Source: Ancylobacter vacuolatus
GTDB taxonomy: Bacteria > Pseudomonadota > Alphaproteobacteria > Rhizobiales > Xanthobacteraceae
Assembly (NCBI RefSeq): GCF_030813595.1
Contig: NZ_JAUSUH010000004.1
Location: 124,001-188,000 of the forward strand
Direction: 5' to 3'
DNA: 64,000 bases
Below are positions 1 through 64,000 of this stretch, in pieces. The notes under the pieces are model-generated. The model was not told where the DNA came from, searched no databases, and worked only from the letters and a program-made list of their open reading frames with translations. A program made the translations under genes and the position numbers. Position 1 is the first letter of the stretch. Each line of letters begins with the position of its first letter.

Positions 1-577
1 GGTCCATCAGGCCATAGCCACCATTGTAGTCGGCATCGAAGGCGGGATGGGCCGTGAAACCGAAGGCGCCGAGCCGATAGTTTAGCGACACCACCACCAG
101 ATCGCCCTCCTTGGCCAGGGCATCGAGAGGATAGAGGCCGCTGGAGCCACCGACGAAGGCGCCGCCATGGATCCACACTAGAACCGGCCGCGGGGCGGCG
201 GCTGTTTCTCCGGCACGATGCGGAGCGGCCACATTGACGAACAGGCAGTCCTCGTCGCTGCTGGATTCGGGAATGCCGTAGCGTTCCAGCTGTGGGCAGG
301 CGCTGCCATAGCCGGTCGCATCGCGCACACCGCTCCATGGCTCGGCCGGTTCGGCAACAGCGAAGCGGCGCTCTCCCGTCGGTGGCTTGGCATAGGGAAT
401 GCCCTTGAAGGCACGCACGCCGTCGGCGACGATGCCGCGCACCGCGCCTTCCTGCGTCATCACAACGGCAGGGTCCGCGACCGGTGGCATTTGAGATTGA
501 GCCTGCGCCGGAGCGCCCAGAATGCATGCGGCGAGCAGCACGAGCACGCCCAGCCTTGCCGGTGAAATACCGTTCAT
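1..577 (-). CDS. Carboxylesterase type B family protein, N-terminal part
   Basis: The frame reads leftward from an ATG at 577 and leaves the window without a stop, so only about the first 192 residues are present. The N-terminus is a signal peptide with a hydrophobic core and a likely cut after AQA. It is followed by family signatures: a GxVRG strand, GIPYAKPPTG, the SEDCLFVNV block and the oxyanion-hole segment WIHGGAF. The catalytic Ser, Glu and His lie beyond the edge. A purine-rich GGGGG site precedes the ATG. Family members are exported or periplasmic hydrolases of carboxylic esters. The substrate cannot be told from this fragment. Confidence 0.88.
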   Translation of the reverse strand, partial: MNGISPARLGVLVLLAACILGAPAQAQSQMPPVADPAVVMTQEGAVRGIVADGVRAFKGIPYAKPPTGERRFAVAEPAEPWSGVRDATGYGSACPQLERYGIPESSSDEDCLFVNVAAPHRAGETAAAPRPVLVWIHGGAFVGGSSGLYPLDALAKEGDLVVVSLNYRLGAFGFTAHPAFDADYNGGYGLMD

Positions 578-661
578 CACATCCCCCTGTCAGATCGCAT
601 GCGCCAGCGGCACCTCTCCGCTTCACCAGCAACATACTACCCTAAGGTATCATTATAAAAT

Positions 662-1591
662 CTATAGTTGTAAATCCTTTGCCGCTTCCGGCTCCCCCAG
701 CCACGCGACATGCACCATCTGCCAAGCTGCCCAGCGTTCAAACTCGGCGAGAAAATCTGCGTCGAGGGCGGCTAAGTGGCCGCCCGGCGCGATCCTGAAC
801 CAGCCTCGCGCCTCCGCTTCCGCGAACAGACTGCCGATATGGGCGGCCGACACCTGAAAGCGGTGGGCCAATTCCCGCCGACGCAGCGGCCGCGGAGTCG
901 CGGCACCCTCGATCGTTTGCCCGTAATGGTTGCCGATCACTGCTGTCAGCAGCGGATAGCCGCAATCGCGCTGGGCGAAGAACAGCACGCTGGGGAATGG
1001 ATGCAGCAGCGTTCCATTGGCGAGCACATAGGCTGCCGAGCGCGCGATCAACTCGCCCAGCGCGTCGGCGTCAGTCAGGCGAGCGGCGCGGGGCGGTCGC
1101 GACGGGTCGGACGGTGGGTCGAGCCGGTCGAACGCCTCGACGAACAGCCGCAGGGACCGGCCAATCTCGGCGATGACCACCGGCGAGGGCCGCAGCAGCG
1201 TGGCGCGCCGATCGGCGGGATCGGCCTCCACCTCGACCAGCCGTCCGGCCCGAAGCGCAGCAACGAAGCCGGCGGTCTGCCGGGGACTGGCCCCCGCCAC
1301 TTTCTGCAGGGCAGAGAGCGTCGGCGACGCCCCTCCCCGCTCGCGCCACTGGTAGTAATTGTGGATCAGCATGAAGCAGACGAGATAGCGTCCCAGCTGG
1401 TCGAACAGCTTGTAATACGGCCAGCGCACCGCCGGGTTGGCGGTCATGCCGCAGCAGTAACCGGCAATAGCGCGGCGCAGGCCGGGATGACGCAGAAGGC
1501 GATCGGCGTGCTCGTCGAAACCGTCGGGCAGGCATGCCGCCGCCCGGCCGGTCGGTCCGCGTGATCCCTGCTCCACCGCGCGTCTCGACAC
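662..1591 (-). CDS. Winged-helix (MarR-like) protein, uncertain
   Basis: The frame gives about 309 residues from a GTG at 1591; an AGGT-type ribosome site lies just upstream. The frame stays open to 1753, but that extra N-terminal stretch is Arg/Pro-rich and unlike protein. The middle (about residues 75-150) contains a segment of the kind TLSALQKVAGASPRQTAG followed by a basic wing, as in MarR regulators. A second similar segment occurs near the C-terminus (LAHRFQVSAAHIGSLFAEA). Two DNA-binding-like halves suggest a regulator. It is divergent from the carbonic anhydrase gene and could control it, which is inference. I do not recognise a named family. Confidence 0.5.
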   Translation of the reverse strand: MSRRAVEQGSRGPTGRAAACLPDGFDEHADRLLRHPGLRRAIAGYCCGMTANPAVRWPYYKLFDQLGRYLVCFMLIHNYYQWRERGGASPTLSALQKVAGASPRQTAGFVAALRAGRLVEVEADPADRRATLLRPSPVVIAEIGRSLRLFVEAFDRLDPPSDPSRPPRAARLTDADALGELIARSAAYVLANGTLLHPFPSVLFFAQRDCGYPLLTAVIGNHYGQTIEGAATPRPLRRRELAHRFQVSAAHIGSLFAEAEARGWFRIAPGGHLAALDADFLAEFERWAAWQMVHVAWLGEPEAAKDLQL

Positions 1592-1745
1592 CTGGCTTAC
1601 CTGCAAAGTTTGGGCTGGCCAGCCCGCTCTACGTAGAAATACTTGGAACAAAGTCGAACGCGGAGGTACCACAGCAGGGGGGCACCTCTGTTGGCGGCTG
1701 CGCGCCGGATTCTTCACCCACGACACGCCCCCGGGAGAAACACCC

Positions 1746-2468
1746 ATGTGCAACGATCACACCTTCGCCCTGTCGCGTCGCAAGGCGCTCACCACCGGCC
1801 TCGGCCTCGCCTCGGCCGCTTTTCTCGGTGGCCTGGCGCTACCTGTCGGCGCTTGGGCGCAAGAGGCAGCACCCAACGCCATCAGCCCCGACGAGGCGCT
1901 GAAGCGGCTGATGGACGGCAACGCACGCTATGCATCCAACGCCAGCACCAACAAGGATTTTTCTGCCGGACGAGCCGCGCGCGCCAAGGCCCAGTACCCC
2001 TTTGCCGGTCTGGTGAGCTGCGCCGATTCGCGGGTCGCGCCAGAACTGGCTTTCGATCGCGGGCCGGGCGAACTATTCGTCGTCCGCGTGGCCGGCAACT
2101 TCGTCAATGTCGACGGCCTCGCCAGCCTTGAATATGGCGTGAAGTTTCTCGGCGTGCCCCTCATCATGGTGCTTGGCCACACCAATTGCGGCGCGGTCGG
2201 CGCCGCGATCAAGGTGGTGAAGGAAAATATCAGCCTGCCGGGCCATCTCGACGAGCTGATCGACAGCATCAAGCCAGCGGTCGAGATCGCGCTGAAGGAC
2301 AATCCGCAAGACCCGCTGCACGCCGCGATCATAGAGAATGTCCGCTACAACGTCCGGGAACTGTCGGAGGCGACACCGATCATTACCGAGTTCGTGGCCA
2401 ATGGTAAGCTGAAGGTCGTCGGCGGCCTTTACGACCTCGCCACCGGCAAGGTCACCCTGGTTTCCTGA
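1746..2468 (+). CDS. Tat-exported beta-class carbonic anhydrase
   Basis: 240 residues; a GGGAGAAA ribosome site precedes the ATG. The N-terminus carries a twin-arginine signal (SRRKALTTG followed by a hydrophobic run and a cut near AWAQ), so the enzyme should be exported folded to the periplasm. The beta-class zinc and catalytic motifs are present: CADSR, then HTNCGA about 55 residues later. It interconverts CO2 and bicarbonate. Periplasmic beta enzymes of this type are known in proteobacteria and usually support inorganic carbon or pH balance. No other carbon-concentrating gene is adjacent. Confidence 0.92.
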   Translation: MCNDHTFALSRRKALTTGLGLASAAFLGGLALPVGAWAQEAAPNAISPDEALKRLMDGNARYASNASTNKDFSAGRAARAKAQYPFAGLVSCADSRVAPELAFDRGPGELFVVRVAGNFVNVDGLASLEYGVKFLGVPLIMVLGHTNCGAVGAAIKVVKENISLPGHLDELIDSIKPAVEIALKDNPQDPLHAAIIENVRYNVRELSEATPIITEFVANGKLKVVGGLYDLATGKVTLVS

Positions 2469-2541
2469 CCCGGGCGGCCCGGCGCGACCGGGCCGCTCTC
2501 GCACGGCCCGCCGGGGCGTCACCTGAAGGACGGCGCGCCCG

Positions 2542-2847
2542 TCAGATCGACGGGCCGAGATCGACCGTGCGTTCATGCGTGACCACCGGCGGCGCGGCGA
2601 AGGTGGCTCCGACCAGGCCGCGCCACAGCTGGAAGTCCTCGGAATTGCGGAAATCCACCATGTGGTTGTCCAACGTCTCCCACCGCACGACGAGCCGATA
2701 GACGCCGGGCGTCTCGATCACCTGGTGCAGGGCGACGCCATGGCAGCCCTTGGCGCGCTGAAACAGCGGCACCGCCTTGGCGACGCCCCCCTCGAAAGCC
2801 GCCTCCTCGCCGGCCTTGATCCGCAGTTCGGCAATTTCGATGATCAT
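2542..2847 (-). CDS. Antibiotic biosynthesis monooxygenase (ABM)-domain protein
   Basis: 101 residues with the dimeric alpha/beta-barrel ABM pattern. It starts with MIIEIAELRIKAGEE, has a central GCHGVALHQ segment, and continues with YRLVVRWETLDNHMVDFRNSE, the usual strand-helix ending of these heme-degrading-like or quinol monooxygenase-like folds. Family functions range from quinol oxidation to unknown housekeeping roles, and no substrate can be inferred. It stands alone on the minus strand, converging with the carbonic anhydrase gene. Confidence 0.8.
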   Translation of the reverse strand: MIIEIAELRIKAGEEAAFEGGVAKAVPLFQRAKGCHGVALHQVIETPGVYRLVVRWETLDNHMVDFRNSEDFQLWRGLVGATFAAPPVVTHERTVDLGPSI

Positions 2848-3269
2848 GCGCGCTCCTCAAGCCTGATGACACGGTGCGCCGGAGCGCTCCCCTGCGGCGA
2901 TCACAAGCACGAACATGTCGGCGCAACAAGCCGGGCGGATCGTGCTCGTCCCCACGACGGCCGGCGGCGCCCCGCATGCGCAGGCCGTGCTTTGCGATGG
3001 CTCCCGGCAGCGACGGAGGCCGCGATGTATTCACTCACCGCCGCGCCCGAAAGAACATTGGGCTCGATTGGGTTTCCAAATTTAAAAGTAAAGGCTCTTG
3101 AATAATGACCATTTGCGGCGCATATTGATTTGGTCGATAGACGGTGAATGCGCCCAGTTTTCATACATGAATTCATGTGTGTCGCGCGGCTTTTTATCCC
3201 TGAAAATGCAATTTCGACGACCCGCATCTTTGCGGGAACGCTATGTCTATAATTACGAAAGGGTTTTCC
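2848..3269. promoter_or_regulatory. Intergenic region with cold-shock gene leader
   Basis: No protein-like frame is visible here. The right half (about 3090-3269) is much richer in A and T than its surroundings and ends in a GAAAGGG ribosome site before the cold-shock ATG. Long AT-rich leaders of this kind are typical of csp genes, where they act as temperature-sensitive RNA. Transcription start and folding cannot be fixed by eye. Confidence 0.45.
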
Positions 3270-3482
3270 ATGACCGTGGGAACCGTTAAGTGGTTCAACG
3301 CCCAGAAGGGCTTTGGATTTATTGCCCCCGATGACGGCGGCAGCGATGCGTTCGTCCACATCAGCGCCGTGGAACGTGCTGGCATGAGCGATCTGCGCGA
3401 AGGTCAGAAGGTGGGCTTCGAGCTCGTCACCGACCAGCGCAGCGGCAAGATGACCGCCGACAAGCTCGAAGCGCTCTCCTGA
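3270..3482 (+). CDS. cspA: Cold-shock protein, CspA family
   Basis: 70 residues from the ATG at 3270; an in-frame ATG at 3243 lies upstream but lacks a good site, whereas GAAAGGG precedes 3270. The single OB-fold carries both RNA-binding motifs: [12 protein letters not shown] (RNP1) and DAFVHIS (RNP2). It binds single-stranded RNA and DNA and acts as an RNA chaperone. The length is standard. Its AT-rich leader suggests post-transcriptional control. The gene symbol is used in the family sense, as genomes of this order usually carry several paralogues. Confidence 0.95.
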
Positions 3483-3606
3483 GGGCTTGACGTTGGCGGC
3501 CCCGCCCGGGGCCTTGCCGACATCGCCCTTTTCCTACCGCGTCGACCACGGATGTACTGGCGGCCGGAACGGGAAGGCAGAAACGACAAGGCGCACCGCG
3601 CCTGTC

Positions 3607-3639
3607 AGCCCCGCTCCTCCTTGAGGTTGCGGGGCTTTT
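3607..3639 (+). terminator. Rho-independent terminator or leader hairpin behind cspA
   Basis: AGCCCCGC at 3607-3614 pairs with GCGGGGCT at 3629-3636 and is followed by a T run to 3639. The loop also holds CCTC/GAGG complementarity. It lies between the cold-shock gene and the small basic gene at 3683. It may end the csp transcript or act as an attenuator in the leader of the small gene. Confidence 0.7.
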
Positions 3640-3682
3640 CGTTCGTCACAGTGCCCTTCAACCGAACCGACAGGAAAACGTC

Positions 3683-3814
3683 ATGGCCAAGGAACAACGC
3701 AGCAATCGCGAAGCCAAGAAGCCGAAGAAGGTGAAGGCTCCCGAGACGGCGGCGCCCAGCCTCTCCAAGGGGCTATCCACGCCGATCACCTTGCCGAAGA
3801 AGAAGAAGGGCTGA
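3683..3814 (+). CDS. Small lysine-rich basic protein (43 aa)
   Basis: A short frame encodes 43 residues: it begins MAKEQRSNREAKKPKK and ends in a run of lysines and glycine. AGGAAAA lies seven bases before the ATG. Similar small basic proteins next to cold-shock genes are common in Hyphomicrobiales, from memory of the family. Function is unknown; the charge suggests a nucleic-acid or ribosome partner. The terminator-like hairpin at 3607 lies in its leader and may regulate it. Confidence 0.7.
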   Translation: MAKEQRSNREAKKPKKVKAPETAAPSLSKGLSTPITLPKKKKG

Positions 3815-3834
3815 AGCGTCGCGCCTGCGGATCG

Positions 3835-4653
3835 CTAAATCTGCGGCGCGCCGTCGACCTCGTAGGTCCACACCCGGAACGACTTCAGCAGATGCGGCCC
3901 GAAGGAGTTGATGAGCGGAATGTCCGCCGCATCGCGCCCGCGTGCGACGACGATCCGGCCGATCCGCCGCACATTGTTGCGCGGATCGAACGTGTGCCAC
4001 GCGCCATCCAGGAACACCTCGATCCAGGCGCTGAAATCCATCGGATCGACAACCGGCACTCCGATATCGCCGAGATGGCCGTTCACATAGCGAGCGGGAA
4101 TGTTGAGGCAGCGGCAGAACGCCACCGCTAGATGTGCGAAGTCGCGGCACACGCCGACCCGCTCCCTGTAGGCATCGAACGCCGATCGGGTCGAGCGCGC
4201 CTGCTGGTAGTCGAATCGTATATGGCCATTGACGAAATCGCAGATGGCCTGCACCCGGTTCCAGCCCGGCGGCAGCGCGCCGAAGAGATCCCAGGCTGTC
4301 TGGCTGAGCAGGTCCGTTTCGCAGTAGCGGCTGCCCAGGAGATAGACGAGGCATTCGTCCGGCAAATCCGGCACCGGCACTTCGCGCGCCTCGGAATGCA
4401 CAGGGTCGAGCTCGCCGTCATCCTCGATCGTCGCATCGCCCCAGATCATCAGATCGCCAGCCGGTGCCACCAGGCGGCGGCAGCGATTGCCGAACAGGTC
4501 GCGATACGTCGAGGACGGCACGTCCGGCGTGGTGAAGAAGGTTTCAGGCGCCCGGATGTCCCGCCCGCGTTCCTCATGCACCGAGAGAAGGCACACCAGC
4601 GCGGTTGGCTGCGGGCAGGTGAGCGTCATCTCGTAGCCGTAGCGGATCAGCAT
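3835..4653 (-). CDS. Transglutaminase-like superfamily protein
   Basis: 272 residues; GGGAA precedes the ATG. The N-terminal beta domain is followed by the transglutaminase-like core: GVCRDFAHLAVAFCR carries the candidate nucleophilic Cys, and FDPRNN carries the third-position Asp. At the place where the family normally has His (HAW), this protein reads DFSAWIEV, so the His of the Cys-His-Asp triad is Ser. A branch of bacterial homologues may share this feature. Activity as a protease or transglutaminase is therefore uncertain. It is cytoplasmic by sequence, with no signal peptide. Confidence 0.85.
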   Translation of the reverse strand: MLIRYGYEMTLTCPQPTALVCLLSVHEERGRDIRAPETFFTTPDVPSSTYRDLFGNRCRRLVAPAGDLMIWGDATIEDDGELDPVHSEAREVPVPDLPDECLVYLLGSRYCETDLLSQTAWDLFGALPPGWNRVQAICDFVNGHIRFDYQQARSTRSAFDAYRERVGVCRDFAHLAVAFCRCLNIPARYVNGHLGDIGVPVVDPMDFSAWIEVFLDGAWHTFDPRNNVRRIGRIVVARGRDAADIPLINSFGPHLLKSFRVWTYEVDGAPQI

Positions 4654-4793
4654 GGAGTATTCCCGGAATCAGAGTTCGGAGCAGAGTACACGCCATTCGC
4701 GAAACGCCCCATCGTAGCGAACACCCCAACCCCTGACAGGGGGTAAGCAGCAAAAAGCCCGATGCGACGGCTTCCGCCGATCGGTTCGGGCGT

Positions 4794-5069
4794 TCAGCGG
4801 ATATCGGCGGCGGTCAGGGTCAGCGGCCCGCGGCGCCCCCCCGAATAGGCCTTGCTGGCGGCGGCGTAGATGGAGCTGCGCAACGTATCGAAGGCAGACA
4901 GGCAGGTGGTTTCCAGCCCATCCGACGGGCGCAGCTCCGCCGCCGACTTGCCCAGGGCGGCGATTTCGACAAGGAACTGCACCTCGAACATGCCGTCATA
5001 GCCGGTGAACCGAACGGCGCTGCGCGCGCGGTCGAAACTGCGGCTCGGATTGGGGAAGATCAGCGTCAC
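4794..5069 (-). CDS. DUF1488 family protein
   Basis: 91 residues from a GTG at 5069 with GGAG eight bases upstream. The opening TLIFPNPSRSFD and the following AVRFTGYDGMFEVQF segment are the hallmark of DUF1488, a small family of unknown function widespread in Hyphomicrobiales. It sits with two further short conserved genes on the same strand (5170-5412 and 5450-5752), possibly as a loose transcription unit. Confidence 0.8.
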   Translation of the reverse strand: MTLIFPNPSRSFDRARSAVRFTGYDGMFEVQFLVEIAALGKSAAELRPSDGLETTCLSAFDTLRSSIYAAASKAYSGGRRGPLTLTAADIR

Positions 5070-5169
5070 GATACGGCTCCCTCGGCATGCCCGAAGGCCA
5101 TCCGGACGGCATGCCGTCCGCAGTCCGCGCCGGCCTTTCCGTCCCGTTCAATGCTCATGCCCGTTTCAG

Positions 5170-5412
5170 TCACGGCGGCGGCTCCTCGTCCGGACACTGG
5201 AAACTGTCGAAGGCACCTGAAAGGAGCACCCGGCCGGTCATGTCGACGATGGACAAGGCGTCGGGCCGCTGTGGCATGTCGAGTGCGCCGGCCAGAGCCC
5301 GCGCCATCTCGACAGCGCCGTCCAGGTCGTGCACCTCGACGGCTTCGCGGCCGACGACCGCATGCGCGCTGTCCTGAGCCCGCGTGCGGTAGAATTCGAT
5401 CACGACCTTCAT
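5170..5412 (-). CDS. Hypothetical protein (80 aa)
   Basis: 80 residues from the ATG at 5412, with GGAGA upstream. It begins MKVVIEFYRTRAQDSAHAV and has an ordered alternation of strands and helices (REAVEVHDLDGAVEMARAL, then LSIVDMTGRVLL). The longer frame to 5649 overlaps the next gene and looks like non-coding sequence. No family name is recognised. It is closely linked to the DUF1488 gene. Confidence 0.6.
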   Translation of the reverse strand: MKVVIEFYRTRAQDSAHAVVGREAVEVHDLDGAVEMARALAGALDMPQRPDALSIVDMTGRVLLSGAFDSFQCPDEEPPP

Positions 5413-5449
5413 CGCGGCGCGTCTCCGCCAGCCAACGGACGTGCCGACC

Positions 5450-5752
5450 TCAGCGGCTGAAGGTCCGGTCCACAAGCGCCGAGCCTTCGCCCGGCTCGGC
5501 CGCGCGCATCGGCTCCAGGCTGTCCTCCGGCGCCACGCGCTCATACTGCTCGCGCTCATTGCGGATGCGGTATTGCAGCGCATTACCGCTCGGCGGCAGC
5601 ATCGCGGTGATGCGGTAGATGTCGCCCACGCGCGAGGTAAAAACGCCATACCCGCCCCTCAGCCGCACAACCTGCCCGACCGCAAAGAGATGGATCGTCG
5701 GATCGCGGTGGACGGCGGGCTCGCGGCGGGACGCGGAATTTGCGGGGGTCAT
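5450..5752 (-). CDS. Conserved hypothetical protein, KOW/SH3-like strand pattern
   Basis: About 100 residues from the ATG at 5752. The core reads FAVGQVVRLRGGYGVF, then YRITAMLPPSGNALQYRIR and ERVAPEDSLEP, which matches from memory a small protein conserved in Rhizobiales. The beta-rich pattern is SH3-like. Function is unknown. An AAGGA site lies about 12 bases upstream of the ATG, a little far, and a three-codon frame starts in between. Confidence 0.65.
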   Translation of the reverse strand: MTPANSASRREPAVHRDPTIHLFAVGQVVRLRGGYGVFTSRVGDIYRITAMLPPSGNALQYRIRNEREQYERVAPEDSLEPMRAAEPGEGSALVDRTFSR

Positions 5753-6242
5753 GATGACATGTCGTCCTTTGTGAAGGCGGAAGGGCGACCGTAAAGTCGC
5801 CACGGCCGGTCTGGTGACGCGGCGATAGGGCACGCGGAAAGAGGCGCACGGCGCGCCGGCTTTGCCCAAAGTGGAACTGTCCGATGACCGTCAGTAAATC
5901 GGCGATCGCGGGAGGACAAATGCCGCCATGAGGCCGGAAAACACGGGCGCCGCATCGGCCCCACCTGTCTGCCCGTCGAAAATTCAAAATCCTGAACCAC
6001 CGATATGCAGCACTGCCGCGTCAGCTCAATCAGGAACAATTTCTATTGTACGTTTGAATTGCGATTCAAACAAGGAAAAAACAAAGTATTACAGCCGCGG
6101 GGCCGCCCCGCATCTGGATTTTCTCGTTCCGCGCACGGCGGGGCACCCGATAAGCGCGCCAATGATGGCTCGCGCCGCTTCCACGAATGCTTATCGCCGC
6201 GCGCATTTGTTCCTCCATCTCGTGCGCTCATCAAGAAGGGCG
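5753..6242. other. Gene-free stretch with a perfect inverted repeat
   Basis: No convincing frame is seen in this 490-base stretch. About 6020-6095 is unusually AT-rich and contains the operator-like palindrome listed separately at 6052-6071. The rest shows no recognisable element. Confidence 0.5.
6052..6071. promoter_or_regulatory. Perfect palindrome, possible regulator binding site
   Basis: GTTTGAAT and ATTCAAAC form 8-bp arms around a 4-base centre (TGCG), inside an AT-rich island. The size fits a TetR- or LacI-type operator. It lies between the 3' end of the esterase gene and the promoter side of the gene starting at 5752. No T run follows, so a terminator is unlikely. Confidence 0.45.
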
Positions 6243-7391
6243 CTAGCGCATCAACCCGGCCGCACGCAGGGCCTGCTCAATGATACCTCTGACACCGTCC
6301 GATCCCTTGACGGCCCGCCGCGACGAGGCGCCCGGCGCGTCGGTCTCGGTCCGTTCGTCCTGGCGGGAAGAGCGGATGGCGGGTACCGGAGGAGCCGCCG
6401 GACGGCTCTTCTTGGGCGAGGGCGACGGTTTGGCCGCAGCCCGCTCCGCAGCGTCGATGCCCCAGAAGCGGGCGATCTCGCGCGTCGACGAAATGCCGAC
6501 ATCCAGCATATAGGGGCCCGGGACACCGAGATCCTCGCCAAGCGGCGTGCCATGGCCCATGGCGGCGACCGTGTTCAGTTCGATCACCGCTTCGCCGGCG
6601 CCATTGCGCCAGATGCGCCGTGCGCGGCCGCCAGACACTTCCTCCTGCGTCGGTGCCTCGCCGAGATGATGCACGCTGCGCCATTGCGCGGCGATGTCGT
6701 CGGCATTGGAGGGCGCGACGGTGTGATCGGCCGCACCTTGCCAGATGGCCACGCGCGGCCACGGCCCGGCATGGGCCGATGCCTCCCGCAGCAGCGCCCA
6801 GAGTTCCTCGTCCGACGCTGTGCCCTGCCCGCGCATACAGTCGAACGCCTCCGGCACGGTGGTGGCGGTGCCATAGGCCAGCCCGGCGATGATGGCCCCA
6901 CCGGCGAAAATCTCCGGGTAGGTCGCCAGCATCACATTGGCCATGGCCCCGCCGGCGGACAGTCCGGTGACGAAGACACGGTCGCGATCGAGCCCGTGGG
7001 TCTCGACCATGGCCGCAATCATCTGGCGGATCGACAGTGCCTCACCAGAATCGCGCCGCGCGTCGCGTGGGCGGAACCAGTTGAAGCACATGTTGGGATT
7101 GTTGCCGTGGTTCTGCTCGGGATAGAGCAGCGCGAAGCCAGCCTGATCGGCCAACTCCGACCAGCCCGCGCGATGATCATATTCGCCCGCGCTCTGCTTG
7201 CAGCCATGCAGCACGACCACAAGCGGCGCGCCTTCCGGCAGATCCGCAGGCCGGTGGTAGAGGCCCCTCAGAGAACCGGGATTCGATCCGAAGTCGCCAA
7301 GCGGCAGCAGTCGGCCGGGCGCATGGCCTGCCGAGAAGGGAGTGCCCTGTCCCGCGCCGAGCGAGGCGAGAAGGGCCATGGTATCCGACAT
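6243..7391 (-). CDS. PHB depolymerase-family esterase (extracellular-type fold)
   Basis: 382 residues from the ATG at 7391. The alpha/beta-hydrolase core has PLVVVLHGCKQSAGEYD, the nucleophile elbow GLSAGGAM, an Asp near GAADHTV and the His in MGHGTPL, the pattern of the PHB depolymerase/feruloyl esterase family. There is no clear signal peptide. The C-terminal 60 residues are Pro/Ser/Arg-rich and look disordered. Likely substrates are short polyester or acyl esters; the exact one is not readable. Confidence 0.88.
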   Translation of the reverse strand: MSDTMALLASLGAGQGTPFSAGHAPGRLLPLGDFGSNPGSLRGLYHRPADLPEGAPLVVVLHGCKQSAGEYDHRAGWSELADQAGFALLYPEQNHGNNPNMCFNWFRPRDARRDSGEALSIRQMIAAMVETHGLDRDRVFVTGLSAGGAMANVMLATYPEIFAGGAIIAGLAYGTATTVPEAFDCMRGQGTASDEELWALLREASAHAGPWPRVAIWQGAADHTVAPSNADDIAAQWRSVHHLGEAPTQEEVSGGRARRIWRNGAGEAVIELNTVAAMGHGTPLGEDLGVPGPYMLDVGISSTREIARFWGIDAAERAAAKPSPSPKKSRPAAPPVPAIRSSRQDERTETDAPGASSRRAVKGSDGVRGIIEQALRAAGLMR

Positions 7392-7576
7392 TGTCCGCAA
7401 GGGAGGTCTCCTGGCTGCGGCGCCCAGTAGCTGGACGGTATGGGGCTTAACGCCTTGACATCCACATCGTTGCTGCACCGCACAAAAACAAGAGCCATCG
7501 CGCGGGCGTGACAGCTCCAGGGACGCCGCAGAACCGCAACCGCGCCAGGGAGAGTTCCGGGCGGAGCGCGGATCGG

Positions 7577-9937
7577 TCAGCTTCCGAGACCCCTCTCGCC
7601 GGGCTCATGCTGCGCAAAAAGTCGTTTGCTGAGAATGGCATGGACGCCCCAATTGCCGTCCACCACCTGGGTGATGCCGAAATCCACGGCCGCCGACATC
7701 AACGCCACGGCCTCATCCTCGCTCAAGGCCTTCGTGGACATCAGGAAGCGCCTCATCTTGCGGAAGGCATCGCGCATGGCGAGATCGAGCGAGGATTTGG
7801 CATAGACTTCGCTCTGACTGCTGGCCCCGAATTCGGCGAGGTAGTTGGGGTGGCTGAAGCCGGTTAACACCCAGTCTTCCGGCGTCTCGATCAGCGGGTA
7901 GGTCAGGTCGGCGAGCACGGTGCCACCGATGTTGGCTTTCTTGTGCAGGGTGACGCAGAAGGTTCCGGTCATCGAACACTCGATCGCCGTGCCCGAAAGC
8001 TCGCCATCGCCCTGCGCGGCGTGCGGATCGCCGACGGAGAGCAGCGCCCCGGGAACCGACACGGGCAGATACACCCTCGCCCCCTTGCCGAGCCGCCAAT
8101 TGTCGAGATTGCCGCCGAAATAGGCCGGAGGCACTGAATCGACGAGTTCGGCCTCGCGCGGCGCCACCGCGATCACGCCGAAATGCGGCCGCAGCGGAAT
8201 TCGCACCCCATTCAGCACCTTCTCCTGCAAGGTCACGGTGCCGGGTCGAACCAACACGCCGGGATAGTCATAGAGCATATGCTGGACTCCGGACGGGTCG
8301 GTCTGCGGCTCCCAGCGGTAGGAATGAAGAGCCCTGGCGTAGGGTTCGTCGGTATCGGTGACGATCTCATAGATCGTCACGCATTCGCGCGGGTGCGGCT
8401 CGCTGAGCAGTTCGGAGTAGTGGTAGCCCCACCAGGCCGCCACGCTGCTGCCGAACACCCGGCCGGCATGGGCGGGATGGCGCGAGCGGCGGGGCACGAT
8501 GTCGAGAATATGCACCTCCAGAACGTCGCCCGGCTGCGCCCCATGCACCGCGATCGGCCCGGTGCAGATATGCACCCCGAACCCCTCCCCGGCGCCGCGC
8601 CCGAACACAGAGGCGTCGAGCGGGCCAGCGCCGCGCCGGTTCACCGTCTTGTCGGTCGACGTCCAGTGGAACACGCTTTCCGCCCCGGGATCGCCTTCGA
8701 TCATGCGCTCGGGATCGTCCGAGGCGTGCTGGGTCAGCGTCTCGACCGTGACGATGTCGCCGGAGGCAATCTCGATCAGCGGTTCGAGCGAGCGGCTGAA
8801 ATAACCCCAGTGCACATGCTGGGCGTGGACCGGCAGATAGTGCCGCGCCGGCGCCTCCGACACAGGTGTCCCCACCTCGCCATCCTCGCGCAGCGCCGGC
8901 CGGCGCACCGGCCCGCTCGCGACCTGACGCGCCCGCAATTGGACCAGTGCCTCCTGCGGCCAGCCGCGCTGCCCGCTCGCCACCGCGCTGTGCGTCTGCC
9001 GGTCGACTTCGCGGCGGCGTAGCTCGCGCGGCGGCAGGCCGAAGCGTTCGCGGAACAGGCGGCTGAAATGGGCGGCGTCAGCAAAGCCGCAGCGATAGGC
9101 GATCTCGGCGATCGGCACGGCGGCCTCGGCCGGGTTGGCCAGGTCGTGCCAGGCCCGCTGCAGCCGTCGCTCGCGCAGATAGTGGCTGAAGCTCTCGCCC
9201 GTTCCCTCGAACAGCTTCTGCACATAGCGCTCCGAAATGCCCTCGGCCTGGGCGATGTCGGCGATCGAGATGTCCTCGCTGCCAATGCTGCGCTCGATGG
9301 TGGCGTAGAGCCGCTGGAGCAGCGCCGCACGGCTGGAGGACGGGTCGCTGGTCGCCGCCACCAGCTCGCTGGACAAGGCCAGCAGCAGTTCGGCTGCGCT
9401 TTGCGCCACCGCCTCCCATTCCGATTCGGAGAGCCGATCAAGCGCCTCGGCGGTGGCGAGCGCGGTGCGACCCACAATATCCGGCAGCCCCTCCGCCCCA
9501 AAAACGCGCGGCTGGGCGGCGGCCAGCGGCGGCACCTTGCGGCCGCGAAACGCCTCCGCCGGGACGGAGAGCACCACGGCCCGCAGCCCGCGCTGGAACT
9601 GCAGCTGCCAGTCCGCTCCGCGCGGTGCGAGGATGAGCTGGCCGGTGGCGACGATCTGCCGGTCGTCTCCGGCCACCAGCACCGTACTGTGCTCGACCGG
9701 AATCAACAGCAGCGGCAGGCCGGCGCTGGGCGGCAAAGAGCGCAGGCTCTGCGCGTCGGCCGAGAATTTGCCCAGCCGCACGCCGCTCGAGGACAGGCGC
9801 GAGAGCGCGCTGGCATGGGCGGGCGACCCGTGCCGTGCACCCTGCGACTGCAGGCCGAAGCCGCGCAGCACGTCCTGCCACGCAGCCTCGCCCGCGTCGC
9901 CCGAATAGGACTCGCTAGTAAAGGGTTGAGCGTTCAT
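7577..9937 (-). CDS. AraC-type regulator fused to acetamidase/formamidase
   Basis: One uninterrupted 786-residue frame. About residues 45-190 resemble the AraC_binding_2 sensing domain. Residues 210-308 are a full double-HTH AraC/XylS domain (ISIADIAQAEGISERYVQKL, then AEIAYRCGFADAAHFSRLF). Residues 365-786 are a complete FmdA/AmdA-type amidase starting HVHWGYFSRSL and containing GDPHAAQGDGELSGTA. The amidase part is plainly paralogous to the free-standing enzyme encoded just upstream at 10063-11301. It is the last gene of a minus-strand uptake and hydrolysis operon. A regulator whose sensor is, or derives from, the pathway enzyme is the likely reading. Whether the amidase half is still active is unknown. 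Confidence 0.9.
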   Translation of the reverse strand: MNAQPFTSESYSGDAGEAAWQDVLRGFGLQSQGARHGSPAHASALSRLSSSGVRLGKFSADAQSLRSLPPSAGLPLLLIPVEHSTVLVAGDDRQIVATGQLILAPRGADWQLQFQRGLRAVVLSVPAEAFRGRKVPPLAAAQPRVFGAEGLPDIVGRTALATAEALDRLSESEWEAVAQSAAELLLALSSELVAATSDPSSSRAALLQRLYATIERSIGSEDISIADIAQAEGISERYVQKLFEGTGESFSHYLRERRLQRAWHDLANPAEAAVPIAEIAYRCGFADAAHFSRLFRERFGLPPRELRRREVDRQTHSAVASGQRGWPQEALVQLRARQVASGPVRRPALREDGEVGTPVSEAPARHYLPVHAQHVHWGYFSRSLEPLIEIASGDIVTVETLTQHASDDPERMIEGDPGAESVFHWTSTDKTVNRRGAGPLDASVFGRGAGEGFGVHICTGPIAVHGAQPGDVLEVHILDIVPRRSRHPAHAGRVFGSSVAAWWGYHYSELLSEPHPRECVTIYEIVTDTDEPYARALHSYRWEPQTDPSGVQHMLYDYPGVLVRPGTVTLQEKVLNGVRIPLRPHFGVIAVAPREAELVDSVPPAYFGGNLDNWRLGKGARVYLPVSVPGALLSVGDPHAAQGDGELSGTAIECSMTGTFCVTLHKKANIGGTVLADLTYPLIETPEDWVLTGFSHPNYLAEFGASSQSEVYAKSSLDLAMRDAFRKMRRFLMSTKALSEDEAVALMSAAVDFGITQVVDGNWGVHAILSKRLFAQHEPGERGLGS

Positions 9938-10062
9938 CGGCGGCGCCTCGGCATGGCTTCCGGCCAGCAGGGCCTGCTGCCAGCAGCGCCATCTGCCAGC
10001 AAGAAGCGTGCCTCATCGATGCCGGCGCCGGAGCGCGCGACGCCGAGGAGGTGCCGGCGCCG

Positions 10063-11301
10063 TCAGCGCGCCGGGAAGAGGCTCTTGCGGATCGAGCCGG
10101 TGACGCCCCAATTGGCATCGACCACCTGGGTGACGGCGAAATCGGCCGCCACCGACATCAGCGAGATCGCTTCGTCCTCGGAGAGCTTTTGCGTGGTCAT
10201 CAGGAAACGCCGCAGCTTGCGGAAGGCGTCGCGCATGGCGCTGTCGAGGCTGCCGCGCTTGAGGATTTCGCTCTGGTGGTCGGGGCCGAGCTCACTCAGA
10301 TAATTGGCGACGCTAAAGCCATAGACCGACCAGACATCGTCGTTTTCGAGCAGCGGGTGGGTCAGCCCCTCCAGCATGGTGCCGTCAAGTTCCTCTTTCT
10401 TGTGCAGGATGAATTCGAACTCGCCGGTGAGCGAAATTTCGATCGCGGTGCCCGACAACTCGCTATCGCCCTGCGAGGCGTGGGCGTCGCCGCAGGAGAA
10501 CAGCCCGCCGGGCACGGCGACCGGGTAGTACATCCGCGCGCCCTTGGCGATGCGCCAGTCGTCCATGTTGCCGCCGGTGTAGTTCGGCGGAATGGTGGAG
10601 ACGAAGTCGGCCTCGGCCGGGGCAAGGCCCATCGTGCCGAAATGCAGTCGCGCCGGCACCTTGATGCCCGGGAGGATCCCCTCCTTCTTCACGATCGTGG
10701 TGTGGTCAACCCGCACTCCGGGATAGTCGATGGTCGGGTGGGTAATGCCATCGGGATCGGTCTGCGGCGTCCAGAGATAGGAATAGAGCGCCTTCACCGA
10801 GGCGTCGCCCATATCGAGCTCATAGATGGTGACGACCTCACGGGGGGCTGGCCCCTCGATCAGGTCCTTGTACTGGAACCCCCAATTGGCCGCCGGGTTG
10901 GAGCCGAAGAAGCGCCCGGCATAGGCGGGGTTGGCGCTCGGGCGCGGCCAGGTGTCGATGACCCGCACCTCGATGATGTCGCCTGGCTCCGCGCCCTCCA
11001 CTGCCACCGGGCCGGTGAGCAGGTGCACGCCCAGCCCCTCGCCGGCACCATAGGTGAAGGGCCCGTCGGTCGTTCCGGCGCCGCGACGGCGCAGGGTCTT
11101 CTGGTCCTTTGTCCAGAGAAAGATCTCCTCCGCCGCCCGGTCGCCTTCGATCATGCGGGCATAGTCGTCATTGGCGTGATGGGTGATGGATTCGATCATC
11201 GCCCTGTCGCCGGACTTCAGCGTGAGCACCGGCGCCAGGGTCTTGCTGAAATAGCCCCAATGAACCGTGTCGGGCGTGGCGGGCAGATGATGCTTGGTCA
11301 T
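10063..11301 (-). CDS. Acetamidase/formamidase family enzyme
   Basis: 412 residues from the ATG at 11301; the open frame runs a little further upstream without a ribosome site. It matches the FmdA/AmdA amidase family along its length: TVHWGYFSKTLAP at the start, GDIIEVRVID and GDAHASQGDSELSGTAIE in the middle, and the conserved C-terminal DAFRKLRRFLMTTQKLSEDEA block. It hydrolyses short amides to the acid and ammonia in the cytoplasm. It lies between a fused ABC transporter gene and the regulator-amidase fusion, so it is the probable catabolic enzyme for the imported substrate. Confidence 0.92.
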   Translation of the reverse strand: MTKHHLPATPDTVHWGYFSKTLAPVLTLKSGDRAMIESITHHANDDYARMIEGDRAAEEIFLWTKDQKTLRRRGAGTTDGPFTYGAGEGLGVHLLTGPVAVEGAEPGDIIEVRVIDTWPRPSANPAYAGRFFGSNPAANWGFQYKDLIEGPAPREVVTIYELDMGDASVKALYSYLWTPQTDPDGITHPTIDYPGVRVDHTTIVKKEGILPGIKVPARLHFGTMGLAPAEADFVSTIPPNYTGGNMDDWRIAKGARMYYPVAVPGGLFSCGDAHASQGDSELSGTAIEISLTGEFEFILHKKEELDGTMLEGLTHPLLENDDVWSVYGFSVANYLSELGPDHQSEILKRGSLDSAMRDAFRKLRRFLMTTQKLSEDEAISLMSVAADFAVTQVVDANWGVTGSIRKSLFPAR

Positions 11302-11346
11302 GTCGAACCTCGGGAAACAGGAACGGGCGGCTGCAAGGCAGCACAC

Positions 11347-12981
11347 CTATTCGGCGGTCATGGAGCTGAGAAAGCGTGCGGTCAGCGGGTGGGAGGGGGC
11401 GGAGAGAAGGCGCGCGGCCGGCCCTTCCTCGACGATCACGCCGCCGGACAGGAACATGATGCGGTCGGCAACATCGCCAGCGAAGCGCAGTTGGTGAGTG
11501 GAGATAATCATGGCGAGCCCCTCCTCCACCGCCAGCCGGCGGATCACCTCCAGCACCTCGCCGACCAGTTCGGGATCGAGGGCGGAGGTCGGCTCGTCGA
11601 GCAACAGCACGGTCGGCGACGGTGCCACAGCGCGGGCGATGGCGACGCGCTGCTGCTGGCCTCCGGACAGGTGGCGCGGCAACGCGTCAGCCCGGTGGGC
11701 AAGGCCGATGCGCTCCAGAAGATCGCGGGCGCGACGGTCAGCGTCGAAGCGCGAGAGCCCCTGCACCCAGCGCAGCGGGCCGGCGATGTTCTCGCGGGCG
11801 GTCAGGTGGCCGAACAGGTTGAACTGTTGGAACACCATGCCGACGCCGACGCTGGCGCGCATCTGCGCCGTCATCCGCGGCGAGAGCGGACGCCCGTTTT
11901 CGTCCACACCCAACGACCGGCCGCCGACCCGGACGGTGCCGTCCTCCCAGCCTTCCAACCGGTTGATGCAGCGCAACAGGGTGGACTTTCCCGAACCCGA
12001 GGGGCCGAGCAGCGCCACCACCTCGCCCGCGCGCACGGTCAGGTCAATGCCGTCGAGCACGGTCTGCGCGCCATAGCTCTTGCGCAGCCTCCGCGCCTCC
12101 ACGGCGATATTGTTGCCAGCGAGACGCGCCGCGCGGGCGGCGGGGTCTCGCCCGGTACTTACAGGCTTGGGCGAGGCGGGCGGCAGCGGATCGGCGACGA
12201 TCTCGGCCACGATCTCGCGGGCGACATCCGGCGGGGTGACGCCGGTCGCGGGAACCGCCAGTTCGGGAAAGGCATCCGGCCGGCCCGGCACCAGCACCCG
12301 GAAGAAACGGCGCAGCTGCTCGCGCGGCGGGGGCCGGTCGAGATCGAGCAGCATTTCGACCACGATCTGGATCACCGCAATGGCGCCGGTGAGCACGAGG
12401 TACATCAGCCCGGAGGCGAAGAAGATGGAGAAGAAATCGAAGGTGGCCGATGCCAGCTGGGTCGAACGCAGGGTCAATTCCTGCACCGCTACCACGGAGG
12501 CGAGCGAGGAGTTCTTGAGCGCGCTCACCGCCTCATTGCCGAGCGCCGGCACCATGGAGCGGATTGCCTGCGGGGCGATGATGCGGCGCATGATGGCGGC
12601 CGGCGTCATGCCCAGCGCCTGCCCGGCGCTCACCTGCCCGCGCTCCACCCCGAGCACGTTGGCGCGCAGGATTTCCGCGATGAACGGCGCCTCGTTGAGC
12701 GCGAGCGCCAGGCTGGCGGCGGAGATGGCGGAGAGCTTGATGCCAATCAGCGGCAGGGCGTTGTAGCAGAACACCATCTGCAGGATCAGAGGTGTCCCGC
12801 GGAACACGATGGCGTAGGCCCGCGCGACAATCGCCAGCGTGCGGAAGCGCGAGAGCTGCATGGCCGCGAGGACGACGCCCATGACAAGCCCACCGAGCAG
12901 ACCGAGCACGGTGATGAGGAGCGTGTAGCCCACTCCGTCGAGGAGGTAGGGCATGCCCAGATAATGCAGGAAAAGATCCAT
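11347..12981 (-). CDS. Polar amino acid ABC transporter: permease fused to ATPase
   Basis: 544 residues from the ATG at 12981. Residues 1-225 are a HisM/GlnP-type permease with about five membrane spans and the EAA loop (GMTPAAIMRRIIAPQAIRSM). A 70-residue Pro-rich linker follows. The rest is a complete GlnQ/HisP-type ATPase: Walker A GPSGSGKST, signature LSGGQQQR, Walker B VLLLDEP and the switch His in STHQ. Most systems encode these as separate proteins. It belongs with the binding protein upstream and the amidases downstream, so the cargo may be an amide or amino acid derivative. Confidence 0.92.
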   Translation of the reverse strand: MDLFLHYLGMPYLLDGVGYTLLITVLGLLGGLVMGVVLAAMQLSRFRTLAIVARAYAIVFRGTPLILQMVFCYNALPLIGIKLSAISAASLALALNEAPFIAEILRANVLGVERGQVSAGQALGMTPAAIMRRIIAPQAIRSMVPALGNEAVSALKNSSLASVVAVQELTLRSTQLASATFDFFSIFFASGLMYLVLTGAIAVIQIVVEMLLDLDRPPPREQLRRFFRVLVPGRPDAFPELAVPATGVTPPDVAREIVAEIVADPLPPASPKPVSTGRDPAARAARLAGNNIAVEARRLRKSYGAQTVLDGIDLTVRAGEVVALLGPSGSGKSTLLRCINRLEGWEDGTVRVGGRSLGVDENGRPLSPRMTAQMRASVGVGMVFQQFNLFGHLTARENIAGPLRWVQGLSRFDADRRARDLLERIGLAHRADALPRHLSGGQQQRVAIARAVAPSPTVLLLDEPTSALDPELVGEVLEVIRRLAVEEGLAMIISTHQLRFAGDVADRIMFLSGGVIVEEGPAARLLSAPSHPLTARFLSSMTAE

Positions 12982-13056
12982 TGGCCTTCTTCGCAACGGA
13001 GGAGAGCGGCGGCCGCGAAGGGAACGCGCGGCCGCCGGTGCCGGCGCCTCGGGAGG

Positions 13057-13989
13057 TCAGTCGGCGAGCACCAGCTTGGGGGCCTCAAGCTGGTCAGCGG
13101 GCAGGTTCCACTTCTTCATCAGCTCCGCCTGCACGCCGGCCGTCTGCAGCGCAGTGAGCGCCGCCATCACCGCGTCGCGGAACGGGATGTTGTTGCGCGG
13201 CACGGCGATGCCGACCGAATAGGGCAGCGTGACCGCCGTCGCTTTGTCCAGCTTGTCCGGATAGGCCTTCACCGCGCCGTCGACGGTGTTGACGTCGTTG
13301 ATGTAGGTATCGGCGCGCCCGGCGAGGATGGCCTGGATGCAGTTGGCGTTATTGTCGAACAGCAGGATTTCCGGCGCCGGCTTGCCGGCGGCCTTGCATG
13401 CGGGCTCCAGCGCCTGGATCAGCGGCACTTCAACATAGCCGGTATTCTCGGCCGCCACCGCGCCGCACAGCGAGGCGTCGATGCCGGTGATCTTCTTCGG
13501 GTTGCCCTTGGCCACTAGCACCCCGTCATACACCTTCAGATAGGTGATGAAGTCCGCCGCCTTCGCGCGGTCCTTGGTGGCGTAGATGTCGGAGATGACG
13601 ATATCGGCCTGACCGGCCTGCAGGGTGGTGAGCAGCGAGGCGAACGTCACCGCCTTGTAGGTCAGCTTGAAGCCGAGGCAGTCGCCGATCGCCTCGCCGA
13701 GATCAATATCGAAGCCGATATAGTTGGTCGGATCCTTGGGGTCGATCGTCTCATAGCCCGGCGTGTGCGGGTTGATGGCGTTGACCAGCGTCTTGCCCTT
13801 GAGGTCGGGATATTTCGCCTGCAGCGTGGCGCAGGCTTCCGGCGTGGCGGCCTGCGCCATCTGCGGCAGGCCGGCGGTCAGCCCCCCGGTGGCGAGGGCC
13901 AGGCCAAGGGCGCCGAAGAGGGCCGAGCGAAGGTGCGAGACGACGGACAGGCGCGGCCTGCCGGAACGGATGTCGAGAGCGTGTGCCAC
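13057..13989 (-). CDS. ABC transporter substrate-binding protein, family 3
   Basis: 310 residues from a GTG at 13989 with a strong AGAGGAGA site seven bases away. An extended signal peptide ends near QAATPEAC. The mature part has the family 3 two-lobe pattern: YIGFDIDLGEAIGDCLG, then LLTTLQAGQADIVISDIYATKDRAKAADF. The Asp of the amino acid-binding pocket region is recognisable. It delivers a polar amino acid-like ligand to the fused transporter encoded 75 bases downstream. First gene of the minus-strand amide operon. Confidence 0.92.
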   Translation of the reverse strand: MAHALDIRSGRPRLSVVSHLRSALFGALGLALATGGLTAGLPQMAQAATPEACATLQAKYPDLKGKTLVNAINPHTPGYETIDPKDPTNYIGFDIDLGEAIGDCLGFKLTYKAVTFASLLTTLQAGQADIVISDIYATKDRAKAADFITYLKVYDGVLVAKGNPKKITGIDASLCGAVAAENTGYVEVPLIQALEPACKAAGKPAPEILLFDNNANCIQAILAGRADTYINDVNTVDGAVKAYPDKLDKATAVTLPYSVGIAVPRNNIPFRDAVMAALTALQTAGVQAELMKKWNLPADQLEAPKLVLAD

Positions 13990-14155
13990 GTAACTTCTCC
14001 TCTGCTAGCGTGCCCCGAGGGACGGCCAGACGGATAGCGAGGCCCGAAGTGTGACGCAGGAGGGGTCGAGGAGACTTGTCTGAGGGCGCACCGATTGTTG
14101 GATGGGCAGATGCCAACGCGCAGGCATATCAGCCTAATTAATGAGCAGTTTTCGC

Positions 14156-14181
14156 CCGGCGAGGCTTTCACGCCTCGCCGG
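14156..14181 (-). terminator. Strong hairpin just past the histidine kinase stop
   Basis: CCGGCGAGGC at 14156-14165 pairs perfectly with GCCTCGCCGG at 14172-14181 around a six-base loop. It lies directly after the stop of the kinase gene (minus strand). No T run follows on that strand, so it may be an RNA 3' end stabiliser or a weak terminator. Confidence 0.5.
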
Positions 14182-14183
14182 CG

Positions 14184-17100
14184 CTACCTCTCGATGATCT
14201 CGCGAATGCGGGTCGCCAGAATGTCCATGGCGAACGGCTTGGTGATCATCGCCATGCCGGGCTCGAGAAAACCCGATGCCAGCGCGGCATTCTCGGCATA
14301 GCCGGTCATGAACAGCACCTTGAGCCTGGGCCGGGAGACGCGCCCACCATCGGCGACCTGTCGCCCGTTGAGGCCAGGCAGGCCGACATCGGTGATCAGC
14401 AGATCGATGCGCTGGCGGGACTGGAGGATTTCCAGCCCCTTCGGACCGTCGGCCGCCTCGATGGCGCGGTAGCCGAGCTCGTTCAGCACCTCGACGATGA
14501 GCCCACGCACCACCGGTTCGTCTTCGACCACCAGCACGACTTCCCCGGCCTCCGTCCCCGGGGCCTCGCCAGGACCGGCCCCGCCGTCCTCGGCATCATC
14601 GTCGCCGCGATAGCGAGGCAGGTACAGCTTGATGGTGGTCCCCTGCCCGAGCTCGGAATAGATGCGTGCATAGCCTTCCGACTGGCGCGTGAAGCCATAG
14701 ACCATCGAAAGGCCGAGCCCGGTGCCCTGCCCGATCGGCTTGGTGGTGAAAAAGGGCTCGAAGGCGCGGGCGATCGTCTCCCGGCTCATGCCGGTGCCGG
14801 TATCGGTGACGCAGATGCAGACATACTGGCCCGGCTTGACCTCGCGCTCGCGCGCCGCAAACAGGCTGTCGAGATGGGCGTTGCAGGTCTCGATGGTCAG
14901 CTTGCCACCCTGCGGCATGGCATCACGCGCATTGATGGCCAGGTTGAGGATGGCGCTCTCAAGCTGATTGGGGTCGCAGCGCGTCAGCCAGAGCCCGCCG
15001 CCGAGGACCAGCTCCAATTCGATACGTTCGCCCAGCGTCCGCCGCAGCATGTCCTCCAGCGAAGCGATGAGCGGGTTGGCGCGCACGGGCCGCGGATCAA
15101 GCGGCTGACGGCGGGAGAAGGCGAGCAGGCGATGGGTGAGCGCGGCAGCGCGGTCTGCGCAGGTTCGCGCCCCGCCCACCCAGCGCGCCAGGTCGTCCGT
15201 ACGCCCCTGGGCGATGCGGTTGCCGAGGATATCGAGGCTGCCGGTGATGCCCTGCAGCAGATTGTTGAAGTCATGCGCGATGCCGCCGGTGAGCTGGCCG
15301 ACCGCCTCCATCTTCTGGCTCTGGCGCAGCGCCTCCTCGACTGCCCTCTGTTCGGTGACGTCGCGCCCCACCGCATGGATGCGGCCATTGCCGGGCACGG
15401 CGCTCCAGGCCAGCAGGCGGTACTCACCCGCCTTGGTGCGATAGCGGTTCTCGAAAGCGAAGGTGGCGGCACCGCCCGAAGAACTGGCCAGTTCGCGGGC
15501 ATTGGCTTCGAGATCTTCCGGGTGCAGGAAGTCGGCGACCCTCCGGCCGACCATCTCGCCCTCGTCCCAGCCGAGCAGCCGCTCTGCCGAAGGGTTCACC
15601 GCCGTGATAGTGCCCTCGAAATCGCAGACCAGCATCAGGTCCTGGCTGATCCGCCACAGTCGGTCGCGATCCTGGGCAAAGGCTTCCTCGGCACGCTTCT
15701 GTGCCTCGATGTCGGTATTGGTTCCGACCCAGGCGCTGATCAAGCCTCGAGCATCGATCAGCGGCACCGCCCGCGCCAGATGCCAGCGATAGGTGCCGCC
15801 AGCGTCACGCAGGCGCATCTCTGTCTCATAGGTCGCGCCAGAGGCCACGGCCCGCGCCCAGCGCTCGCGTGCGTTCGGCAGGTCGTCGGGCTGCACGAGG
15901 CCGGTCCAGCCCTCGCCGTCGAGGCTGCCGGGCGCGGCGCCGGAATAGACGTAGATCTGGTCGTTGAACCAGTCGAGTGCGCCATCGGCACGGGCCGTCC
16001 ACACCTGGTTGGGCATGTTCTGCGCCAGCGCGCTGAACTGCGCCTCGCTCTTTTCCAGCGCCATCTGGGTGCGGCGCCGGTCGGTGACATCCTGCACCGC
16101 GCCGACCATGCGAACCGGGCGGCCGGCCTCGTCGCGCTCGTAACCTGCCTTGCGCGCGATGATCCGCTCCTTGCCCGTGTCGTGCCGGCGGATACGGTAC
16201 TCGACATCGAGCAGCGCCGATCCCCCCTCGCGGCTCACGACGTTGGAAATGCGCAGGGCATCCTCCGGCACCACCAGCCGCTCGACCATAGACGCGGGAA
16301 TTTCCGCGGCCGGGGGCAGGCCGAAGAGGCGGCAGAATTCGGCGGTAGCGTGGATCACGTTGCTGGTGATGTCGATGGAAAAGAGCCCGACCCCACCCGC
16401 CGCTTGGGCGCGACGCAGCTGTTCCTCGCTCTGGCGAAGCGCCTCCTGCGCCGCATATTCAGCCGTCCTGTCTCGGATGAGCTTGACGAAGCCGATCGGC
16501 GTCCCGGCCGCGTCGCGCAGGGGCATCATCTCGCTCAGGCCCCAGAAGCGTTCGCCCGAGCGGTTGAGATGCCAGCGCGCGTCATGGGCGCGGCCGGAGG
16601 CGAGCGCCTCGTCGCGCTTGGCCTGCGGCCGGCCGGCCTCGCGGTCCTCCGGCGTAAAGAAGGCGTCCACCGGCTGGCCCAGCATTTCCTTTTCGGTCCA
16701 GCCGAGCATCTCGGCGGCGCCACGATTCCACAGGGTGCAGCGCCCGTCGAGATCGGTGGCGACGATGCCGTAATCGACGGCGCTGTCGAGAATCTGCCGG
16801 TGATGAGCCTCGCGCTCGCGAAGTACGCCCTCGGCTCCGGCGCGCTGAATATGCGCCCAAGACCGTTCCGTGACCTCGCGGATCACGCTCAGCTCATAAT
16901 CGGACCAGTCATGCGGCACCTTGTCGTGAACCGCCATCAGCGCGATGAGGCGCCCCTGCTTGAACAGCGGCATGCAGATCGTCGCCGCGACGCCCAGGGC
17001 GGCAAAAGCGGCGGCCTCCTGCGAGGGAAGCTCTACACCCGTGTCACGGAGGATGAGCGGGCGGCCCGCACTGAGCTCGCCGGAGACACGGCTACCAAAA

Positions 17101-17849
17101 TCCGCGAGGCGATAATGACCGAGGATCGAGAGCGAACCAGGCGCGTGCCAGTTGCCGCGGATTGTGAAGCCATCCTCATCCTCGTCCATGTCGGCATAGG
17201 CGCAGATGGAGACGGCGAGATGCTCCGCCGTCATGCGGGTCGTGATGGCGAGAATTTCGCCCGCGTCGCGGCATTCGGCCACCGCACGCCCAAGAGCGTC
17301 GAGGAAGCGCAGCCGCGTCTCGCTCTCCTCGAGAGCGACCCGGGTCCGGTGCGCTTCTGTCACCTCCACCACGACGGCAATGACGCCGCCGGGTGTGCCG
17401 TCATCGCCGGCCACCGGCGAGTAGTCCAGATTGAGCCACACCTGCTCGGGATGGCCGTCGCGGTGCAGCGTCAGCGGCAGGTCCCGGTAGCTGAGCGTGG
17501 CGCCCGACAGGCCCACCCGCATGACATTGTCGTTGAAGTCGGCGACCTCGGGCCAACCTTCCCGGACATTCGACCCCAGAAGACGGCTGTCTCGCCCGCC
17601 GGCGAAGACGGAATAGGCGTCATTATAGATCATCACGCCGTGCACGCCCCACAGCAGCACGAGCGGCACGGGGCTGGCGAGCATCAGGCTGACCGTGTTG
17701 CGCAGGCTGGAGGGCCAGGCTCCAAGTGGGCCGATCGGCGTTGAGGCCCAGTCAAACTCCGCAATGCGGCGCGCAAGTGCCCCACCGCCGGCAGAAGATG
17801 CGCGATCGGTGGCAACGACGCTCTCGTCCAGCCGCACGTCAAACCCCAT
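14184..17849 (-). CDS. Multi-PAS hybrid sensor histidine kinase
   Basis: 1221 residues from the ATG at 17849; the frame is open upstream but that part looks non-coding. No membrane span is seen, so it is a soluble sensor. In order: PAS-like domain, GAF-like domain (about 190-345), several further PAS/PAC units, a HisKA domain with the phospho-accepting His859 ([10 protein letters not shown]), an HATPase domain (NARDAM, DTGTGM, GTGLGL boxes) and a C-terminal receiver with Asp1154 ([10 protein letters not shown]). The HDFNN type is common for Rhizobiales hybrid kinases. The stimulus is unknown, and no cognate output gene is adjacent. Confidence 0.93.
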
Positions 17850-18217
17850 GACACTAGCGTCTGCCCTGAACCCGGCCGGACAGGGCTTCGACCTGCCAGA
17901 ACGCACAAATATCGTTCCAGTTCCACTCGTGAACGGGGTTTTGATTGCGAGCCCAAGAGGCCGCTTCGGACCGGATTCGAGGGACAATGCCACAACAGGC
18001 CCTGCGGCCGTGGCGGCAGAATCTGAAATGGCGAGACAATCCCTGCCACAGGCGCCTCCGAACCGCGCTCGCTGGGCCGTCGGCGGGAGATACCCTGCAG
18101 CGCTCGCTGCAGCAATCGAACGGCGAACCGAGGACGCCTGGTGTCACCGATCACCCCTCCACCTTCCTCCTAGCCGAAGGAATAATGGATCTCTGGCCGT
18201 CGGCTCCAACGCTCATT
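17850..18217. other. Intergenic region upstream of the histidine kinase
   Basis: 368 bases with no frame that looks like protein. It should hold the kinase promoter, but no clear boxes or repeats were found. Confidence 0.4.
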
Positions 18218-19084
18218 TCAGCGACGCGGCCACAACACCTTCCAAAATCTGTCGCTCTGCTTTCGAAGAGGGGCCGCCTCTGGCACAGGCCAGCGCGTGT
18301 GGACTTCGCGCACAAAGTCATGTGTGAACGAACTGTCCCTAAACTTGCGGGCATAGTTTTCGACCAGATTGTCCTGCCACCAGATGTTTTTCTGACAAGA
18401 GCAGCCCCGCGGATCGTGCCACCCCTCCTCCTCGCTTATCACCCTGATATCGCAACCGCTAATCGCCGCTTCGCGCAGAACATTGCTATAGTGATCATAG
18501 GAGTAGAGGGTCCGGGTGCGCCGCAATGTATCCCCGAGGGCCGCCATATCCGGCGTCCGGTCTTCCAAAGCTTCGATAGACAAGCCCGGTGGTAAAGGGA
18601 ATCGCTCCCGGAGGGCACGTCCCTTGTGCGTGAAAGAACAGTCGATTGTCTTCGGCACTGACGCATCAGGGAAGATGACTTCCGGATCGATCAGTCCTGT
18701 CCACAATACGCGGTTGGGGCCCAGAGGCTCGCTCACGGCCCGGCTGACGGTTTCGAGTTTTTGCGGATCGTAGACGAACACCATTTCTTCGTCGGGATAG
18801 GTCGTGTCTCCGGCCAGCAAGCCGGGATCATTGAGCGCCCACCTCACCACTTTCCCTGCACGGAGTGGATTTCCCGAAACGATCTCGGGATAGACGACAA
18901 TGCTGTCTCCCACCGCGCCTCGATGAAACGGAACATTCCAATCGGATGGCCGCACTTCGCGGTCCGCCTTTATGGCGCTGGGGTAGCCGGCCTCATTCAA
19001 ATGATGGCAGAGCCGGTAAAGGGCACGCACGCCAGAGCTTTTGCTCGTGTAGGGCGGCGCCAAGATAATGAAGATGTACTTCAT
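18218..19084 (-). CDS. Glycosyltransferase-like protein, putative
   Basis: 288 residues. The N-terminus MKYIFIILAPPYTSKSSGV, followed by a helix with LYRLCHHLNEAGY, resembles the first Rossmann half of GT-B glycosyltransferases. Further on there is an IVVYPEIVSGNPL segment and an LYSYDHYSNVLREAAISGC segment, as seen at the nucleotide-sugar side in GT4-like and rhamnosyl-type proteins. The family is not certain. It is followed by a FemAB-like protein at 19122, suggesting a surface polymer role as an inference. Its base composition is a little lower in GC than its neighbours. Confidence 0.55.
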   Translation of the reverse strand: MKYIFIILAPPYTSKSSGVRALYRLCHHLNEAGYPSAIKADREVRPSDWNVPFHRGAVGDSIVVYPEIVSGNPLRAGKVVRWALNDPGLLAGDTTYPDEEMVFVYDPQKLETVSRAVSEPLGPNRVLWTGLIDPEVIFPDASVPKTIDCSFTHKGRALRERFPLPPGLSIEALEDRTPDMAALGDTLRRTRTLYSYDHYSNVLREAAISGCDIRVISEEEGWHDPRGCSCQKNIWWQDNLVENYARKFRDSSFTHDFVREVHTRWPVPEAAPLRKQSDRFWKVLWPRR

Positions 19085-19121
19085 GCGAGTCTCTATTCCG
19101 CAACACGGCGTCTACAACGTG

Positions 19122-20027
19122 CTAGGCGCACATTTGTGTGGGCGCAGCCTCACTGGCGACGCCCTCTCGGGCGCGGTAGGCGGGGAAGTAACGTGTGTCC
19201 GGAGCTCGCTCGGCGCAAAGTGCCCTATACGCCCTTGCGTCATTGACAATGCGCAGCAGGTAGACCGGCTCGGAATGGTTTGCCCAGCGCTGCTTGAACA
19301 GCCTCAGCCCATCTGTGCCGGAATCCGGCATTCCTCCCGTCAACAGCCGAACGCCGAGTTCCCTCGCTTGTCGCTGCAATCCCGCCATCAGCAGATAGGA
19401 CGCATTCCACCGAAGCCCGTCATCCGTGCTGGCCATATGCAGGATCTGCAGCATGTCCCCGAAGAGCACGCCGCACGCCATGGCACCAATTCCTTGTGCG
19501 TCACGAACCTCGAAAAACACGCCACTTTCGAGGCGCGCGATGGTCTCAAAGTGCGCGCGTGGAAAATCGACATAGCTGCCTGCCAGTCCCCGACGCGCCA
19601 GAAGTCGTGCATGAATGTCCGCCATCTGCAGGCGGCAGGTCATCTGGGTGACAGGGCGAAATTCAGCACGCTCCTCGCAGCGGCTCAGGCGCAGTCGCGT
19701 ACGCCGGCTCATCGGAACGTCCGGACGCTGTGGATCGTAGACGAAATGCTGCTTGAGCAGTGTGGGGTTGCCCATGGATCCATGCGGCACATAGCCAGGC
19801 TGCGTCACTGCAGTAATCGTCACGAGGTGGCGAAAATCCTCGTGGAGCGCCCTTACATCCTCGCCACCACCAATCCAAAGATAGGGCCATGGTCCGACGC
19901 CATCATGCAAATCCGTGCCGGCGATCGAGCGCCGGAGAACCATCAAGCCGCTGCGCGCGCCGCGTTCCGGCGCTCCCATCAAGCCAGACGCGTAGCTCTC
20001 CGAGTTAAATGGACAATCAAGAACCAT
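19122..20027 (-). CDS. GNAT/FemAB-like acyltransferase
   Basis: 301 residues. The second half follows the FemAB/BioF2-like GNAT fold (Acetyltransf_6 type): FFEVRDAQGIGAMACGVLFGDMLQILHMAS, then LRWNASYLLMAGLQRQARELGVRLLTGGMPDSG and LRLFKQRW. Such proteins transfer acyl or aminoacyl groups to cell-surface precursors. The start at 20027 lacks a clear ribosome site; an ATG 16 codons on is an alternative. It lies upstream of the glycosyltransferase-like gene on the same strand, 37 bases apart, so the two are likely co-transcribed. Confidence 0.7.
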   Translation of the reverse strand: MVLDCPFNSESYASGLMGAPERGARSGLMVLRRSIAGTDLHDGVGPWPYLWIGGGEDVRALHEDFRHLVTITAVTQPGYVPHGSMGNPTLLKQHFVYDPQRPDVPMSRRTRLRLSRCEERAEFRPVTQMTCRLQMADIHARLLARRGLAGSYVDFPRAHFETIARLESGVFFEVRDAQGIGAMACGVLFGDMLQILHMASTDDGLRWNASYLLMAGLQRQARELGVRLLTGGMPDSGTDGLRLFKQRWANHSEPVYLLRIVNDARAYRALCAERAPDTRYFPAYRAREGVASEAAPTQMCA

Positions 20028-20250
20028 ACGTCAGTTTTGCCTGGAGTGATGATTGACGAACGCGGCTGTCCTCGGTGGACAAGACAGTCCCCGGCTGCAG
20101 TATCGCCGACCGCACAGATCGATGCCAGAGGTATCATGCTCTGCAAAACCCTCCATATCAGAAGGGCCCGCCTCACTTTAGGGACGTAAAATGCTACGGA
20201 ATTGATTTTAAAGGGCAAACTTAATCAAAAAACTTCCGAGCCTTCGCAGG

Positions 20251-21102
20251 CTATCGAGGCCCGTCGACCCGCTGCGCGGGGGGCGCGTCCTCATTTGGCG
20301 CAGGAGCGCTACCCGGCACAAGAAAATCCGCGACGTGCTGGGCGAACAGGTCTGCCCGCGTGCGCGGGTAGAAATGTCCACCATCGAACGCGACAAGCGT
20401 TGCGCTCGCAATGTCACGCGCAAGGCGCTCGGACTGCGTAAAGAGGATCATCTCGTCATCGCGTGCGCCCAGGATCAGGGTCGGCGCACGGATTTGGCCG
20501 AGTTCCCCCGCCCGGTCGAACGCGAGCAGCATGCGGATGCGGGCGATCGCGACCGGGAGCGGCGCCAGAGCCTGCCCCGCTCGCCGAACCGCCGCGTCGA
20601 GATCGGCCTCATGGGCGGCGATCCAAGCCGCGTCATAGCCCAGCACATGGGTGAAAGCTTGATAGATATCCGGTCGGCCGGCTTCGAGAAGGGCGAGTCG
20701 GGCCTCGAACAGGGTGCGAAAACGCGCATCCGGTCCGGGCCAGCTTCCGGAAATCACGAGGTGGTCGGCCCTCGCCGGGCTGTCGAGGGCGAGGGTCTGG
20801 ACCACGGCGCCGCCCGTGGAATGGCCGACAAGATGGGCCCGCGCCCATCCGGCCTCGTCCATGATCTCTACGACGTCGCGGGCGATGCGCCCGATTGTGT
20901 AGGGCCCCGCCGGCCGGTCACTGCGCCCAGCGCCACGATGATCGACAATCAAGAGCCGGAAGCGCGATTGCAACCGCTCCGCGACCGGTTCCCAGAAGCG
21001 CCCGTCACCACCGAGCCCCGGAATCAGCACCACAGCGGGGCCGCCGGCGCCTCGCACCTCGAAGTGCACGCGGCAGCCATCGGATGTCGTCATCAGGGGC
21101 AT
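20251..21102 (-). CDS. Alpha/beta hydrolase
   Basis: 283 residues with a standard fold: VVLIPGLGGDGRFW oxyanion strand, DHRGAGRSDRP, nucleophile elbow VGHSTGGAV (Ser), an Asp near LILGARDDEM and a His in FDGGHFYP. It is the last gene of the minus-strand catabolic run, nine bases after the Ser/Cys racemase-family gene, so it probably hydrolyses an ester, lactone or amide in that pathway. Substrate unknown. Confidence 0.9.
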   Translation of the reverse strand: MPLMTTSDGCRVHFEVRGAGGPAVVLIPGLGGDGRFWEPVAERLQSRFRLLIVDHRGAGRSDRPAGPYTIGRIARDVVEIMDEAGWARAHLVGHSTGGAVVQTLALDSPARADHLVISGSWPGPDARFRTLFEARLALLEAGRPDIYQAFTHVLGYDAAWIAAHEADLDAAVRRAGQALAPLPVAIARIRMLLAFDRAGELGQIRAPTLILGARDDEMILFTQSERLARDIASATLVAFDGGHFYPRTRADLFAQHVADFLVPGSAPAPNEDAPPAQRVDGPR

Positions 21103-21111
21103 GGCTGGACC

Positions 21112-22161
21112 TCAGATCGGCTGCTCGCCCGTGTATCCCGGCCAGGTGTCGCCCAGTCGGAAGCCGTCTGGGAACGGGTCAGTCGGATCGAGCACATATT
21201 GATGGAACGCGGTGATCCAGCCCGGCCCAGTGATGGTCGGCAACACGGCCGGCAGGCCGCCGAGCTCGGTGGTGCCGCGCAGCCGGCCGATGAACTCGGT
21301 GCCGATCAGCGAGCGATGCAGGAAGCGCTCGCCCACCTGCAGCATGCGCTTGGCATGCAGCACCGCCATGCGCGCGCAAGTGCCGGTGCCGCAAGGCGAG
21401 CGATCGTGCCGACCCGGCGAGACGATGACTGTGTTCCTGGACACCAGCCCCTGCTCGTCGCGCTCCAGCGGCCCGGCGAAGAGTGTCTGGTTGATGGTGT
21501 GGATCTCTGGGTTTTCCGGGTGCACGCAGGGGATTTGCTCGGCCGCCGCCGCCTTGATGCGCTCTCCCACCTCCACGAGTTGCGCCGCCTCTTTCAGTTC
21601 CAGCCGGAAACCGAGCGATGCGGCGTCCACGATGGCGTAGATCATGCCGCCATAGCCGACATCCACGGTGATGCGGCCGAGCCCCGGCACCTCGACCTCG
21701 CGGTCCAACGCGAAGGCAAAGCCGGCAACGTTGTCGAAGGTCACGTTCACGCACTTGCCGTCGCGGCACTCAGCCGAGACCTTCACAAGCCCGGCGGGCG
21801 CTTCCAGCACCAGATGCGTGACCGGCTCCTGCATGGGAATGATGCCCGTCTCCAGCAGCACGGTGACGGTGCAGATCGTGTTGGTACCCGACATCGGTAC
21901 GTAATAGTCGGACTCGATGATGACGAAGCCGGCGTCGGCTTCCGGCGTCGTCGGCGGCAGCACGAGATTGACGCATTGCGAGACGCGCCCGCGCGGCTCG
22001 TTAAGCAGAAACCGGCGCAGCTCGTCGCGATGCGTCTGCACATATTTCATCTTTTCGAACATGGTCTTGCCGGGAACGTCGCGCACGCCCCCGGTGATGA
22101 CCTCGTTGAGTTCGCCGGCAGCGTGGGCCCCGACGACATTGATCATGCGGCTGAAGCGCAT
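21112..22161 (-). CDS. Proline racemase family enzyme with Ser/Cys pair
   Basis: 349 residues from the ATG at 22161; sequence upstream of it is not protein-like. The second catalytic motif RSPCGTGTCARM is intact (Cys257), but the first reads PMSGTNTIC, placing Ser91 where racemases and epimerases have Cys. The superfamily contains Cys/Cys, Ser/Cys and Thr/Cys types. Thr/Cys members dehydrate trans-3-hydroxyproline, and Ser/Cys members are less well defined. The neighbouring gene at 25214 encodes a classical Cys/Cys member, so this one probably has another substrate or reaction. It follows the DHDPS-family gene by ten bases. Confidence 0.88.
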   Translation of the reverse strand: MRFSRMINVVGAHAAGELNEVITGGVRDVPGKTMFEKMKYVQTHRDELRRFLLNEPRGRVSQCVNLVLPPTTPEADAGFVIIESDYYVPMSGTNTICTVTVLLETGIIPMQEPVTHLVLEAPAGLVKVSAECRDGKCVNVTFDNVAGFAFALDREVEVPGLGRITVDVGYGGMIYAIVDAASLGFRLELKEAAQLVEVGERIKAAAAEQIPCVHPENPEIHTINQTLFAGPLERDEQGLVSRNTVIVSPGRHDRSPCGTGTCARMAVLHAKRMLQVGERFLHRSLIGTEFIGRLRGTTELGGLPAVLPTITGPGWITAFHQYVLDPTDPFPDGFRLGDTWPGYTGEQPI

Positions 22162-22171
22162 CGCGCTCTCC

Positions 22172-23080
22172 TCAGATTGCCGAACGCGGGGTGGTGGCAA
22201 GCGCCGTGACCGTCGCCTCAAGGACGCCGAGCACCCGCTCGCGCTCCGTCCCAATGAGCGGTAGGCGCGGCGCGCGTACCCATTCGGGCGCGCCATAGGT
22301 CACCTTCTCCGCCAGCTTGATGTATTGCACCAGCTTGACGTCAGTATCGAGGTGGAAGGCAGGCGTGAGAATACGGTAAAGCGCGCGGGCTTCAGTGTAA
22401 CGTCCGGCCATGCAAAGATTAAAAAGCTCGACGCATTCGGCGGGCCAGGCGTTGGTCATGCCCGACACCCAGCCGGTGACGCCAAGCGCGGCGCTTTCCA
22501 GCAGCAGATCGTCGACGCCGCAGAACACTGAGAAGCGGTCGCCGCACTCATTATAGAGGTCGGTGACGCGGCGGATGTTGCCGGTCTCCTCCTTGATGCA
22601 GACGATGGTCTCCACATCCGCGATTTCGTTGAGAATAGAGGGGGTTACATCGACGCCATAGGCGATCGGGTTGTTGTAGATCATGATCGGCAGGCCGCAG
22701 CCCGTGCCCAGGGTACGGTACCAGGCTGCCGTCTCGCGCGGGTCGCTCTTATAGGCGATGGAGGGGAAGGCCATCAGGCCCTGCGCCCCCAGCTTCTCGT
22801 AATGGCGGGCGGATGCCAGCGCCTCGGCCATGCCGACATGGGCGAGGCCCGAGAGCAGCGGCACGCGGCCGGCGACGACTTCCTTGGCGGCGAGGATGAC
22901 GCTCTCGCGCTCGGCCGCCGTCAGCGAGGCGTTTTCTCCCAGCATTGGCAACACGATAACGCCGGACACGCCGTTGTTTATCAGCCGGTCGATGCTGGCC
23001 TGGGTGGCGGCGAGATCGAGGCTTTCATCCTCCTTGAGCTTGGTGGTGACGGCGGGAAAGACTCCGGTCCAGCGGGTCAT
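22172..23080 (-). CDS. Dihydrodipicolinate synthase/NAL family lyase
   Basis: 302 residues, a TIM barrel of the DapA/NAL class. The Schiff-base Lys163 is in CIKEET and the partner Tyr135 in MIYNNP. GxxGE-like GENASLT is near residue 48. In hydroxyproline clusters this family supplies the pyrroline-4-hydroxy-2-carboxylate deaminase, which is the best guess here given the epimerase and DadA-like flavoprotein genes nearby. Its start overlaps the stop of the B12 protein gene as ATGA, so the two are translationally coupled. Confidence 0.88.
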   Translation of the reverse strand: MTRWTGVFPAVTTKLKEDESLDLAATQASIDRLINNGVSGVIVLPMLGENASLTAAERESVILAAKEVVAGRVPLLSGLAHVGMAEALASARHYEKLGAQGLMAFPSIAYKSDPRETAAWYRTLGTGCGLPIMIYNNPIAYGVDVTPSILNEIADVETIVCIKEETGNIRRVTDLYNECGDRFSVFCGVDDLLLESAALGVTGWVSGMTNAWPAECVELFNLCMAGRYTEARALYRILTPAFHLDTDVKLVQYIKLAEKVTYGAPEWVRAPRLPLIGTERERVLGVLEATVTALATTPRSAI

Positions 23081-24879
23081 CGCGTGTCCTTTCGGAAGAC
23101 AGAACGGGTGGCGGCGGGTTGGTCGATGAGTGCAGTGAGGTGATCGATCAGTGCAGTGGGGGTAAGACAGGGCACGACACCGAGGGCGGCGATGTCGGCG
23201 ACGACATCGACCGGCAGGCCGGAATTGGAATCCTCCGGCACCTGGTTCAGCCGTCCCCCGATGCAGACCGGGAGGTCGGCCCCGGCGCGGGCGAGCGCCT
23301 GGATCACCTCGCGGGCGTAGCGCAGGGCGATGCCGTTATAGGTGCTGATGGCGATGATGTCGGCGCCGGCGGCCAGCGCGGTGGCGACGAGGTCGTCGGC
23401 ATCGACCGAGGTGCCGCCGTCCACCGTGGCGACGCCGAGATGGCCGAGCGTGAGCTCGATGAGGTTCTTGCCGTGCTCATGCACGTCGCTGGAGGCGACG
23501 CAGGCGGTGAAGCCGCGCGCGGCGAGGCGGGCGGCGGCCGCCGGCGGCACCCGGCCGGCCCAGTCGCGCGCGGCGTGCTCCAGTTCCTCAACCCATTCGG
23601 CCTGTGCCACCGCGCGGCGCCCGCTCCACGCCTTCGCCTCCGGCACGCCAGCGCCGAACGCCGCCTCCAGGCGCTTCGGGCCGATGCGGCGCAGGGCGAG
23701 CATCATCTGGGCGGGATCGGCGGTGTCGATGCCCGCGTCCTCCAGCCCGGCCAGCGTTCGCGCGGCAAACAGACGGCCGCCCTGAACCAGCCGCTCGGCC
23801 AGCGCATCGACGGGCGCGGTATCTATCAGCCCGGACGAGCCGGCGGCATGTTCGGCGAGGCGGTGGGCGAACATCTGCGCGTCGATGATTTCGTCAATAT
23901 CGGGGATGCGCTCATTCTCGGTCACCGGCACCGGATTGACCGCATGGCCCGTCGGCTGGCGCCCGAGCGCCCAGAGGTCGGCCTGCAGGTAGCTCGCCAG
24001 GCTGGCATAATTGCCGGCGGGGGTGGTTTTGTAGCTCACCGTGTTGCCGAAGATCATCGTCCCCGGCGTGTCGGTCACTTGCGCCAGCGCGGCGTGGAAG
24101 GCCATGCGCACCAGCGGCGCGGTGAAGTGGTGGCCGAAGCAGTGCGACAGCCGGGCGCCGATCAGCGTCTCGACGATGTGCTTTTCCACCAGCACCATGC
24201 CGAGCGCCGAGCTCATATCGGCGAACAGGCCGGCAAAGCCGTCGTCGAGATTGGAATGCACCAGCACCTCGACCGGCTGCGCGGCGATGAGGCCGAGCGC
24301 GGTGACGGTGGCGTGGGTGGTGGCGACATCGTCGTCCCAGTCCGGCAGGCGGAAGGTGAAGTACTGGCCAAGATTGCCGATGGCGGTGGCACCGGCGGCG
24401 AGAGCGCCCTTGGTGTTCTCCAGCGCCCCCGGCAGGCCCAGCATGAAGTCGCCGAAATGCGCGGCGGCGGGCGCGGCATTGGTGATGCGGGCGAAGCTCT
24501 CGGCCCCTTCCAGCACGATGCCGGTGCCGCGCCGGCTACCCTTCCGCATTTCCGGCGGGTAGCCCATCGATATGTCGAGCGTGATGCCGAAACGGTCCAC
24601 CTGGGCGCCGTGCCGGGCACAGGCGGCGTGCACTTCGGCGATCGCGGCGACCGTGCGCTCCACACTGCGGAAGCCGATATGGGCGTGCTGCATGACGCGC
24701 CCGGCGACCGCCTCGCGGCGCTTATACGCGGCCTCGCTTGCCACATTCTGCGCGTCGAGGAAGGCATTGCGACCGACCGTCCAGTCCCGGGCCAGCGCCC
24801 GCCCCGCGGCCACGAGGTCCTCGCCCGGCTGAAGGGTCGGCGGAATCAACTGGTCGCGGGAGGGAAGCGGCGCGGTCAT
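23077..24879 (-). CDS. B12-binding mutase-like protein, single chain
   Basis: 600 residues. The C-terminal 140 form a cobalamin-binding Rossmann domain with all three landmarks: DVHEHG (DxHxxG, cobalt-ligating His467), the TVDGGTSVD loop and CIGGRLN. The N-terminal 440 look like a catalytic barrel (GITLDISMGYPPEMRKG, GNLGQYFTF, EVLVHSNLDDG, CFGHH) of the kind seen in glutamate mutase-like enzymes, where the two parts are usually separate subunits. It is probably an adenosylcobalamin-dependent carbon-skeleton mutase on an amino acid-derived intermediate. I do not recognise a characterised member. It lies between the NIPSNAP gene and the lyase gene, coupled to the latter. Confidence 0.72.
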   Translation of the reverse strand: MTAPLPSRDQLIPPTLQPGEDLVAAGRALARDWTVGRNAFLDAQNVASEAAYKRREAVAGRVMQHAHIGFRSVERTVAAIAEVHAACARHGAQVDRFGITLDISMGYPPEMRKGSRRGTGIVLEGAESFARITNAAPAAAHFGDFMLGLPGALENTKGALAAGATAIGNLGQYFTFRLPDWDDDVATTHATVTALGLIAAQPVEVLVHSNLDDGFAGLFADMSSALGMVLVEKHIVETLIGARLSHCFGHHFTAPLVRMAFHAALAQVTDTPGTMIFGNTVSYKTTPAGNYASLASYLQADLWALGRQPTGHAVNPVPVTENERIPDIDEIIDAQMFAHRLAEHAAGSSGLIDTAPVDALAERLVQGGRLFAARTLAGLEDAGIDTADPAQMMLALRRIGPKRLEAAFGAGVPEAKAWSGRRAVAQAEWVEELEHAARDWAGRVPPAAAARLAARGFTACVASSDVHEHGKNLIELTLGHLGVATVDGGTSVDADDLVATALAAGADIIAISTYNGIALRYAREVIQALARAGADLPVCIGGRLNQVPEDSNSGLPVDVVADIAALGVVPCLTPTALIDHLTALIDQPAATRSVFRKDTR

Positions 24880-24891
24880 GGGCGGACTCTG

Positions 24892-25206
24892 TCAGCGCAT
24901 CGGGGAGAGCGCGGTGGGGGCGAGCAGGCGCGTCTGCTGGCTCTGGATCATGCCCTTGATCGCGGCGAGATAGTCCTGCCATGGCGGATGGGCGAGCATC
25001 AGCGCCCGGCGCGCCTCGCGATCGGCCATGCTGTCATAGCGCCAGAGCGCGACGACATGGTTCAGTTCGCCGATCTCGGTGACGAAATGACCGATGAACG
25101 TGCCCAGAAAGCGCTTCTGGATGTCGAGGCCGAGCGTCTCATAGGCGTTGAGGAAATCGCCCATCCGGCCCGGCACGATGTGGTAGTCGCGCTCTTCGAG
25201 GATCAT
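24892..25206 (-). CDS. NIPSNAP family protein
   Basis: 104 residues from the ATG at 25206. It shows the NIPSNAP dimeric ferredoxin-like pattern: MILEERDYHIVPGRMGDFLNAYE, a middle IGHFVTEIGELNHVVALWRYDSMADR, then a helix. NIPSNAP proteins often accompany catabolic enzymes in bacteria, but their biochemical role is unclear. Spacing to both neighbours is very short (12 and 7 bases), so it is in the operon. Confidence 0.85.
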   Translation of the reverse strand: MILEERDYHIVPGRMGDFLNAYETLGLDIQKRFLGTFIGHFVTEIGELNHVVALWRYDSMADREARRALMLAHPPWQDYLAAIKGMIQSQQTRLLAPTALSPMR

Positions 25207-25213
25207 CGCCGCC

Positions 25214-26215
25214 TCACGCCAGCTGGAAGCCGAAGGCGAGCGGGTCGCGCTCGTCGACGGTAATGGTGTTGTGGCCGTAGACGCGGGCCCAGCCGCCAAT
25301 GCTCGGGCGGATCGCCGGACGGCCGGCGACCTCGGCGGCGCTCTCCACCCTTCCGTGGAACAGCGTGCCGATGATGCTCTCATGCACGAAGTCGTCCCCC
25401 ACCTTGAGCAGCCCCTTCGCCACCCGCTGGGCCATGCGCGAGGACGTGCCGGTGCCGCAGGGCGAGCGGTCGATGCCCTTGTCGCCATAGAACACCGCGT
25501 TGCGGCCATGGGCCTCCTTGTGCTTGGGGCCATCCGCCCACATCACATGGCTGACGCCATTGATGCGCGGGTCCTCGGGATGCACCGGGGCCACCGCTGC
25601 CTGCACGGCCGCGCGCACCACCGGGCTCCACTTCAGGATATCCTCGGCCTTCATGCCGTCGAGGCCGGCCCAGTTCTTCTGCGGCTCGACAATGGCGTAG
25701 TAATTGCCGCCATAGGACACATCGACGACGAGTTCGCCGATGCCGGGAATGTCGACCGTCACCCCCTCCGCGTGCAGGTAGCTCGGGATGTTGAACAGCC
25801 GCACCTGATCGACGAAGCGGCCATTGCGCGTGTATTCGATCTCCACCCGCCCGGCCGGCACTTCCAGCGCCAGCCGGCCCTCCACCCTCGGCACCACGAA
25901 GCCCTGTTCGAGCGCCACGGTGACGGTGCCGATGGTGCCGTGACCGCACATGGGCAGGCAGCCGGAAACCTCGATGAACAGCACGCCCAGCTCGCAATCC
26001 TCCCGCGACGGCGGGTAGAGGATCGAGCCGGACATCACATCATGGCCGCGCGGCTCGAACATCAGCGCCTTGCGCACCCAGTCATGGTCGCGAAGGAAGA
26101 TCTGTCGCTTCTCCGCCATCGACACATTGGGCAGCAGCGGCGCGCCGCCCGCGACCACGCGCACCGGGTTGCCGCAGGTGTGGGCATCGACGCAGAGAAA
26201 AGTATGCGGGTTCAT
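25214..26215 (-). CDS. 4-hydroxyproline 2-epimerase / proline racemase family, Cys/Cys
   Basis: 333 residues from the ATG at 26215, with GGAG six bases upstream; a GTG directly before it is the alternative. Both catalytic cysteines are present: Cys90 in PMCGHGTIG and Cys253 in RSPCGTGTSSRM. The set of neighbours (DadA-like flavoprotein, DHDPS-family lyase) favours trans-4-hydroxy-L-proline to cis-4-hydroxy-D-proline epimerisation rather than proline racemisation. Cytoplasmic. Its presence beside a Ser/Cys paralogue at 21112 is notable. Confidence 0.9.
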   Translation of the reverse strand: MNPHTFLCVDAHTCGNPVRVVAGGAPLLPNVSMAEKRQIFLRDHDWVRKALMFEPRGHDVMSGSILYPPSREDCELGVLFIEVSGCLPMCGHGTIGTVTVALEQGFVVPRVEGRLALEVPAGRVEIEYTRNGRFVDQVRLFNIPSYLHAEGVTVDIPGIGELVVDVSYGGNYYAIVEPQKNWAGLDGMKAEDILKWSPVVRAAVQAAVAPVHPEDPRINGVSHVMWADGPKHKEAHGRNAVFYGDKGIDRSPCGTGTSSRMAQRVAKGLLKVGDDFVHESIIGTLFHGRVESAAEVAGRPAIRPSIGGWARVYGHNTITVDERDPLAFGFQLA

Positions 26216-26230
26216 CACGGGCTCCGCGTT

Positions 26231-27457
26231 TCAGTTGAAGCGTTGGATGGCGAAGGGGGTGACGTCGACGGCGGGCGGACGGCCGGCGACCAGTTCGGCG
26301 ATCAGGCGCCCGGTCGTCGGGCCGAAGGTGAGCCCGGTATGGCCATGGCCGAAGGCGTAGAACACGTCGTCACGCCGGGGCGAGCGGCCGATGACCGGGA
26401 GCGAATCCGCCGTGGTCGGGCGATGGCCCATCCAGCGCGTGCCGCCTTCAATGTTCAGGCCCGGCAGGAAGCGGCGGCCCAATTGGGCAAGCGCGTCGGA
26501 GCGGGCATAGTTCGGGGCGGCCCCCAGCCCGGCGAACTCGGCCGCGCCGCCGATGCGCAACCCCGCCTCGATCGGGGTGGCGACGAAGGCACGCTCGGCG
26601 AAGATCACCTCGCGTGTGAGCGAAACGCCCGGCGCGGGCAGCGTGGTGTTGTAGCCGCGCTCGCTCTCGATCAGCGCCCGATCCCCGATCTGGCGGGCGA
26701 GCTGGCCCGACCAGGCGCCGGCGGCAACCACCAGCCGCTCGAAGGCGATGCGCCGCCCGTCCTGGGTCAGCACCTCATGGCCGGATATGCCGGCCACCTC
26801 GCCCCGGACCATCGCCACGCCGCGCGCCTCAAGATGGACGCGCAGGCGATCGACGATGCGTTTGGGATCGGAAACATGCGACCATTGCGGGGTCATGATG
26901 GCGTGGCGGATCGTGGTCGCCAGCGCCGGCTCCAGAGCCTGCGCGGCCGCGCCGTCCATCTCCTCGCAGACGAGGCCATGCCGGCGGCGCAATTCGTGGA
27001 AGCGCCGGTCCGCCTCGAAGCCCGCCCGCGTCTCATACACCCACAGCGCCCCGACGCGGTGCAGGTCGCCCATCAGGTCGAGCTCGGCGAGCAGCGGCAG
27101 AAGGTCGTCATAGGTGCGGGCCGACAGCGTGGCGAGCGAGGCGGCGATCGCCTCCACCCGGTCCCAACGTCCCTCTTTGAGAAAGCGCAGCAGCCAGGGC
27201 AGCAGCTTGGGGAAATGACCCATGCGCAGCGACAGCGGGCCGAGCGGATCGGCCAGCCAGCCCGGCACCTTCCACGCGAGGCCAGGCACGGAGGCGGGGA
27301 TGATCTCGGTGACCCCGATGCCGGCAGCGTTGCCGAAGGAGCATTTGTCCCCGGCCGGGTCGCGGTCCAGCACCGTTACCTCGTGCCCCTCCGCACGCAG
27401 CGAGCGGGCACAGGAGAGGCCGACAATGCCGGCGCCGATGACGAGAATGCGCGACAT
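26231..27457 (-). CDS. FAD-dependent D-amino acid (D-hydroxyproline) dehydrogenase, DadA-like
   Basis: 408 residues. The N-terminal dinucleotide motif ILVIGAGIVGLSCA binds FAD, and the C-terminal TGLTFGPTTGRLIAELV closes the FAD site as in DadA/DAO proteins. The middle carries the substrate-binding sheet. In hydroxyproline catabolism this enzyme oxidises cis-4-hydroxy-D-proline to the pyrroline. It is 15 bases upstream of the epimerase gene, in the same operon. Confidence 0.88.
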   Translation of the reverse strand: MSRILVIGAGIVGLSCARSLRAEGHEVTVLDRDPAGDKCSFGNAAGIGVTEIIPASVPGLAWKVPGWLADPLGPLSLRMGHFPKLLPWLLRFLKEGRWDRVEAIAASLATLSARTYDDLLPLLAELDLMGDLHRVGALWVYETRAGFEADRRFHELRRRHGLVCEEMDGAAAQALEPALATTIRHAIMTPQWSHVSDPKRIVDRLRVHLEARGVAMVRGEVAGISGHEVLTQDGRRIAFERLVVAAGAWSGQLARQIGDRALIESERGYNTTLPAPGVSLTREVIFAERAFVATPIEAGLRIGGAAEFAGLGAAPNYARSDALAQLGRRFLPGLNIEGGTRWMGHRPTTADSLPVIGRSPRRDDVFYAFGHGHTGLTFGPTTGRLIAELVAGRPPAVDVTPFAIQRFN

Positions 27458-27471
27458 GGTGGATGGCTCTC

Positions 27472-28257
27472 TCAGATGACCAGCGAAGCGAAATGGCGCC
27501 GCACCGCCTGGGCGAGGCTGAGTGCGGTAACGACCGACGTCTTGGGATTGTCGGGTGAGGGCCGATTGGCAAAGCGCAGCGTGGCGGTGCCGGCCGGGCT
27601 CTCGATCTCGATCTCATGCGTGTTGCCGCTCACCGCCGGGTCGGCGATGACCTGCACGCTCACCACAGCCGGACCGGCCGCCAGCGCAACGGTCAGCCCG
27701 GCATTGAGATTGCGCGGGTAGCGGCGGGCCGCCTCCGCCGCGTTTCCCTCGAACAGCACGATCGCCGAGGCGAGACTTTCCGACGCGTGCCCCAGCGCCG
27801 CCAGTTCGGCGCGCCACGCGGCCGGCGGCTTGCGGGAGATATAGCGCACCTTTGCGCCCCCGATCCCCGCCACGGCGGCGAGATAGTCGAGCCCGCCAAT
27901 GGCGCCGGCCGGCACGATGAGCCGGGCGCCACTTTCCTGCGCGGCAGCGGTGAGGCGTTGCAGCAGGCTTTCATCGGCCAGCGCACCGGTGGAAGCGACG
28001 ACGAGGCTGATGCCGGCCTTGAGCAGCAGCGGCCCATATTGCGCCACCGCGCTTTGCCCCGCCGCCTCGACGACCAAAGCGGGCCGGGCAACGATGAGCG
28101 CCGCCACGTCAGGCAGGGCCCGGATGTTGGGGGGCAATTCGGCCGCATGGTGCGTCAGCACAGCAAGGCGATGGGCGGGGTCGCAGCCGAGATCGGCGGT
28201 CAGCGCCCGGCCAATGGCGCCGAAACCGATGAGAGCGATGTCTCGCGCGGCGCCCAT
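27472..28257 (-). CDS. Aspartate dehydrogenase-like oxidoreductase
   Basis: 261 residues from the ATG at 28257. Rossmann motif IALIGFGAIGRAL at the start, VVEAAGQSAV and VPAGAIGGLDYL in the middle, and GNTHEIEIES near the end, where the His fits the catalytic His of L-aspartate dehydrogenases (NadX type). It would catalyse NAD(P)-linked oxidative deamination or imine reduction of an aspartate-like compound. In this operon it may act on the product of the mutase-like enzyme, which is inference. Confidence 0.8.
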   Translation of the reverse strand: MGAARDIALIGFGAIGRALTADLGCDPAHRLAVLTHHAAELPPNIRALPDVAALIVARPALVVEAAGQSAVAQYGPLLLKAGISLVVASTGALADESLLQRLTAAAQESGARLIVPAGAIGGLDYLAAVAGIGGAKVRYISRKPPAAWRAELAALGHASESLASAIVLFEGNAAEAARRYPRNLNAGLTVALAAGPAVVSVQVIADPAVSGNTHEIEIESPAGTATLRFANRPSPDNPKTSVVTALSLAQAVRRHFASLVI

Positions 28258-28261
28258 CACC

Positions 28262-29014
28262 TCACCAGGCCGACATGCCGCCATCGACGGTGAACATGGC
28301 ACCGGTGGCGAAGGAGGCTTCATCGGAGGCGAGCCAGAGGATGGCGTTGGCAATCTCCACCGGCTGCGCCCAGCGATTGATCGGCGAGCGCGCCTTGAGC
28401 TTGGCCTTGAAACTCTCGGGGTCGGGATGGTTCTCGACCATTCTGTCGAAATAGCTCGACCAGGTGACGCCCGGCGCCACGCAGTTCACCCTTATGTTCT
28501 GCTCGGCATGGTCGAGCGCCATCGCCTTGGTGAGCGCCGCGACGCCCCCCTTGGAGGCGACATAGGCGGCGCGGTCGAAGATGCCGACGGAGGCGACGTT
28601 CGAGGCGGTGTTGACGATGGTGCCGCCGCCCTGAGCCGCCATGACCGGAATCGCGTGCTTGCAGCACAGGAACACGCCCTTGAGGTTGACCGCCATCAGT
28701 GCATCCCACGCGTCCTCCTCGGTATTTACAACCGTACCGGGGATGCCGTAGCCAGCATTGTTGGCGAGGATGTCGAGCCGGCCGAAACGCTCTACCGCGC
28801 TTTCCACCATGCGCTTCACCTCGTCGCTGCGGCTGACGTCGACGGCGATGGCGGCGGCATTCGGGCCGAGGCGTTCGGCGACCTGCGCGGCCCCCTCGCC
28901 ATTGCGGTCTGCCAGCAGGACGCGGGCACCTTCCCGCACGAAAAGCTCGGCCGCCGATTCACCGATGCCGGCGGCAGAGCCAGTGATGATGGCGACCTTG
29001 TCTTTGAGACGCAT
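28262..29014 (-). CDS. Short-chain dehydrogenase/reductase
   Basis: 250 residues from the ATG at 29014. Classical SDR landmarks: TGSAAGIG (cofactor loop), NNAGYG, the Ser of NTASN, the YVASK catalytic Tyr and Lys, and GAMFTVDGG at the end. The acidic residue after strand 2 (LLADRNG) suggests NAD preference. It lies between the cupin and aspartate dehydrogenase-like genes in the minus-strand operon. A second SDR ends the plus-strand operon at 36017. Confidence 0.92.
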   Translation of the reverse strand: MRLKDKVAIITGSAAGIGESAAELFVREGARVLLADRNGEGAAQVAERLGPNAAAIAVDVSRSDEVKRMVESAVERFGRLDILANNAGYGIPGTVVNTEEDAWDALMAVNLKGVFLCCKHAIPVMAAQGGGTIVNTASNVASVGIFDRAAYVASKGGVAALTKAMALDHAEQNIRVNCVAPGVTWSSYFDRMVENHPDPESFKAKLKARSPINRWAQPVEIANAILWLASDEASFATGAMFTVDGGMSAW

Positions 29015-29069
29015 GGATTCCTCGATCGTCGGGAAGGGCACGAACGCGCGGGCCTGTGGGCACGTCGGC

Positions 29070-29612
29070 TCAGGGCTGGCGCTGGTCGTCCGGCTGGGCC
29101 GCGAACACGGTGTCGCGCTCGATCTGCAGCACGTTCTCGGGCCGCGGGAACGGCTCGGGCGTCGGCTCGTCCGGCTGACGGGGACGGCCGATCAGGCGGA
29201 AGAAATCCTCCAGCCCGTTGGGCACGATGAGCCACGTCCAGAGGATGTCCTCGGTGCCCTCATTGATGAACATGTGCCGGCGGTTGCGGCCGATGAAAAA
29301 GGCCGAGCCCGACTGCATCTCGTGGCTCACGCCCTCGACCACGGCACGGCCCTTGCCACGGATGACGAAGATGACTTCCTCATTGCGGTCATGGGCATGC
29401 TCGCGCACATAACCGCCCGGCGGCACGGTCTGGGTTCCGAAGCCTATCGGAAACTCCATCGGCACGAGATGCGGGGCGAAGATCACGTCGATATGGCCAT
29501 TGGCCGGCACGGGCTGCCAGTAGCTGACCTCCTCGCCCGGCTGTTTCACCAGCACATCGCCGAGATGGGAGGTGTCGCCCGCCTGGGCCGACCGGCCCGC
29601 CTGTTCCGACAT
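29070..29612 (-). CDS. Cupin-domain protein, first gene of minus-strand operon
   Basis: 180 residues from the ATG at 29612, with GGAG eight bases upstream. The cupin metal motifs are recognisable: GGYVREHAHDRNEEVIFVIRG (motif 1, His, His, Glu) and FIGRNRRHMFINEG (motif 2). It could be a dioxygenase or isomerase, or a binding protein. The gene starts 30 bases from a palindromic GntR-type operator at 29642, so its expression is likely controlled by the divergent regulator. Confidence 0.85.
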   Translation of the reverse strand: MSEQAGRSAQAGDTSHLGDVLVKQPGEEVSYWQPVPANGHIDVIFAPHLVPMEFPIGFGTQTVPPGGYVREHAHDRNEEVIFVIRGKGRAVVEGVSHEMQSGSAFFIGRNRRHMFINEGTEDILWTWLIVPNGLEDFFRLIGRPRQPDEPTPEPFPRPENVLQIERDTVFAAQPDDQRQP

Positions 29613-29641
29613 GAGTCTGCTCCGTTCGCCGGGGAGATAAT

Positions 29642-29656
29642 TGAATACAATATTCA
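29642..29656. promoter_or_regulatory. Operator 1 for the divergent GntR regulator
   Basis: TGAATA and TATTCA flank CAA, a perfect palindrome with a three-base centre. The same GAATA-NNN-TATTC core recurs 106 bases away in front of the GntR gene. It lies 30 bases upstream of the cupin start. Confidence 0.75.
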
Positions 29657-29747
29657 GCCTAGACACTCAGAAAGGAGAATAAAAGATGAAAAAATAGGCA
29701 TATATAACCCATTTTTGCCTAATAATTGTTCTTGTTGATCCGTATCA

Positions 29748-29766
29748 ATTGAATATCGTATTCAAT
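29748..29766. promoter_or_regulatory. Operator 2 for the GntR regulator (autoregulatory)
   Basis: ATTGAATA and TATTCAAT flank TCG: 8-bp perfect arms with a three-base centre. It ends 14 bases before the GntR ATG, next to the ribosome site, which suits autorepression. The core is shared with the site at 29642. Confidence 0.8.
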
Positions 29767-29780
29767 ATGGAGCTTGTGGA

Positions 29781-30455
29781 ATGGTCGTGAAAATCGGTCG
29801 TCAGTCGTTGACGGACCAAATCGTCACCGAATTGCGGCGCCAGATCATCATCGGTCAGCTGCCCGAAGGCGCCCCGCTGCGCCAAGAGAAGCTGGCCACC
29901 GAGTTGGGGGTTTCCCGTGTCCCTCTGCGCGAGGCGATCCGCCAGCTGGAGGCCGAGGGCCTCGTCGTGTCGGAGCTGCACAAGGGGACGGTAGTGTCGT
30001 CCCTGTCGCTGGAGGAGATCGAGGAACTTTTCGAAATCCGTGCGCGCATGGAAACCTGGCTGTTCGAAACGGCCATTCCGCGCCTGACGGAAGAGGATTT
30101 CGCCCTTGCCGAGGCGGTGACGGACGAAGCCATGGCGAGCGGCAGCGTCGAGAACTGGGGCGAGCTGAACTGGCGCTTCCACGAGGCGCTGTATCGCCCG
30201 AGCGGTCATCTGATCGCGCTCAAACTGCTGCGCACCGTGCACGACCACGCCAATCGCTACGTGAACCTGCAGATCGCGGTTGCGGAAGATGTCGAACGCG
30301 AGCTCGCCGACCATCGCGCGCTCATCGCCTTTGCCCGGCTCGGCGATATCCGCCGGGGCGTGGACACGCTGCGGGCACACATTCAGCGGGTCTCGCGCAA
30401 CCTCATCGCGTCGCTGGCCGAAGGCCGGATGGGGAAGGCGCGCGACATAGCTTGA
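29781..30455 (+). CDS. GntR family transcriptional regulator, FCD subgroup
   Basis: 224 residues. The N-terminal winged helix reads LTDQIVTELRRQIIIGQLPEGAPLRQEKLA, then GVSRVPLREAIRQLEAEGLV. The C-terminal helical FCD domain has the metal or ligand His and Asp residues (FHEALYRPSG, DHRALIAFA). It divides two operons and sits beside two matching palindromes, so it very probably represses both, with a pathway metabolite as inducer. Confidence 0.92.
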   Translation: MVVKIGRQSLTDQIVTELRRQIIIGQLPEGAPLRQEKLATELGVSRVPLREAIRQLEAEGLVVSELHKGTVVSSLSLEEIEELFEIRARMETWLFETAIPRLTEEDFALAEAVTDEAMASGSVENWGELNWRFHEALYRPSGHLIALKLLRTVHDHANRYVNLQIAVAEDVERELADHRALIAFARLGDIRRGVDTLRAHIQRVSRNLIASLAEGRMGKARDIA

Positions 30456-30529
30456 AGAACGGGCTGCCGGCGCGTGTTGGCACCCTGAAGCAACGGTCCG
30501 GAACGGACCCCAGAGAGAAGGGAACTGAC

Positions 30530-31636
30530 ATGCGTATCAAGAGCATACTCTACGCTGCCGTTGCCGTGGCCGCGCTGACGGGAGCGGCGCGCGCCGATAT
30601 CCTCATCGGCACAGCAGGTCCGACGACCAACGCCGAGGCTCTCTTCGGCACCACGTGGCAGAACGGCATGGAACTCGCCGTGCGCCAGGCCAATGCGGCG
30701 GGCGGCGTTCATGGCCAGAAGCTCGTCCTGGTGCGCGACGACGATGGTGGCGACCCCAAGCAGGGCACGCTGATCGCGCAGAAGCACTGCGACGAGACCG
30801 GCATGCTTGCCGTCGTCGCCAATTTCAACAGCGGCGTGACCATCCCGTCTTCCGATGTCTACAATCGCTGCGGCATGCCGCAGGTGACCAACGCCTCGAA
30901 CCCGAAGGTCACCAAGGCCGGCTACAAGAACCTGTTCCGGCCCATCGCCAACGACCTCTCGCAAGGCTCGGCCCCGGCCGATTACGCGCTTGCCAAGCTC
31001 GGCGCCAAGAAGGCCGCCGTCGTGCATGACAAGCAGGCCTTCGGCCAGGGGGTGGCCGAGGTGTTCCGCGAGAACTTCACCAAGGGCGGTGGCACCATCA
31101 CCTCCTTCTCCGGCATTGCCCAGACCGATGTCGATTTCAGCGCCCTGCTCTCCTCCATCCGCGCCGAAAACCCCGACGTGGTGTATTTCGGCGGCGTCAT
31201 GCCGGCGGTCGGCCTGTTCGTGAAGCAGGCCCGCGAGCTCGGCATCAAGGCGACCTTCTTCGCCGCCGACAGCGCCTTCACCCCGGACTTCATCGCCGGC
31301 GCCGGGCCCGCCTCCGAGGGCACGGTCGTTTCCTTCCAGGCCCCGCCCTACGATTCCTCGCCCGCCCTGCAGAAGTTCGCGACCGACTACAAGGCGGCGT
31401 TCGGCGAGGATCCCGGCCCGTACTCGGCCTATGGCTATGTCGAGGCCACCATCATCATCAAGGCGATGGAGAAGGCGCCGACCCCGCTCACCCGCGCGGG
31501 CATCGCTTCCGAAATCGCCAAGAGCGACTTTGACGGGCTGGTCGGCCACGTCGCCTTCACCCCGGCAGGCGAGCTCCAGAAGCCCTTCCTGTTCCTCTAT
31601 GCGGTCAAGGACGGCAAGTTCGCGCTGGTCCAGTAG
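30530..31636 (+). CDS. Branched-chain amino acid-type ABC substrate-binding protein
   Basis: 368 residues from the ATG at 30530, with AGGGAAC just upstream. A signal peptide ends at ARADI. The mature protein is a LivK-type two-lobe binder: ILIGTAGPTTNAEALFGTTWQNG, then RDDDGGDPKQGTLIAQK and DFSALLSSIRAENPDVVYFGG. Such proteins bind hydrophobic or other amino acids, including proline-like ligands. First transport gene of the plus-strand operon, 74 bases after the GntR gene. A short palindrome (30495-30509) lies in the leader. Confidence 0.93.
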   Translation: MRIKSILYAAVAVAALTGAARADILIGTAGPTTNAEALFGTTWQNGMELAVRQANAAGGVHGQKLVLVRDDDGGDPKQGTLIAQKHCDETGMLAVVANFNSGVTIPSSDVYNRCGMPQVTNASNPKVTKAGYKNLFRPIANDLSQGSAPADYALAKLGAKKAAVVHDKQAFGQGVAEVFRENFTKGGGTITSFSGIAQTDVDFSALLSSIRAENPDVVYFGGVMPAVGLFVKQARELGIKATFFAADSAFTPDFIAGAGPASEGTVVSFQAPPYDSSPALQKFATDYKAAFGEDPGPYSAYGYVEATIIIKAMEKAPTPLTRAGIASEIAKSDFDGLVGHVAFTPAGELQKPFLFLYAVKDGKFALVQ

Positions 31637-31782
31637 CGCGCCGCCTTCCCGAAACGGGTTTGCTTCATCGAACGGCCCCCTCCCGTCTCGTGAAGCCTCC
31701 TGGTCCGGCGCTGGCGCGCCCCCGCGCGCTGCGCCGGACCTCTTTCCGCCCGCTACCGCAAGCAACGGACCGAAAGGCTGAC

Positions 31783-32724
31783 ATGGGCGCCCTCATTCTC
31801 CAGCAGACGATCAACGCCCTCACCGTCGGGTCGATCTACGCGCTCATCGCGCTCGGCTACACGATGGTCTATGGCGTGCTTCGGCTCATCAATTTCGCCC
31901 ATAGCGAACTGTTCACCGCCGGCGCTTTCATCGGCCTCGCGCTTGCCGGCGCGCTGGGCATTGCCGGCCACCCGACGGGCGGGCTGCTCGTGGGGCTCAT
32001 CACCTTCGTGCTCGTCGGCCTCGTCGGCGTCAGCGTCGAGATCGTGGCCTACCGCCCGCTGCGCGGCACCTCGCGCCTGGCGCCGATGCTCTCGGCTCTC
32101 GGCATGGCGGTGGTGATCCAGAACGCGGTGATGCTGATCGGCGGCCGCCGGCCGATGATCTATCCCTCTTTCCTGCCGTCGGGTGCGATCGACGTCTTCG
32201 GCGCCGTCGTCAGCTACAAGCAGATCACCATCTTCCTCGTCGCGGTGGTGCTGATGGTCGGGCTCGAACTGTTCGTGAACCGCACCAATCTCGGCGTGCG
32301 CATCCGCGCCGTGGCCGAGAATGCCGAGACCGCCTCGCTGGTCGGCATCAATCCGAACATGGCGATCTCGCTGATCTTCTTCATCGGCCCCGGCCTCGGC
32401 GCCGTCGCCGGCATCCTCTATTCGTCCTTCTACGGCGTGGCGACCTTCACCATGGGTTTCGTCATCGGCATGAAGGCGTTCACCGCCGCCATTCTCGGCG
32501 GCATCGGGTCGATCCCCGGCGCGGTGCTCGGCGGGTTCCTGCTCGGCGCCATCGAGACCTTCGGCACCGCCTGGATGCCGGTGCTGACCGGCGGCGTCAT
32601 CGGCACGGAATATCGCGACATCTTCGCCTTCTCCGTCCTCGTCCTGATCCTGCTGTTCCGCCCCGCCGGCCTGCTCGGCGAGCATGTCAGCGAAGAAACC
32701 AGGGTGTACAAGAGTGACTTCTGA
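31783..32724 (+). CDS. livH: Liv-type ABC permease, LivH
   Basis: 313 residues from the ATG at 31783, with about eight membrane spans. Landmarks are TVGSIYALIALGYTMVYGVLRLINFAH at the start, the ENAETASLVGIN cytoplasmic loop that contacts the ATPase, and AILGGIGSIPGAVLGG. It forms the inner membrane channel with LivM. The next gene overlaps its end. Confidence 0.93.
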   Translation: MGALILQQTINALTVGSIYALIALGYTMVYGVLRLINFAHSELFTAGAFIGLALAGALGIAGHPTGGLLVGLITFVLVGLVGVSVEIVAYRPLRGTSRLAPMLSALGMAVVIQNAVMLIGGRRPMIYPSFLPSGAIDVFGAVVSYKQITIFLVAVVLMVGLELFVNRTNLGVRIRAVAENAETASLVGINPNMAISLIFFIGPGLGAVAGILYSSFYGVATFTMGFVIGMKAFTAAILGGIGSIPGAVLGGFLLGAIETFGTAWMPVLTGGVIGTEYRDIFAFSVLVLILLFRPAGLLGEHVSEETRVYKSDF

Positions 32725-33748
32725 CGCACCGAATACAGGCGGAGCGGCGGCCGGCGCGCAGAGCGCGGCCCCTGCCCGCACGATGCGGGTGTGGCCCGGC
32801 GCGCTCGCCATGGCGCTGCTGCCGGTGCTGGCGCTGATCGCCGGGCAGTTCCTGCCGGCCTATCCGCTGCGCATCCTCGACATGATCCTGCTCTATGCCA
32901 TCCTCGGCCTGGGGCTGAACATCATCGTCGGCTATGCCGGGCTGCTCGACCTCGGCTATGTCGCCTTCTACGCCATCGGCGCCTATTCCTGGGCGCTGCT
33001 GGCCTCCGGCCAGTTCGACATCCACCTGCCCTTCGCGCTGGTGCTGCTGATCGGCGCCAGCCTCGCCGGCCTCGCCGGCATCTTGCTCGGCATTCCGGTG
33101 CTGCGGCTGCGCGGCGACTATCTCGCCATCGTCACGCTCGGCTTCGGCGAGATCATCCGCGTGCTGATGAACAATCTCGACGGCGTGACCAATGGCCCGC
33201 AGGGAATCGCGCGCATCGACGAGGCGCACCTGTTCGGCTGGACGCTGAGCACGCCGCACGACTTCCTCTATCTGCTCGTCGCGATGCTGGTCGTCGTCTT
33301 CCTGTTCGTCTGGCGCATCCAGGAGAGCGCGCTCGGCACCGCCTTGTCCGCCGTGCGCGAGGACCAGGACGCCGCGCGCGGCTGTGGCATCGACACGACG
33401 CGGGTCAAGCTCGTCGCCTTTGCCTTCAGCGCCTTCGTCGGGGGCGGGTGCGGCGTGGTGTTCGCCGCCATGCAGCGTTTCGTCAGCCCGGAGAGCTTCA
33501 CCTTCTGGGAGTCGCTGATCATCGTGCTGGTGATCGTGATCGGGGGTCTTGGCAACCCGTTTGGGGCGCTGCTTGGCGCGACGCTGCTGATCCTCATTCC
33601 CGAGCTGCTGCGCGCCTATGCCGACTATCGGCTGCTGCTCTACGGGATGGCGCTGGTCATCATCATCCTCGCCCGTCCGCGCGGCATCATCAGCCGTCCG
33701 TTCGGCCCGACCTGGCTGATGCGACGGCTGGGAGGCGGCAAATGCTGA
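32714..33748 (+). CDS. livM: Liv-type ABC permease, LivM
   Basis: 344 residues from a GTG at 32714, overlapping livH by 11 bases; an in-frame ATG at 32684 would overlap further and is the alternative. About ten membrane spans. Typical blocks are YAILGLGLNIIVGYAGLLDLGYVAFYAIGAY and VREDQDAARGCGID, followed by GGLGNPFGALLGA. Second half of the channel. Stop and next start overlap. Confidence 0.92.
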   Translation: MTSDAPNTGGAAAGAQSAAPARTMRVWPGALAMALLPVLALIAGQFLPAYPLRILDMILLYAILGLGLNIIVGYAGLLDLGYVAFYAIGAYSWALLASGQFDIHLPFALVLLIGASLAGLAGILLGIPVLRLRGDYLAIVTLGFGEIIRVLMNNLDGVTNGPQGIARIDEAHLFGWTLSTPHDFLYLLVAMLVVVFLFVWRIQESALGTALSAVREDQDAARGCGIDTTRVKLVAFAFSAFVGGGCGVVFAAMQRFVSPESFTFWESLIIVLVIVIGGLGNPFGALLGATLLILIPELLRAYADYRLLLYGMALVIIILARPRGIISRPFGPTWLMRRLGGGKC

Positions 33749-34581
33749 CATTCGACCATGTCACCAAGCAGTTCGGCGCGCTGAAGGCGATCGACGACGT
33801 CTCCTTCGCGGTGAAGCCCGGCATCATCACCGCGGTGATCGGGCCGAACGGCGCCGGCAAGTCCACCCTCGTCAACATGGCGGCCGGCTCCTACGGCGTC
33901 AGTTCCGGTCGCATACTGGTCGATGGCGTGGAATTGCAGCGGCTGCCCAAGCACCGCATCGCCCATGCTGGGCTGGCGCGGACCTACCAGAACATCCGCC
34001 TGTTCGACGCCATGAGCGTGGTGAAGAACCTCGAAGTGGCGCTCGTCCCGCCACGGATCGGCCGGCTCGTCGCCGACACGTTCGGCCTCACCCCCCGGGC
34101 GGCGGCCGAGGAGCGGCGCGCACGCTGCCACGCGGTGCTCGATCGCCTCGGCCTCGGCCCGTATGCGGAGCGGCAGGCGGGTAGCCTCGCCTATGGCCAG
34201 CAGAAGCTGGTCGAGCTGGCCCGCGCCGTGGTCGCCGGCCCGCGCGTGCTGCTGCTCGACGAGCCGGCCGCCGGGCTCAACCATGGCGAGACCGAGCAGC
34301 TCAAGCAGCACATTCTCGCTTTGCGCGCGCCCGACCTCGCCATGGTGCTGATCGAGCACGACATGAAGCTCATCATGTCCATCTCCGACACCATCGTCGT
34401 GATGGAGCGCGGGCGGGTGCTCGCGCAGGGCACCGCCGCCGAAATCCGGGCCAACATCGAAGTGCAGGAGGCGTATCTTGGCCAGCCAGGAGCCATCAAG
34501 GACATCGAGGCCGCTGCTCGCGGTCGACGCAATCGAGTCCGGATACGGGAGGGTGAAGGTCTTACATGGCATCAGCCTTGA
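33742..34581 (+). CDS. livG: Liv-type ABC ATPase, LivG
   Basis: 279 residues. Walker A GPNGAGKST, a Q-loop near ARTYQNIRLF, signature-like LAYGQQK (LSYGQQ type), Walker B VLLLDEP, and EHDMKLIMSISD with the switch His. The start overlaps livM by seven bases. The C-terminus is longer than usual, because the frame continues about 30 residues into the livF start region. Confidence 0.92.
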   Translation: MLTFDHVTKQFGALKAIDDVSFAVKPGIITAVIGPNGAGKSTLVNMAAGSYGVSSGRILVDGVELQRLPKHRIAHAGLARTYQNIRLFDAMSVVKNLEVALVPPRIGRLVADTFGLTPRAAAEERRARCHAVLDRLGLGPYAERQAGSLAYGQQKLVELARAVVAGPRVLLLDEPAAGLNHGETEQLKQHILALRAPDLAMVLIEHDMKLIMSISDTIVVMERGRVLAQGTAAEIRANIEVQEAYLGQPGAIKDIEAAARGRRNRVRIREGEGLTWHQP

Positions 34582-35233
34582 GGTCCTGCCCGGCGAGATC
34601 GTCTGCCTGATCGGCCCCAATGGCGCGGGCAAGACCACGCTGCTGCGCACGATCAGCGGGCTGAACCGCGCCACGCGCGGGACCATCCGCTTCAAGGGCG
34701 AGGACGTCGCCGGGCTCAAGCCGCACCAGATGGTCCGGCGCGGCATCGGCCATTGCCCGGAAGGGCGGCGGGTCTTTCAGCTCTCGGTCGAGGAGAACCT
34801 CATCACCGGCTATATCGCCGGCCGGGGCAAGAGTTTCGCCGAGCTGCGCGACGAGGTGTACGGGCTGTTTCCGATCCTCGGCGAGCGGCGCCACCAGTCG
34901 GCGGGCCGGCTGTCGGGCGGCCAGCAGCAGATGGTGGCGATCGGCCGCGCGCTGATGGGCAGCCCCGAACTGCTGCTGCTCGACGAGCCCTCGCTCGGCC
35001 TCGCGCCGATCATCATCCACCAGATCTTCGAGATCGTGCTCAAGCTCGCCGAGAGCGGCGTGTCGATCATCCTCGTCGAGCAGAATATCGACCTGTCCTT
35101 CGAGGTGGCCGATTTCGTCTATGCGCTGGAGCACGGCGCGCTGCAATGTTCGGGACCGGCCGCGAAGATGGCCGCCGACCCCCGCATCAAGGACATCTAT
35201 CTGCCGGGCCTCGACAGCCACGGCGCGCACTGA
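34478..35233 (+). CDS. livF: Liv-type ABC ATPase, LivF
   Basis: 251 residues from a TTG at 34478 with a perfect AGGAGG site seven bases upstream. Its start lies 104 bases inside livG. Walker A GPNGAGKTT, signature LSGGQQQMVAIGRAL, Walker B LLLDEPSLGLAP, then EQNIDLSFEVAD. It pairs with LivG to drive uptake. The TTG start with strong site suggests adjustment of the subunit ratio. Confidence 0.9.
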   Translation: MASQEPSRTSRPLLAVDAIESGYGRVKVLHGISLEVLPGEIVCLIGPNGAGKTTLLRTISGLNRATRGTIRFKGEDVAGLKPHQMVRRGIGHCPEGRRVFQLSVEENLITGYIAGRGKSFAELRDEVYGLFPILGERRHQSAGRLSGGQQQMVAIGRALMGSPELLLLDEPSLGLAPIIIHQIFEIVLKLAESGVSIILVEQNIDLSFEVADFVYALEHGALQCSGPAAKMAADPRIKDIYLPGLDSHGAH

Positions 35234-35246
35234 GGCGGACAGCACG

Positions 35247-36017
35247 ATGTACAATCTTGACGGACGCGTCGCCCTCGTCACCGGCGGGGCGGTCGGCATC
35301 GGCCGCGGCATCGCCATCCGCCTCGCGCAGGAGGGCTGCGACGTCGCCCTTCTCGATCTCGACCTCGCCGGCGCGCGGGAAACGGCCGCTCTCGTACAGG
35401 CGGCCGGGCGCCGCGCGCTGGCGCTCGCCGTCGATGTGGCGGATGCCGAGGCGGTGGCGGCGGCGGTGGCAGAGATAAAGACCACGCTCGGACCGATCGA
35501 CATTGCCGTCAACAATGCGGGGATCACCGGGGTCGGCAGGGTGGTCGATCTCGAGCCCGCGGCCTGGCGGCGCATGTTCGCCATCAACACCGACAGCGTC
35601 TTCCATGTCGCCCGTGCGGTGCTGCCGGACATGATCGACCGCGGCGCCGGGCGCATCGTCAACATCGCCTCCTGGTTCGGCAAGATCGGCAAGCCGAGCT
35701 ATGCCGCCTATTCCGCCTCGAAGGCGGCGGTGATCGTGTTCACCCAGGCGCTGGCCGCCGAGGTCGCCCCGCTCGGCATCAACGTCAACGCCGTCTGTCC
35801 CGGCTCGATCGTCGGCACAAAAATGCGCGACGACGCCGACCGGATGTCCCGCGAGCAGGGGCTGCCCACCGCGAAAGAGCGCGAGCACCTCATCCCGATC
35901 GGCCGCGTCGGCGAACCCGACGACATCGCCCGCGTCGTCGCCTTCCTCGCCTCGGACGAATCCGCCTACATGACCGGGCAGGCGATCAACGTCACCGGCG
36001 GGTTGTGGATGAACTGA
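35247..36017 (+). CDS. Short-chain dehydrogenase/reductase, end of Liv operon
   Basis: 256 residues from the ATG at 35247, 13 bases after livF. SDR landmarks: TGGAVGIGRG, NNAGITG, Ser in NIASW, YSASK catalytic Tyr and Lys, and MTGQAINVTGG. It probably oxidises or reduces a hydroxyl of the imported compound. Being placed with the transporter under the GntR regulator, it likely serves the same pathway as the minus-strand genes. Confidence 0.9.
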   Translation: MYNLDGRVALVTGGAVGIGRGIAIRLAQEGCDVALLDLDLAGARETAALVQAAGRRALALAVDVADAEAVAAAVAEIKTTLGPIDIAVNNAGITGVGRVVDLEPAAWRRMFAINTDSVFHVARAVLPDMIDRGAGRIVNIASWFGKIGKPSYAAYSASKAAVIVFTQALAAEVAPLGINVNAVCPGSIVGTKMRDDADRMSREQGLPTAKEREHLIPIGRVGEPDDIARVVAFLASDESAYMTGQAINVTGGLWMN

Positions 36018-36023
36018 GCGCGC

Positions 36024-36683
36024 TTACCCCGCGAGGAGAGCGGGAAAGGCGGAAAGATCGGCCAGCCGTGGCACCTCGGGCGGAAAGAAGTCCGGCGCCC
36101 CCTCCCCCACAATGGCGAGAAACGGGATGCCAAGGTCGCGCGCGGCCTCGAACTCGGTGGTGGAATCGCCCACCGCCAGCACCTCTTCCGGTGTGAGGCC
36201 CTCTACGCCGAGGATGCGGCGAAACTCCTCCCGCTTGTGCTTGGGCGCGCCGGCGACCGACGCGAAGAACGGCGTGAGCCCGCGCCGCGCCAGCACCGCC
36301 ACCAGTTCGTCCTCCGGCATGCCGGAGACGAGATGAAGTGGCACCCGGCCGTGCAGCGCCCGCAAGGTCTCCCGCGCTCCCGGAATGAACGGTGCCTCCC
36401 GCATGGCCCGGTCGATGTGTTCGGCAAAGCGGCGGCATAGCGCGTCCAGCGACAGGGGATCGGCAGGCCGGCCGAAGAGGCTGCGCTCGAAATGGGCGAA
36501 CTTTTCGCGTCGCCCAATGCCGCCGTGCCGCTGCTGATAATCGACGACGGCGGCGATCTTGCCGGCGTCTTCGCCCGCATAGCAGTGGGCGAAGGCCTGT
36601 GTCTTCACGCCCGCTGAATCGAGGATGACCCCATCAAAATCGAAAATAATCGCTTTGACCTGCGGTGCGGGGTGTGAGTCCAT
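36024..36683 (-). CDS. HAD superfamily hydrolase (phosphatase)
   Basis: 219 residues from the ATG at 36683. The nucleophile motif IIFDFDGVILDS, motif II HLVSG, the Lys in KHKREEF and motif IV VGDSTTEFEAARDLG show a HAD phosphatase with a small helical cap (phosphoglycolate phosphatase-like). The substrate is unknown. It converges with the Liv operon, six bases apart. Confidence 0.88.
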   Translation of the reverse strand: MDSHPAPQVKAIIFDFDGVILDSAGVKTQAFAHCYAGEDAGKIAAVVDYQQRHGGIGRREKFAHFERSLFGRPADPLSLDALCRRFAEHIDRAMREAPFIPGARETLRALHGRVPLHLVSGMPEDELVAVLARRGLTPFFASVAGAPKHKREEFRRILGVEGLTPEEVLAVGDSTTEFEAARDLGIPFLAIVGEGAPDFFPPEVPRLADLSAFPALLAG

Positions 36684-37042
36684 CAGTCGGCCTCCCTGTC
36701 GATACGTTCCGCGTCGTCCGATTGATGCGTCGGATACGTCGCCGGCGATTTTCTGTTGTCTCATCCCGTCGCACCCGGCGGCAACCAAGCCGGCGCATCT
36801 TGCGGGTATCCGGGCTGTCGATGCGGGTGTCTCGGGGGAAGTGGGTGCTGACAGCCGCGCAAATCAGACGGGCCATGGCCGGAAGTGGGCAGTCGTCCGT
36901 CTTGGGCGATATGGCTTGAAAGGCGCTGGTGGGACGCGCCTTCCTGATCGATCGCAGCCATCGAAAAACAGCAAGATCGGGACCGCCGGCGGACGTTGGT
37001 CAGGCTATTCTCCCGTCATGGCAATAGTTGGAGACGGCGAAG
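36684..37042. other. Gene-free spacer between HAD and AraC genes
   Basis: 359 bases. Frames here are Arg-rich and lack protein-like features. It should contain both divergent promoters. No repeats or known RNA elements are visible. Confidence 0.4.
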
Positions 37043-37873
37043 ATGAAGGGTTGGATCGCACGCATGGAACGCGCCCTCGCGTTGCTGGCATCCCGTCTGG
37101 ACGCTCCACCATCGCTGGAAGAACTTGCCGCCGCGGCGAACGTATCGCCCTTCCACTTTCACCGCATCTGGCGCGCCATGACCGGTGAGACGGTGGGCCA
37201 GACCGTGGCGCGTCTGCGCGTCGCGAATGCCCAGCAGCGCCTGACCGAGGGCAACGCCACGATCACAGCGGTCGCGATGGAGGGCGGTTTCGGCACGCCG
37301 CAGAGCTTTGCGCGTACGTTCCGGCGCGTAACGGGGGTGTCGCCAACACAATTCCTATCGCACGGCACCGGACGGATCGCCGCCGCAGCGGTCGGCGATG
37401 CGCCAGTCCGGATCGAATTGCGTGAAAGGGGCGAGCTTGTCGCCTTGCATCGGCAGGGCGGCGCGTATCGCGAATTGAACGCTCTCTTCTGGCAGCTGTG
37501 GAACTGGGCGGAGGGAGCCGGGATGCTGCAGGACCTGCAGGGCATTTACGGCATTCCGCTCGACGATCCGGCCAGCGTTCCGGAAGAGCGACTGCGCTAC
37601 GACGCTTGCCTCGCGTTCAGCGATCCCGGCGCGCCGCCCGCACCTTTCAGGCACATCACCTTGGCCCCGGGCCACTATGCGACACTGCGGCATAACGGCA
37701 GCTATGACGGTTTGGAGGATTCAAACCAACGCCTCATCGATGGCGTTCTGGCATCGGGACGGGAACCCGCCGACTTCCCCCTGATCCACCACTTCCTGGA
37801 CGACCCGGAGGAAGTTGCATCTGATGCACTGCGCACCGACATTCTGGTGCGCCTCAACGCGGAAAGTGCCTGA
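37043..37873 (+). CDS. AraC family regulator with GyrI-like effector domain
   Basis: 276 residues from the ATG at 37043, with GGAGACGGCG upstream; a TTG five codons earlier is possible. The N-terminus is the double HTH (SLEELAAAANVSPFHFHRIWRAMTG, then AMEGGFGTPQSFARTFRRVTG). Residues 120-276 form a GyrI/Rob-like effector-binding domain. Such proteins sense small drugs or metabolites. No obvious target operon is adjacent; the next gene converges. Confidence 0.9.
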   Translation: MKGWIARMERALALLASRLDAPPSLEELAAAANVSPFHFHRIWRAMTGETVGQTVARLRVANAQQRLTEGNATITAVAMEGGFGTPQSFARTFRRVTGVSPTQFLSHGTGRIAAAAVGDAPVRIELRERGELVALHRQGGAYRELNALFWQLWNWAEGAGMLQDLQGIYGIPLDDPASVPEERLRYDACLAFSDPGAPPAPFRHITLAPGHYATLRHNGSYDGLEDSNQRLIDGVLASGREPADFPLIHHFLDDPEEVASDALRTDILVRLNAESA

Positions 37874-37911
37874 GCTTCTGCTGATGCTCTCCGGCGTAGC
37901 GCCAGCGCCGG

Positions 37912-38481
37912 TCATCCCGGCGGTTGCCAAATTGCCGGAACACCCGACAGCCATTCCCTGCGCAGGATGGCGTATTGCAGGGTGTTTTCGTAGATCGGAT
38001 GGCCCGCATCGTCCTTGGTGAACGATACGAACTCGATGAACACGCCTTCCCGGCGCATGCCGAGCTTTTCGCAGAGGCGCTGCGAGGGCGTGTTGTGGTC
38101 TTCGACATAGGCATAAAGCCGGCGAAAGTCCTTTGCCCGGAAAAGATGGTCGCAGAAGGCTCTGGCGGCTTCGAACGCATATCCCCGGCCACCGAATTGC
38201 GGATTGAGGTTCCAGCCGACCGAGGCCGTCTCGTCCTCCTCACCCTCTCCGGCGCCGCTGAACAGATCGCCGATGACCTGACCGGTCTGCTTCAGGCATA
38301 TCGCCACGCTGCCCTCGTCGAGGGCGCGCTTTCTGACCTCGGCCTCCGCCTCGGCCAGGTCTGCGAGCTTGAGCGAGAGGAAGCAGGTGGCGGCGGGCGC
38401 ACGCAGATAGGCGAACAGGTCCGCTGCATCGCCCTCCCGGAAGGGGCGGAGGATCAGGCGCTCGGTTTCGATGATCTGCAT
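37912..38481 (-). CDS. GNAT acetyltransferase, RimJ/RimL-like
   Basis: 189 residues. It opens with IIETERLILRPFREGDAADLF, the RimJ/L signature, and carries the acetyl-CoA motif NPQFGGRGYAFEAARAF followed by LYAYVEDHNTPSQRLCEKLGM. It N-acetylates a protein terminus or small amine; target unknown. Single gene, converging with the AraC gene. Confidence 0.9.
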   Translation of the reverse strand: MQIIETERLILRPFREGDAADLFAYLRAPAATCFLSLKLADLAEAEAEVRKRALDEGSVAICLKQTGQVIGDLFSGAGEGEEDETASVGWNLNPQFGGRGYAFEAARAFCDHLFRAKDFRRLYAYVEDHNTPSQRLCEKLGMRREGVFIEFVSFTKDDAGHPIYENTLQYAILRREWLSGVPAIWQPPG

Positions 38482-38504
38482 GTCCGGACCTCTTCAAAAG
38501 GCGG

Positions 38505-38700
38505 TCAATGATGCGCATGGGACTGGCCGCGATACCCGGCCAGCGCGAAGAAAACCACGACCGCCAGCATCGCGACCACCCCGGCCGCCGTCGTCAACAA
38601 CACGGAGTGTGCCTGAGTGACGGCGATCCTGCCTGCCCCGATCAATGCCTCACCCTGCTCACCCGAAATCTGGCCGGCGACGATGCGGAGCGAGCGATGG
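38505..38700 (-). pseudogene. Remnant of an MFS exporter C-terminus
   Basis: The last 60 or so codons of a longer minus-strand frame read like the final membrane span of a DHA2 (EmrB/QacA) exporter: a helix with SGEQGEALIGAG, then TQAHSVLLTTAAGVVAMLAV and a His-rich tail. Upstream, the frame loses all protein character and there is no start. It is best read as a decayed fragment. A small membrane protein from an internal GTG is the alternative. Confidence 0.4.
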
Positions 38701-39285
38701 GCAGGCGGCTCGGGTCGCGCTGCTGGCCGTCGAGGGCCGGTTCCTTCTGCGCATGACCGGCATAGATGAAGACGGCGAATGGAGTGGGCTTCTCGACGAC
38801 GTGGAGAGCGTCTTTGAGCGGCGGCTGGAGACAAGATAGGCCGTATCAGACACAGTCTGGAGCGAAGACGAAGACGGCCGTCCCCTGCGGCCGTGGCGGG
38901 AAACGGAGCGCGGGCCTGCCGGCCGATGGCGTTCAGTTCGGCTTCGTCAGAAGGGCGTCCTCTATCGCAAGGCCGACGAGGCCAGTCGCAGTGCCTTCCA
39001 ACGCCATGGCTGCGCGCCGTTCCGCTTTGCCGGCGCCTCCGGGCTGGAGAGGCACTCGACGACCACGAAGGCTTGTCAGGATGCGCTGAGGGCCGCCCGC
39101 TCGGTTCATCGCCGATGATCCGCATGGCCACATGTGGAGCCACCTCAAGACGGTCCGGCAATTCAGTGCAGGTCGCAGCGGGTCGTGCACGACGTCGGAC
39201 GTGAATCCAATTTAACCCGGGCAATATTGACGAGCCGTTTTTATCCGGGTAATAACGGACCATCATCCTTTCCGGTGCACGCTCA
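38701..39285. other. Degenerate stretch without a convincing gene
   Basis: Several short frames overlap here on both strands, including a plus-strand one interrupted by a TAG at 38837. None has a recognisable family, ribosome site and start together. It looks like eroded coding DNA next to the MFS remnant. Confidence 0.4.
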
Positions 39286-39984
39286 ATGTCCGACCTGCTG
39301 TCAAAACCCTGTACGGCCTTCGAAGGCTATCGGCGGCTGCTCGCCGGCCCGCTGATCGATGTCGCTCTCGCCGTCAAAACCGCGACCGAAGGTGGATCGC
39401 CGAGCGCGATCCTCGTCTTCGACGACAGAACCGGCCGCGTCGTCGATCTCGACCTGCGCGGCGGCACGGCCGAGATTGTCGAACGACTGTCTCGGCCGCC
39501 CCAGACGTTCGCCGGGCGCCATCGGCCGCCCTCGAACCAGCTGGCCGAGCCTGCGAAGGACAATGCCGCGAAGGATGACGCCGCGAAGGAAGAGGGCACC
39601 GAAGCACGAGGCCGGGGGCGGCCCAAATTGGGGGTCGTCGCCCGCGAGGTGACCCTGCTGCCGAAGCAGTGGGACTGGCTTGCCACCCAGCCGGGCGGCG
39701 CCTCCGCCGTCTTGCGACGGTTGGTGGACGATGCCCGGCGCAATGGCGGGGAGCGGCAGGCCCGGCGGGCCGCGCAGGAGGCCGCCTATCACTTCATGCA
39801 GGCGATCGCGGGCGACCTACCGGGCTATGAAGAGGCGACACGCGCGCTCTTCGCCAATGATCGGCCGAAACTGGAGCACGGCATCGCCGACTGGCCACAC
39901 GACATCCGCGCGCACGCCCTGCGCCTGGCGTTCGGCGCGCCGGATGGCGCGATGTCGGAGAGCGGCCGAAAAGAAACGCCATGA
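39286..39984 (+). CDS. DUF2239 family protein
   Basis: 232 residues. The N-terminal half has CTAFEGYRRLLAGPL and FDDRTGRVVDLDLRG. After a charged Ala/Lys-rich linker comes GRPKLGVVAREVTLLPKQWDWLATQPGGAS, the DUF2239 hallmark, which resembles a ribbon-helix-helix or small DNA-binding module. Function unknown. It overlaps the next frame by four bases (ATGA), so the pair is coupled. Confidence 0.85.
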   Translation: MSDLLSKPCTAFEGYRRLLAGPLIDVALAVKTATEGGSPSAILVFDDRTGRVVDLDLRGGTAEIVERLSRPPQTFAGRHRPPSNQLAEPAKDNAAKDDAAKEEGTEARGRGRPKLGVVAREVTLLPKQWDWLATQPGGASAVLRRLVDDARRNGGERQARRAAQEAAYHFMQAIAGDLPGYEEATRALFANDRPKLEHGIADWPHDIRAHALRLAFGAPDGAMSESGRKETP

Positions 39985-40422
39985 CCGCGTCCGCCGGCAT
40001 CGGCCACCTCGAACCGACGCAGAACGCCGGCAGGCTCTTTGTCCAGCGCGGCCTTGAAGGCCCCTTCATAATGCTGAACCTGCTGCGGTTTCGCGAGGTC
40101 GCCGATTACACGGCCCATCCGGACCTCGCGCCGGCCATGCCGATCAGCGGGGCGGAAGCCTTCGCTCGGTATTTCAGGCACACGCTGCCCTTCTTGCGCG
40201 AGAGCGGCGGCGACGTGGTGTTTCTCGGCGCCGGCGGGCCGTTCCTGATCGGGCCGGAGGGCGAAAGATGGGACCCGGGCATTGCTGGTCCGTCAGGCGA
40301 GCATCGCCGCCTTCCTCGCCTTCGCCAGCCATGAAGCCTATCTGGCGGGTCTCGGCCACCGCAGCGCGGCCTTACAAGATTCGCGCCTGCTTCCCCTCGC
40401 CGAATTGCCATTCCCGACCTGA
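39981..40422 (+). pseudogene. DUF1330-like protein, frameshifted near its middle
   Basis: The frame opens at 39981 with GPFIMLNLLRFREVADY, typical of DUF1330-like small dimeric proteins, and stops at 40334 after an out-of-character tail. The expected ending (LVRQASIAAFLAFASHEAYL, then DSRLLPL) continues in the next frame from about 40279 to a stop at 40422. One extra base in the CCCGGG at 40274-40279 would explain it. It is either a real frameshift or an error in the sequence. Confidence 0.72.
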
Positions 40423-40440
40423 TCCGGAAAGAGCACGTCC

Positions 40441-41346
40441 ATGAACATGGTGAAAGCCAATGGCATCGATCTGGCCTGGGATCAGTTCGGGCGCGAGGGC
40501 GATCCGCCGATCCTGCTGATCGCCGGGCTGGGCGTTCAGATGATCCGCTGGGCCGTTCCGTTCTGCGAGCAACTGGCGGCACACGGCTATCGTGTGATCC
40601 GTTTCGACAACCGCGACGCGGGATGCTCGACGCATTTTGCCCAGTGCGCCCCGCCGGACTTCGGCGCGTTGGCCGCCGCGCTCATGGCCGGTCAGCGGCC
40701 GGAGGTTCCCTATACGCTCCACGACATGGCTGCCGACGCGATCGGTCTGCTGGATGCCCTCGCCATCGATCGGGCGCATGTGGTCGGCCTGTCGATGGGC
40801 GGCATGATCGCGCAGATCATGGCGAGCGAGCATCCCGAACGGGTCCTGTCCCTCACCTCGATCATGTCGGGCACCGGCAATCCCGCCCTTCCGCAAGCCG
40901 AGCCGGACGTCATGGCGATGATGATGCGTCCGGCGCCGGATCCGCTCGCCGACGAGGCCGGATTTCTGACACACAGCCTCGCCTTCGCACGCCGGATCGC
41001 CGGCCCGGGCCACCCGGTCGACGAGGCGGCACAGCGCGTCCTTGTGCTGGAGGAGGTCAGGCGTGCCTATGATCCGGGCGGTGCCGGACGACAGATCGCC
41101 GCCATGGCCGTGGCGGGTGATCGCCGCGCGCGCCTCGCCACCATCGGCGTGCCGACGCTCGTCATCCATGGCGCCGACGATCCGCTGATCCCTCCGGCCT
41201 GTGGTGCCGAGACCGCCGCCTCGATCCCGGGCGCCGAGTTGATGCCGATCGACGGCATGGGCCACCACCTGCCGACCACGCTGCATCGCACGGTCGCGGA
41301 GGCCATCGACCGAGTGGCGAGAAGGGCACCGCCAAAAAGAAGGTGA
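40441..41346 (+). CDS. Alpha/beta hydrolase
   Basis: 301 residues. Fold landmarks: ILLIAGLGVQMIRW, RFDNRDAGCSTHF, nucleophile elbow VGLSMGGMIAQ, Asp in IHGADDPLIP, His in GMGHHLP. It resembles the large group of esterases or haloalkane-dehalogenase-like proteins without a defined substrate. It lies 18 bases after the frameshifted gene, probably in one operon with DUF2239. Confidence 0.9.
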   Translation: MNMVKANGIDLAWDQFGREGDPPILLIAGLGVQMIRWAVPFCEQLAAHGYRVIRFDNRDAGCSTHFAQCAPPDFGALAAALMAGQRPEVPYTLHDMAADAIGLLDALAIDRAHVVGLSMGGMIAQIMASEHPERVLSLTSIMSGTGNPALPQAEPDVMAMMMRPAPDPLADEAGFLTHSLAFARRIAGPGHPVDEAAQRVLVLEEVRRAYDPGGAGRQIAAMAVAGDRRARLATIGVPTLVIHGADDPLIPPACGAETAASIPGAELMPIDGMGHHLPTTLHRTVAEAIDRVARRAPPKRR

Positions 41347-41531
41347 TTTACCTGGCCCGTGACCGCGCCCAACACCGCCGCGCCGCACTATGCCGGTCGC
41401 GTTCTCATCGGCCGCGGTCCACTGAACATATGCGGCGCACGCATCCGGTCACGACACACGTTCAATTCCCATAAAGCTCATCAACGGCGGTAGCAGCGTC
41501 GGCACGCCCGATAGCTTCGGATGGGACTGAA

Positions 41532-43112
41532 TCACTCCCACTCGATGGTCCCGGGCGGCTTGCTGGTCACGTCGTAGACCACGCGGTTGACGCCCTTGAC
41601 CTCGTTGACGATGCGGGTGGCGACGCGGCCGAGGAAGGCCATGTCGAACGGGTAGAAATCCGCCGTCATGCCGTCCACCGAGGTCACGGCGCGCAGGCCG
41701 ACCACATAGTCATAAGTGCGGAAGTCACCCATCACCCCCACCGTCTTCACCGGCAGGATCACGGCAAAGGCCTGCCAGATCTCGTCATAGAGGCCGTGAC
41801 GGCGGATCTCTTCGAGGTAGATCTCGTCGGCAAGGCGCAGAATGTCGAGCTTCTCGCGGGTGATCTCGCCGGGGCAGCGGATCGCGAGGCCCGGCCCGGG
41901 GAAGGGATGGCGGCCGACGAAGACTTCCGGCAGGCCGAGCTCGCGGCCCAATGCGCGCACCTCGTCCTTGAACAGTTCGCGCAGCGGCTCGACGAGCTTC
42001 ATGTTCATGCGCTCGGGCAGGCCGCCGACATTGTGGTGGCTCTTGATCGTCACCGAGGGGCCGCCGGTGAAGCTGACGCTCTCGATCACGTCGGGATAGA
42101 GCGTGCCCTGGGCCAAAAATCCCGCGCCGCCGACCTTCTTCGCTTCGTCCTCGAACACGTCGATGAACAGCTTGCCGATGGTCTTGCGCTTCACCTCGGG
42201 GTCGGTGACGCCTTCCAGCGCGCCGAGGAACATCTCGGAAGCGTCCACATGAACGAGCGGGATGTTGTAGGCGTCGCGGAACAGGGTAACGACCCGCTCC
42301 GCCTCTCCGAGGCGCAGCAGGCCATGGTCGACGAACACGCAGGTCAGCTGGTCGCCGATCGCCTCATGGATCAGCACCGCCGCCACCGAGGAATCGACGC
42401 CGCCGGAGAGGCCGCAGATCACCCGCCCCTCGCCCACCTGCTCGCGGATACGGCGGATGGACTCTTCGCGATAGGCCCTCATCCCCCAATCGCCGCGCGC
42501 ACCGGCGATCTTGCGCACGAAATTGCGGATCAGCGCCGCGCCATGCGGGGTGTGCACCACTTCCGGGTGGAACATGGTGGTGTAGATGCGCCGTGCCTCG
42601 TTCACCGCCACGGCGAAGGGCGCGTTCTCGGAGGTGGCCACCACCTCGAAGCCCTCCGGCAGGCGGGTCACGCGGTCGCCATGGCTCATCCAGACGGGAT
42701 AGCGCTGGCCGACCTCCCACACGCCGTCATAGAGCGCGCTCGGCTTGTGCACCGTCACCTCGGCGCGGCCGAACTCGGCGGCGTGGCCACCTTCCACCTC
42801 GCCGCCGAGCTGCAGCGCACAGGTCTGCTGCCCGTAGCAGATGGCGAAGATCGGCACGCCGAGCTCGAACGCCTCCTGCGGCGCGCGCGGGCTGCCCGCG
42901 TCCATCACCGATGCCGGGCCGCCGGAGAAGATGATGCCGACCGGCTTGAGCCGCCGCACCGCCTCGGCCGCGCTCTGGAACGGCACGATCTCGGAATAGA
43001 CCCCCTCCTCGCGCACGCGGCGAGCGATGAGCTGCGTGACCTGCGAGCCGAAGTCGATGATGAGGATGGTGTCGTGCTCGGCGGTGGCGGCGGTCGGTTC
43101 AAACTGGGTCAT
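41532..43112 (-). CDS. guaA: GMP synthase (glutamine-hydrolysing)
   Basis: 526 residues, the usual length. The N-terminal class I glutaminase has Cys92 in ICYGQQ and the His/Glu pair in FHPEV. The C-terminal ATP-pyrophosphatase has the P-loop SGGVDSS, and the dimer domain ends in KPPGTIEWE. It aminates XMP to GMP, the last step of guanine nucleotide synthesis in the cytoplasm. It is clustered with guaB at 45006 and an RsmB-type methyltransferase. Confidence 0.98.
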
Positions 43113-43179
43113 GGCTGGCTCTGTCTGGCGGGCTCTGTCTGGCGGCTCTCGGCGGTGGGGGCGGTCTCGTCTGCGTTCC

Positions 43180-44502
43180 TTATCCGGCTTGATCGCCGCG
43201 CACCATCAGGCTGATGAAGAAGCCGTCAGTGGCGGTGCGGCGCGGGGTCAGCAGCAGGCCCTCGGGGCGCTCCAGCGCCGCGGCGCGCAGCGTCATGCCG
43301 CGTTCGCCCAGCGCCAGCACCATCTCGGCCGGCGGCACGAGGCGGAATCCGGGGTGACGGTCGAGGAAGCCGCGCACCTGGCCGACATTTTCCTCGTCCA
43401 GCAGCGAGCAGGTGACATAGGCGAGGCGCCCGCCGGGCTTCACATAGCGCGCGGCCGTGTCGAGGATCGACGCCTGTTCCTTCATCCGCTCGGCCAGCGC
43501 GCCGGGGCGCATGCGCCATTTGGCGTCGGGGTTGCGGCGCCAGGTGCCGGTGCCGGTGCACGGGGCATCGACCAGCACGAGGTCCATGCGGTCTTCAATG
43601 TCCTCCAGCACGTCGGCCTTGCCACGCGGCGAGCGCACCTGGACATTATGAGCGCCGGCGCGCTGCACCCGCTCGTGAATGGGGGCGAGGCGACGCAGAT
43701 CGTCGTCATAGGCGTAGAGCTGGCCGGCGCCATCCATCAGCGCGGCGAGTTCCAGCGTCTTGCCGCCGCCGCCGGCGCACAGATCCAGCACCTGCCCGCC
43801 GCGCGGCGGGGCGGCAAGGATGGCGGCGATCTGCGAGCCTTCGTCCTGAATCTCCACCAGTCCCTTGAGATAGGCCGGCTCGGAGGTGAGCGGCGGTGCC
43901 TTGCCGTCGGCCTCCAGCGCGATGCGCAGCGCCAGCGGCGACCAGCGGCCGGGCGCGGGCGACAGGTGGCCGATCAACTCGCCCGCCTTGTCGACATCGC
44001 CCTTGAGCGAATTGACCCGTAGGTCGAGCGGTGCCCGCTCGGCCAGCGCCGCGCCTTCCTCGGCCCGGGCCTCACCGAACACGGCGGCCAGCGCCGCGTC
44101 GAGCCATTCGGGGTAGTCGCCGCGCACATGGGCGGGGGCGTCGCCGAGCGAAGCCTCCGCCAGCCGCGCATGCTCGTCCTCGCTCAAAGGCGCGGGGGCG
44201 AAGCGCGAGCCGTCGCACAGCGCCGCGATGGCGCTCGCGTCGAGGCCGCGGGCGACCTTCAGCATGCCGAGAACCAGCCCGCGCGGGCTCTCTTCTCCCA
44301 TTCGCTCGCCCATGATCCAGGCGGCGGAGGCGCGGCGGCGCAGCGCGTCATAGACCAGCGAGGCCAGCGCCGCGCGATCGCCCGAACCGGCGAAGCGGTG
44401 GCTGCGGCCCCAATCCTTCAGCACGTCGGCGGCCGGGCGGCGTTCGGCGAGGAGGGTGCCGATCACCTCGATAGCGGCGGAAAGCCTGGCAGCCGGCGTC
44501 AT
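43180..44502 (-). CDS. RsmB/NOL1-type RNA (cytosine-C5) methyltransferase
   Basis: 440 residues. The N-terminus is an RsmB-like helical part. The catalytic domain has a SAM motif [15 protein letters not shown], motif [17 protein letters not shown] and motif [13 protein letters not shown] with the two cysteines of the m5C family. It methylates C5 of a cytosine in rRNA or tRNA. Its place between guaA and guaB is a common arrangement in Hyphomicrobiales. Confidence 0.92.
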
Positions 44503-44527
44503 CTCAATTCCACTCTCAAAAAGGGCA

Positions 44528-44959
44528 TCACGGCAGGGCCGGCGCCAGCAGGATCGCCAGCGCGAACATCACCCACATAGCCAACAGCACCAGCGCGCCG
44601 AAGGCGAAGGCGCCGAAGCGCCAGCCGATGTGGTTGCTGGTCACATAGACGAAGGCGTGGACGATGCGGCTGAGCACGAACAGCCATGCCAGCACATGGA
44701 AGAAGTCGCTCGTCTGGCGCGTCATCAGCGCCAGAATGACCAGCGCATAGAACAGCACCGGCAGTTCGAACTGGTTGCGGAAGCAGTTGCTGGCCTGCCG
44801 CACCTTCGGCGGCCAGCCCCTGTCGTCAAGAACCACCTCCTCGCGGACGAGGCCGCCCGCGCGGATGGCGGCGAGCCGCACCGCTCCAAGCCGGAACAGC
44901 ACGACGAAAGTGAGGGCGACCTGCACGAACACGGGCAGCAGAGTGGCAGTGACGTACAT
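44528..44959 (-). CDS. MAPEG family membrane protein
   Basis: 143 residues with four membrane spans. The central segment has RQASNCFRNQFELPVLFYALVILAL, the signature with Asn and Glu of MAPEG proteins, followed by RIVHAFVYVTSNHIGWRFGAF. Bacterial members are of unknown role, some acting in glutathione-linked metabolism. It lies between guaB and the methyltransferase gene. Confidence 0.88.
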   Translation of the reverse strand: MYVTATLLPVFVQVALTFVVLFRLGAVRLAAIRAGGLVREEVVLDDRGWPPKVRQASNCFRNQFELPVLFYALVILALMTRQTSDFFHVLAWLFVLSRIVHAFVYVTSNHIGWRFGAFAFGALVLLAMWVMFALAILLAPALP

Positions 44960-45005
44960 GGATCAGCCCTCCCTCATCGGTTCAGCGCGGGCGGAAGCCC
45001 GGCGC

Positions 45006-46806
<1,801 letters not shown>

Positions 46807-48240
46807 GTGCGCTCCGAACGTCTCGTCCCGCTAATCGTCGCCTGCGCGCTGTTCATGGAGCAGCTCGATTCGACGGTGATCGCCACCTCTCTGCCCGCCA
46901 TTGCAGCCGACCTGCAGGAAGACCCGATCGCGCTGAAGCTGGCGCTGACCTCCTACCTGCTGAGCCTCGCCGTGTTCATTCCGGCGAGCGGCTGGTTCGC
47001 CGACCGGTTCGGCTCGCGCACCGTGTTCCGCGCTGCCATCGTCGTCTTCACGGCCGGCTCGCTGCTCTGTGGCCTGGCCCAGGCGCTGCCGGACTTCGTC
47101 GCCTACCGCATCCTGCAAGGAATGGGCGGGGCGATGATGGTGCCCGTCGGGCGCCTCGTCATCCTGCGCACCGTGCCGAAGGAAGAACTCGTCTCCGCGC
47201 TGGCCTGGCTCACCATTCCCGCGCTGCTGGGCCCGGTGATCGGCCCGCCGCTCGGTGGCTTCATCACCACCTATTTCGACTGGCGCTACATCTTCTTCCT
47301 CAACCTGCCGATCGGCCTGCTCGGCTTCGTACTGGTCAGCCGCTTCATTCCCGACATTCGCGAGCCGAACGTGCCGCCCTTCGACCTCCGGGGCATGTGC
47401 CTTTCGGGACTTGGCCTGGCGGGCCTCGTCTTCGGATTCGCGCTGCTCGGCCAGCATGCGGTTGCCCCCTCGCTCGCCTTTGCCGTCATCGCCATCGGCG
47501 CGGTGTCGATGGGGTTCTATGTCCGCCACGCGCGGCGGACCGTGAAACCGATCCTCGACCTCGCGCTGCTGAAGATTCCCACCTTCTTCGCCGGCGTGGT
47601 GGGGGCCTCGCTGTTCCGGGTCGGCATCGGCGCCCTGCCCTTCCTGCTGCCGCTGCTGCTGCAGCTCGGCTTTGGCCTGAGCCCCTTCGCCTCCGGCATG
47701 ATCACCTTCGCCTCGGCGGCGGGAGCGATGACGATGAAGTTCACCGCCGCTCCCATCATCCGCACCTTCGGCTTCCGCCGCGTGCTGGTGGTGAACTGCG
47801 TCATCGCGGCGGCGTTCATCGCGATCGGCGCGCTGTTCCGGCCGGACATGCCTTATCTGCTGCTGATCGGGGCGCTGCTGCTCGGCGGCTTCTTCCGCTC
47901 GCTGCAGTTCACCAGCACCAACGCGCTCTCCTATGCCGACATCCCCTCCGAGGCGATGAGCCGGGCCACCAGCTTCGCCAGCGTGGCGCAGCAGGTATCG
48001 ATCTCCACCGGCGTGGCGGTGGCGGCGCTGGTGCTCGACCTCATGCGCGGCTGGCGCGGCGACGGCACCATCGCGCTTGGCGATTTCAGCGTCGCCTTCC
48101 TCGTCGTGGCGGGGATCGCGGTGTGCTCGGTGTTCTTCTTCCTGCGCCTGCCGGCCGACGCCGGCGCCGAACTCGCCCGTGGTCGGGTGAAACCGGCGCA
48201 GGTGCCCGCGCCCGCTGGCGAGATGGGCAGTGCGGGCTAA
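46807..48240 (+). CDS. MFS drug exporter, DHA2 (EmrB/QacA) family
   Basis: About 477 residues from a GTG at 46807. The true start is uncertain, as the frame is open further upstream and no strong ribosome site is visible. Fourteen or so membrane spans are present. Landmarks: FMEQLDSTVIATSLPAIA (motif D1 of the 14-span family), SGWFADRFGSRTVF (motif A), and the RILQGMGGAMMVP block. It exports drugs or metabolites with proton exchange. Its last four bases overlap the convergent rlmE stop. Confidence 0.9.
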   Translation: MRSERLVPLIVACALFMEQLDSTVIATSLPAIAADLQEDPIALKLALTSYLLSLAVFIPASGWFADRFGSRTVFRAAIVVFTAGSLLCGLAQALPDFVAYRILQGMGGAMMVPVGRLVILRTVPKEELVSALAWLTIPALLGPVIGPPLGGFITTYFDWRYIFFLNLPIGLLGFVLVSRFIPDIREPNVPPFDLRGMCLSGLGLAGLVFGFALLGQHAVAPSLAFAVIAIGAVSMGFYVRHARRTVKPILDLALLKIPTFFAGVVGASLFRVGIGALPFLLPLLLQLGFGLSPFASGMITFASAAGAMTMKFTAAPIIRTFGFRRVLVVNCVIAAAFIAIGALFRPDMPYLLLIGALLLGGFFRSLQFTSTNALSYADIPSEAMSRATSFASVAQQVSISTGVAVAALVLDLMRGWRGDGTIALGDFSVAFLVVAGIAVCSVFFFLRLPADAGAELARGRVKPAQVPAPAGEMGSAG

Positions 48241-48968
48241 TCGGCGGCGGACGCCGGATCGGGCGCGGCCTGCCGCCCCCGGAACCCGGTCGCCACCACA
48301 TAGAGCTCGGAGGAATCCGCCCGGCTGGCCTGCGGCTTGATGTGGCGCACCGTGGTGAAGTCGCGCTTCAGCTCGGCCAGCAGCGTGCTCTCCGTGCCGC
48401 CCTGGAACACCTTGGCGATGAACGCCCCGCCCGGGGCCAGCACCTGGCGGGCGAAGTCGATCGCCAGTTCCACCAGCCCGACGATCCGCAGATGATCGGT
48501 CGCCCGGTGCCCGGTGGTGTTGGCCGCCATGTCCGACATGACAAGGTCGGCGTCGCCGCCGAGCATCGCCTTCAGCTGCCCGGGCGCCTCCTCGGTCAGG
48601 AAGTCCATCTGGGCGAAGTCGACGCCCGTGATCGGGTCGACCTCCAGAAGGTCGATGGCGATGATCTTGCCGTGCCCTTCCTCCAGCTTGAGCCTCTTTG
48701 CCGCCACCTGGCTCCAGCCGCCCGGGGCGGCGCCGAGATCGACCACGCGCAGGCCGGGCCGCAGGATCTTCAGCCTGTCGTCGATCTCGATCAGCTTGAA
48801 AGCGGCACGCGAGCGCCAGCCTTCACGCTTGGCGCGCGCGACATAGGGATCGTTGAGCTGGCGCTGAAGCCATTTCTGCGAGGAGGAGCTGAGCGAGCGG
48901 GCCTTCTTGAGCCGCACTTTGAGCGGCCGCGCCTCGCCGCCCTTGCCGGGCTGGGGCTTGTCGATCAC
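48237..48968 (-). CDS. rlmE: 23S rRNA 2'-O-methyltransferase RlmE (FtsJ/RrmJ)
   Basis: 243 residues from a GTG at 48968, which shares GTGA with the ppx stop and has GGAG upstream. SAM motif VVDLGAAPGGWSQVAA, LVMSDMAANTTGH with the catalytic Asp, and the Lys of FIAKVFQGG make up the K-D-K type site. A basic N-terminal extension is typical for this order. It methylates the 2'-OH of U2552 in 23S rRNA, a step in 50S assembly. Coupled to ppx. Confidence 0.96.
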   Translation of the reverse strand: MIDKPQPGKGGEARPLKVRLKKARSLSSSSQKWLQRQLNDPYVARAKREGWRSRAAFKLIEIDDRLKILRPGLRVVDLGAAPGGWSQVAAKRLKLEEGHGKIIAIDLLEVDPITGVDFAQMDFLTEEAPGQLKAMLGGDADLVMSDMAANTTGHRATDHLRIVGLVELAIDFARQVLAPGGAFIAKVFQGGTESTLLAELKRDFTTVRHIKPQASRADSSELYVVATGFRGRQAAPDPASAAD

Positions 48969-50128
48969 GTCGGGGCTCCAGCCCTCTGACGCCACACACC
49001 ATCGGCACGCATCAATTCCACCAAAATTCCTTCCCGCAGGCCGCGATCGGCGACGCGCAGACGGTCGCAGGGAAAAGCCCGGCGCACCGATTCCAATATC
49101 GCACAGCCGGCCAGCACCAGATCGGCACGCTCGACGCCGATACAGGGATTGGCGGCGCGCTCGGCGAAAGGCATGGCGAGCAGCCGGTCGACCACCACCC
49201 GCACCTGTTCCGCACCGAGCCACGTACCATCGACCTGCGAGCGATCATAGCGCGGCAGGTCGAGATGCACGCCGGCAATCGTCGTCACCGTGCCCGAGGT
49301 GCCGAGCAGATGCAGACGGCCGCAATTATGCGGCCCTACCGCCGAGACGAAGCCGGCGAGGTGCGGGGTGAACTCATTGACCATCGCCTCGAAATCGTCG
49401 CGCGTCACCTTCACGCCGCCATGACGCTCGGCCACCGTAACCACGCCGAGCGGCACCGACACCCAGGCGCGGATCACCGCCGCCGGCGGGCCGCCGTCGC
49501 GCGTCTCCAACCGATCGAGCCAGACCACCTCGGTCGAGCCGCCGCCGATATCGAACAGCACGGCGCCGTCCGAGGTGGGGTCGACCAGCGGGGTGCAGCC
49601 GGAAGCCGCCAGCCGCGCCTCGGTCTCGCGGTCCACGATCTCCAGTTCAAGCCCGGTCTCGCGGGTGACGCGGTCGATGAACGCCTCGCCATTCACCGCC
49701 GTTCGGCACGCCTCGGTGGCGATCAGCCGACGGTCGACAATGTGGCGCGCCTCGATCTTGGCGGCACAGACCTTCAGCGCCTCGACCGCGCGGTCCATCG
49801 CCGCCTCGCCCAGGCGGCCAGAGCCGATCAGCCCTTCGCCCAGCCGGACGATGCGCGAAAAGGCATCGACGACGCGAAAACCACTCCCCGTCGGGCGGGC
49901 CACCAGAAGCCGGCAATTATTGGTGCCGAGGTCCAGCGCGGCATAGCAGGGATCGTTGTTGCGCGGCCGCGCATGGGACCGCGGATCGCGTCCCGTCGCG
50001 CCGGCCGGCGCACCGCCCTGGGCCGGCCCACCGCCCTGGCGATGGCGCGCACGCGCCGGGGGCCGCTCGTCGCGAGCCGACGTATCCGTCACCCGCTCCC
50101 CGGCCCACATCTGGGTCTCGTCGACCAT
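48965..50128 (-). CDS. ppx: Exopolyphosphatase/pppGpp phosphatase (Ppx/GppA)
   Basis: 387 residues from the ATG at 50128 with a GGGGA site. A basic, Pro/Gly-rich N-terminal 50 residues precedes the ASKHA fold: ALDLGTNNCRLLVA (phosphate 1), FDIGGGSTEVVW (phosphate 2) and LLGTSGTVTTIAG. It releases phosphate from polyphosphate or pppGpp. The next gene, rlmE, starts inside its stop codon. Only the short two-domain form is present, as usual in alphaproteobacteria. Confidence 0.93.
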   Translation of the reverse strand: MVDETQMWAGERVTDTSARDERPPARARHRQGGGPAQGGAPAGATGRDPRSHARPRNNDPCYAALDLGTNNCRLLVARPTGSGFRVVDAFSRIVRLGEGLIGSGRLGEAAMDRAVEALKVCAAKIEARHIVDRRLIATEACRTAVNGEAFIDRVTRETGLELEIVDRETEARLAASGCTPLVDPTSDGAVLFDIGGGSTEVVWLDRLETRDGGPPAAVIRAWVSVPLGVVTVAERHGGVKVTRDDFEAMVNEFTPHLAGFVSAVGPHNCGRLHLLGTSGTVTTIAGVHLDLPRYDRSQVDGTWLGAEQVRVVVDRLLAMPFAERAANPCIGVERADLVLAGCAILESVRRAFPCDRLRVADRGLREGILVELMRADGVWRQRAGAPT

Positions 50129-50456
50129 TTCAGTTTCCCCGGCCGAAGCCGTCGTCCTGGCCACGCAGAAGGGCGGCCCAGGCTCGCATTGTTCAACATC
50201 TCGGGTGAAATGTAACATTCGCGAGCGCTGGCGCAATCGACTTCATGGCAGCCCGGCGCGGCAGGCGGGGCTGGTTGCGGCGCAAAGACCCGCAGGGCAA
50301 GGGTGCAGCGCCTCTGCCGCCCAAGCGTCAGGGGCGGTGCTTTTTTGCCTTCCGGCGGTCGCCGCACCGATTCGCCTCGGTCCGGCGCCGGACGGAGCCC
50401 GCCCGCAGCGCCGGCGGGTCGCATCACGGCAGGACAGGGGCGGCAGGTTGGCCGGC
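50129..50456. other. Intergenic region with plus-strand terminator and possible promoter
   Basis: 328 bases between ppx and ialB, both on the minus strand. It has no gene on either strand that can be supported, yet holds a plus-strand terminator at 50316-50346 and a possible plus-strand promoter (TTGTTC at 50189, TAACAT at 50213). Confidence 0.45.
50316..50346 (+). terminator. Orphan plus-strand intrinsic terminator
   Basis: GCCGCCC at 50316-50322 pairs with GGGCGGT at 50332-50338, followed by GC and six T residues at 50341-50346. No plus-strand protein gene ends here, so it may terminate a small RNA starting near 50220. Confidence 0.5.
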
Positions 50457-50996
50457 TCAGCCCTTGAGCGCCGGCAGAGCCTGGGCGATGCCGGCGATCG
50501 GCAGGGTCACGTTCACCGTCTGGCCATTGGCGAGCACGAAGCTCGCGACCACTTCCTTGGCGGTCATAAGTTCCTTGCCGAAGGCATCCTCGAAGGGACC
50601 GATGGCCTCGCAGCCGCCGCGGTTGCAGGAGGCGTAATCGATCTTGCGCGGCTTGCCCTTGCCGATGGTGATCTGCACGCCATCCTTCAGCCGCACGCCG
50701 AGCGGGGTGCGAACCAGATAGGTCGGCGTCCCGGCCTTGTCCTGGCCGACCTGCCAGAGCAGCACGGTCTTCTTGGACTTGGCCTCCGTCACCTTCATCG
50801 TGGCGACGCAGGTCTTCTTCGCGCCCTTCTCGACGCTGGCGCGGCAGGTGACGATCCAATTGTCATAGGTGGTGGATTCGGTGCGGACCGGGGCCTTGCT
50901 CTCGGTCGGCGCCGTCTGCGCCAGGGCGGCAGGAATGCCGGCCAGAAGGCAGGGCGCCAGCAGCAATGCGGCGGCCCGTGTGGCGAAAATGGTCAT
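50457..50996 (-). CDS. Invasion-associated locus B (IalB) family protein
   Basis: 179 residues from the ATG at 50996. A signal peptide ends near ALAQTAP. The mature part has YDNWIVTCRASVEKGAKKTCVA, then VLLWQVGQDKAG and the CNRGGCEA pair of cysteines, as in IalB proteins. It is periplasmic or surface-located. In Bartonella it aids red cell invasion, but in free-living relatives the role is unknown. Confidence 0.9.
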   Translation of the reverse strand: MTIFATRAAALLLAPCLLAGIPAALAQTAPTESKAPVRTESTTYDNWIVTCRASVEKGAKKTCVATMKVTEAKSKKTVLLWQVGQDKAGTPTYLVRTPLGVRLKDGVQITIGKGKPRKIDYASCNRGGCEAIGPFEDAFGKELMTAKEVVASFVLANGQTVNVTLPIAGIAQALPALKG

Positions 50997-51329
50997 GATG
51001 TCCTCCGGCGGATATCCCGGGGCCGGTCGACGTCGGCTCTGCGCCGCCGACCGGCGCCACGGGATGAGAATCACTGATCTGTTTGTGCCATTGCGCGGGG
51101 CACATGGCGAGAGGCACGCGGCGAGAGGCAAATGGTGAGGGGACATGGCGAGGAGCAAGGCCCGTCTGCCGGGCCGCCAGTTCCGAGGAACGGCCGGCCC
51201 TGGGGGCCTGCTGCCGCATGCCGTGCCCGCTGACGAATGCCCCTTAACAAAGCAATGGGCCGACCACGAGGGCCGGCCCAGGCTCATCTTGTGGGCGAGC
51301 GGCCGGAGCCGCGCGCCATCCGCTGGAGC
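50997..51329. other. Intergenic region between ialB and the autotransporter
   Basis: 333 bases, no supported gene. The left part holds the ialB promoter side. The hairpin listed at 51256-51280 lies behind the autotransporter stop. Otherwise nothing is seen. Confidence 0.4.
51256..51280 (-). terminator. Possible terminator of the autotransporter gene
   Basis: TGGGCCG at 51256-51262 pairs with CGGCCCA at 51274-51280. On the minus strand the stem is followed by TTGCTTTG, a weak T tract. It lies about 50 bases past the stop codon. Confidence 0.4.
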
Positions 51330-54300
51330 TTACCAGCGGAACTTGACGCCACCCTGGCCGGCCCAGCCCTGGACATCGCCGAAATTGTATTCGCCGGTGC
51401 CGAACAGGGCCACGCTGCCATTGAGGTCGGCGGTGAAGCCGAGGCCGGCATTGTACCAGGTGCCGTTAATGTCGCTGGTGAGCACGGTGCCCGCGACATT
51501 GGTCTTGTTGTCGCCGAGGAACTCGGAATTGACGTTGAAGATCGCGTAAGGCGTGATCGTCTGGCCGGTGGCCATGACGAAGGTCGACTGGACCTGCAGG
51601 CCCAGGCGGCCGATCAGCGACTCAGCATCACCCGGCGAGATCGAGGTGCCGATCGAGTCGTAATAGGCGTCCTGGCTCGCGCTGGCATAGGTCAGCTGGG
51701 CCTGGGGCTGGATCACCCACCCGTTCGAGATTTCAAAGCCATAGCCCATCTCGACCGAGCCACCCCACACCGTGGCGTCGGTGTTCGCCGTCACGTTGCT
51801 GGTGGAGGTGATGTCCAGGTCGAGCACGTCCACCTTGCCGACGAGGTCGGTGTAGAAGCCGGCGCCCGGGACAAGGCCGACCTGGCGGATCGAGGCGTAG
51901 ATACCCGCGTTCCAGCCATTGATGTCCATGCTGGAGCTGCCGCCCCAGGACGACCAGTCGCCATCCACGTCGACATCCGACCAGCCATAGCCGCCGAAGG
52001 CGCCGGCGGTGATGCGCCAGTCATTATAGTCGAAGGTGTAGTCGCCACCGGCCTGGAGTCCCCAGGTCTGCTGCGAGAAGTCCCACCCGCCGCTGACGTC
52101 GTAGCTGAGATCCGCACCACCGCCGCGGCCCCACATCTGGAACTTCGGCGCCGGCACCGGCTGGTAGGCAGGAGCCTTTTCCACAGAAGACTGGGCCAGA
52201 TCGGCATTGCGGCCTTCAAGCTGGTCCTGCTGGCGCACCTCGCCGAGCCGCTTATGCAGCGTGTCGAGGCCGGCATAGAAGTGGCGCTGCATGGCAGAAG
52301 GCGCCGTAGCATAGCCGGTGGCCTGGGCGGTATAGCCCGCGCGCAGATACCAATCGCCAGCGCCGGTGTCGATCGACTTGCCGAAGGTCGGCGCCTCATT
52401 GTCGGGGTCCTGGTACAGGCGGTAGGAATAGGCGCCCGCCATGACCTCGCGCTGGCCGCTGACCGTGTTGCGCGCCAGCTGGAAGGCGTCATCCGGCGAC
52501 ACGCCGCCCTCGGAGACGTCGACCACCTTGATGCCCTGGCCGAGGCCCGTGCCGGTGTAGACGCCCTCGCCGGCATTGGTGTTGTTGACGTAGATCGTCG
52601 TCGTGTTCTCGGCAGCCACGTTGCCGTTGATGACCAGGATGTCGGTCGGGCTGTTGGCGTCACCCAGATAGGTGTCGATCAGCAGGTTTCCGCCGCCGAT
52701 ATAATCGCCATTGATGGTCAGGCGATCGCCGGCAACATCGTCAATCCCGTTGTGCAGGGCGATCGTGCCCTGGTTGATGAAGGTCGCATCCGGCAGGCTC
52801 ACACTCGGCTCGCTGCCCTCGGTGTTGGTCAGTTCGACCTGGGTGTAGGCAAGGCCGGTGGTGGTGTTGCCGGAGACATCCAGCACGCCGCCGGTCTGGT
52901 CCAACCAGCCGGCATCCCGGCCAGTGTAGATCGAGCGGTAGCCCAGTTCGCCATCTTGCGACGCTTCCAGGACGACGGTTCCGGTATCGAGGTCGGCATC
53001 GGGATCCGAAAGCTTGAGGTACGAGGTCGCGTCGACCGTCACCAGCCCATCGGTCTCGCTGTTGCCGTTGAAGTTCACCCAGCGCTGGGTGAGTTCGAGA
53101 TAGGAGCCCTCTTCAACCCCGAGCTGTTGGAAGTGCTCGACATCATCGAGCGACAGCGTGCTGCCATTGGTAACGACGAGTGTATCGAAACCGCGCCCGC
53201 CGTCGACTTCCCCGCCGATGAAGAAGTTGGAGTTCATGTTGTCGAGACCCGACAGCACGACAAGATCATCGCCGCTGCCGCCGCGAATATTGTCGAGGGA
53301 GATCCAGGTCCCCTCCGCATCGGTGCCGCCGATAAAGATGTCGTCGTCGCCCGAGCCGCCGTCGATGTCGTCGATGCGGATATCGCCACCGTTGGCGTAG
53401 AGGGCAATCCGGTCGTCGCCCGAACCACCGTCAATGTCGTCTACGCGGATGTCCCCGCCTTCCTTGGCCAAGAGGCCGATGAAGTCGTCGCCACGATTGC
53501 CGTCAATGTCGTCGCCGCGGATGTCGCCACCTTCGGACGCCACGAGCGCAATGACGTCGTCGCCGCTGGAGAACCAGCCGCCGTCGCCGGAGATGTCGTC
53601 AAAGCGGATCTCGCCGCCCTTCGACGCCACCAGCCAAATGGAATCAGCGCCATCGCCGCCGGAGATATCCTCGACGCGGATCTCACCGCCCTTGGTGGCG
53701 ATCAGGCCGATCTTGTCGTCACCGAAGCTTCCGTCGATGTCGTTGCCGGAGATCTCGCCGCCCTTGGTCGCCAGCAGCCCGATGACGTCATCGCCAAAGC
53801 CGCCGGAAATGGTGTCGAAGCGCACTTCGGCCCGGTCCGAGGCGAAGAGACCGATGAAGTCCTTGCCGAGGCCGCCCGAAATGTCATCGACCCGGACGTC
53901 GCTGCGCCGGTCCGTCGCCGACAGCAGGATCGTGTCGTCGCCCCAGCCGCCATCGATGTCGTCGACGCGGATGTCGCCACCTTCGGAGGCGAACAGGCCG
54001 ATGAAGTCATCGCCAAGATTGCCGTCAATGTCGTCGCCGGTGATGTCGCCGCCGTCCGTCGCGGAGAGCACGATCCGGTCGTCGCCGCTCGACAAGAAGC
54101 CGCCGTCGCCGGAGATGTCGTCAAAGCGGATTTCGCCGCCGCTGCTCGCGCGGAGCGTGATCTCGTCGTCGCCATCGCCACCGGAGATGTCCTCGACGCG
54201 GATCTCACCGCCACGGCTGGCGGTCAGTCTGATCTCGTCATCGCCGAAGCCGCCCGAAATGTCCTCGGCGCGGATCTCGCCGCCGCGGGTTGCCCGGAGC

Positions 54301-56627
54301 GTGATTTCGTCGTCGCCGAAACCACCGGAGATGTCGTCGACGCGCACTTCGGCGCCCCGGCTGGCAAAGACGCCAATGAAGTCCTTGCCGAGGCCGCCCG
54401 AAATGTCGTCGGCGCGGATGTCGCTGCGCCGATCGGTCGCCGACAGCAGGATCGTGTCGTCGCCCCAGCCGCCGTCGATGTCGTCGACGCGGATGTCGCC
54501 ACCTTCGGAAGCGAACAGGCCGATGAAGTCATCGCCAAGATTGCCGTCAATGTCGTCGCCGGTGATGTCGCCGCCGTCCGTCGCGGAGAGCACGATCCGG
54601 TCGTCGCCGCTCGACAAGAAGCCGCCGTCGCCGGAGATGTCGTCAAAGCGGATCTCGCCGCCCTTCGACGCCAGCAGCCGAATGGAATCATCGCCATCGC
54701 CGCCCGAGATATCCTCGACGCGGATCTCACCGCCCTTGGTGGCGATCAGGCCGATCTTGTCGTCACCGAAGCTTCCGTCGATGTCGTTGCCAGAGATCTC
54801 GCCGCCCTTGGTCGCCAGCAGCCCGATGACGTCATCGCCAAAGCCGCCGGAAATGGTGTCGAAGCGTACTTCGGCCCGGTCCGAGGCGAAGAGACCGATG
54901 AAGTCCTTGCCGAGGCCGCCCGAAATGTCATCGACCCGGACGTCGCTGCGCCGATCGGTCGCCGACAGCAGGATCGTGTCGTCGCCCCAGCCGCCGTCGA
55001 TGTCGTCGACGCGGATGTCGCCACCTTCGGAAGCGAACAGGCCGATGAAGTCATCGCCAAGATTGCCGTCAATGTCGTCGCCGGTGATGTCGCCGCCTTC
55101 CGTCGCGGAGAGCACGATCCGGTCGTCGCCGCTCGACAAGAAGCCGCCGTCGCCGGAGATGTCGTCAAAGCGGATCTCCCCGCCCTTCGACGCCAGCAGC
55201 CGAATGGAATCATCGCCATCGCCGCCGGAGATATCCTCGACGCGGATCTCACCGCCCTTGGTGGCGATCAGGCCGATCTTGTCGTCACCGAAGCTTCCGT
55301 CGATGTCGTTGCCGGAGATCTCGCCGCCCTTGGTCGCCAGCAGCCCGATGACGTCATCGCCAAAGCCGCCGGAAATGGTGTCGAAGCGTACTTCGGCCCG
55401 GTCCGAGGCGAAGAGACCGATGAAGTCCTTGCCGAGGCCGCCCGAAATGTCATCGACCCGGACGTCGCTGCGGCGGTCCGTCGCCGACAGCAGGATCGTG
55501 TCGTCGCCCCAGCCGCCATCGATGTCGTCGACGCGGATGTCGCCACCTTCGGAAGCGAACAGGCCGATGAAGTCATCGCCAAGATTGCCATCAATGTCGT
55601 CGCCGCGGATGTCGCCGCCGTTCGTCGCGGAGAGCACGATCCGGTCGTCGCCGCTCGACAAGAAGCCGCCGTCGCCGGAGATGTCGTCAAAGCGGATTTC
55701 GCCGCTCTTAGACGCCACCAGCCGAATGGAATCATCGCCATCGCCGCCGGAGATATCATCGACCCGGACGTCGCTGCGGCGGCCCTTCGCCGACAGCAGG
55801 ATCTTGTCGTCGCCGCGATCACCCTCGACGTCGCCACCGATGGTTATATTGGCACCTTTGGTGGCGGAAACCGAAATCTCGTCTCGCCCGGAGCCGCCAT
55901 CGACCGAACCATCAATGACGATGTCCTTGGTCGAGGAGTTGACGATGTTGATATCGTCGTCGCCAGAACCGCCGAGAACATTGGCGCTATCGTTGACGCC
56001 ATCCTTGGAAATATAGGTCCCAACCTGGTCGGAAGCAGTGATGTTGATGACATCGTCACCACTGCCGCCATCGATGTTTCCCTGATGAAGTGAGACCCAG
56101 CCATTCGACCAGTTGTTCGAGGAACCACCGCCGAAATTGATTGTGTCGTTACCTTTGCCGCCGTTGATCGACCCCTTGATGTCGATCGAACCGTTCGGGT
56201 TGAAGGCAGCGTCGGGCGCAATGCTGATGACATCCTTGCCGCCACCACCATTCACATTGGTGGAAACGAGGACGCCGTCCTGCCAAGAATAATTGCCACC
56301 GACGATTGTGATGGTGTTGTCGTTGGCGTTGCCGTCGATGTCGCCCTGGCTGAGCGGGGGATCGTTGTCGCAGAACCAACTGCCCGAGCCGGACGAGGTT
56401 TCGGTGCAGCTTGCCGGGGTCGGATTGGGCTCAGCGCGCACCGGCGCGGGGGCCAAAATCACGGCGGCGGTCAGCATGGCCGCCACGGCGACGGCAGAGG
56501 CCGACCCGAACAGCGCGCCCTTTCGATGATCGATAATGATGGAAGCCTCTGCGTGGCCCGCATTCAGCGCCACGCGCGCCTTCACGGCGCGCGCACCACG
56601 GCGCACCTGGGCAATCTTCTTCGCCAT
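51330..56627 (-). CDS. Large autotransporter with RTX-like repeat passenger
   Basis: 1765 residues from the ATG at 56627, with a GGGGGA site. An extended signal peptide (basic N-region of about 40 residues, hydrophobic core, cut near PVRA|EP) is typical of autotransporters. About residues 80-1120 hold some 40 copies of a motif of the form GGxGDDxI, each in a 24-29-residue unit, which fits the RTX calcium-binding nonapeptide GGxGxDx-hydrophobic-x. Residues 1120-1480 are a beta-solenoid-like region, and the last 270 form the autotransporter barrel ending KFRW. It is secreted by the type V route with the passenger outside the cell, probably as an adhesin or calcium-binding fibre. The middle is a nearly identical DNA repeat (see 53571). 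Confidence 0.9.
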   Translation of the reverse strand: MAKKIAQVRRGARAVKARVALNAGHAEASIIIDHRKGALFGSASAVAVAAMLTAAVILAPAPVRAEPNPTPASCTETSSGSGSWFCDNDPPLSQGDIDGNANDNTITIVGGNYSWQDGVLVSTNVNGGGGKDVISIAPDAAFNPNGSIDIKGSINGGKGNDTINFGGGSSNNWSNGWVSLHQGNIDGGSGDDVINITASDQVGTYISKDGVNDSANVLGGSGDDDINIVNSSTKDIVIDGSVDGGSGRDEISVSATKGANITIGGDVEGDRGDDKILLSAKGRRSDVRVDDISGGDGDDSIRLVASKSGEIRFDDISGDGGFLSSGDDRIVLSATNGGDIRGDDIDGNLGDDFIGLFASEGGDIRVDDIDGGWGDDTILLSATDRRSDVRVDDISGGLGKDFIGLFASDRAEVRFDTISGGFGDDVIGLLATKGGEISGNDIDGSFGDDKIGLIATKGGEIRVEDISGGDGDDSIRLLASKGGEIRFDDISGDGGFLSSGDDRIVLSATEGGDITGDDIDGNLGDDFIGLFASEGGDIRVDDIDGGWGDDTILLSATDRRSDVRVDDISGGLGKDFIGLFASDRAEVRFDTISGGFGDDVIGLLATKGGEISGNDIDGSFGDDKIGLIATKGGEIRVEDISGGDGDDSIRLLASKGGEIRFDDISGDGGFLSSGDDRIVLSATDGGDITGDDIDGNLGDDFIGLFASEGGDIRVDDIDGGWGDDTILLSATDRRSDIRADDISGGLGKDFIGVFASRGAEVRVDDISGGFGDDEITLRATRGGEIRAEDISGGFGDDEIRLTASRGGEIRVEDISGGDGDDEITLRASSGGEIRFDDISGDGGFLSSGDDRIVLSATDGGDITGDDIDGNLGDDFIGLFASEGGDIRVDDIDGGWGDDTILLSATDRRSDVRVDDISGGLGKDFIGLFASDRAEVRFDTISGGFGDDVIGLLATKGGEISGNDIDGSFGDDKIGLIATKGGEIRVEDISGGDGADSIWLVASKGGEIRFDDISGDGGWFSSGDDVIALVASEGGDIRGDDIDGNRGDDFIGLLAKEGGDIRVDDIDGGSGDDRIALYANGGDIRIDDIDGGSGDDDIFIGGTDAEGTWISLDNIRGGSGDDLVVLSGLDNMNSNFFIGGEVDGGRGFDTLVVTNGSTLSLDDVEHFQQLGVEEGSYLELTQRWVNFNGNSETDGLVTVDATSYLKLSDPDADLDTGTVVLEASQDGELGYRSIYTGRDAGWLDQTGGVLDVSGNTTTGLAYTQVELTNTEGSEPSVSLPDATFINQGTIALHNGIDDVAGDRLTINGDYIGGGNLLIDTYLGDANSPTDILVINGNVAAENTTTIYVNNTNAGEGVYTGTGLGQGIKVVDVSEGGVSPDDAFQLARNTVSGQREVMAGAYSYRLYQDPDNEAPTFGKSIDTGAGDWYLRAGYTAQATGYATAPSAMQRHFYAGLDTLHKRLGEVRQQDQLEGRNADLAQSSVEKAPAYQPVPAPKFQMWGRGGGADLSYDVSGGWDFSQQTWGLQAGGDYTFDYNDWRITAGAFGGYGWSDVDVDGDWSSWGGSSSMDINGWNAGIYASIRQVGLVPGAGFYTDLVGKVDVLDLDITSTSNVTANTDATVWGGSVEMGYGFEISNGWVIQPQAQLTYASASQDAYYDSIGTSISPGDAESLIGRLGLQVQSTFVMATGQTITPYAIFNVNSEFLGDNKTNVAGTVLTSDINGTWYNAGLGFTADLNGSVALFGTGEYNFGDVQGWAGQGGVKFRW
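53571..55810 (-). repeat. 522-bp higher-order tandem repeat inside the autotransporter
   Basis: An identical landmark (GTCGCCACCTTCGGA on the plus strand) recurs at 53973, 54495, 55017 and 55539, exactly 522 bases apart, with a decayed fifth copy at 53451. Each 522-bp copy encodes 174 residues as seven sub-units of 24, 24, 24, 24, 24, 25 and 29 residues. Copies are nearly identical except about 54139-54380, where one copy has a different middle (EITLRATRGGEIR type). The pattern points to recent duplication and gene conversion. Confidence 0.9.
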
Positions 56628-57053
56628 ATAATCCCCCGAAATCCCCATATCGAGCGGGCGGTCGAGCCGCCCATTGCGCGACGAAGCCGGTGCCCGCTAG
56701 CCCGGAACGTCACGATTCGGGGACACGCTAATGCAACGCCCTTTGAGGTTGCAAGGACGCCTCATTGTCATAAATGTTGCGTAAGTATCGGTAATAAACT
56801 GCCTTTTGTGGTACCATAGAACTCCGATTATAAAAACATGTATGAATTTCAACAATTTCAAAACAATCCCCACAGCCGCGAAAATTTCTCAAAAATGACG
56901 CTAAAATCGTACCGCTCGCGAGACGTGCATGTGAGCGTGGCAGTTCTCGTCGACCGTGCTATTTTTGCTACGCATTAGGGGAGGCCAGAGGCACGGTCGG
57001 AACGGGTTCGACCGACATTCTTTTTGCGGAGGATGCCCGGCCTGCGGGGAATT
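56628..57053. promoter_or_regulatory. AT-rich divergent promoter region
   Basis: 426 bases between the autotransporter and the recombinase-like gene, which point away from each other. About 56760-56910 is markedly AT-rich against the surrounding DNA and holds several A or T runs, as expected for a regulated promoter or an H-NS-like target. No perfect palindrome was found by eye. Confidence 0.55.
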
Positions 57054-57707
57054 ATGCTCATTGGTTATTGTCTCGTCGAAACCGACGGCCGGACGGACGG
57101 CAGCGCCGTGCCTGGCCCCTCTTTTCTCTTGCCGGGAGATTCCGTGTCTCCTCACGCCCGCACGCCTGAGCGGACCGAGCCGGAACCGCCGGAAGCCGCA
57201 GCGCTGCGGGCGCTCGGCTGCGAGCATGTCTTCACCGACATAGACGACGATCGCCGCTTCGATCGGCCCGGCCTGCGGGCGGCGCTGGATTTCTTGCGCC
57301 TCGGCGATGTGCTGACAGTGCCGGCGCTCGGGCATCTCGGCGCCGATGTCGAGACGGTCGTCCGCATCGTGGCGTCCCTCAGCCAGAAGGGCGTGACGAT
57401 CCGGTTGGGCGGCATGCCGATGGACATGATGATTCCCACCGGCGAGGCGCTCGCCTTCGCCTGCCGCGCTCTGGCCCAGCTGACAGAGCCCGGCCCGGCG
57501 CCGGCGGTCACATCAAGCGGGCCGCGGCGGCGCGGTCGGCCACAATCGCTCTCGAACAAGGATATCGCCAAGGCCCACCGGCTGCTGGCCAACGGCAACG
57601 CCGTCCCGGAAGTTGCAAGGGCGCTCGGCGTCTCCCCGGCGACAGTGTACCGGATCTTCCCCCGCCGCCCCTCGAAATCCGGGCACCCCGACGACACCGC
57701 GAACTGA
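57054..57707 (+). CDS. Serine recombinase-like protein lacking the catalytic serine
   Basis: 217 residues from the ATG at 57054 (an ATG at 57033 is possible). The start MLIGYCLVETD aligns with resolvase/invertase N-termini (GYARVST), and ALRALGCEHVFTDIDDDRRFDRPGLRAALDFLR, then TPTGEALAF-like segments follow the fold. The C-terminus is a Hin-type HTH: RRRGRPQSL, then AHRLLANGNAVPEVARALGVSPATVYR. Position 9 is Glu where the catalytic Ser should be, and the usual Arg-rich RLDRLGRS is ALGHLGAD. So it probably binds DNA without recombining. It is divergent from the autotransporter and may regulate it. Confidence 0.75.
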   Translation: MLIGYCLVETDGRTDGSAVPGPSFLLPGDSVSPHARTPERTEPEPPEAAALRALGCEHVFTDIDDDRRFDRPGLRAALDFLRLGDVLTVPALGHLGADVETVVRIVASLSQKGVTIRLGGMPMDMMIPTGEALAFACRALAQLTEPGPAPAVTSSGPRRRGRPQSLSNKDIAKAHRLLANGNAVPEVARALGVSPATVYRIFPRRPSKSGHPDDTAN

Positions 57708-57991
57708 GCGGCGGGTCCCCTGAGCAGGTCGCTGTCACCCCCGTCTCTGTCCGCCTCAGCGAGGTCGAAGGCGGGCGCCTCGGGGGCGTCAGGCTGCTCT
57801 TCGGGGGCGGCGTCGGGTTTCGTCTGCATGGCGGTCTCTCCTCGTGCCCGGATCGAAGCATGAGGACGAAAAGGGAAAGTGTGTCCTGCGGCGTTGACAC
57901 TTTCGCCAGATGCCCCGGATGGCGCGCGTAGTCGCCAAGCTCGTTGAAGAGACGGCCCTTTCGCGCTCACGCAGGCGTTCCGCCCGTTCGA

Positions 57992-58555
57992 TCAGTCGCG
58001 GAGAGAGTGGCCGGACAGCACCTGAACAACGGACTGCGCTAGTTCCTCCGTGGGGCGTTCCCCTTGCAGGCGAAGCACCGGCGCGGATTGATCAGCTAAC
58101 CAGCGCTCATGCTGCGCCTGATTACGCCCCTCGAACAAGGGATCATCATATCGCGATGCCCAATCACGAAATGCGCGGTGGGCTTCATGCATATCGCCGC
58201 CGGGAAGAATGCGCGCACCGTGCCGTTCCGCCTCCCGCGCGGCCAACCGCCGCAATCGAATCTCCGTGGGCGTCCAAAGAAAAACGATCAGATCAACGAC
58301 CTGAATAAGCGCGTCGCCCCAGCCGATGAACGACCCCGTAAGGACCCAACCTTCGGCCTCATTTTGATTCTGCGTGATGAGGCGAACTCGATCCTCGGGC
58401 GAGCGCTTGATGCTGTACGGAGGATCGGTTGGCATCCAGTAGAAGTCGTCCACATCGAGATGCGGCACCTCAAGCTGGGTGGCCAAGGCACTCCCCAGCG
58501 TGGAAACGCCTGAACACGATGCCCCCATGACATAGATACGCGGGCGTCGGGTCAT
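57992..58555 (-). CDS. P-loop kinase-like protein
   Basis: 187 residues from the ATG at 58555, with GGAGGG five bases upstream. It has a Walker A GASCSGVST at residues 11-19, followed by LGSALATQLEVPHLDVDDFYW, the layout of adenylate kinase- or shikimate kinase-like small molecule kinases and topology modulators. An LID-like Arg-rich segment ([15 protein letters not shown]) follows. Substrate unknown. Last chromosomal gene before the integrated element. Confidence 0.85.
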   Translation of the reverse strand: MTRRPRIYVMGASCSGVSTLGSALATQLEVPHLDVDDFYWMPTDPPYSIKRSPEDRVRLITQNQNEAEGWVLTGSFIGWGDALIQVVDLIVFLWTPTEIRLRRLAAREAERHGARILPGGDMHEAHRAFRDWASRYDDPLFEGRNQAQHERWLADQSAPVLRLQGERPTEELAQSVVQVLSGHSLRD

Positions 58556-58645
58556 CACTCCCTCCGAGAAAGCCACATCAGTTCCTCAAGCGCCTAGGCT
58601 TGCGGGTGTATTCGTGGGAGTATTTGGTGGGTGGAGCCGCAGATT

Positions 58646-58669
58646 AAAGTCTTTGATTTCAAAGACTTT
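58646..58669 (-). terminator. Hairpin downstream of the tRNA 3' fragment
   Basis: AAAGTCTTTG and CAAAGACTTT form a perfect 10-bp stem with a four-base loop, with A and T runs on both sides. It probably was the terminator of the original tRNA-Gln gene. Confidence 0.6.
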
Positions 58670-58676
58670 TCTGGGG

Positions 58677-58720
58677 TGGCTGGGGGACCTGGATTCGAAC
58701 CAGGACTAACGGAGTCAGAG
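58677..58720 (-). other. Attachment site: 3' fragment of tRNA-Gln (CTG)
   Basis: Read on the minus strand, the 44 bases run from an anticodon loop CTCTGAC through TCCGT, a T-arm (CCTGG TTCGAAT CCAGG), TCCCCCA, the discriminator G and CCA. The 5' half of the tRNA is missing: the bases before the loop (GGGGC) do not pair with TCCGT and no matching acceptor strand follows. This is what an element leaves at its far end after integrating into a tRNA 3' end. The intact tRNA-Gln should lie at the other end, beyond the right edge. Confidence 0.82.
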
Positions 58721-58864
58721 GCCCCGAGCGAGCATTGATTAGATTGCGCCATTCTCCCGAATGCGGAGAAGGCCTATCATGTCGGATCAATGGGTTAGGA
58801 GCAATATCCCGAATACTCCTGACGTCATACGGCCCGTTGCCACTCGTTCGACCGGGGCTCGCGC

Positions 58865-59614
58865 ATGAACATTTGCGCAGCCGCCGATGCCCTAAAGCTC
58901 GCCATCTCGCAGGCCTCGGGTTCGGAACTGGATCGCCTTTCCGCTGCCGTATGGGAGCAATGGGGCGCCCAGCGTCTGACTGATGATCAGGCGCAAGCCT
59001 TGGCCGATCTGGCCTCCCGTCGCCGGGTGCCGAGCGCTTCACCGCGAGCTTCCTCCGTGATGGCGAGTTTGAGCCGGTTCAAGCCGCGCCGACGACAGAC
59101 GTCTCCGGATCGCGAAGCGTCCAAGCGGCGGCGCCGTGGCTTGGCACGATCGGCGCCCATGCCCGCAGCATTGGCCGCTTGTTTTACAGAGGCTGAGAGC
59201 GCTGCCCTGGCAATCGTCGCAGGCGAGGTAAAACATCGCGGTGCATGCGAACTTCCTATTGATCAGATAGCAGCCCTGTCCGGCGTCTGTCGTACCAGTG
59301 TGCAGAACGCGCTTCATGAGGCGCGGCGGCTCGGCCTGATCGACATCGCCCATCGACCGCAGAAGGGCCGGAAACATCTTCCGAACCGTATCGAGATTGT
59401 GTCGCCTGAGTGGTCGGCATGGATCAAGCGCGGCCCGACGTCTCATCGGCCGATAGGGTCCAAACGTTCGGAACGGTCCAAAAATCTGAACCCCACGAAG
59501 AGCCAGAAGCAAAGGAAAGGAGGGCCTTCGAGAAGGATAAAGGAAGACGTGACATCAAACGGAACAAGTAGAGCGCAATCACCACCTGTCAACGGGAGTG
59601 CCCTAGCCGCATAA
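58865..59614 (+). CDS. HTH protein of the element
   Basis: 249 residues. The N-terminal part is helical and charged. Residues 100-175 hold a winged-helix-like domain (AALSGVCRTSVQNALHEARRLGLIDI), then a basic segment with RKHLPNRIEIVSPEWSAW. Proteins of this layout, with a FTEAESAALAIVAGEV stretch, are common in Hyphomicrobiales elements, from memory of the family. A role in replication control or regulation is inferred from position only. The C-terminus is Lys/Ser-rich. Confidence 0.7.
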   Translation: MNICAAADALKLAISQASGSELDRLSAAVWEQWGAQRLTDDQAQALADLASRRRVPSASPRASSVMASLSRFKPRRRQTSPDREASKRRRRGLARSAPMPAALAACFTEAESAALAIVAGEVKHRGACELPIDQIAALSGVCRTSVQNALHEARRLGLIDIAHRPQKGRKHLPNRIEIVSPEWSAWIKRGPTSHRPIGSKRSERSKNLNPTKSQKQRKGGPSRRIKEDVTSNGTSRAQSPPVNGSALAA

Positions 59615-59622
59615 AATGCCAC

Positions 59623-59925
59623 ATGCTTCAGACCAGCAACATCGTCGCCTCGACGTCTCTTGCCGAACTGGCGAGAGATGCGGTCTTTGGCACTCCCGAT
59701 CACGATTGGACCTTCGTCGAAGCCGGCAGTCTGGCTTGGCAGCAATGGTGCGACTTCTGTCGTTCTGAGATTGGCCGAGAGCCTGCTGTCGCCCACGTCT
59801 TCGCCCATCTGCCCGGCCGGTCCTTCGGTCGGTATCGCGGGCGCAGCCTGCCGATGGCTCGACCTCCGGGCGCCCCGTCTCTTGACCGCATGCGCATCGC
59901 CAGCGGCGAGCGGGAGGATAGCTGA
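59623..59925 (+). CDS. Hypothetical protein of the element (100 aa)
   Basis: 100 residues. It has an ordered middle part (DWTFVEAGSLAWQQWCDFCRSEIGREP) that looks protein-like, followed by a basic tail. It begins nine bases after the HTH gene, and its stop lies two bases before the next gene, so it fits in a run of phage genes. No family recognised. Confidence 0.55.
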   Translation: MLQTSNIVASTSLAELARDAVFGTPDHDWTFVEAGSLAWQQWCDFCRSEIGREPAVAHVFAHLPGRSFGRYRGRSLPMARPPGAPSLDRMRIASGEREDS

Positions 59926-59927
59926 CC

Positions 59928-60170
59928 ATGCGAGCCGGGCGCCCACGCAAGACCGACGTTCGCGCCATCGACGCGGGCAAACTCAACCGGGCGGCACGGC
60001 TGCAGGACCTGCGGGAGCGGCTGAGGCGGACACAGTTGTCGGTCTCTCGCCTCGAGGCTGAGGTTGCCGCCAACCCTCGCGCCTCCAATGGCAGGGCCAA
60101 CCTGAACCAGATGAAGCAGGCCGTGGTGATCCTCGAGCACGAGATCATGAAGGTGGAAGCGCGTGGATAG
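59928..60170 (+). CDS. Hypothetical protein of the element, coiled-coil (80 aa)
   Basis: 80 residues. Basic N-terminus MRAGRPRKTDVRAIDAG, then long helices with LQDLRERLRRTQLSVSRLEAEV and LNQMKQAVVILEHEI, a likely coiled coil. Size and place before the portal gene are those of a phage small terminase-like or DNA-binding protein, but no family signature is seen. Confidence 0.55.
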   Translation: MRAGRPRKTDVRAIDAGKLNRAARLQDLRERLRRTQLSVSRLEAEVAANPRASNGRANLNQMKQAVVILEHEIMKVEARG

Positions 60171-60305
60171 CTGCTCACCGCGCGTACCCCGGGGTGGTCG
60201 TGAACTTCCGGGACCCGGCCGGGACCGGCGGGGGTAGCTTCGCGCGCGATACGGGCCAATTAGGATTTTTACTTTATTTATCAGTTAGATAGGCAGAGGT
60301 TGTAA

Positions 60306-61517
60306 GTGCTTCAGCGGCTCTCAGGATGGTTCAGGACGACGAAGAGCTTGTCCGCTCCCGATGCGGAGCTGCAGGCGGTCTTCGGCGCGCTGCCCTCCGG
60401 CCTCGGCGTCGGAACTGCCCAGGCGCTGACCGTGCCGGCGGTTCAGTCCGCGATCCGGCTCTTGAGCGAAGCCAGCGCATGCCTTGATCTTCGCGTCGAG
60501 CGCCGCGTCGGCGGTGCCTGGATCGAGGCGCCGGAGCACCCGGCCGCTGCTCTCCTCGGCAGCCAGCCGAACGACTGGCAAAGCAGCTATGAGCTGATCC
60601 GTGATATGGTGGCGGCGGCGCTGATCACCGACAAGGGCTCGCTCGCCCTGGCGAATAAAGTGGACGGCCGGACGATCGAGCTGGTGCGCTATGAGCCCGG
60701 TCACTTCACGGTCGATTATTCCGGCGATGGTCGGCTGGAGCCCAGCTATCGCATCAACAACACGCCCGTGTCGGCGGACGACGTGGTGCATCTGCGCTCC
60801 CCATTCGCCCGTTGCCCTCTCAGCCTTGCCGCCGACGCCATCGGCGTGGCGAAGACGCTGGAGGAGCACGCTGGCCGGCTGTTCAAGAACGGTGCCCGGC
60901 CCTCGGGTGTCCTGTCGCTGAAGGATCGTGTCACGCCGGAGGCGCTCAAGCGCATTCGCGAGGCGTGGGCGATCGCGCATGGCAACGGCAAGTCCGGCGG
61001 CACCGCCATCGTCGAAGGCGGGGCGGAATATGCCCAGCTCACCATGCTCTCGACCGATGGGCAGTTCTTGGAGAACAGGACGTTCCAGCTTCAGGAGATC
61101 GCCCGCGCTTTCCGAGTTCCGCCGACGATGATCTACGAGCTTTCGCGAGGTACTTTCAGTACAACGGAAGCTCTCGGACGTGATTTTCTTGTGTTCAGCT
61201 TGGACCCTTGGCTGCAGGCGCTTGAGGGTGCGCTGCGCCGAGCGCTGTTCGCCGCCGGTGAACGCCGCGAATACAGGGTGAAGTTCGACAGGGATGATTT
61301 GACGAGGGCAAGCCTGACCGAACGCGCCACGGCCATCGCCTCGCTGATCGCCTCTCGGGTGCTCAATCCGAATGAGGGCCGTTCCTGGCTGGACCTGCCG
61401 CCCCGCGAGGGCGGCGAGGAGTACGCCAACCCGAACACTGGCAGCAACCAGCCCGGCGGACAGATCGGCGCCGCTGCTCCGCCTCCCACACCCGACCAGC
61501 GCGAGGATGACGCCTGA
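60306..61517 (+). CDS. Phage portal protein, HK97 family
   Basis: 403 residues from a GTG at 60306, with AGAGG upstream. Typical portal blocks: TVPAVQSAIRLLSEASA near the start, HLRSPFARCPLSLAADAIGVAKTLEEHA, GARPSGVLSLKDRVT, and the IARAFRVPPTMI segment followed by FSTTEALGRDFLVFSLDPWL. It forms the dodecameric ring through which DNA enters the head. The stop shares ATGA with the next gene. Confidence 0.95.
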   Translation: MLQRLSGWFRTTKSLSAPDAELQAVFGALPSGLGVGTAQALTVPAVQSAIRLLSEASACLDLRVERRVGGAWIEAPEHPAAALLGSQPNDWQSSYELIRDMVAAALITDKGSLALANKVDGRTIELVRYEPGHFTVDYSGDGRLEPSYRINNTPVSADDVVHLRSPFARCPLSLAADAIGVAKTLEEHAGRLFKNGARPSGVLSLKDRVTPEALKRIREAWAIAHGNGKSGGTAIVEGGAEYAQLTMLSTDGQFLENRTFQLQEIARAFRVPPTMIYELSRGTFSTTEALGRDFLVFSLDPWLQALEGALRRALFAAGERREYRVKFDRDDLTRASLTERATAIASLIASRVLNPNEGRSWLDLPPREGGEEYANPNTGSNQPGGQIGAAAPPPTPDQREDDA

Positions 61518-61729
61518 TGGACAACGTCATTCATCTGCACCCCCGAGCGGAACTCGACGGGGGCGTCATCACAGGCGGCGGCCCGGACGCGGGAACGCCC
61601 TGGTTCTTCATCGAGTACTGCGGCCTGACCGTCTGGGACGGCCTTTCCTATGAGGATGGCGTCAGCGTCCTTGCGGATCTCTGCCGCGACGGTGTGCGCA
61701 CCGTCGATCTCGTGGGGAGGTCTCACTGA
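61517..61729 (+). CDS. Small phage protein between portal and protease (70 aa)
   Basis: 70 residues, starting in the portal stop (ATGA) and ending in the protease start. It has NVIHLHPRAELDGGVITGG, then FFIEYCGLTVWDGLSYEDG. No family recognised. The tight packing shows it is translated with its neighbours. Confidence 0.65.
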   Translation: MDNVIHLHPRAELDGGVITGGGPDAGTPWFFIEYCGLTVWDGLSYEDGVSVLADLCRDGVRTVDLVGRSH

Positions 61730-62232
61730 TGGAGCACGCCTTCATCGAGACCAAGGTCATCGCCGACAATGCCGGCACCATCACCGGCCTGGCGTGGAAG
61801 TTCGGCACGCCCGATCGCGTCGGCGACATGATCGAGCCGGGCGCCTTCAAGGGCATGAAGCTGCCGATTCCGATGCTGTTCGGCCACGACATGAACGATC
61901 CCGTCGGCGTGTGGACCGAAGCCCAGGAGACCGGCGCCGGCCTCGCCCTGAAGGGCCGCATGCTGGTGGAGGACGTTCCCCGCGCTCGCGAGGTCCGCGC
62001 CCTGGTGATGGCCGGCGCCGTCGGCGGCCTCTCAATCGGCTTCGTCACCAAGAAGGCGGTGGCACGCAGCGGCGGCGGCCGCACCATCAAGTCGCTTGAG
62101 CTTTTCGAGGTGTCGCTTGTCACGGCGCCCATGCACCCCGGCGCGCGGATTACCGGCGCCAAATCCGCGGCGGACGCCTTCCGGCTCGCCGAAGCACTCC
62201 GCCGCGCCGATGCGGCTCTCCGAGGAAACTGA
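61729..62232 (+). CDS. HK97 family prohead protease
   Basis: 167 residues. The serine protease fold of the family (U35/S78-like) shows ITGLAWKFGTPDRVGDMIEPGAF, the His in LFGHDMNDPVG, and the Ser in GGLSIGFVTKK, with LELFEVSLVTAPMHP at the end. It cuts the scaffold part from the capsid protein encoded next door at 62236. Confidence 0.95.
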   Translation: MEHAFIETKVIADNAGTITGLAWKFGTPDRVGDMIEPGAFKGMKLPIPMLFGHDMNDPVGVWTEAQETGAGLALKGRMLVEDVPRAREVRALVMAGAVGGLSIGFVTKKAVARSGGGRTIKSLELFEVSLVTAPMHPGARITGAKSAADAFRLAEALRRADAALRGN

Positions 62233-62235
62233 AAG

Positions 62236-63438
62236 ATGAAGCATACCTGCCTGCACGCGCTGGCGCCCGGCGCACTGGAACTGAAGGGCGAGAACGACGA
62301 TCCGAACGAGATCGTCACCAAAGCGCTCGGCGACCTGACGAAGACCGTCACCGATGGCCAGAAGGCGCTCGGCGATCGCATCGCCGCGCTGGAGGGCAAG
62401 GGCACCAAGCCGGACGACAAGAAGGACGACCCGGCCGCGAAGCTCGTCGAGCGCCTGGACAAAATCGAGGCGAAGGTGAACCGCCCGAACGGCACCGACA
62501 CCAAGGGCGAGCCGACCGTCGAGCAGAAGGCCTTCGCCTCCTACCTGCGCTTCGGCAATCAGGCCCCGGCCGAGGAGCTGAAGACCCTCACTGTCAGTTC
62601 GGACCCTCAGGGCGGCTATTTCGCCCCGGCGGAGATGAGCACCGAATTCCTGCGCAACCTGGTCGAGTTCTCGCCGGTTCGCAGCGTCGCCAGCGTGCGC
62701 TCGACGGGCGCGCCGAGCGTGATCTACCCGACCCGAAGCTCGATCACGGCCGCCCGATGGAAGGGCGAGACGCAGGCGCAGGAGGGCAGCGAGCCGACCT
62801 TCGGACAGGCCGAAGTCGTGGTGAAGGAGATCGGCACCTATGTCGATATTTCCAACCAGCTCATCGCCGACAGCGCGGGCAACGTCGAATCCGAAGTGAA
62901 CCTCGCCCTCTCCGAGGACTTCGGCCAGAAGGAAGCCCTGGCCTTCGTGTCGGGTAGCGGCGTGCTGGAGCCGGAAGGCTTCATGACCGCCGCTGGCATC
63001 GGCGAGACGGTCAACGGCCACGCGACCAACCTCTCGGCCGATGCGCTGATCACGCTCCTCTACGCCCTGCCTGCGACCTACCGCAATTCCGGCGCGTGGG
63101 CGATGAACGGCACCACGCTCGCGGCCATCCGCAAGTTGAAGGACGGACAGTCCAACTATCTCTGGCAGCCCAGCTATCAGGCCGGCCAGCCCGAGACGAT
63201 CCTCGGTCGCCCCGTGCTCGAGATGATCGACATGCCCGACGTGGCCTCGGGAACCTTCCCCATCATCTACGGCGACTTCAGCGGCTACCGGATCGTCGAC
63301 CGCATCAGCCTCACGATCCTGATGAACCCGTTCCTGCTCGCGACCAACGGCCTCACCCGCTACCACGCGACCCGTCGCGTCGGCGGCCGGGTGCTCCAGC
63401 CGGCCAAGTTCCGCAAGCTCAAGATGGCCGTTTCCTGA
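62236..63438 (+). CDS. Phage major capsid protein, HK97 family
   Basis: 400 residues. An N-terminal charged, coiled-coil delta domain of about 90 residues (LTKTVTDGQKALGDRIAALEG) acts as scaffold. The mature part has the HK97 blocks: KTLTVSSDPQGGYFAPAEMS, SFNL-like FRNLVEFSPVRSVASV, then AYALPATYRNSGAWAMN-type text and GRPVLEMIDMPD. It follows the protease gene by three bases. Confidence 0.95.
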   Translation: MKHTCLHALAPGALELKGENDDPNEIVTKALGDLTKTVTDGQKALGDRIAALEGKGTKPDDKKDDPAAKLVERLDKIEAKVNRPNGTDTKGEPTVEQKAFASYLRFGNQAPAEELKTLTVSSDPQGGYFAPAEMSTEFLRNLVEFSPVRSVASVRSTGAPSVIYPTRSSITAARWKGETQAQEGSEPTFGQAEVVVKEIGTYVDISNQLIADSAGNVESEVNLALSEDFGQKEALAFVSGSGVLEPEGFMTAAGIGETVNGHATNLSADALITLLYALPATYRNSGAWAMNGTTLAAIRKLKDGQSNYLWQPSYQAGQPETILGRPVLEMIDMPDVASGTFPIIYGDFSGYRIVDRISLTILMNPFLLATNGLTRYHATRRVGGRVLQPAKFRKLKMAVS

Positions 63439-63448
63439 GGAGGGACCC

Positions 63449-63880
63449 ATGCGCGACATCATCTCGAACATCGCCGTCGTCGAAGCCATCCCGCCCGCCG
63501 CCTACGCGGCGGACAACACCCCGGCGGCGATCGACATCAAGGGGTTCGACGCCGCCATGCTGGCGATCCACGTCGGCGTCGGCGGCATCACATTCAGCGG
63601 CACGAACAAGATCGAGTTCAAGCTGACTCACAGCGATGACGACTCTACCTATTCGGCCGTCACCATCGACGACGTGCAGGGCATCGCCAGCGTCGGCACC
63701 GGCGGCATCGTCAAGTCGCTGATCGCCGCGCACGCGGCGCCCACGATCACCCGCGTCGGCTATGTCGGCAACAAGCGGTACCTGAAGCTGCTGGCGGACT
63801 TCTCCGGCACCCACGGCACCGCGACGCCGTTCTCCGCCTCTGTCGTCAAGGGCCACGCCGCCGACAGGCCGGTGGCGTGA
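63449..63880 (+). CDS. Phage structural protein downstream of capsid
   Basis: 143 residues; GAGGGA precedes the ATG. The beta-rich sequence has AIDIKGFDAAMLAIHVG, KIEFKLTHSDDDSTYSAVT and KRYLKLLADFSGTHGTATPF, a pattern common to proteins encoded just after HK97 capsids in alphaproteobacterial phages. Probably a head decoration or adaptor protein; no firm family. Confidence 0.75.
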   Translation: MRDIISNIAVVEAIPPAAYAADNTPAAIDIKGFDAAMLAIHVGVGGITFSGTNKIEFKLTHSDDDSTYSAVTIDDVQGIASVGTGGIVKSLIAAHAAPTITRVGYVGNKRYLKLLADFSGTHGTATPFSASVVKGHAADRPVA

Positions 63881-63896
63881 TGTGGGGGTACGGTCA

Positions 63897-64000
63897 ATGG
63901 ACCTGAGCACCTTCGCACCCACGCCGACCAGCTTCCCGCGCCGGGGGCGGGCGATCACGCCGAGCAACACGACCGATCTCCCCTTCCCGGCCAAGGCCGT
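63897..64000 (+). CDS. Phage protein, N-terminal fragment (spike base-like)
   Basis: The frame opens at 63897 after a GGGGG-type site and runs off the edge after about 34 residues. The segment RAITPSNTTDLPFPAKAV resembles the start of the spike base protein family known from the Rhodobacter gene transfer agent (RCAP_Rcc01079 type). Too short for certainty. Confidence 0.5.
   Translation, partial: MDLSTFAPTPTSFPRRGRAITPSNTTDLPFPAKA

Follow-up and report, generated by a model that had tools for sequence, protein, structure and literature searches.

The locus raises the question of why an AraC-type regulator should carry a whole amidase, and what that amidase might do there. We analyzed the window, a 64,000-nucleotide stretch of the genome of the soil bacterium Ancylobacter vacuolatus. 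The original prediction described a 786-residue frame with a sensing domain, an AraC double helix-turn-helix (HTH) and a complete amidase, and a free-standing amidase paralogue encoded directly upstream. Profile searches and fold matches bore out this architecture, and the paralogue is present as a Pfam PF03069 gene. The features of the locus are as follows.

7577..9937, minus strand: AraC-amidase fusion of 786 aa (open frame, domain profiles and fold matches)
9338..9937, minus strand: AraC-type N-terminal domain, fusion residues 1-200
9008..9325, minus strand: AraC double HTH, fusion residues 205-310 (HTH_18 and AraC-type HTH fold matches)
8849..9007, minus strand: linker, fusion residues 311-363 (pLDDT <50 at 316-360; lowest conservation of the protein)
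7613..8848, minus strand: amidase domain, fusion residues 364-775 (profile, fold, conserved residues and selection)
10063..11346, minus strand: free-standing amidase (Pfam PF03069; homology from about residue 16)
11347..12996, minus strand: ABC permease and ATPase in a single protein (Pfam PF00528 and PF00005)
13057..13989, minus strand: SBP_bac_3 solute-binding protein (Pfam PF00497)
14076..14100, minus strand: candidate operator CAACAATCGGTGCGCCCTCAGACAA (sole strict-pattern match in the window; conserved at other fusion loci)

The double HTH scored 82 bits with HTH_18 (cut-off, 33.6) and 42.7 bits with HTH_AraC in the profile search. Profile and fold comparison identified the N-terminal domain as AraC-type, with a fold match to CuxR, and the C-terminal domain as a full-length member of the FmdA_AmdA family. 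FeaR scored best among the NCBIfam profiles, and the fusion lay below all equivalog cut-offs among the matches listed; with the formamidase FmdA profile (NF045496) it reached 68 bits against an equivalog cut-off of 500. The AlphaFold model of the fusion had a mean pLDDT of 71 and a pTM of 0.51 and was weak at residues 602-613 and 644-648, which surround the conserved amidase core. The free-standing amidase matched the solved structure 3b9t with an E of 1.9e-172, while the closest solved relatives of the solute-binding protein were amino acid binding proteins.

A stop or frameshift hidden at residues 310-365, or an absence of homologues, had been feared at the outset; both were refuted, as the frame is open in many genomes and the homologue search proposed with the prediction recovered the same joining across Ancylobacter and other genera. 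The fusion was present in 28 of 30 Ancylobacter genomes, in one or two copies each. The second fusion in the window's genome is also 786 aa long, has the same domains and is 48% identical; its neighbours are divergent TRAP genes (DctP, DctM), a gamma-glutamyltranspeptidase gene and a DAO-type FAD oxidoreductase gene. Counting as full-length a single match that spanned query residue 98 or lower to 772 or higher (read from the match listings), and scoring two candidates per genome, we found full-length fusions in 20 of 397 genomes of the order, 4 of 385 of a class sample and 8 of 398 of a phylum sample, the three samples overlapping. Nineteen plasmid records held a match, 14 of them covering at least 80% of the fusion protein, and two further plasmid copies, in Novosphingobium and Paraburkholderia, were fused as judged by frame. 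Plasmid carriers included Rhizobium, Neorhizobium, Sinorhizobium, Caballeronia, Paraburkholderia, Variovorax and Novosphingobium. Public annotation gives several plasmid copies as acetamidase/formamidase family proteins and one as an AraC family transcriptional regulator, so each half had already been noted in databases. The plasmid copy of Rhizobium johnstonii (L110:8589-10998) is split into two genes in its annotation, and the N-terminal part is in a different frame. In addition to both fusions and the free amidase in the window, the window's genome has five more FmdA_AmdA genes (C5:311375, C1:500294, C2:255428, C9:151179 and C9:175076), some of them adjoining ABC transporter genes.

The fused amidase domains grouped together in both trees that we built. 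The quick tree kept 116 of 120 domains (L004, L090, L091 and one frame of <280 residues were left out) and placed the 51 fused domains on one side of a branch with an SH-aLRT of 99. In the careful tree, from which eight more free rows were left out (near-copies and the distant L007 row) to leave 108 domains, the same 51 formed one clade with a bootstrap of 100 (200 bootstrap trees) and an SH-aLRT of 99. No unfused amidase fell inside the fused clade among the rows sampled in either tree, and the topology indicates that the fused amidase domains share one origin. The AraC halves of the fusions were set apart from eight unfused Caulobacter AraC proteins with a support of 100, in a tree with long branches and with six other AraC rows outside the count.

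We found that the expected promoter regions of the fusion loci have a motif in common, CAA-N6-GTGCG-N8-CAA, whatever transporter adjoins; this shared motif is new here. A conserved block was common to the regions upstream of the binding-protein gene at eight Ancylobacter loci, and the same core was present in other genera; the cross-genus rows had been picked by the downstream half of the motif, leaving only the upstream CAA box independent in that alignment. The gap before the TRAP-type fusion carried a nearly invariant version, as did several of the gaps that separate a fusion gene from a divergent amidase gene. Extra CAA boxes were seen by eye upstream in Bradyrhizobium-like rows. The fair tests of the motif are fixed-pattern counts with control patterns, both at the fusion loci and in the Ancylobacter genomes. 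The pattern CAA-N6-GT.YG-N8-CAA gave 53 matches in 51 of the 53 fusion loci (960,872 bases), as against three for its reversed form and three for its complemented form. At 48 of the 53 loci it was in place, meaning inside the promoter region expected for the locus (ABC-type, 23/26; TRAP-type, 16/16; divergent-amidase, 7/8; and, before the free amidase, L105 and L108). The locus DNA of L104 and L129 held no exact match to this pattern, and L106, L109 and L124 had matches elsewhere only, the locus DNA of L106 not covering the binding-protein gene promoter. When one mismatch was allowed, L104, L109 and L129 each gave a match in place as well as matches elsewhere. Since several fusion loci are near relatives, these occurrences are not independent events.

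In its strict form, CAANNNTNNGTRCGYNNNNNGNCAA, the motif had a single match in the window with up to one mismatch (14076..14100; 0.05 expected by shuffling). The 5.02-Mb genome of the window contained three exact strict matches (control, 0), at both fusion loci and near a GntR gene, and four with one mismatch allowed (control, 2). The third exact match (L137:3891-3915; G000:C9:44890-44914) is at the start of the GntR-like gene and precedes a racemase-like gene by about 230 bp, both genes being named by eye, and a nearly identical match was present in two other Ancylobacter genomes. Across the 30 Ancylobacter genomes there were 43 exact strict matches, compared with one for the reversed control, and 39 of the 43 were at fusion loci. 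Nineteen lay about 4.1-4.2 kb upstream of the window-type fusion, which occurs in 20 Ancylobacter genomes with a free amidase adjoining in 20/20, and 20 preceded, by about 0.1 kb, a fusion that shares 46-49% identity with the window's. Three of the remaining four were alike (the GntR site and those in two other genomes) and one was a stray. No strict match was found at the 45-48% identical fusions of G1097 (contig 23; its second fusion), G1111 and G1119, at the fusion of G1102, or in G1113 and G1115, which are without a fusion.

The motif, AraC and amidase also associate without a fusion, since eight Caulobacter loci hold all three. A separate AraC gene directly follows the amidase gene at these loci, and the motif was present at all eight, about 2.1-2.3 kb upstream of the amidase and twice in five of them. 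At L062, the one locus of the eight that we annotated, the motif separates a TauD-type gene from a Rieske-LigB-amidase-AraC operon. This operon (L062:5838-11950) encodes a Rieske oxygenase, a LigB-type dioxygenase, the amidase, AraC and a polysaccharide deacetylase family protein, with the TauD gene divergent, and it is perhaps a pathway for a nitrogen-containing compound. A relative of the Caulobacter Rieske gene also occurs at the fusion loci L108 and L124. The comparison set with the Caulobacter loci comprised 42 loci (415,591 bases), including the fusion locus L068; with L068 and the eight Caulobacter loci set aside, it gave three matches to the loose motif, namely two by a free amidase locus (L083:2633-2862) and one by an AraC gene of a Hyphomicrobiales MAG (L074:2543). 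Simple stop loss between neighbouring genes in the Caulobacter order was rejected as a route to the fusion, because the amidase gene comes first in that order.

Taken together, the conserved fusion, its kept amidase and the presence of the motif at both fusion and Caulobacter loci make it very probable that the protein acts locally as the regulator of an operon for taking up and hydrolysing amides. It is most likely an activator rather than a repressor, as we infer, and the motif is the candidate site that its AraC half would recognise. We propose that the AraC half would bind CAA-N6-GTGCG-N8-CAA in front of the transporter genes, while the C-terminal amidase domain would bind the amide of the pathway, or a compound closely analogous to it, and would probably still hydrolyse it; induction would then be gated by the substrate and would stop by itself once the substrate is spent. 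An amidase domain that binds, and probably cuts, the inducing amide fits best because a conserved amidase is attached to a regulator of amide genes. The likeliest reading is that the amidase domain gates the regulator, as a sensor or as an inducer sink, and we put its chances, with a coupling to transcription that we infer, at about even.

Uptake genes neighbour the fusion, with transporter types that differ between loci. The neighbours comprise amino acid type ABC and TRAP transporters, gamma-glutamyltranspeptidase (GGT), FAD oxidoreductase, RidA, and Rieske and LigB oxygenases, and they suggest that the substrate is an amino-acid-like or nitrogen-containing compound. A RidA-family gene was near 13 of the 26 ABC-type fusion loci (L103, L106, L110-L115 and L119-L123), directly after the fusion in 12 of those 13, hinting at an imine or enamine intermediate. 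A second, free amidase adjoined the fusion at 37 of the 53 loci, so the fused amidase is not needed there merely as a catalyst. No free amidase was found in the locus DNA examined at any of the 16 TRAP-type loci, and the fused domain may therefore simply be the enzyme at these. An alternative is that the protein has two independent functions, AraC sensing by the N-terminal domain and a working amidase, joined only so that both are expressed together. An N-terminal domain of the AraC type is indeed present and may be the only sensor, the linker is variable and predicted to be disordered, and the TRAP-type loci could use the fused copy as their enzyme; against this, most loci already have the free amidase (37/53), and the fused clade had no unfused member in the rows sampled, where one might expect some were the joining unimportant. 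We consider this alternative unlikely, although it survives better than the others.

The residue comparison between fused and free amidases, suggested with the original prediction, came out divided: nine polar residues were kept, whereas H403, G590, M622 and Y624 were changed. The polar residues (D471, N610, D612, D637, H639, Q642, D644, E646 and E653) do not vary among 69 free copies and were kept in 51 of 51 fused copies, as befits FmdA_AmdA members; Q642 is M in the solved structures 3tkk and 2ii1. Two small residues invariant in the free copies vary in the fused ones (G643 kept in 48/51, A651 in 46/51). The four changed positions shift together as a group between free and fused copies: H403 is H in 64/64 free copies and Q in 49/51 fused copies, G590 is G in 63/64 and A in 46/51, M622 is M in 64/64 and V, L or I in 49/51, and Y624 is Y in 62/64 and L in 51/51. 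When the window's copy was compared with seven Ancylobacter relatives, dN/dS spanned the same range, 0.05-0.17, in the fused and in the free amidase, and purifying selection on the fused amidase is thus as strong as on the free enzyme. Against the same relatives, the HTH gave 0.01-0.20, the N-terminal domain 0.09-0.27 and the linker 0.19-0.69. We rejected a functionless HTH on the HTH dN/dS and the conserved motif, and decay of the fused amidase on the kept polar residues and the low dN/dS. The loss of H403, the accompanying changes at G590, M622 and Y624, and the free paralogue next to 37 of the 53 fusions would all suit a dead or nearly dead amidase kept only as a ligand-binding sensor, but we regard this as distinctly improbable, given that the fused copies keep every one of the nine polar residues, that their dN/dS is as low as that of the free enzyme and that H403 is without a counterpart in two FmdA-type copies, where its column is gapped. 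A sequencing artefact, chance read-through or a decaying gene, for which the two-gene annotation of the Rhizobium johnstonii copy might speak, is refuted by the many open frames, the single clade and purifying selection, and its probability is negligible.

Local regulation with substrate-gated induction is thus our best explanation as a whole, and we hold it with middling confidence. The conserved fusion and the shared motif suggest a switch that senses its food by an enzyme like the one digesting it. More tentatively, such proteins may form a family of single-protein substrate sensors, each with an amidase active site, kin to the enzyme of the pathway, that would gate an AraC activator by binding and cutting the substrate.

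Like AraC/XylS regulators such as FeaR and CuxR, the fusion has an AraC-type N-terminal domain, a double HTH and a candidate site before an operon; unlike them, it bears a whole C-terminal amidase domain. With the 3b9t-like branch of the FmdA_AmdA family it has in common a full-length domain, the fold and the conserved polar core, but it differs in being joined to a regulator, in H403Q and the other changes of that group, and in its low score for formamidase (68 bits of 500). Btr and AryK, whose HTH profiles matched the fusion (profile lengths, 531 and 759), are AraC-type regulators with an extra large C-terminal domain, siderophore-binding and glycosidase-like, respectively; they are long AraC-type proteins like the fusion, but their extra domains are not amidases. 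PutA, BirA and Ada are enzyme-regulators that, like the fusion, have a DNA-binding domain and an enzyme domain within a single polypeptide, although their folds and reactions are different and the coupling of enzyme and DNA binding in the fusion is so far a prediction. The fmdCABDEF cluster of Methylophilus methylotrophus, induced by formamide and urea, has genes for amide uptake, for a putative positive regulator and for an FmdA-AmdA formamidase; unlike in the window's fusion, regulator and formamidase are described there as separate products (PMC10781810). The original prediction knew of no characterised example of this layout, and our search of the open-licence literature likewise found no description of an AraC-amidase fusion.

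If the amidase domain does gate transcription, an enzyme domain would have been recruited to sense for a pathway of its own kind. Direct tests of the fusion can draw on the free paralogue, the unfused relative and the candidate operator, and the protein could find use as a switch that responds to amides. In many bacteria from soil and from plants, an amide pathway so far uncharacterised now has a putative regulator and a predicted site.
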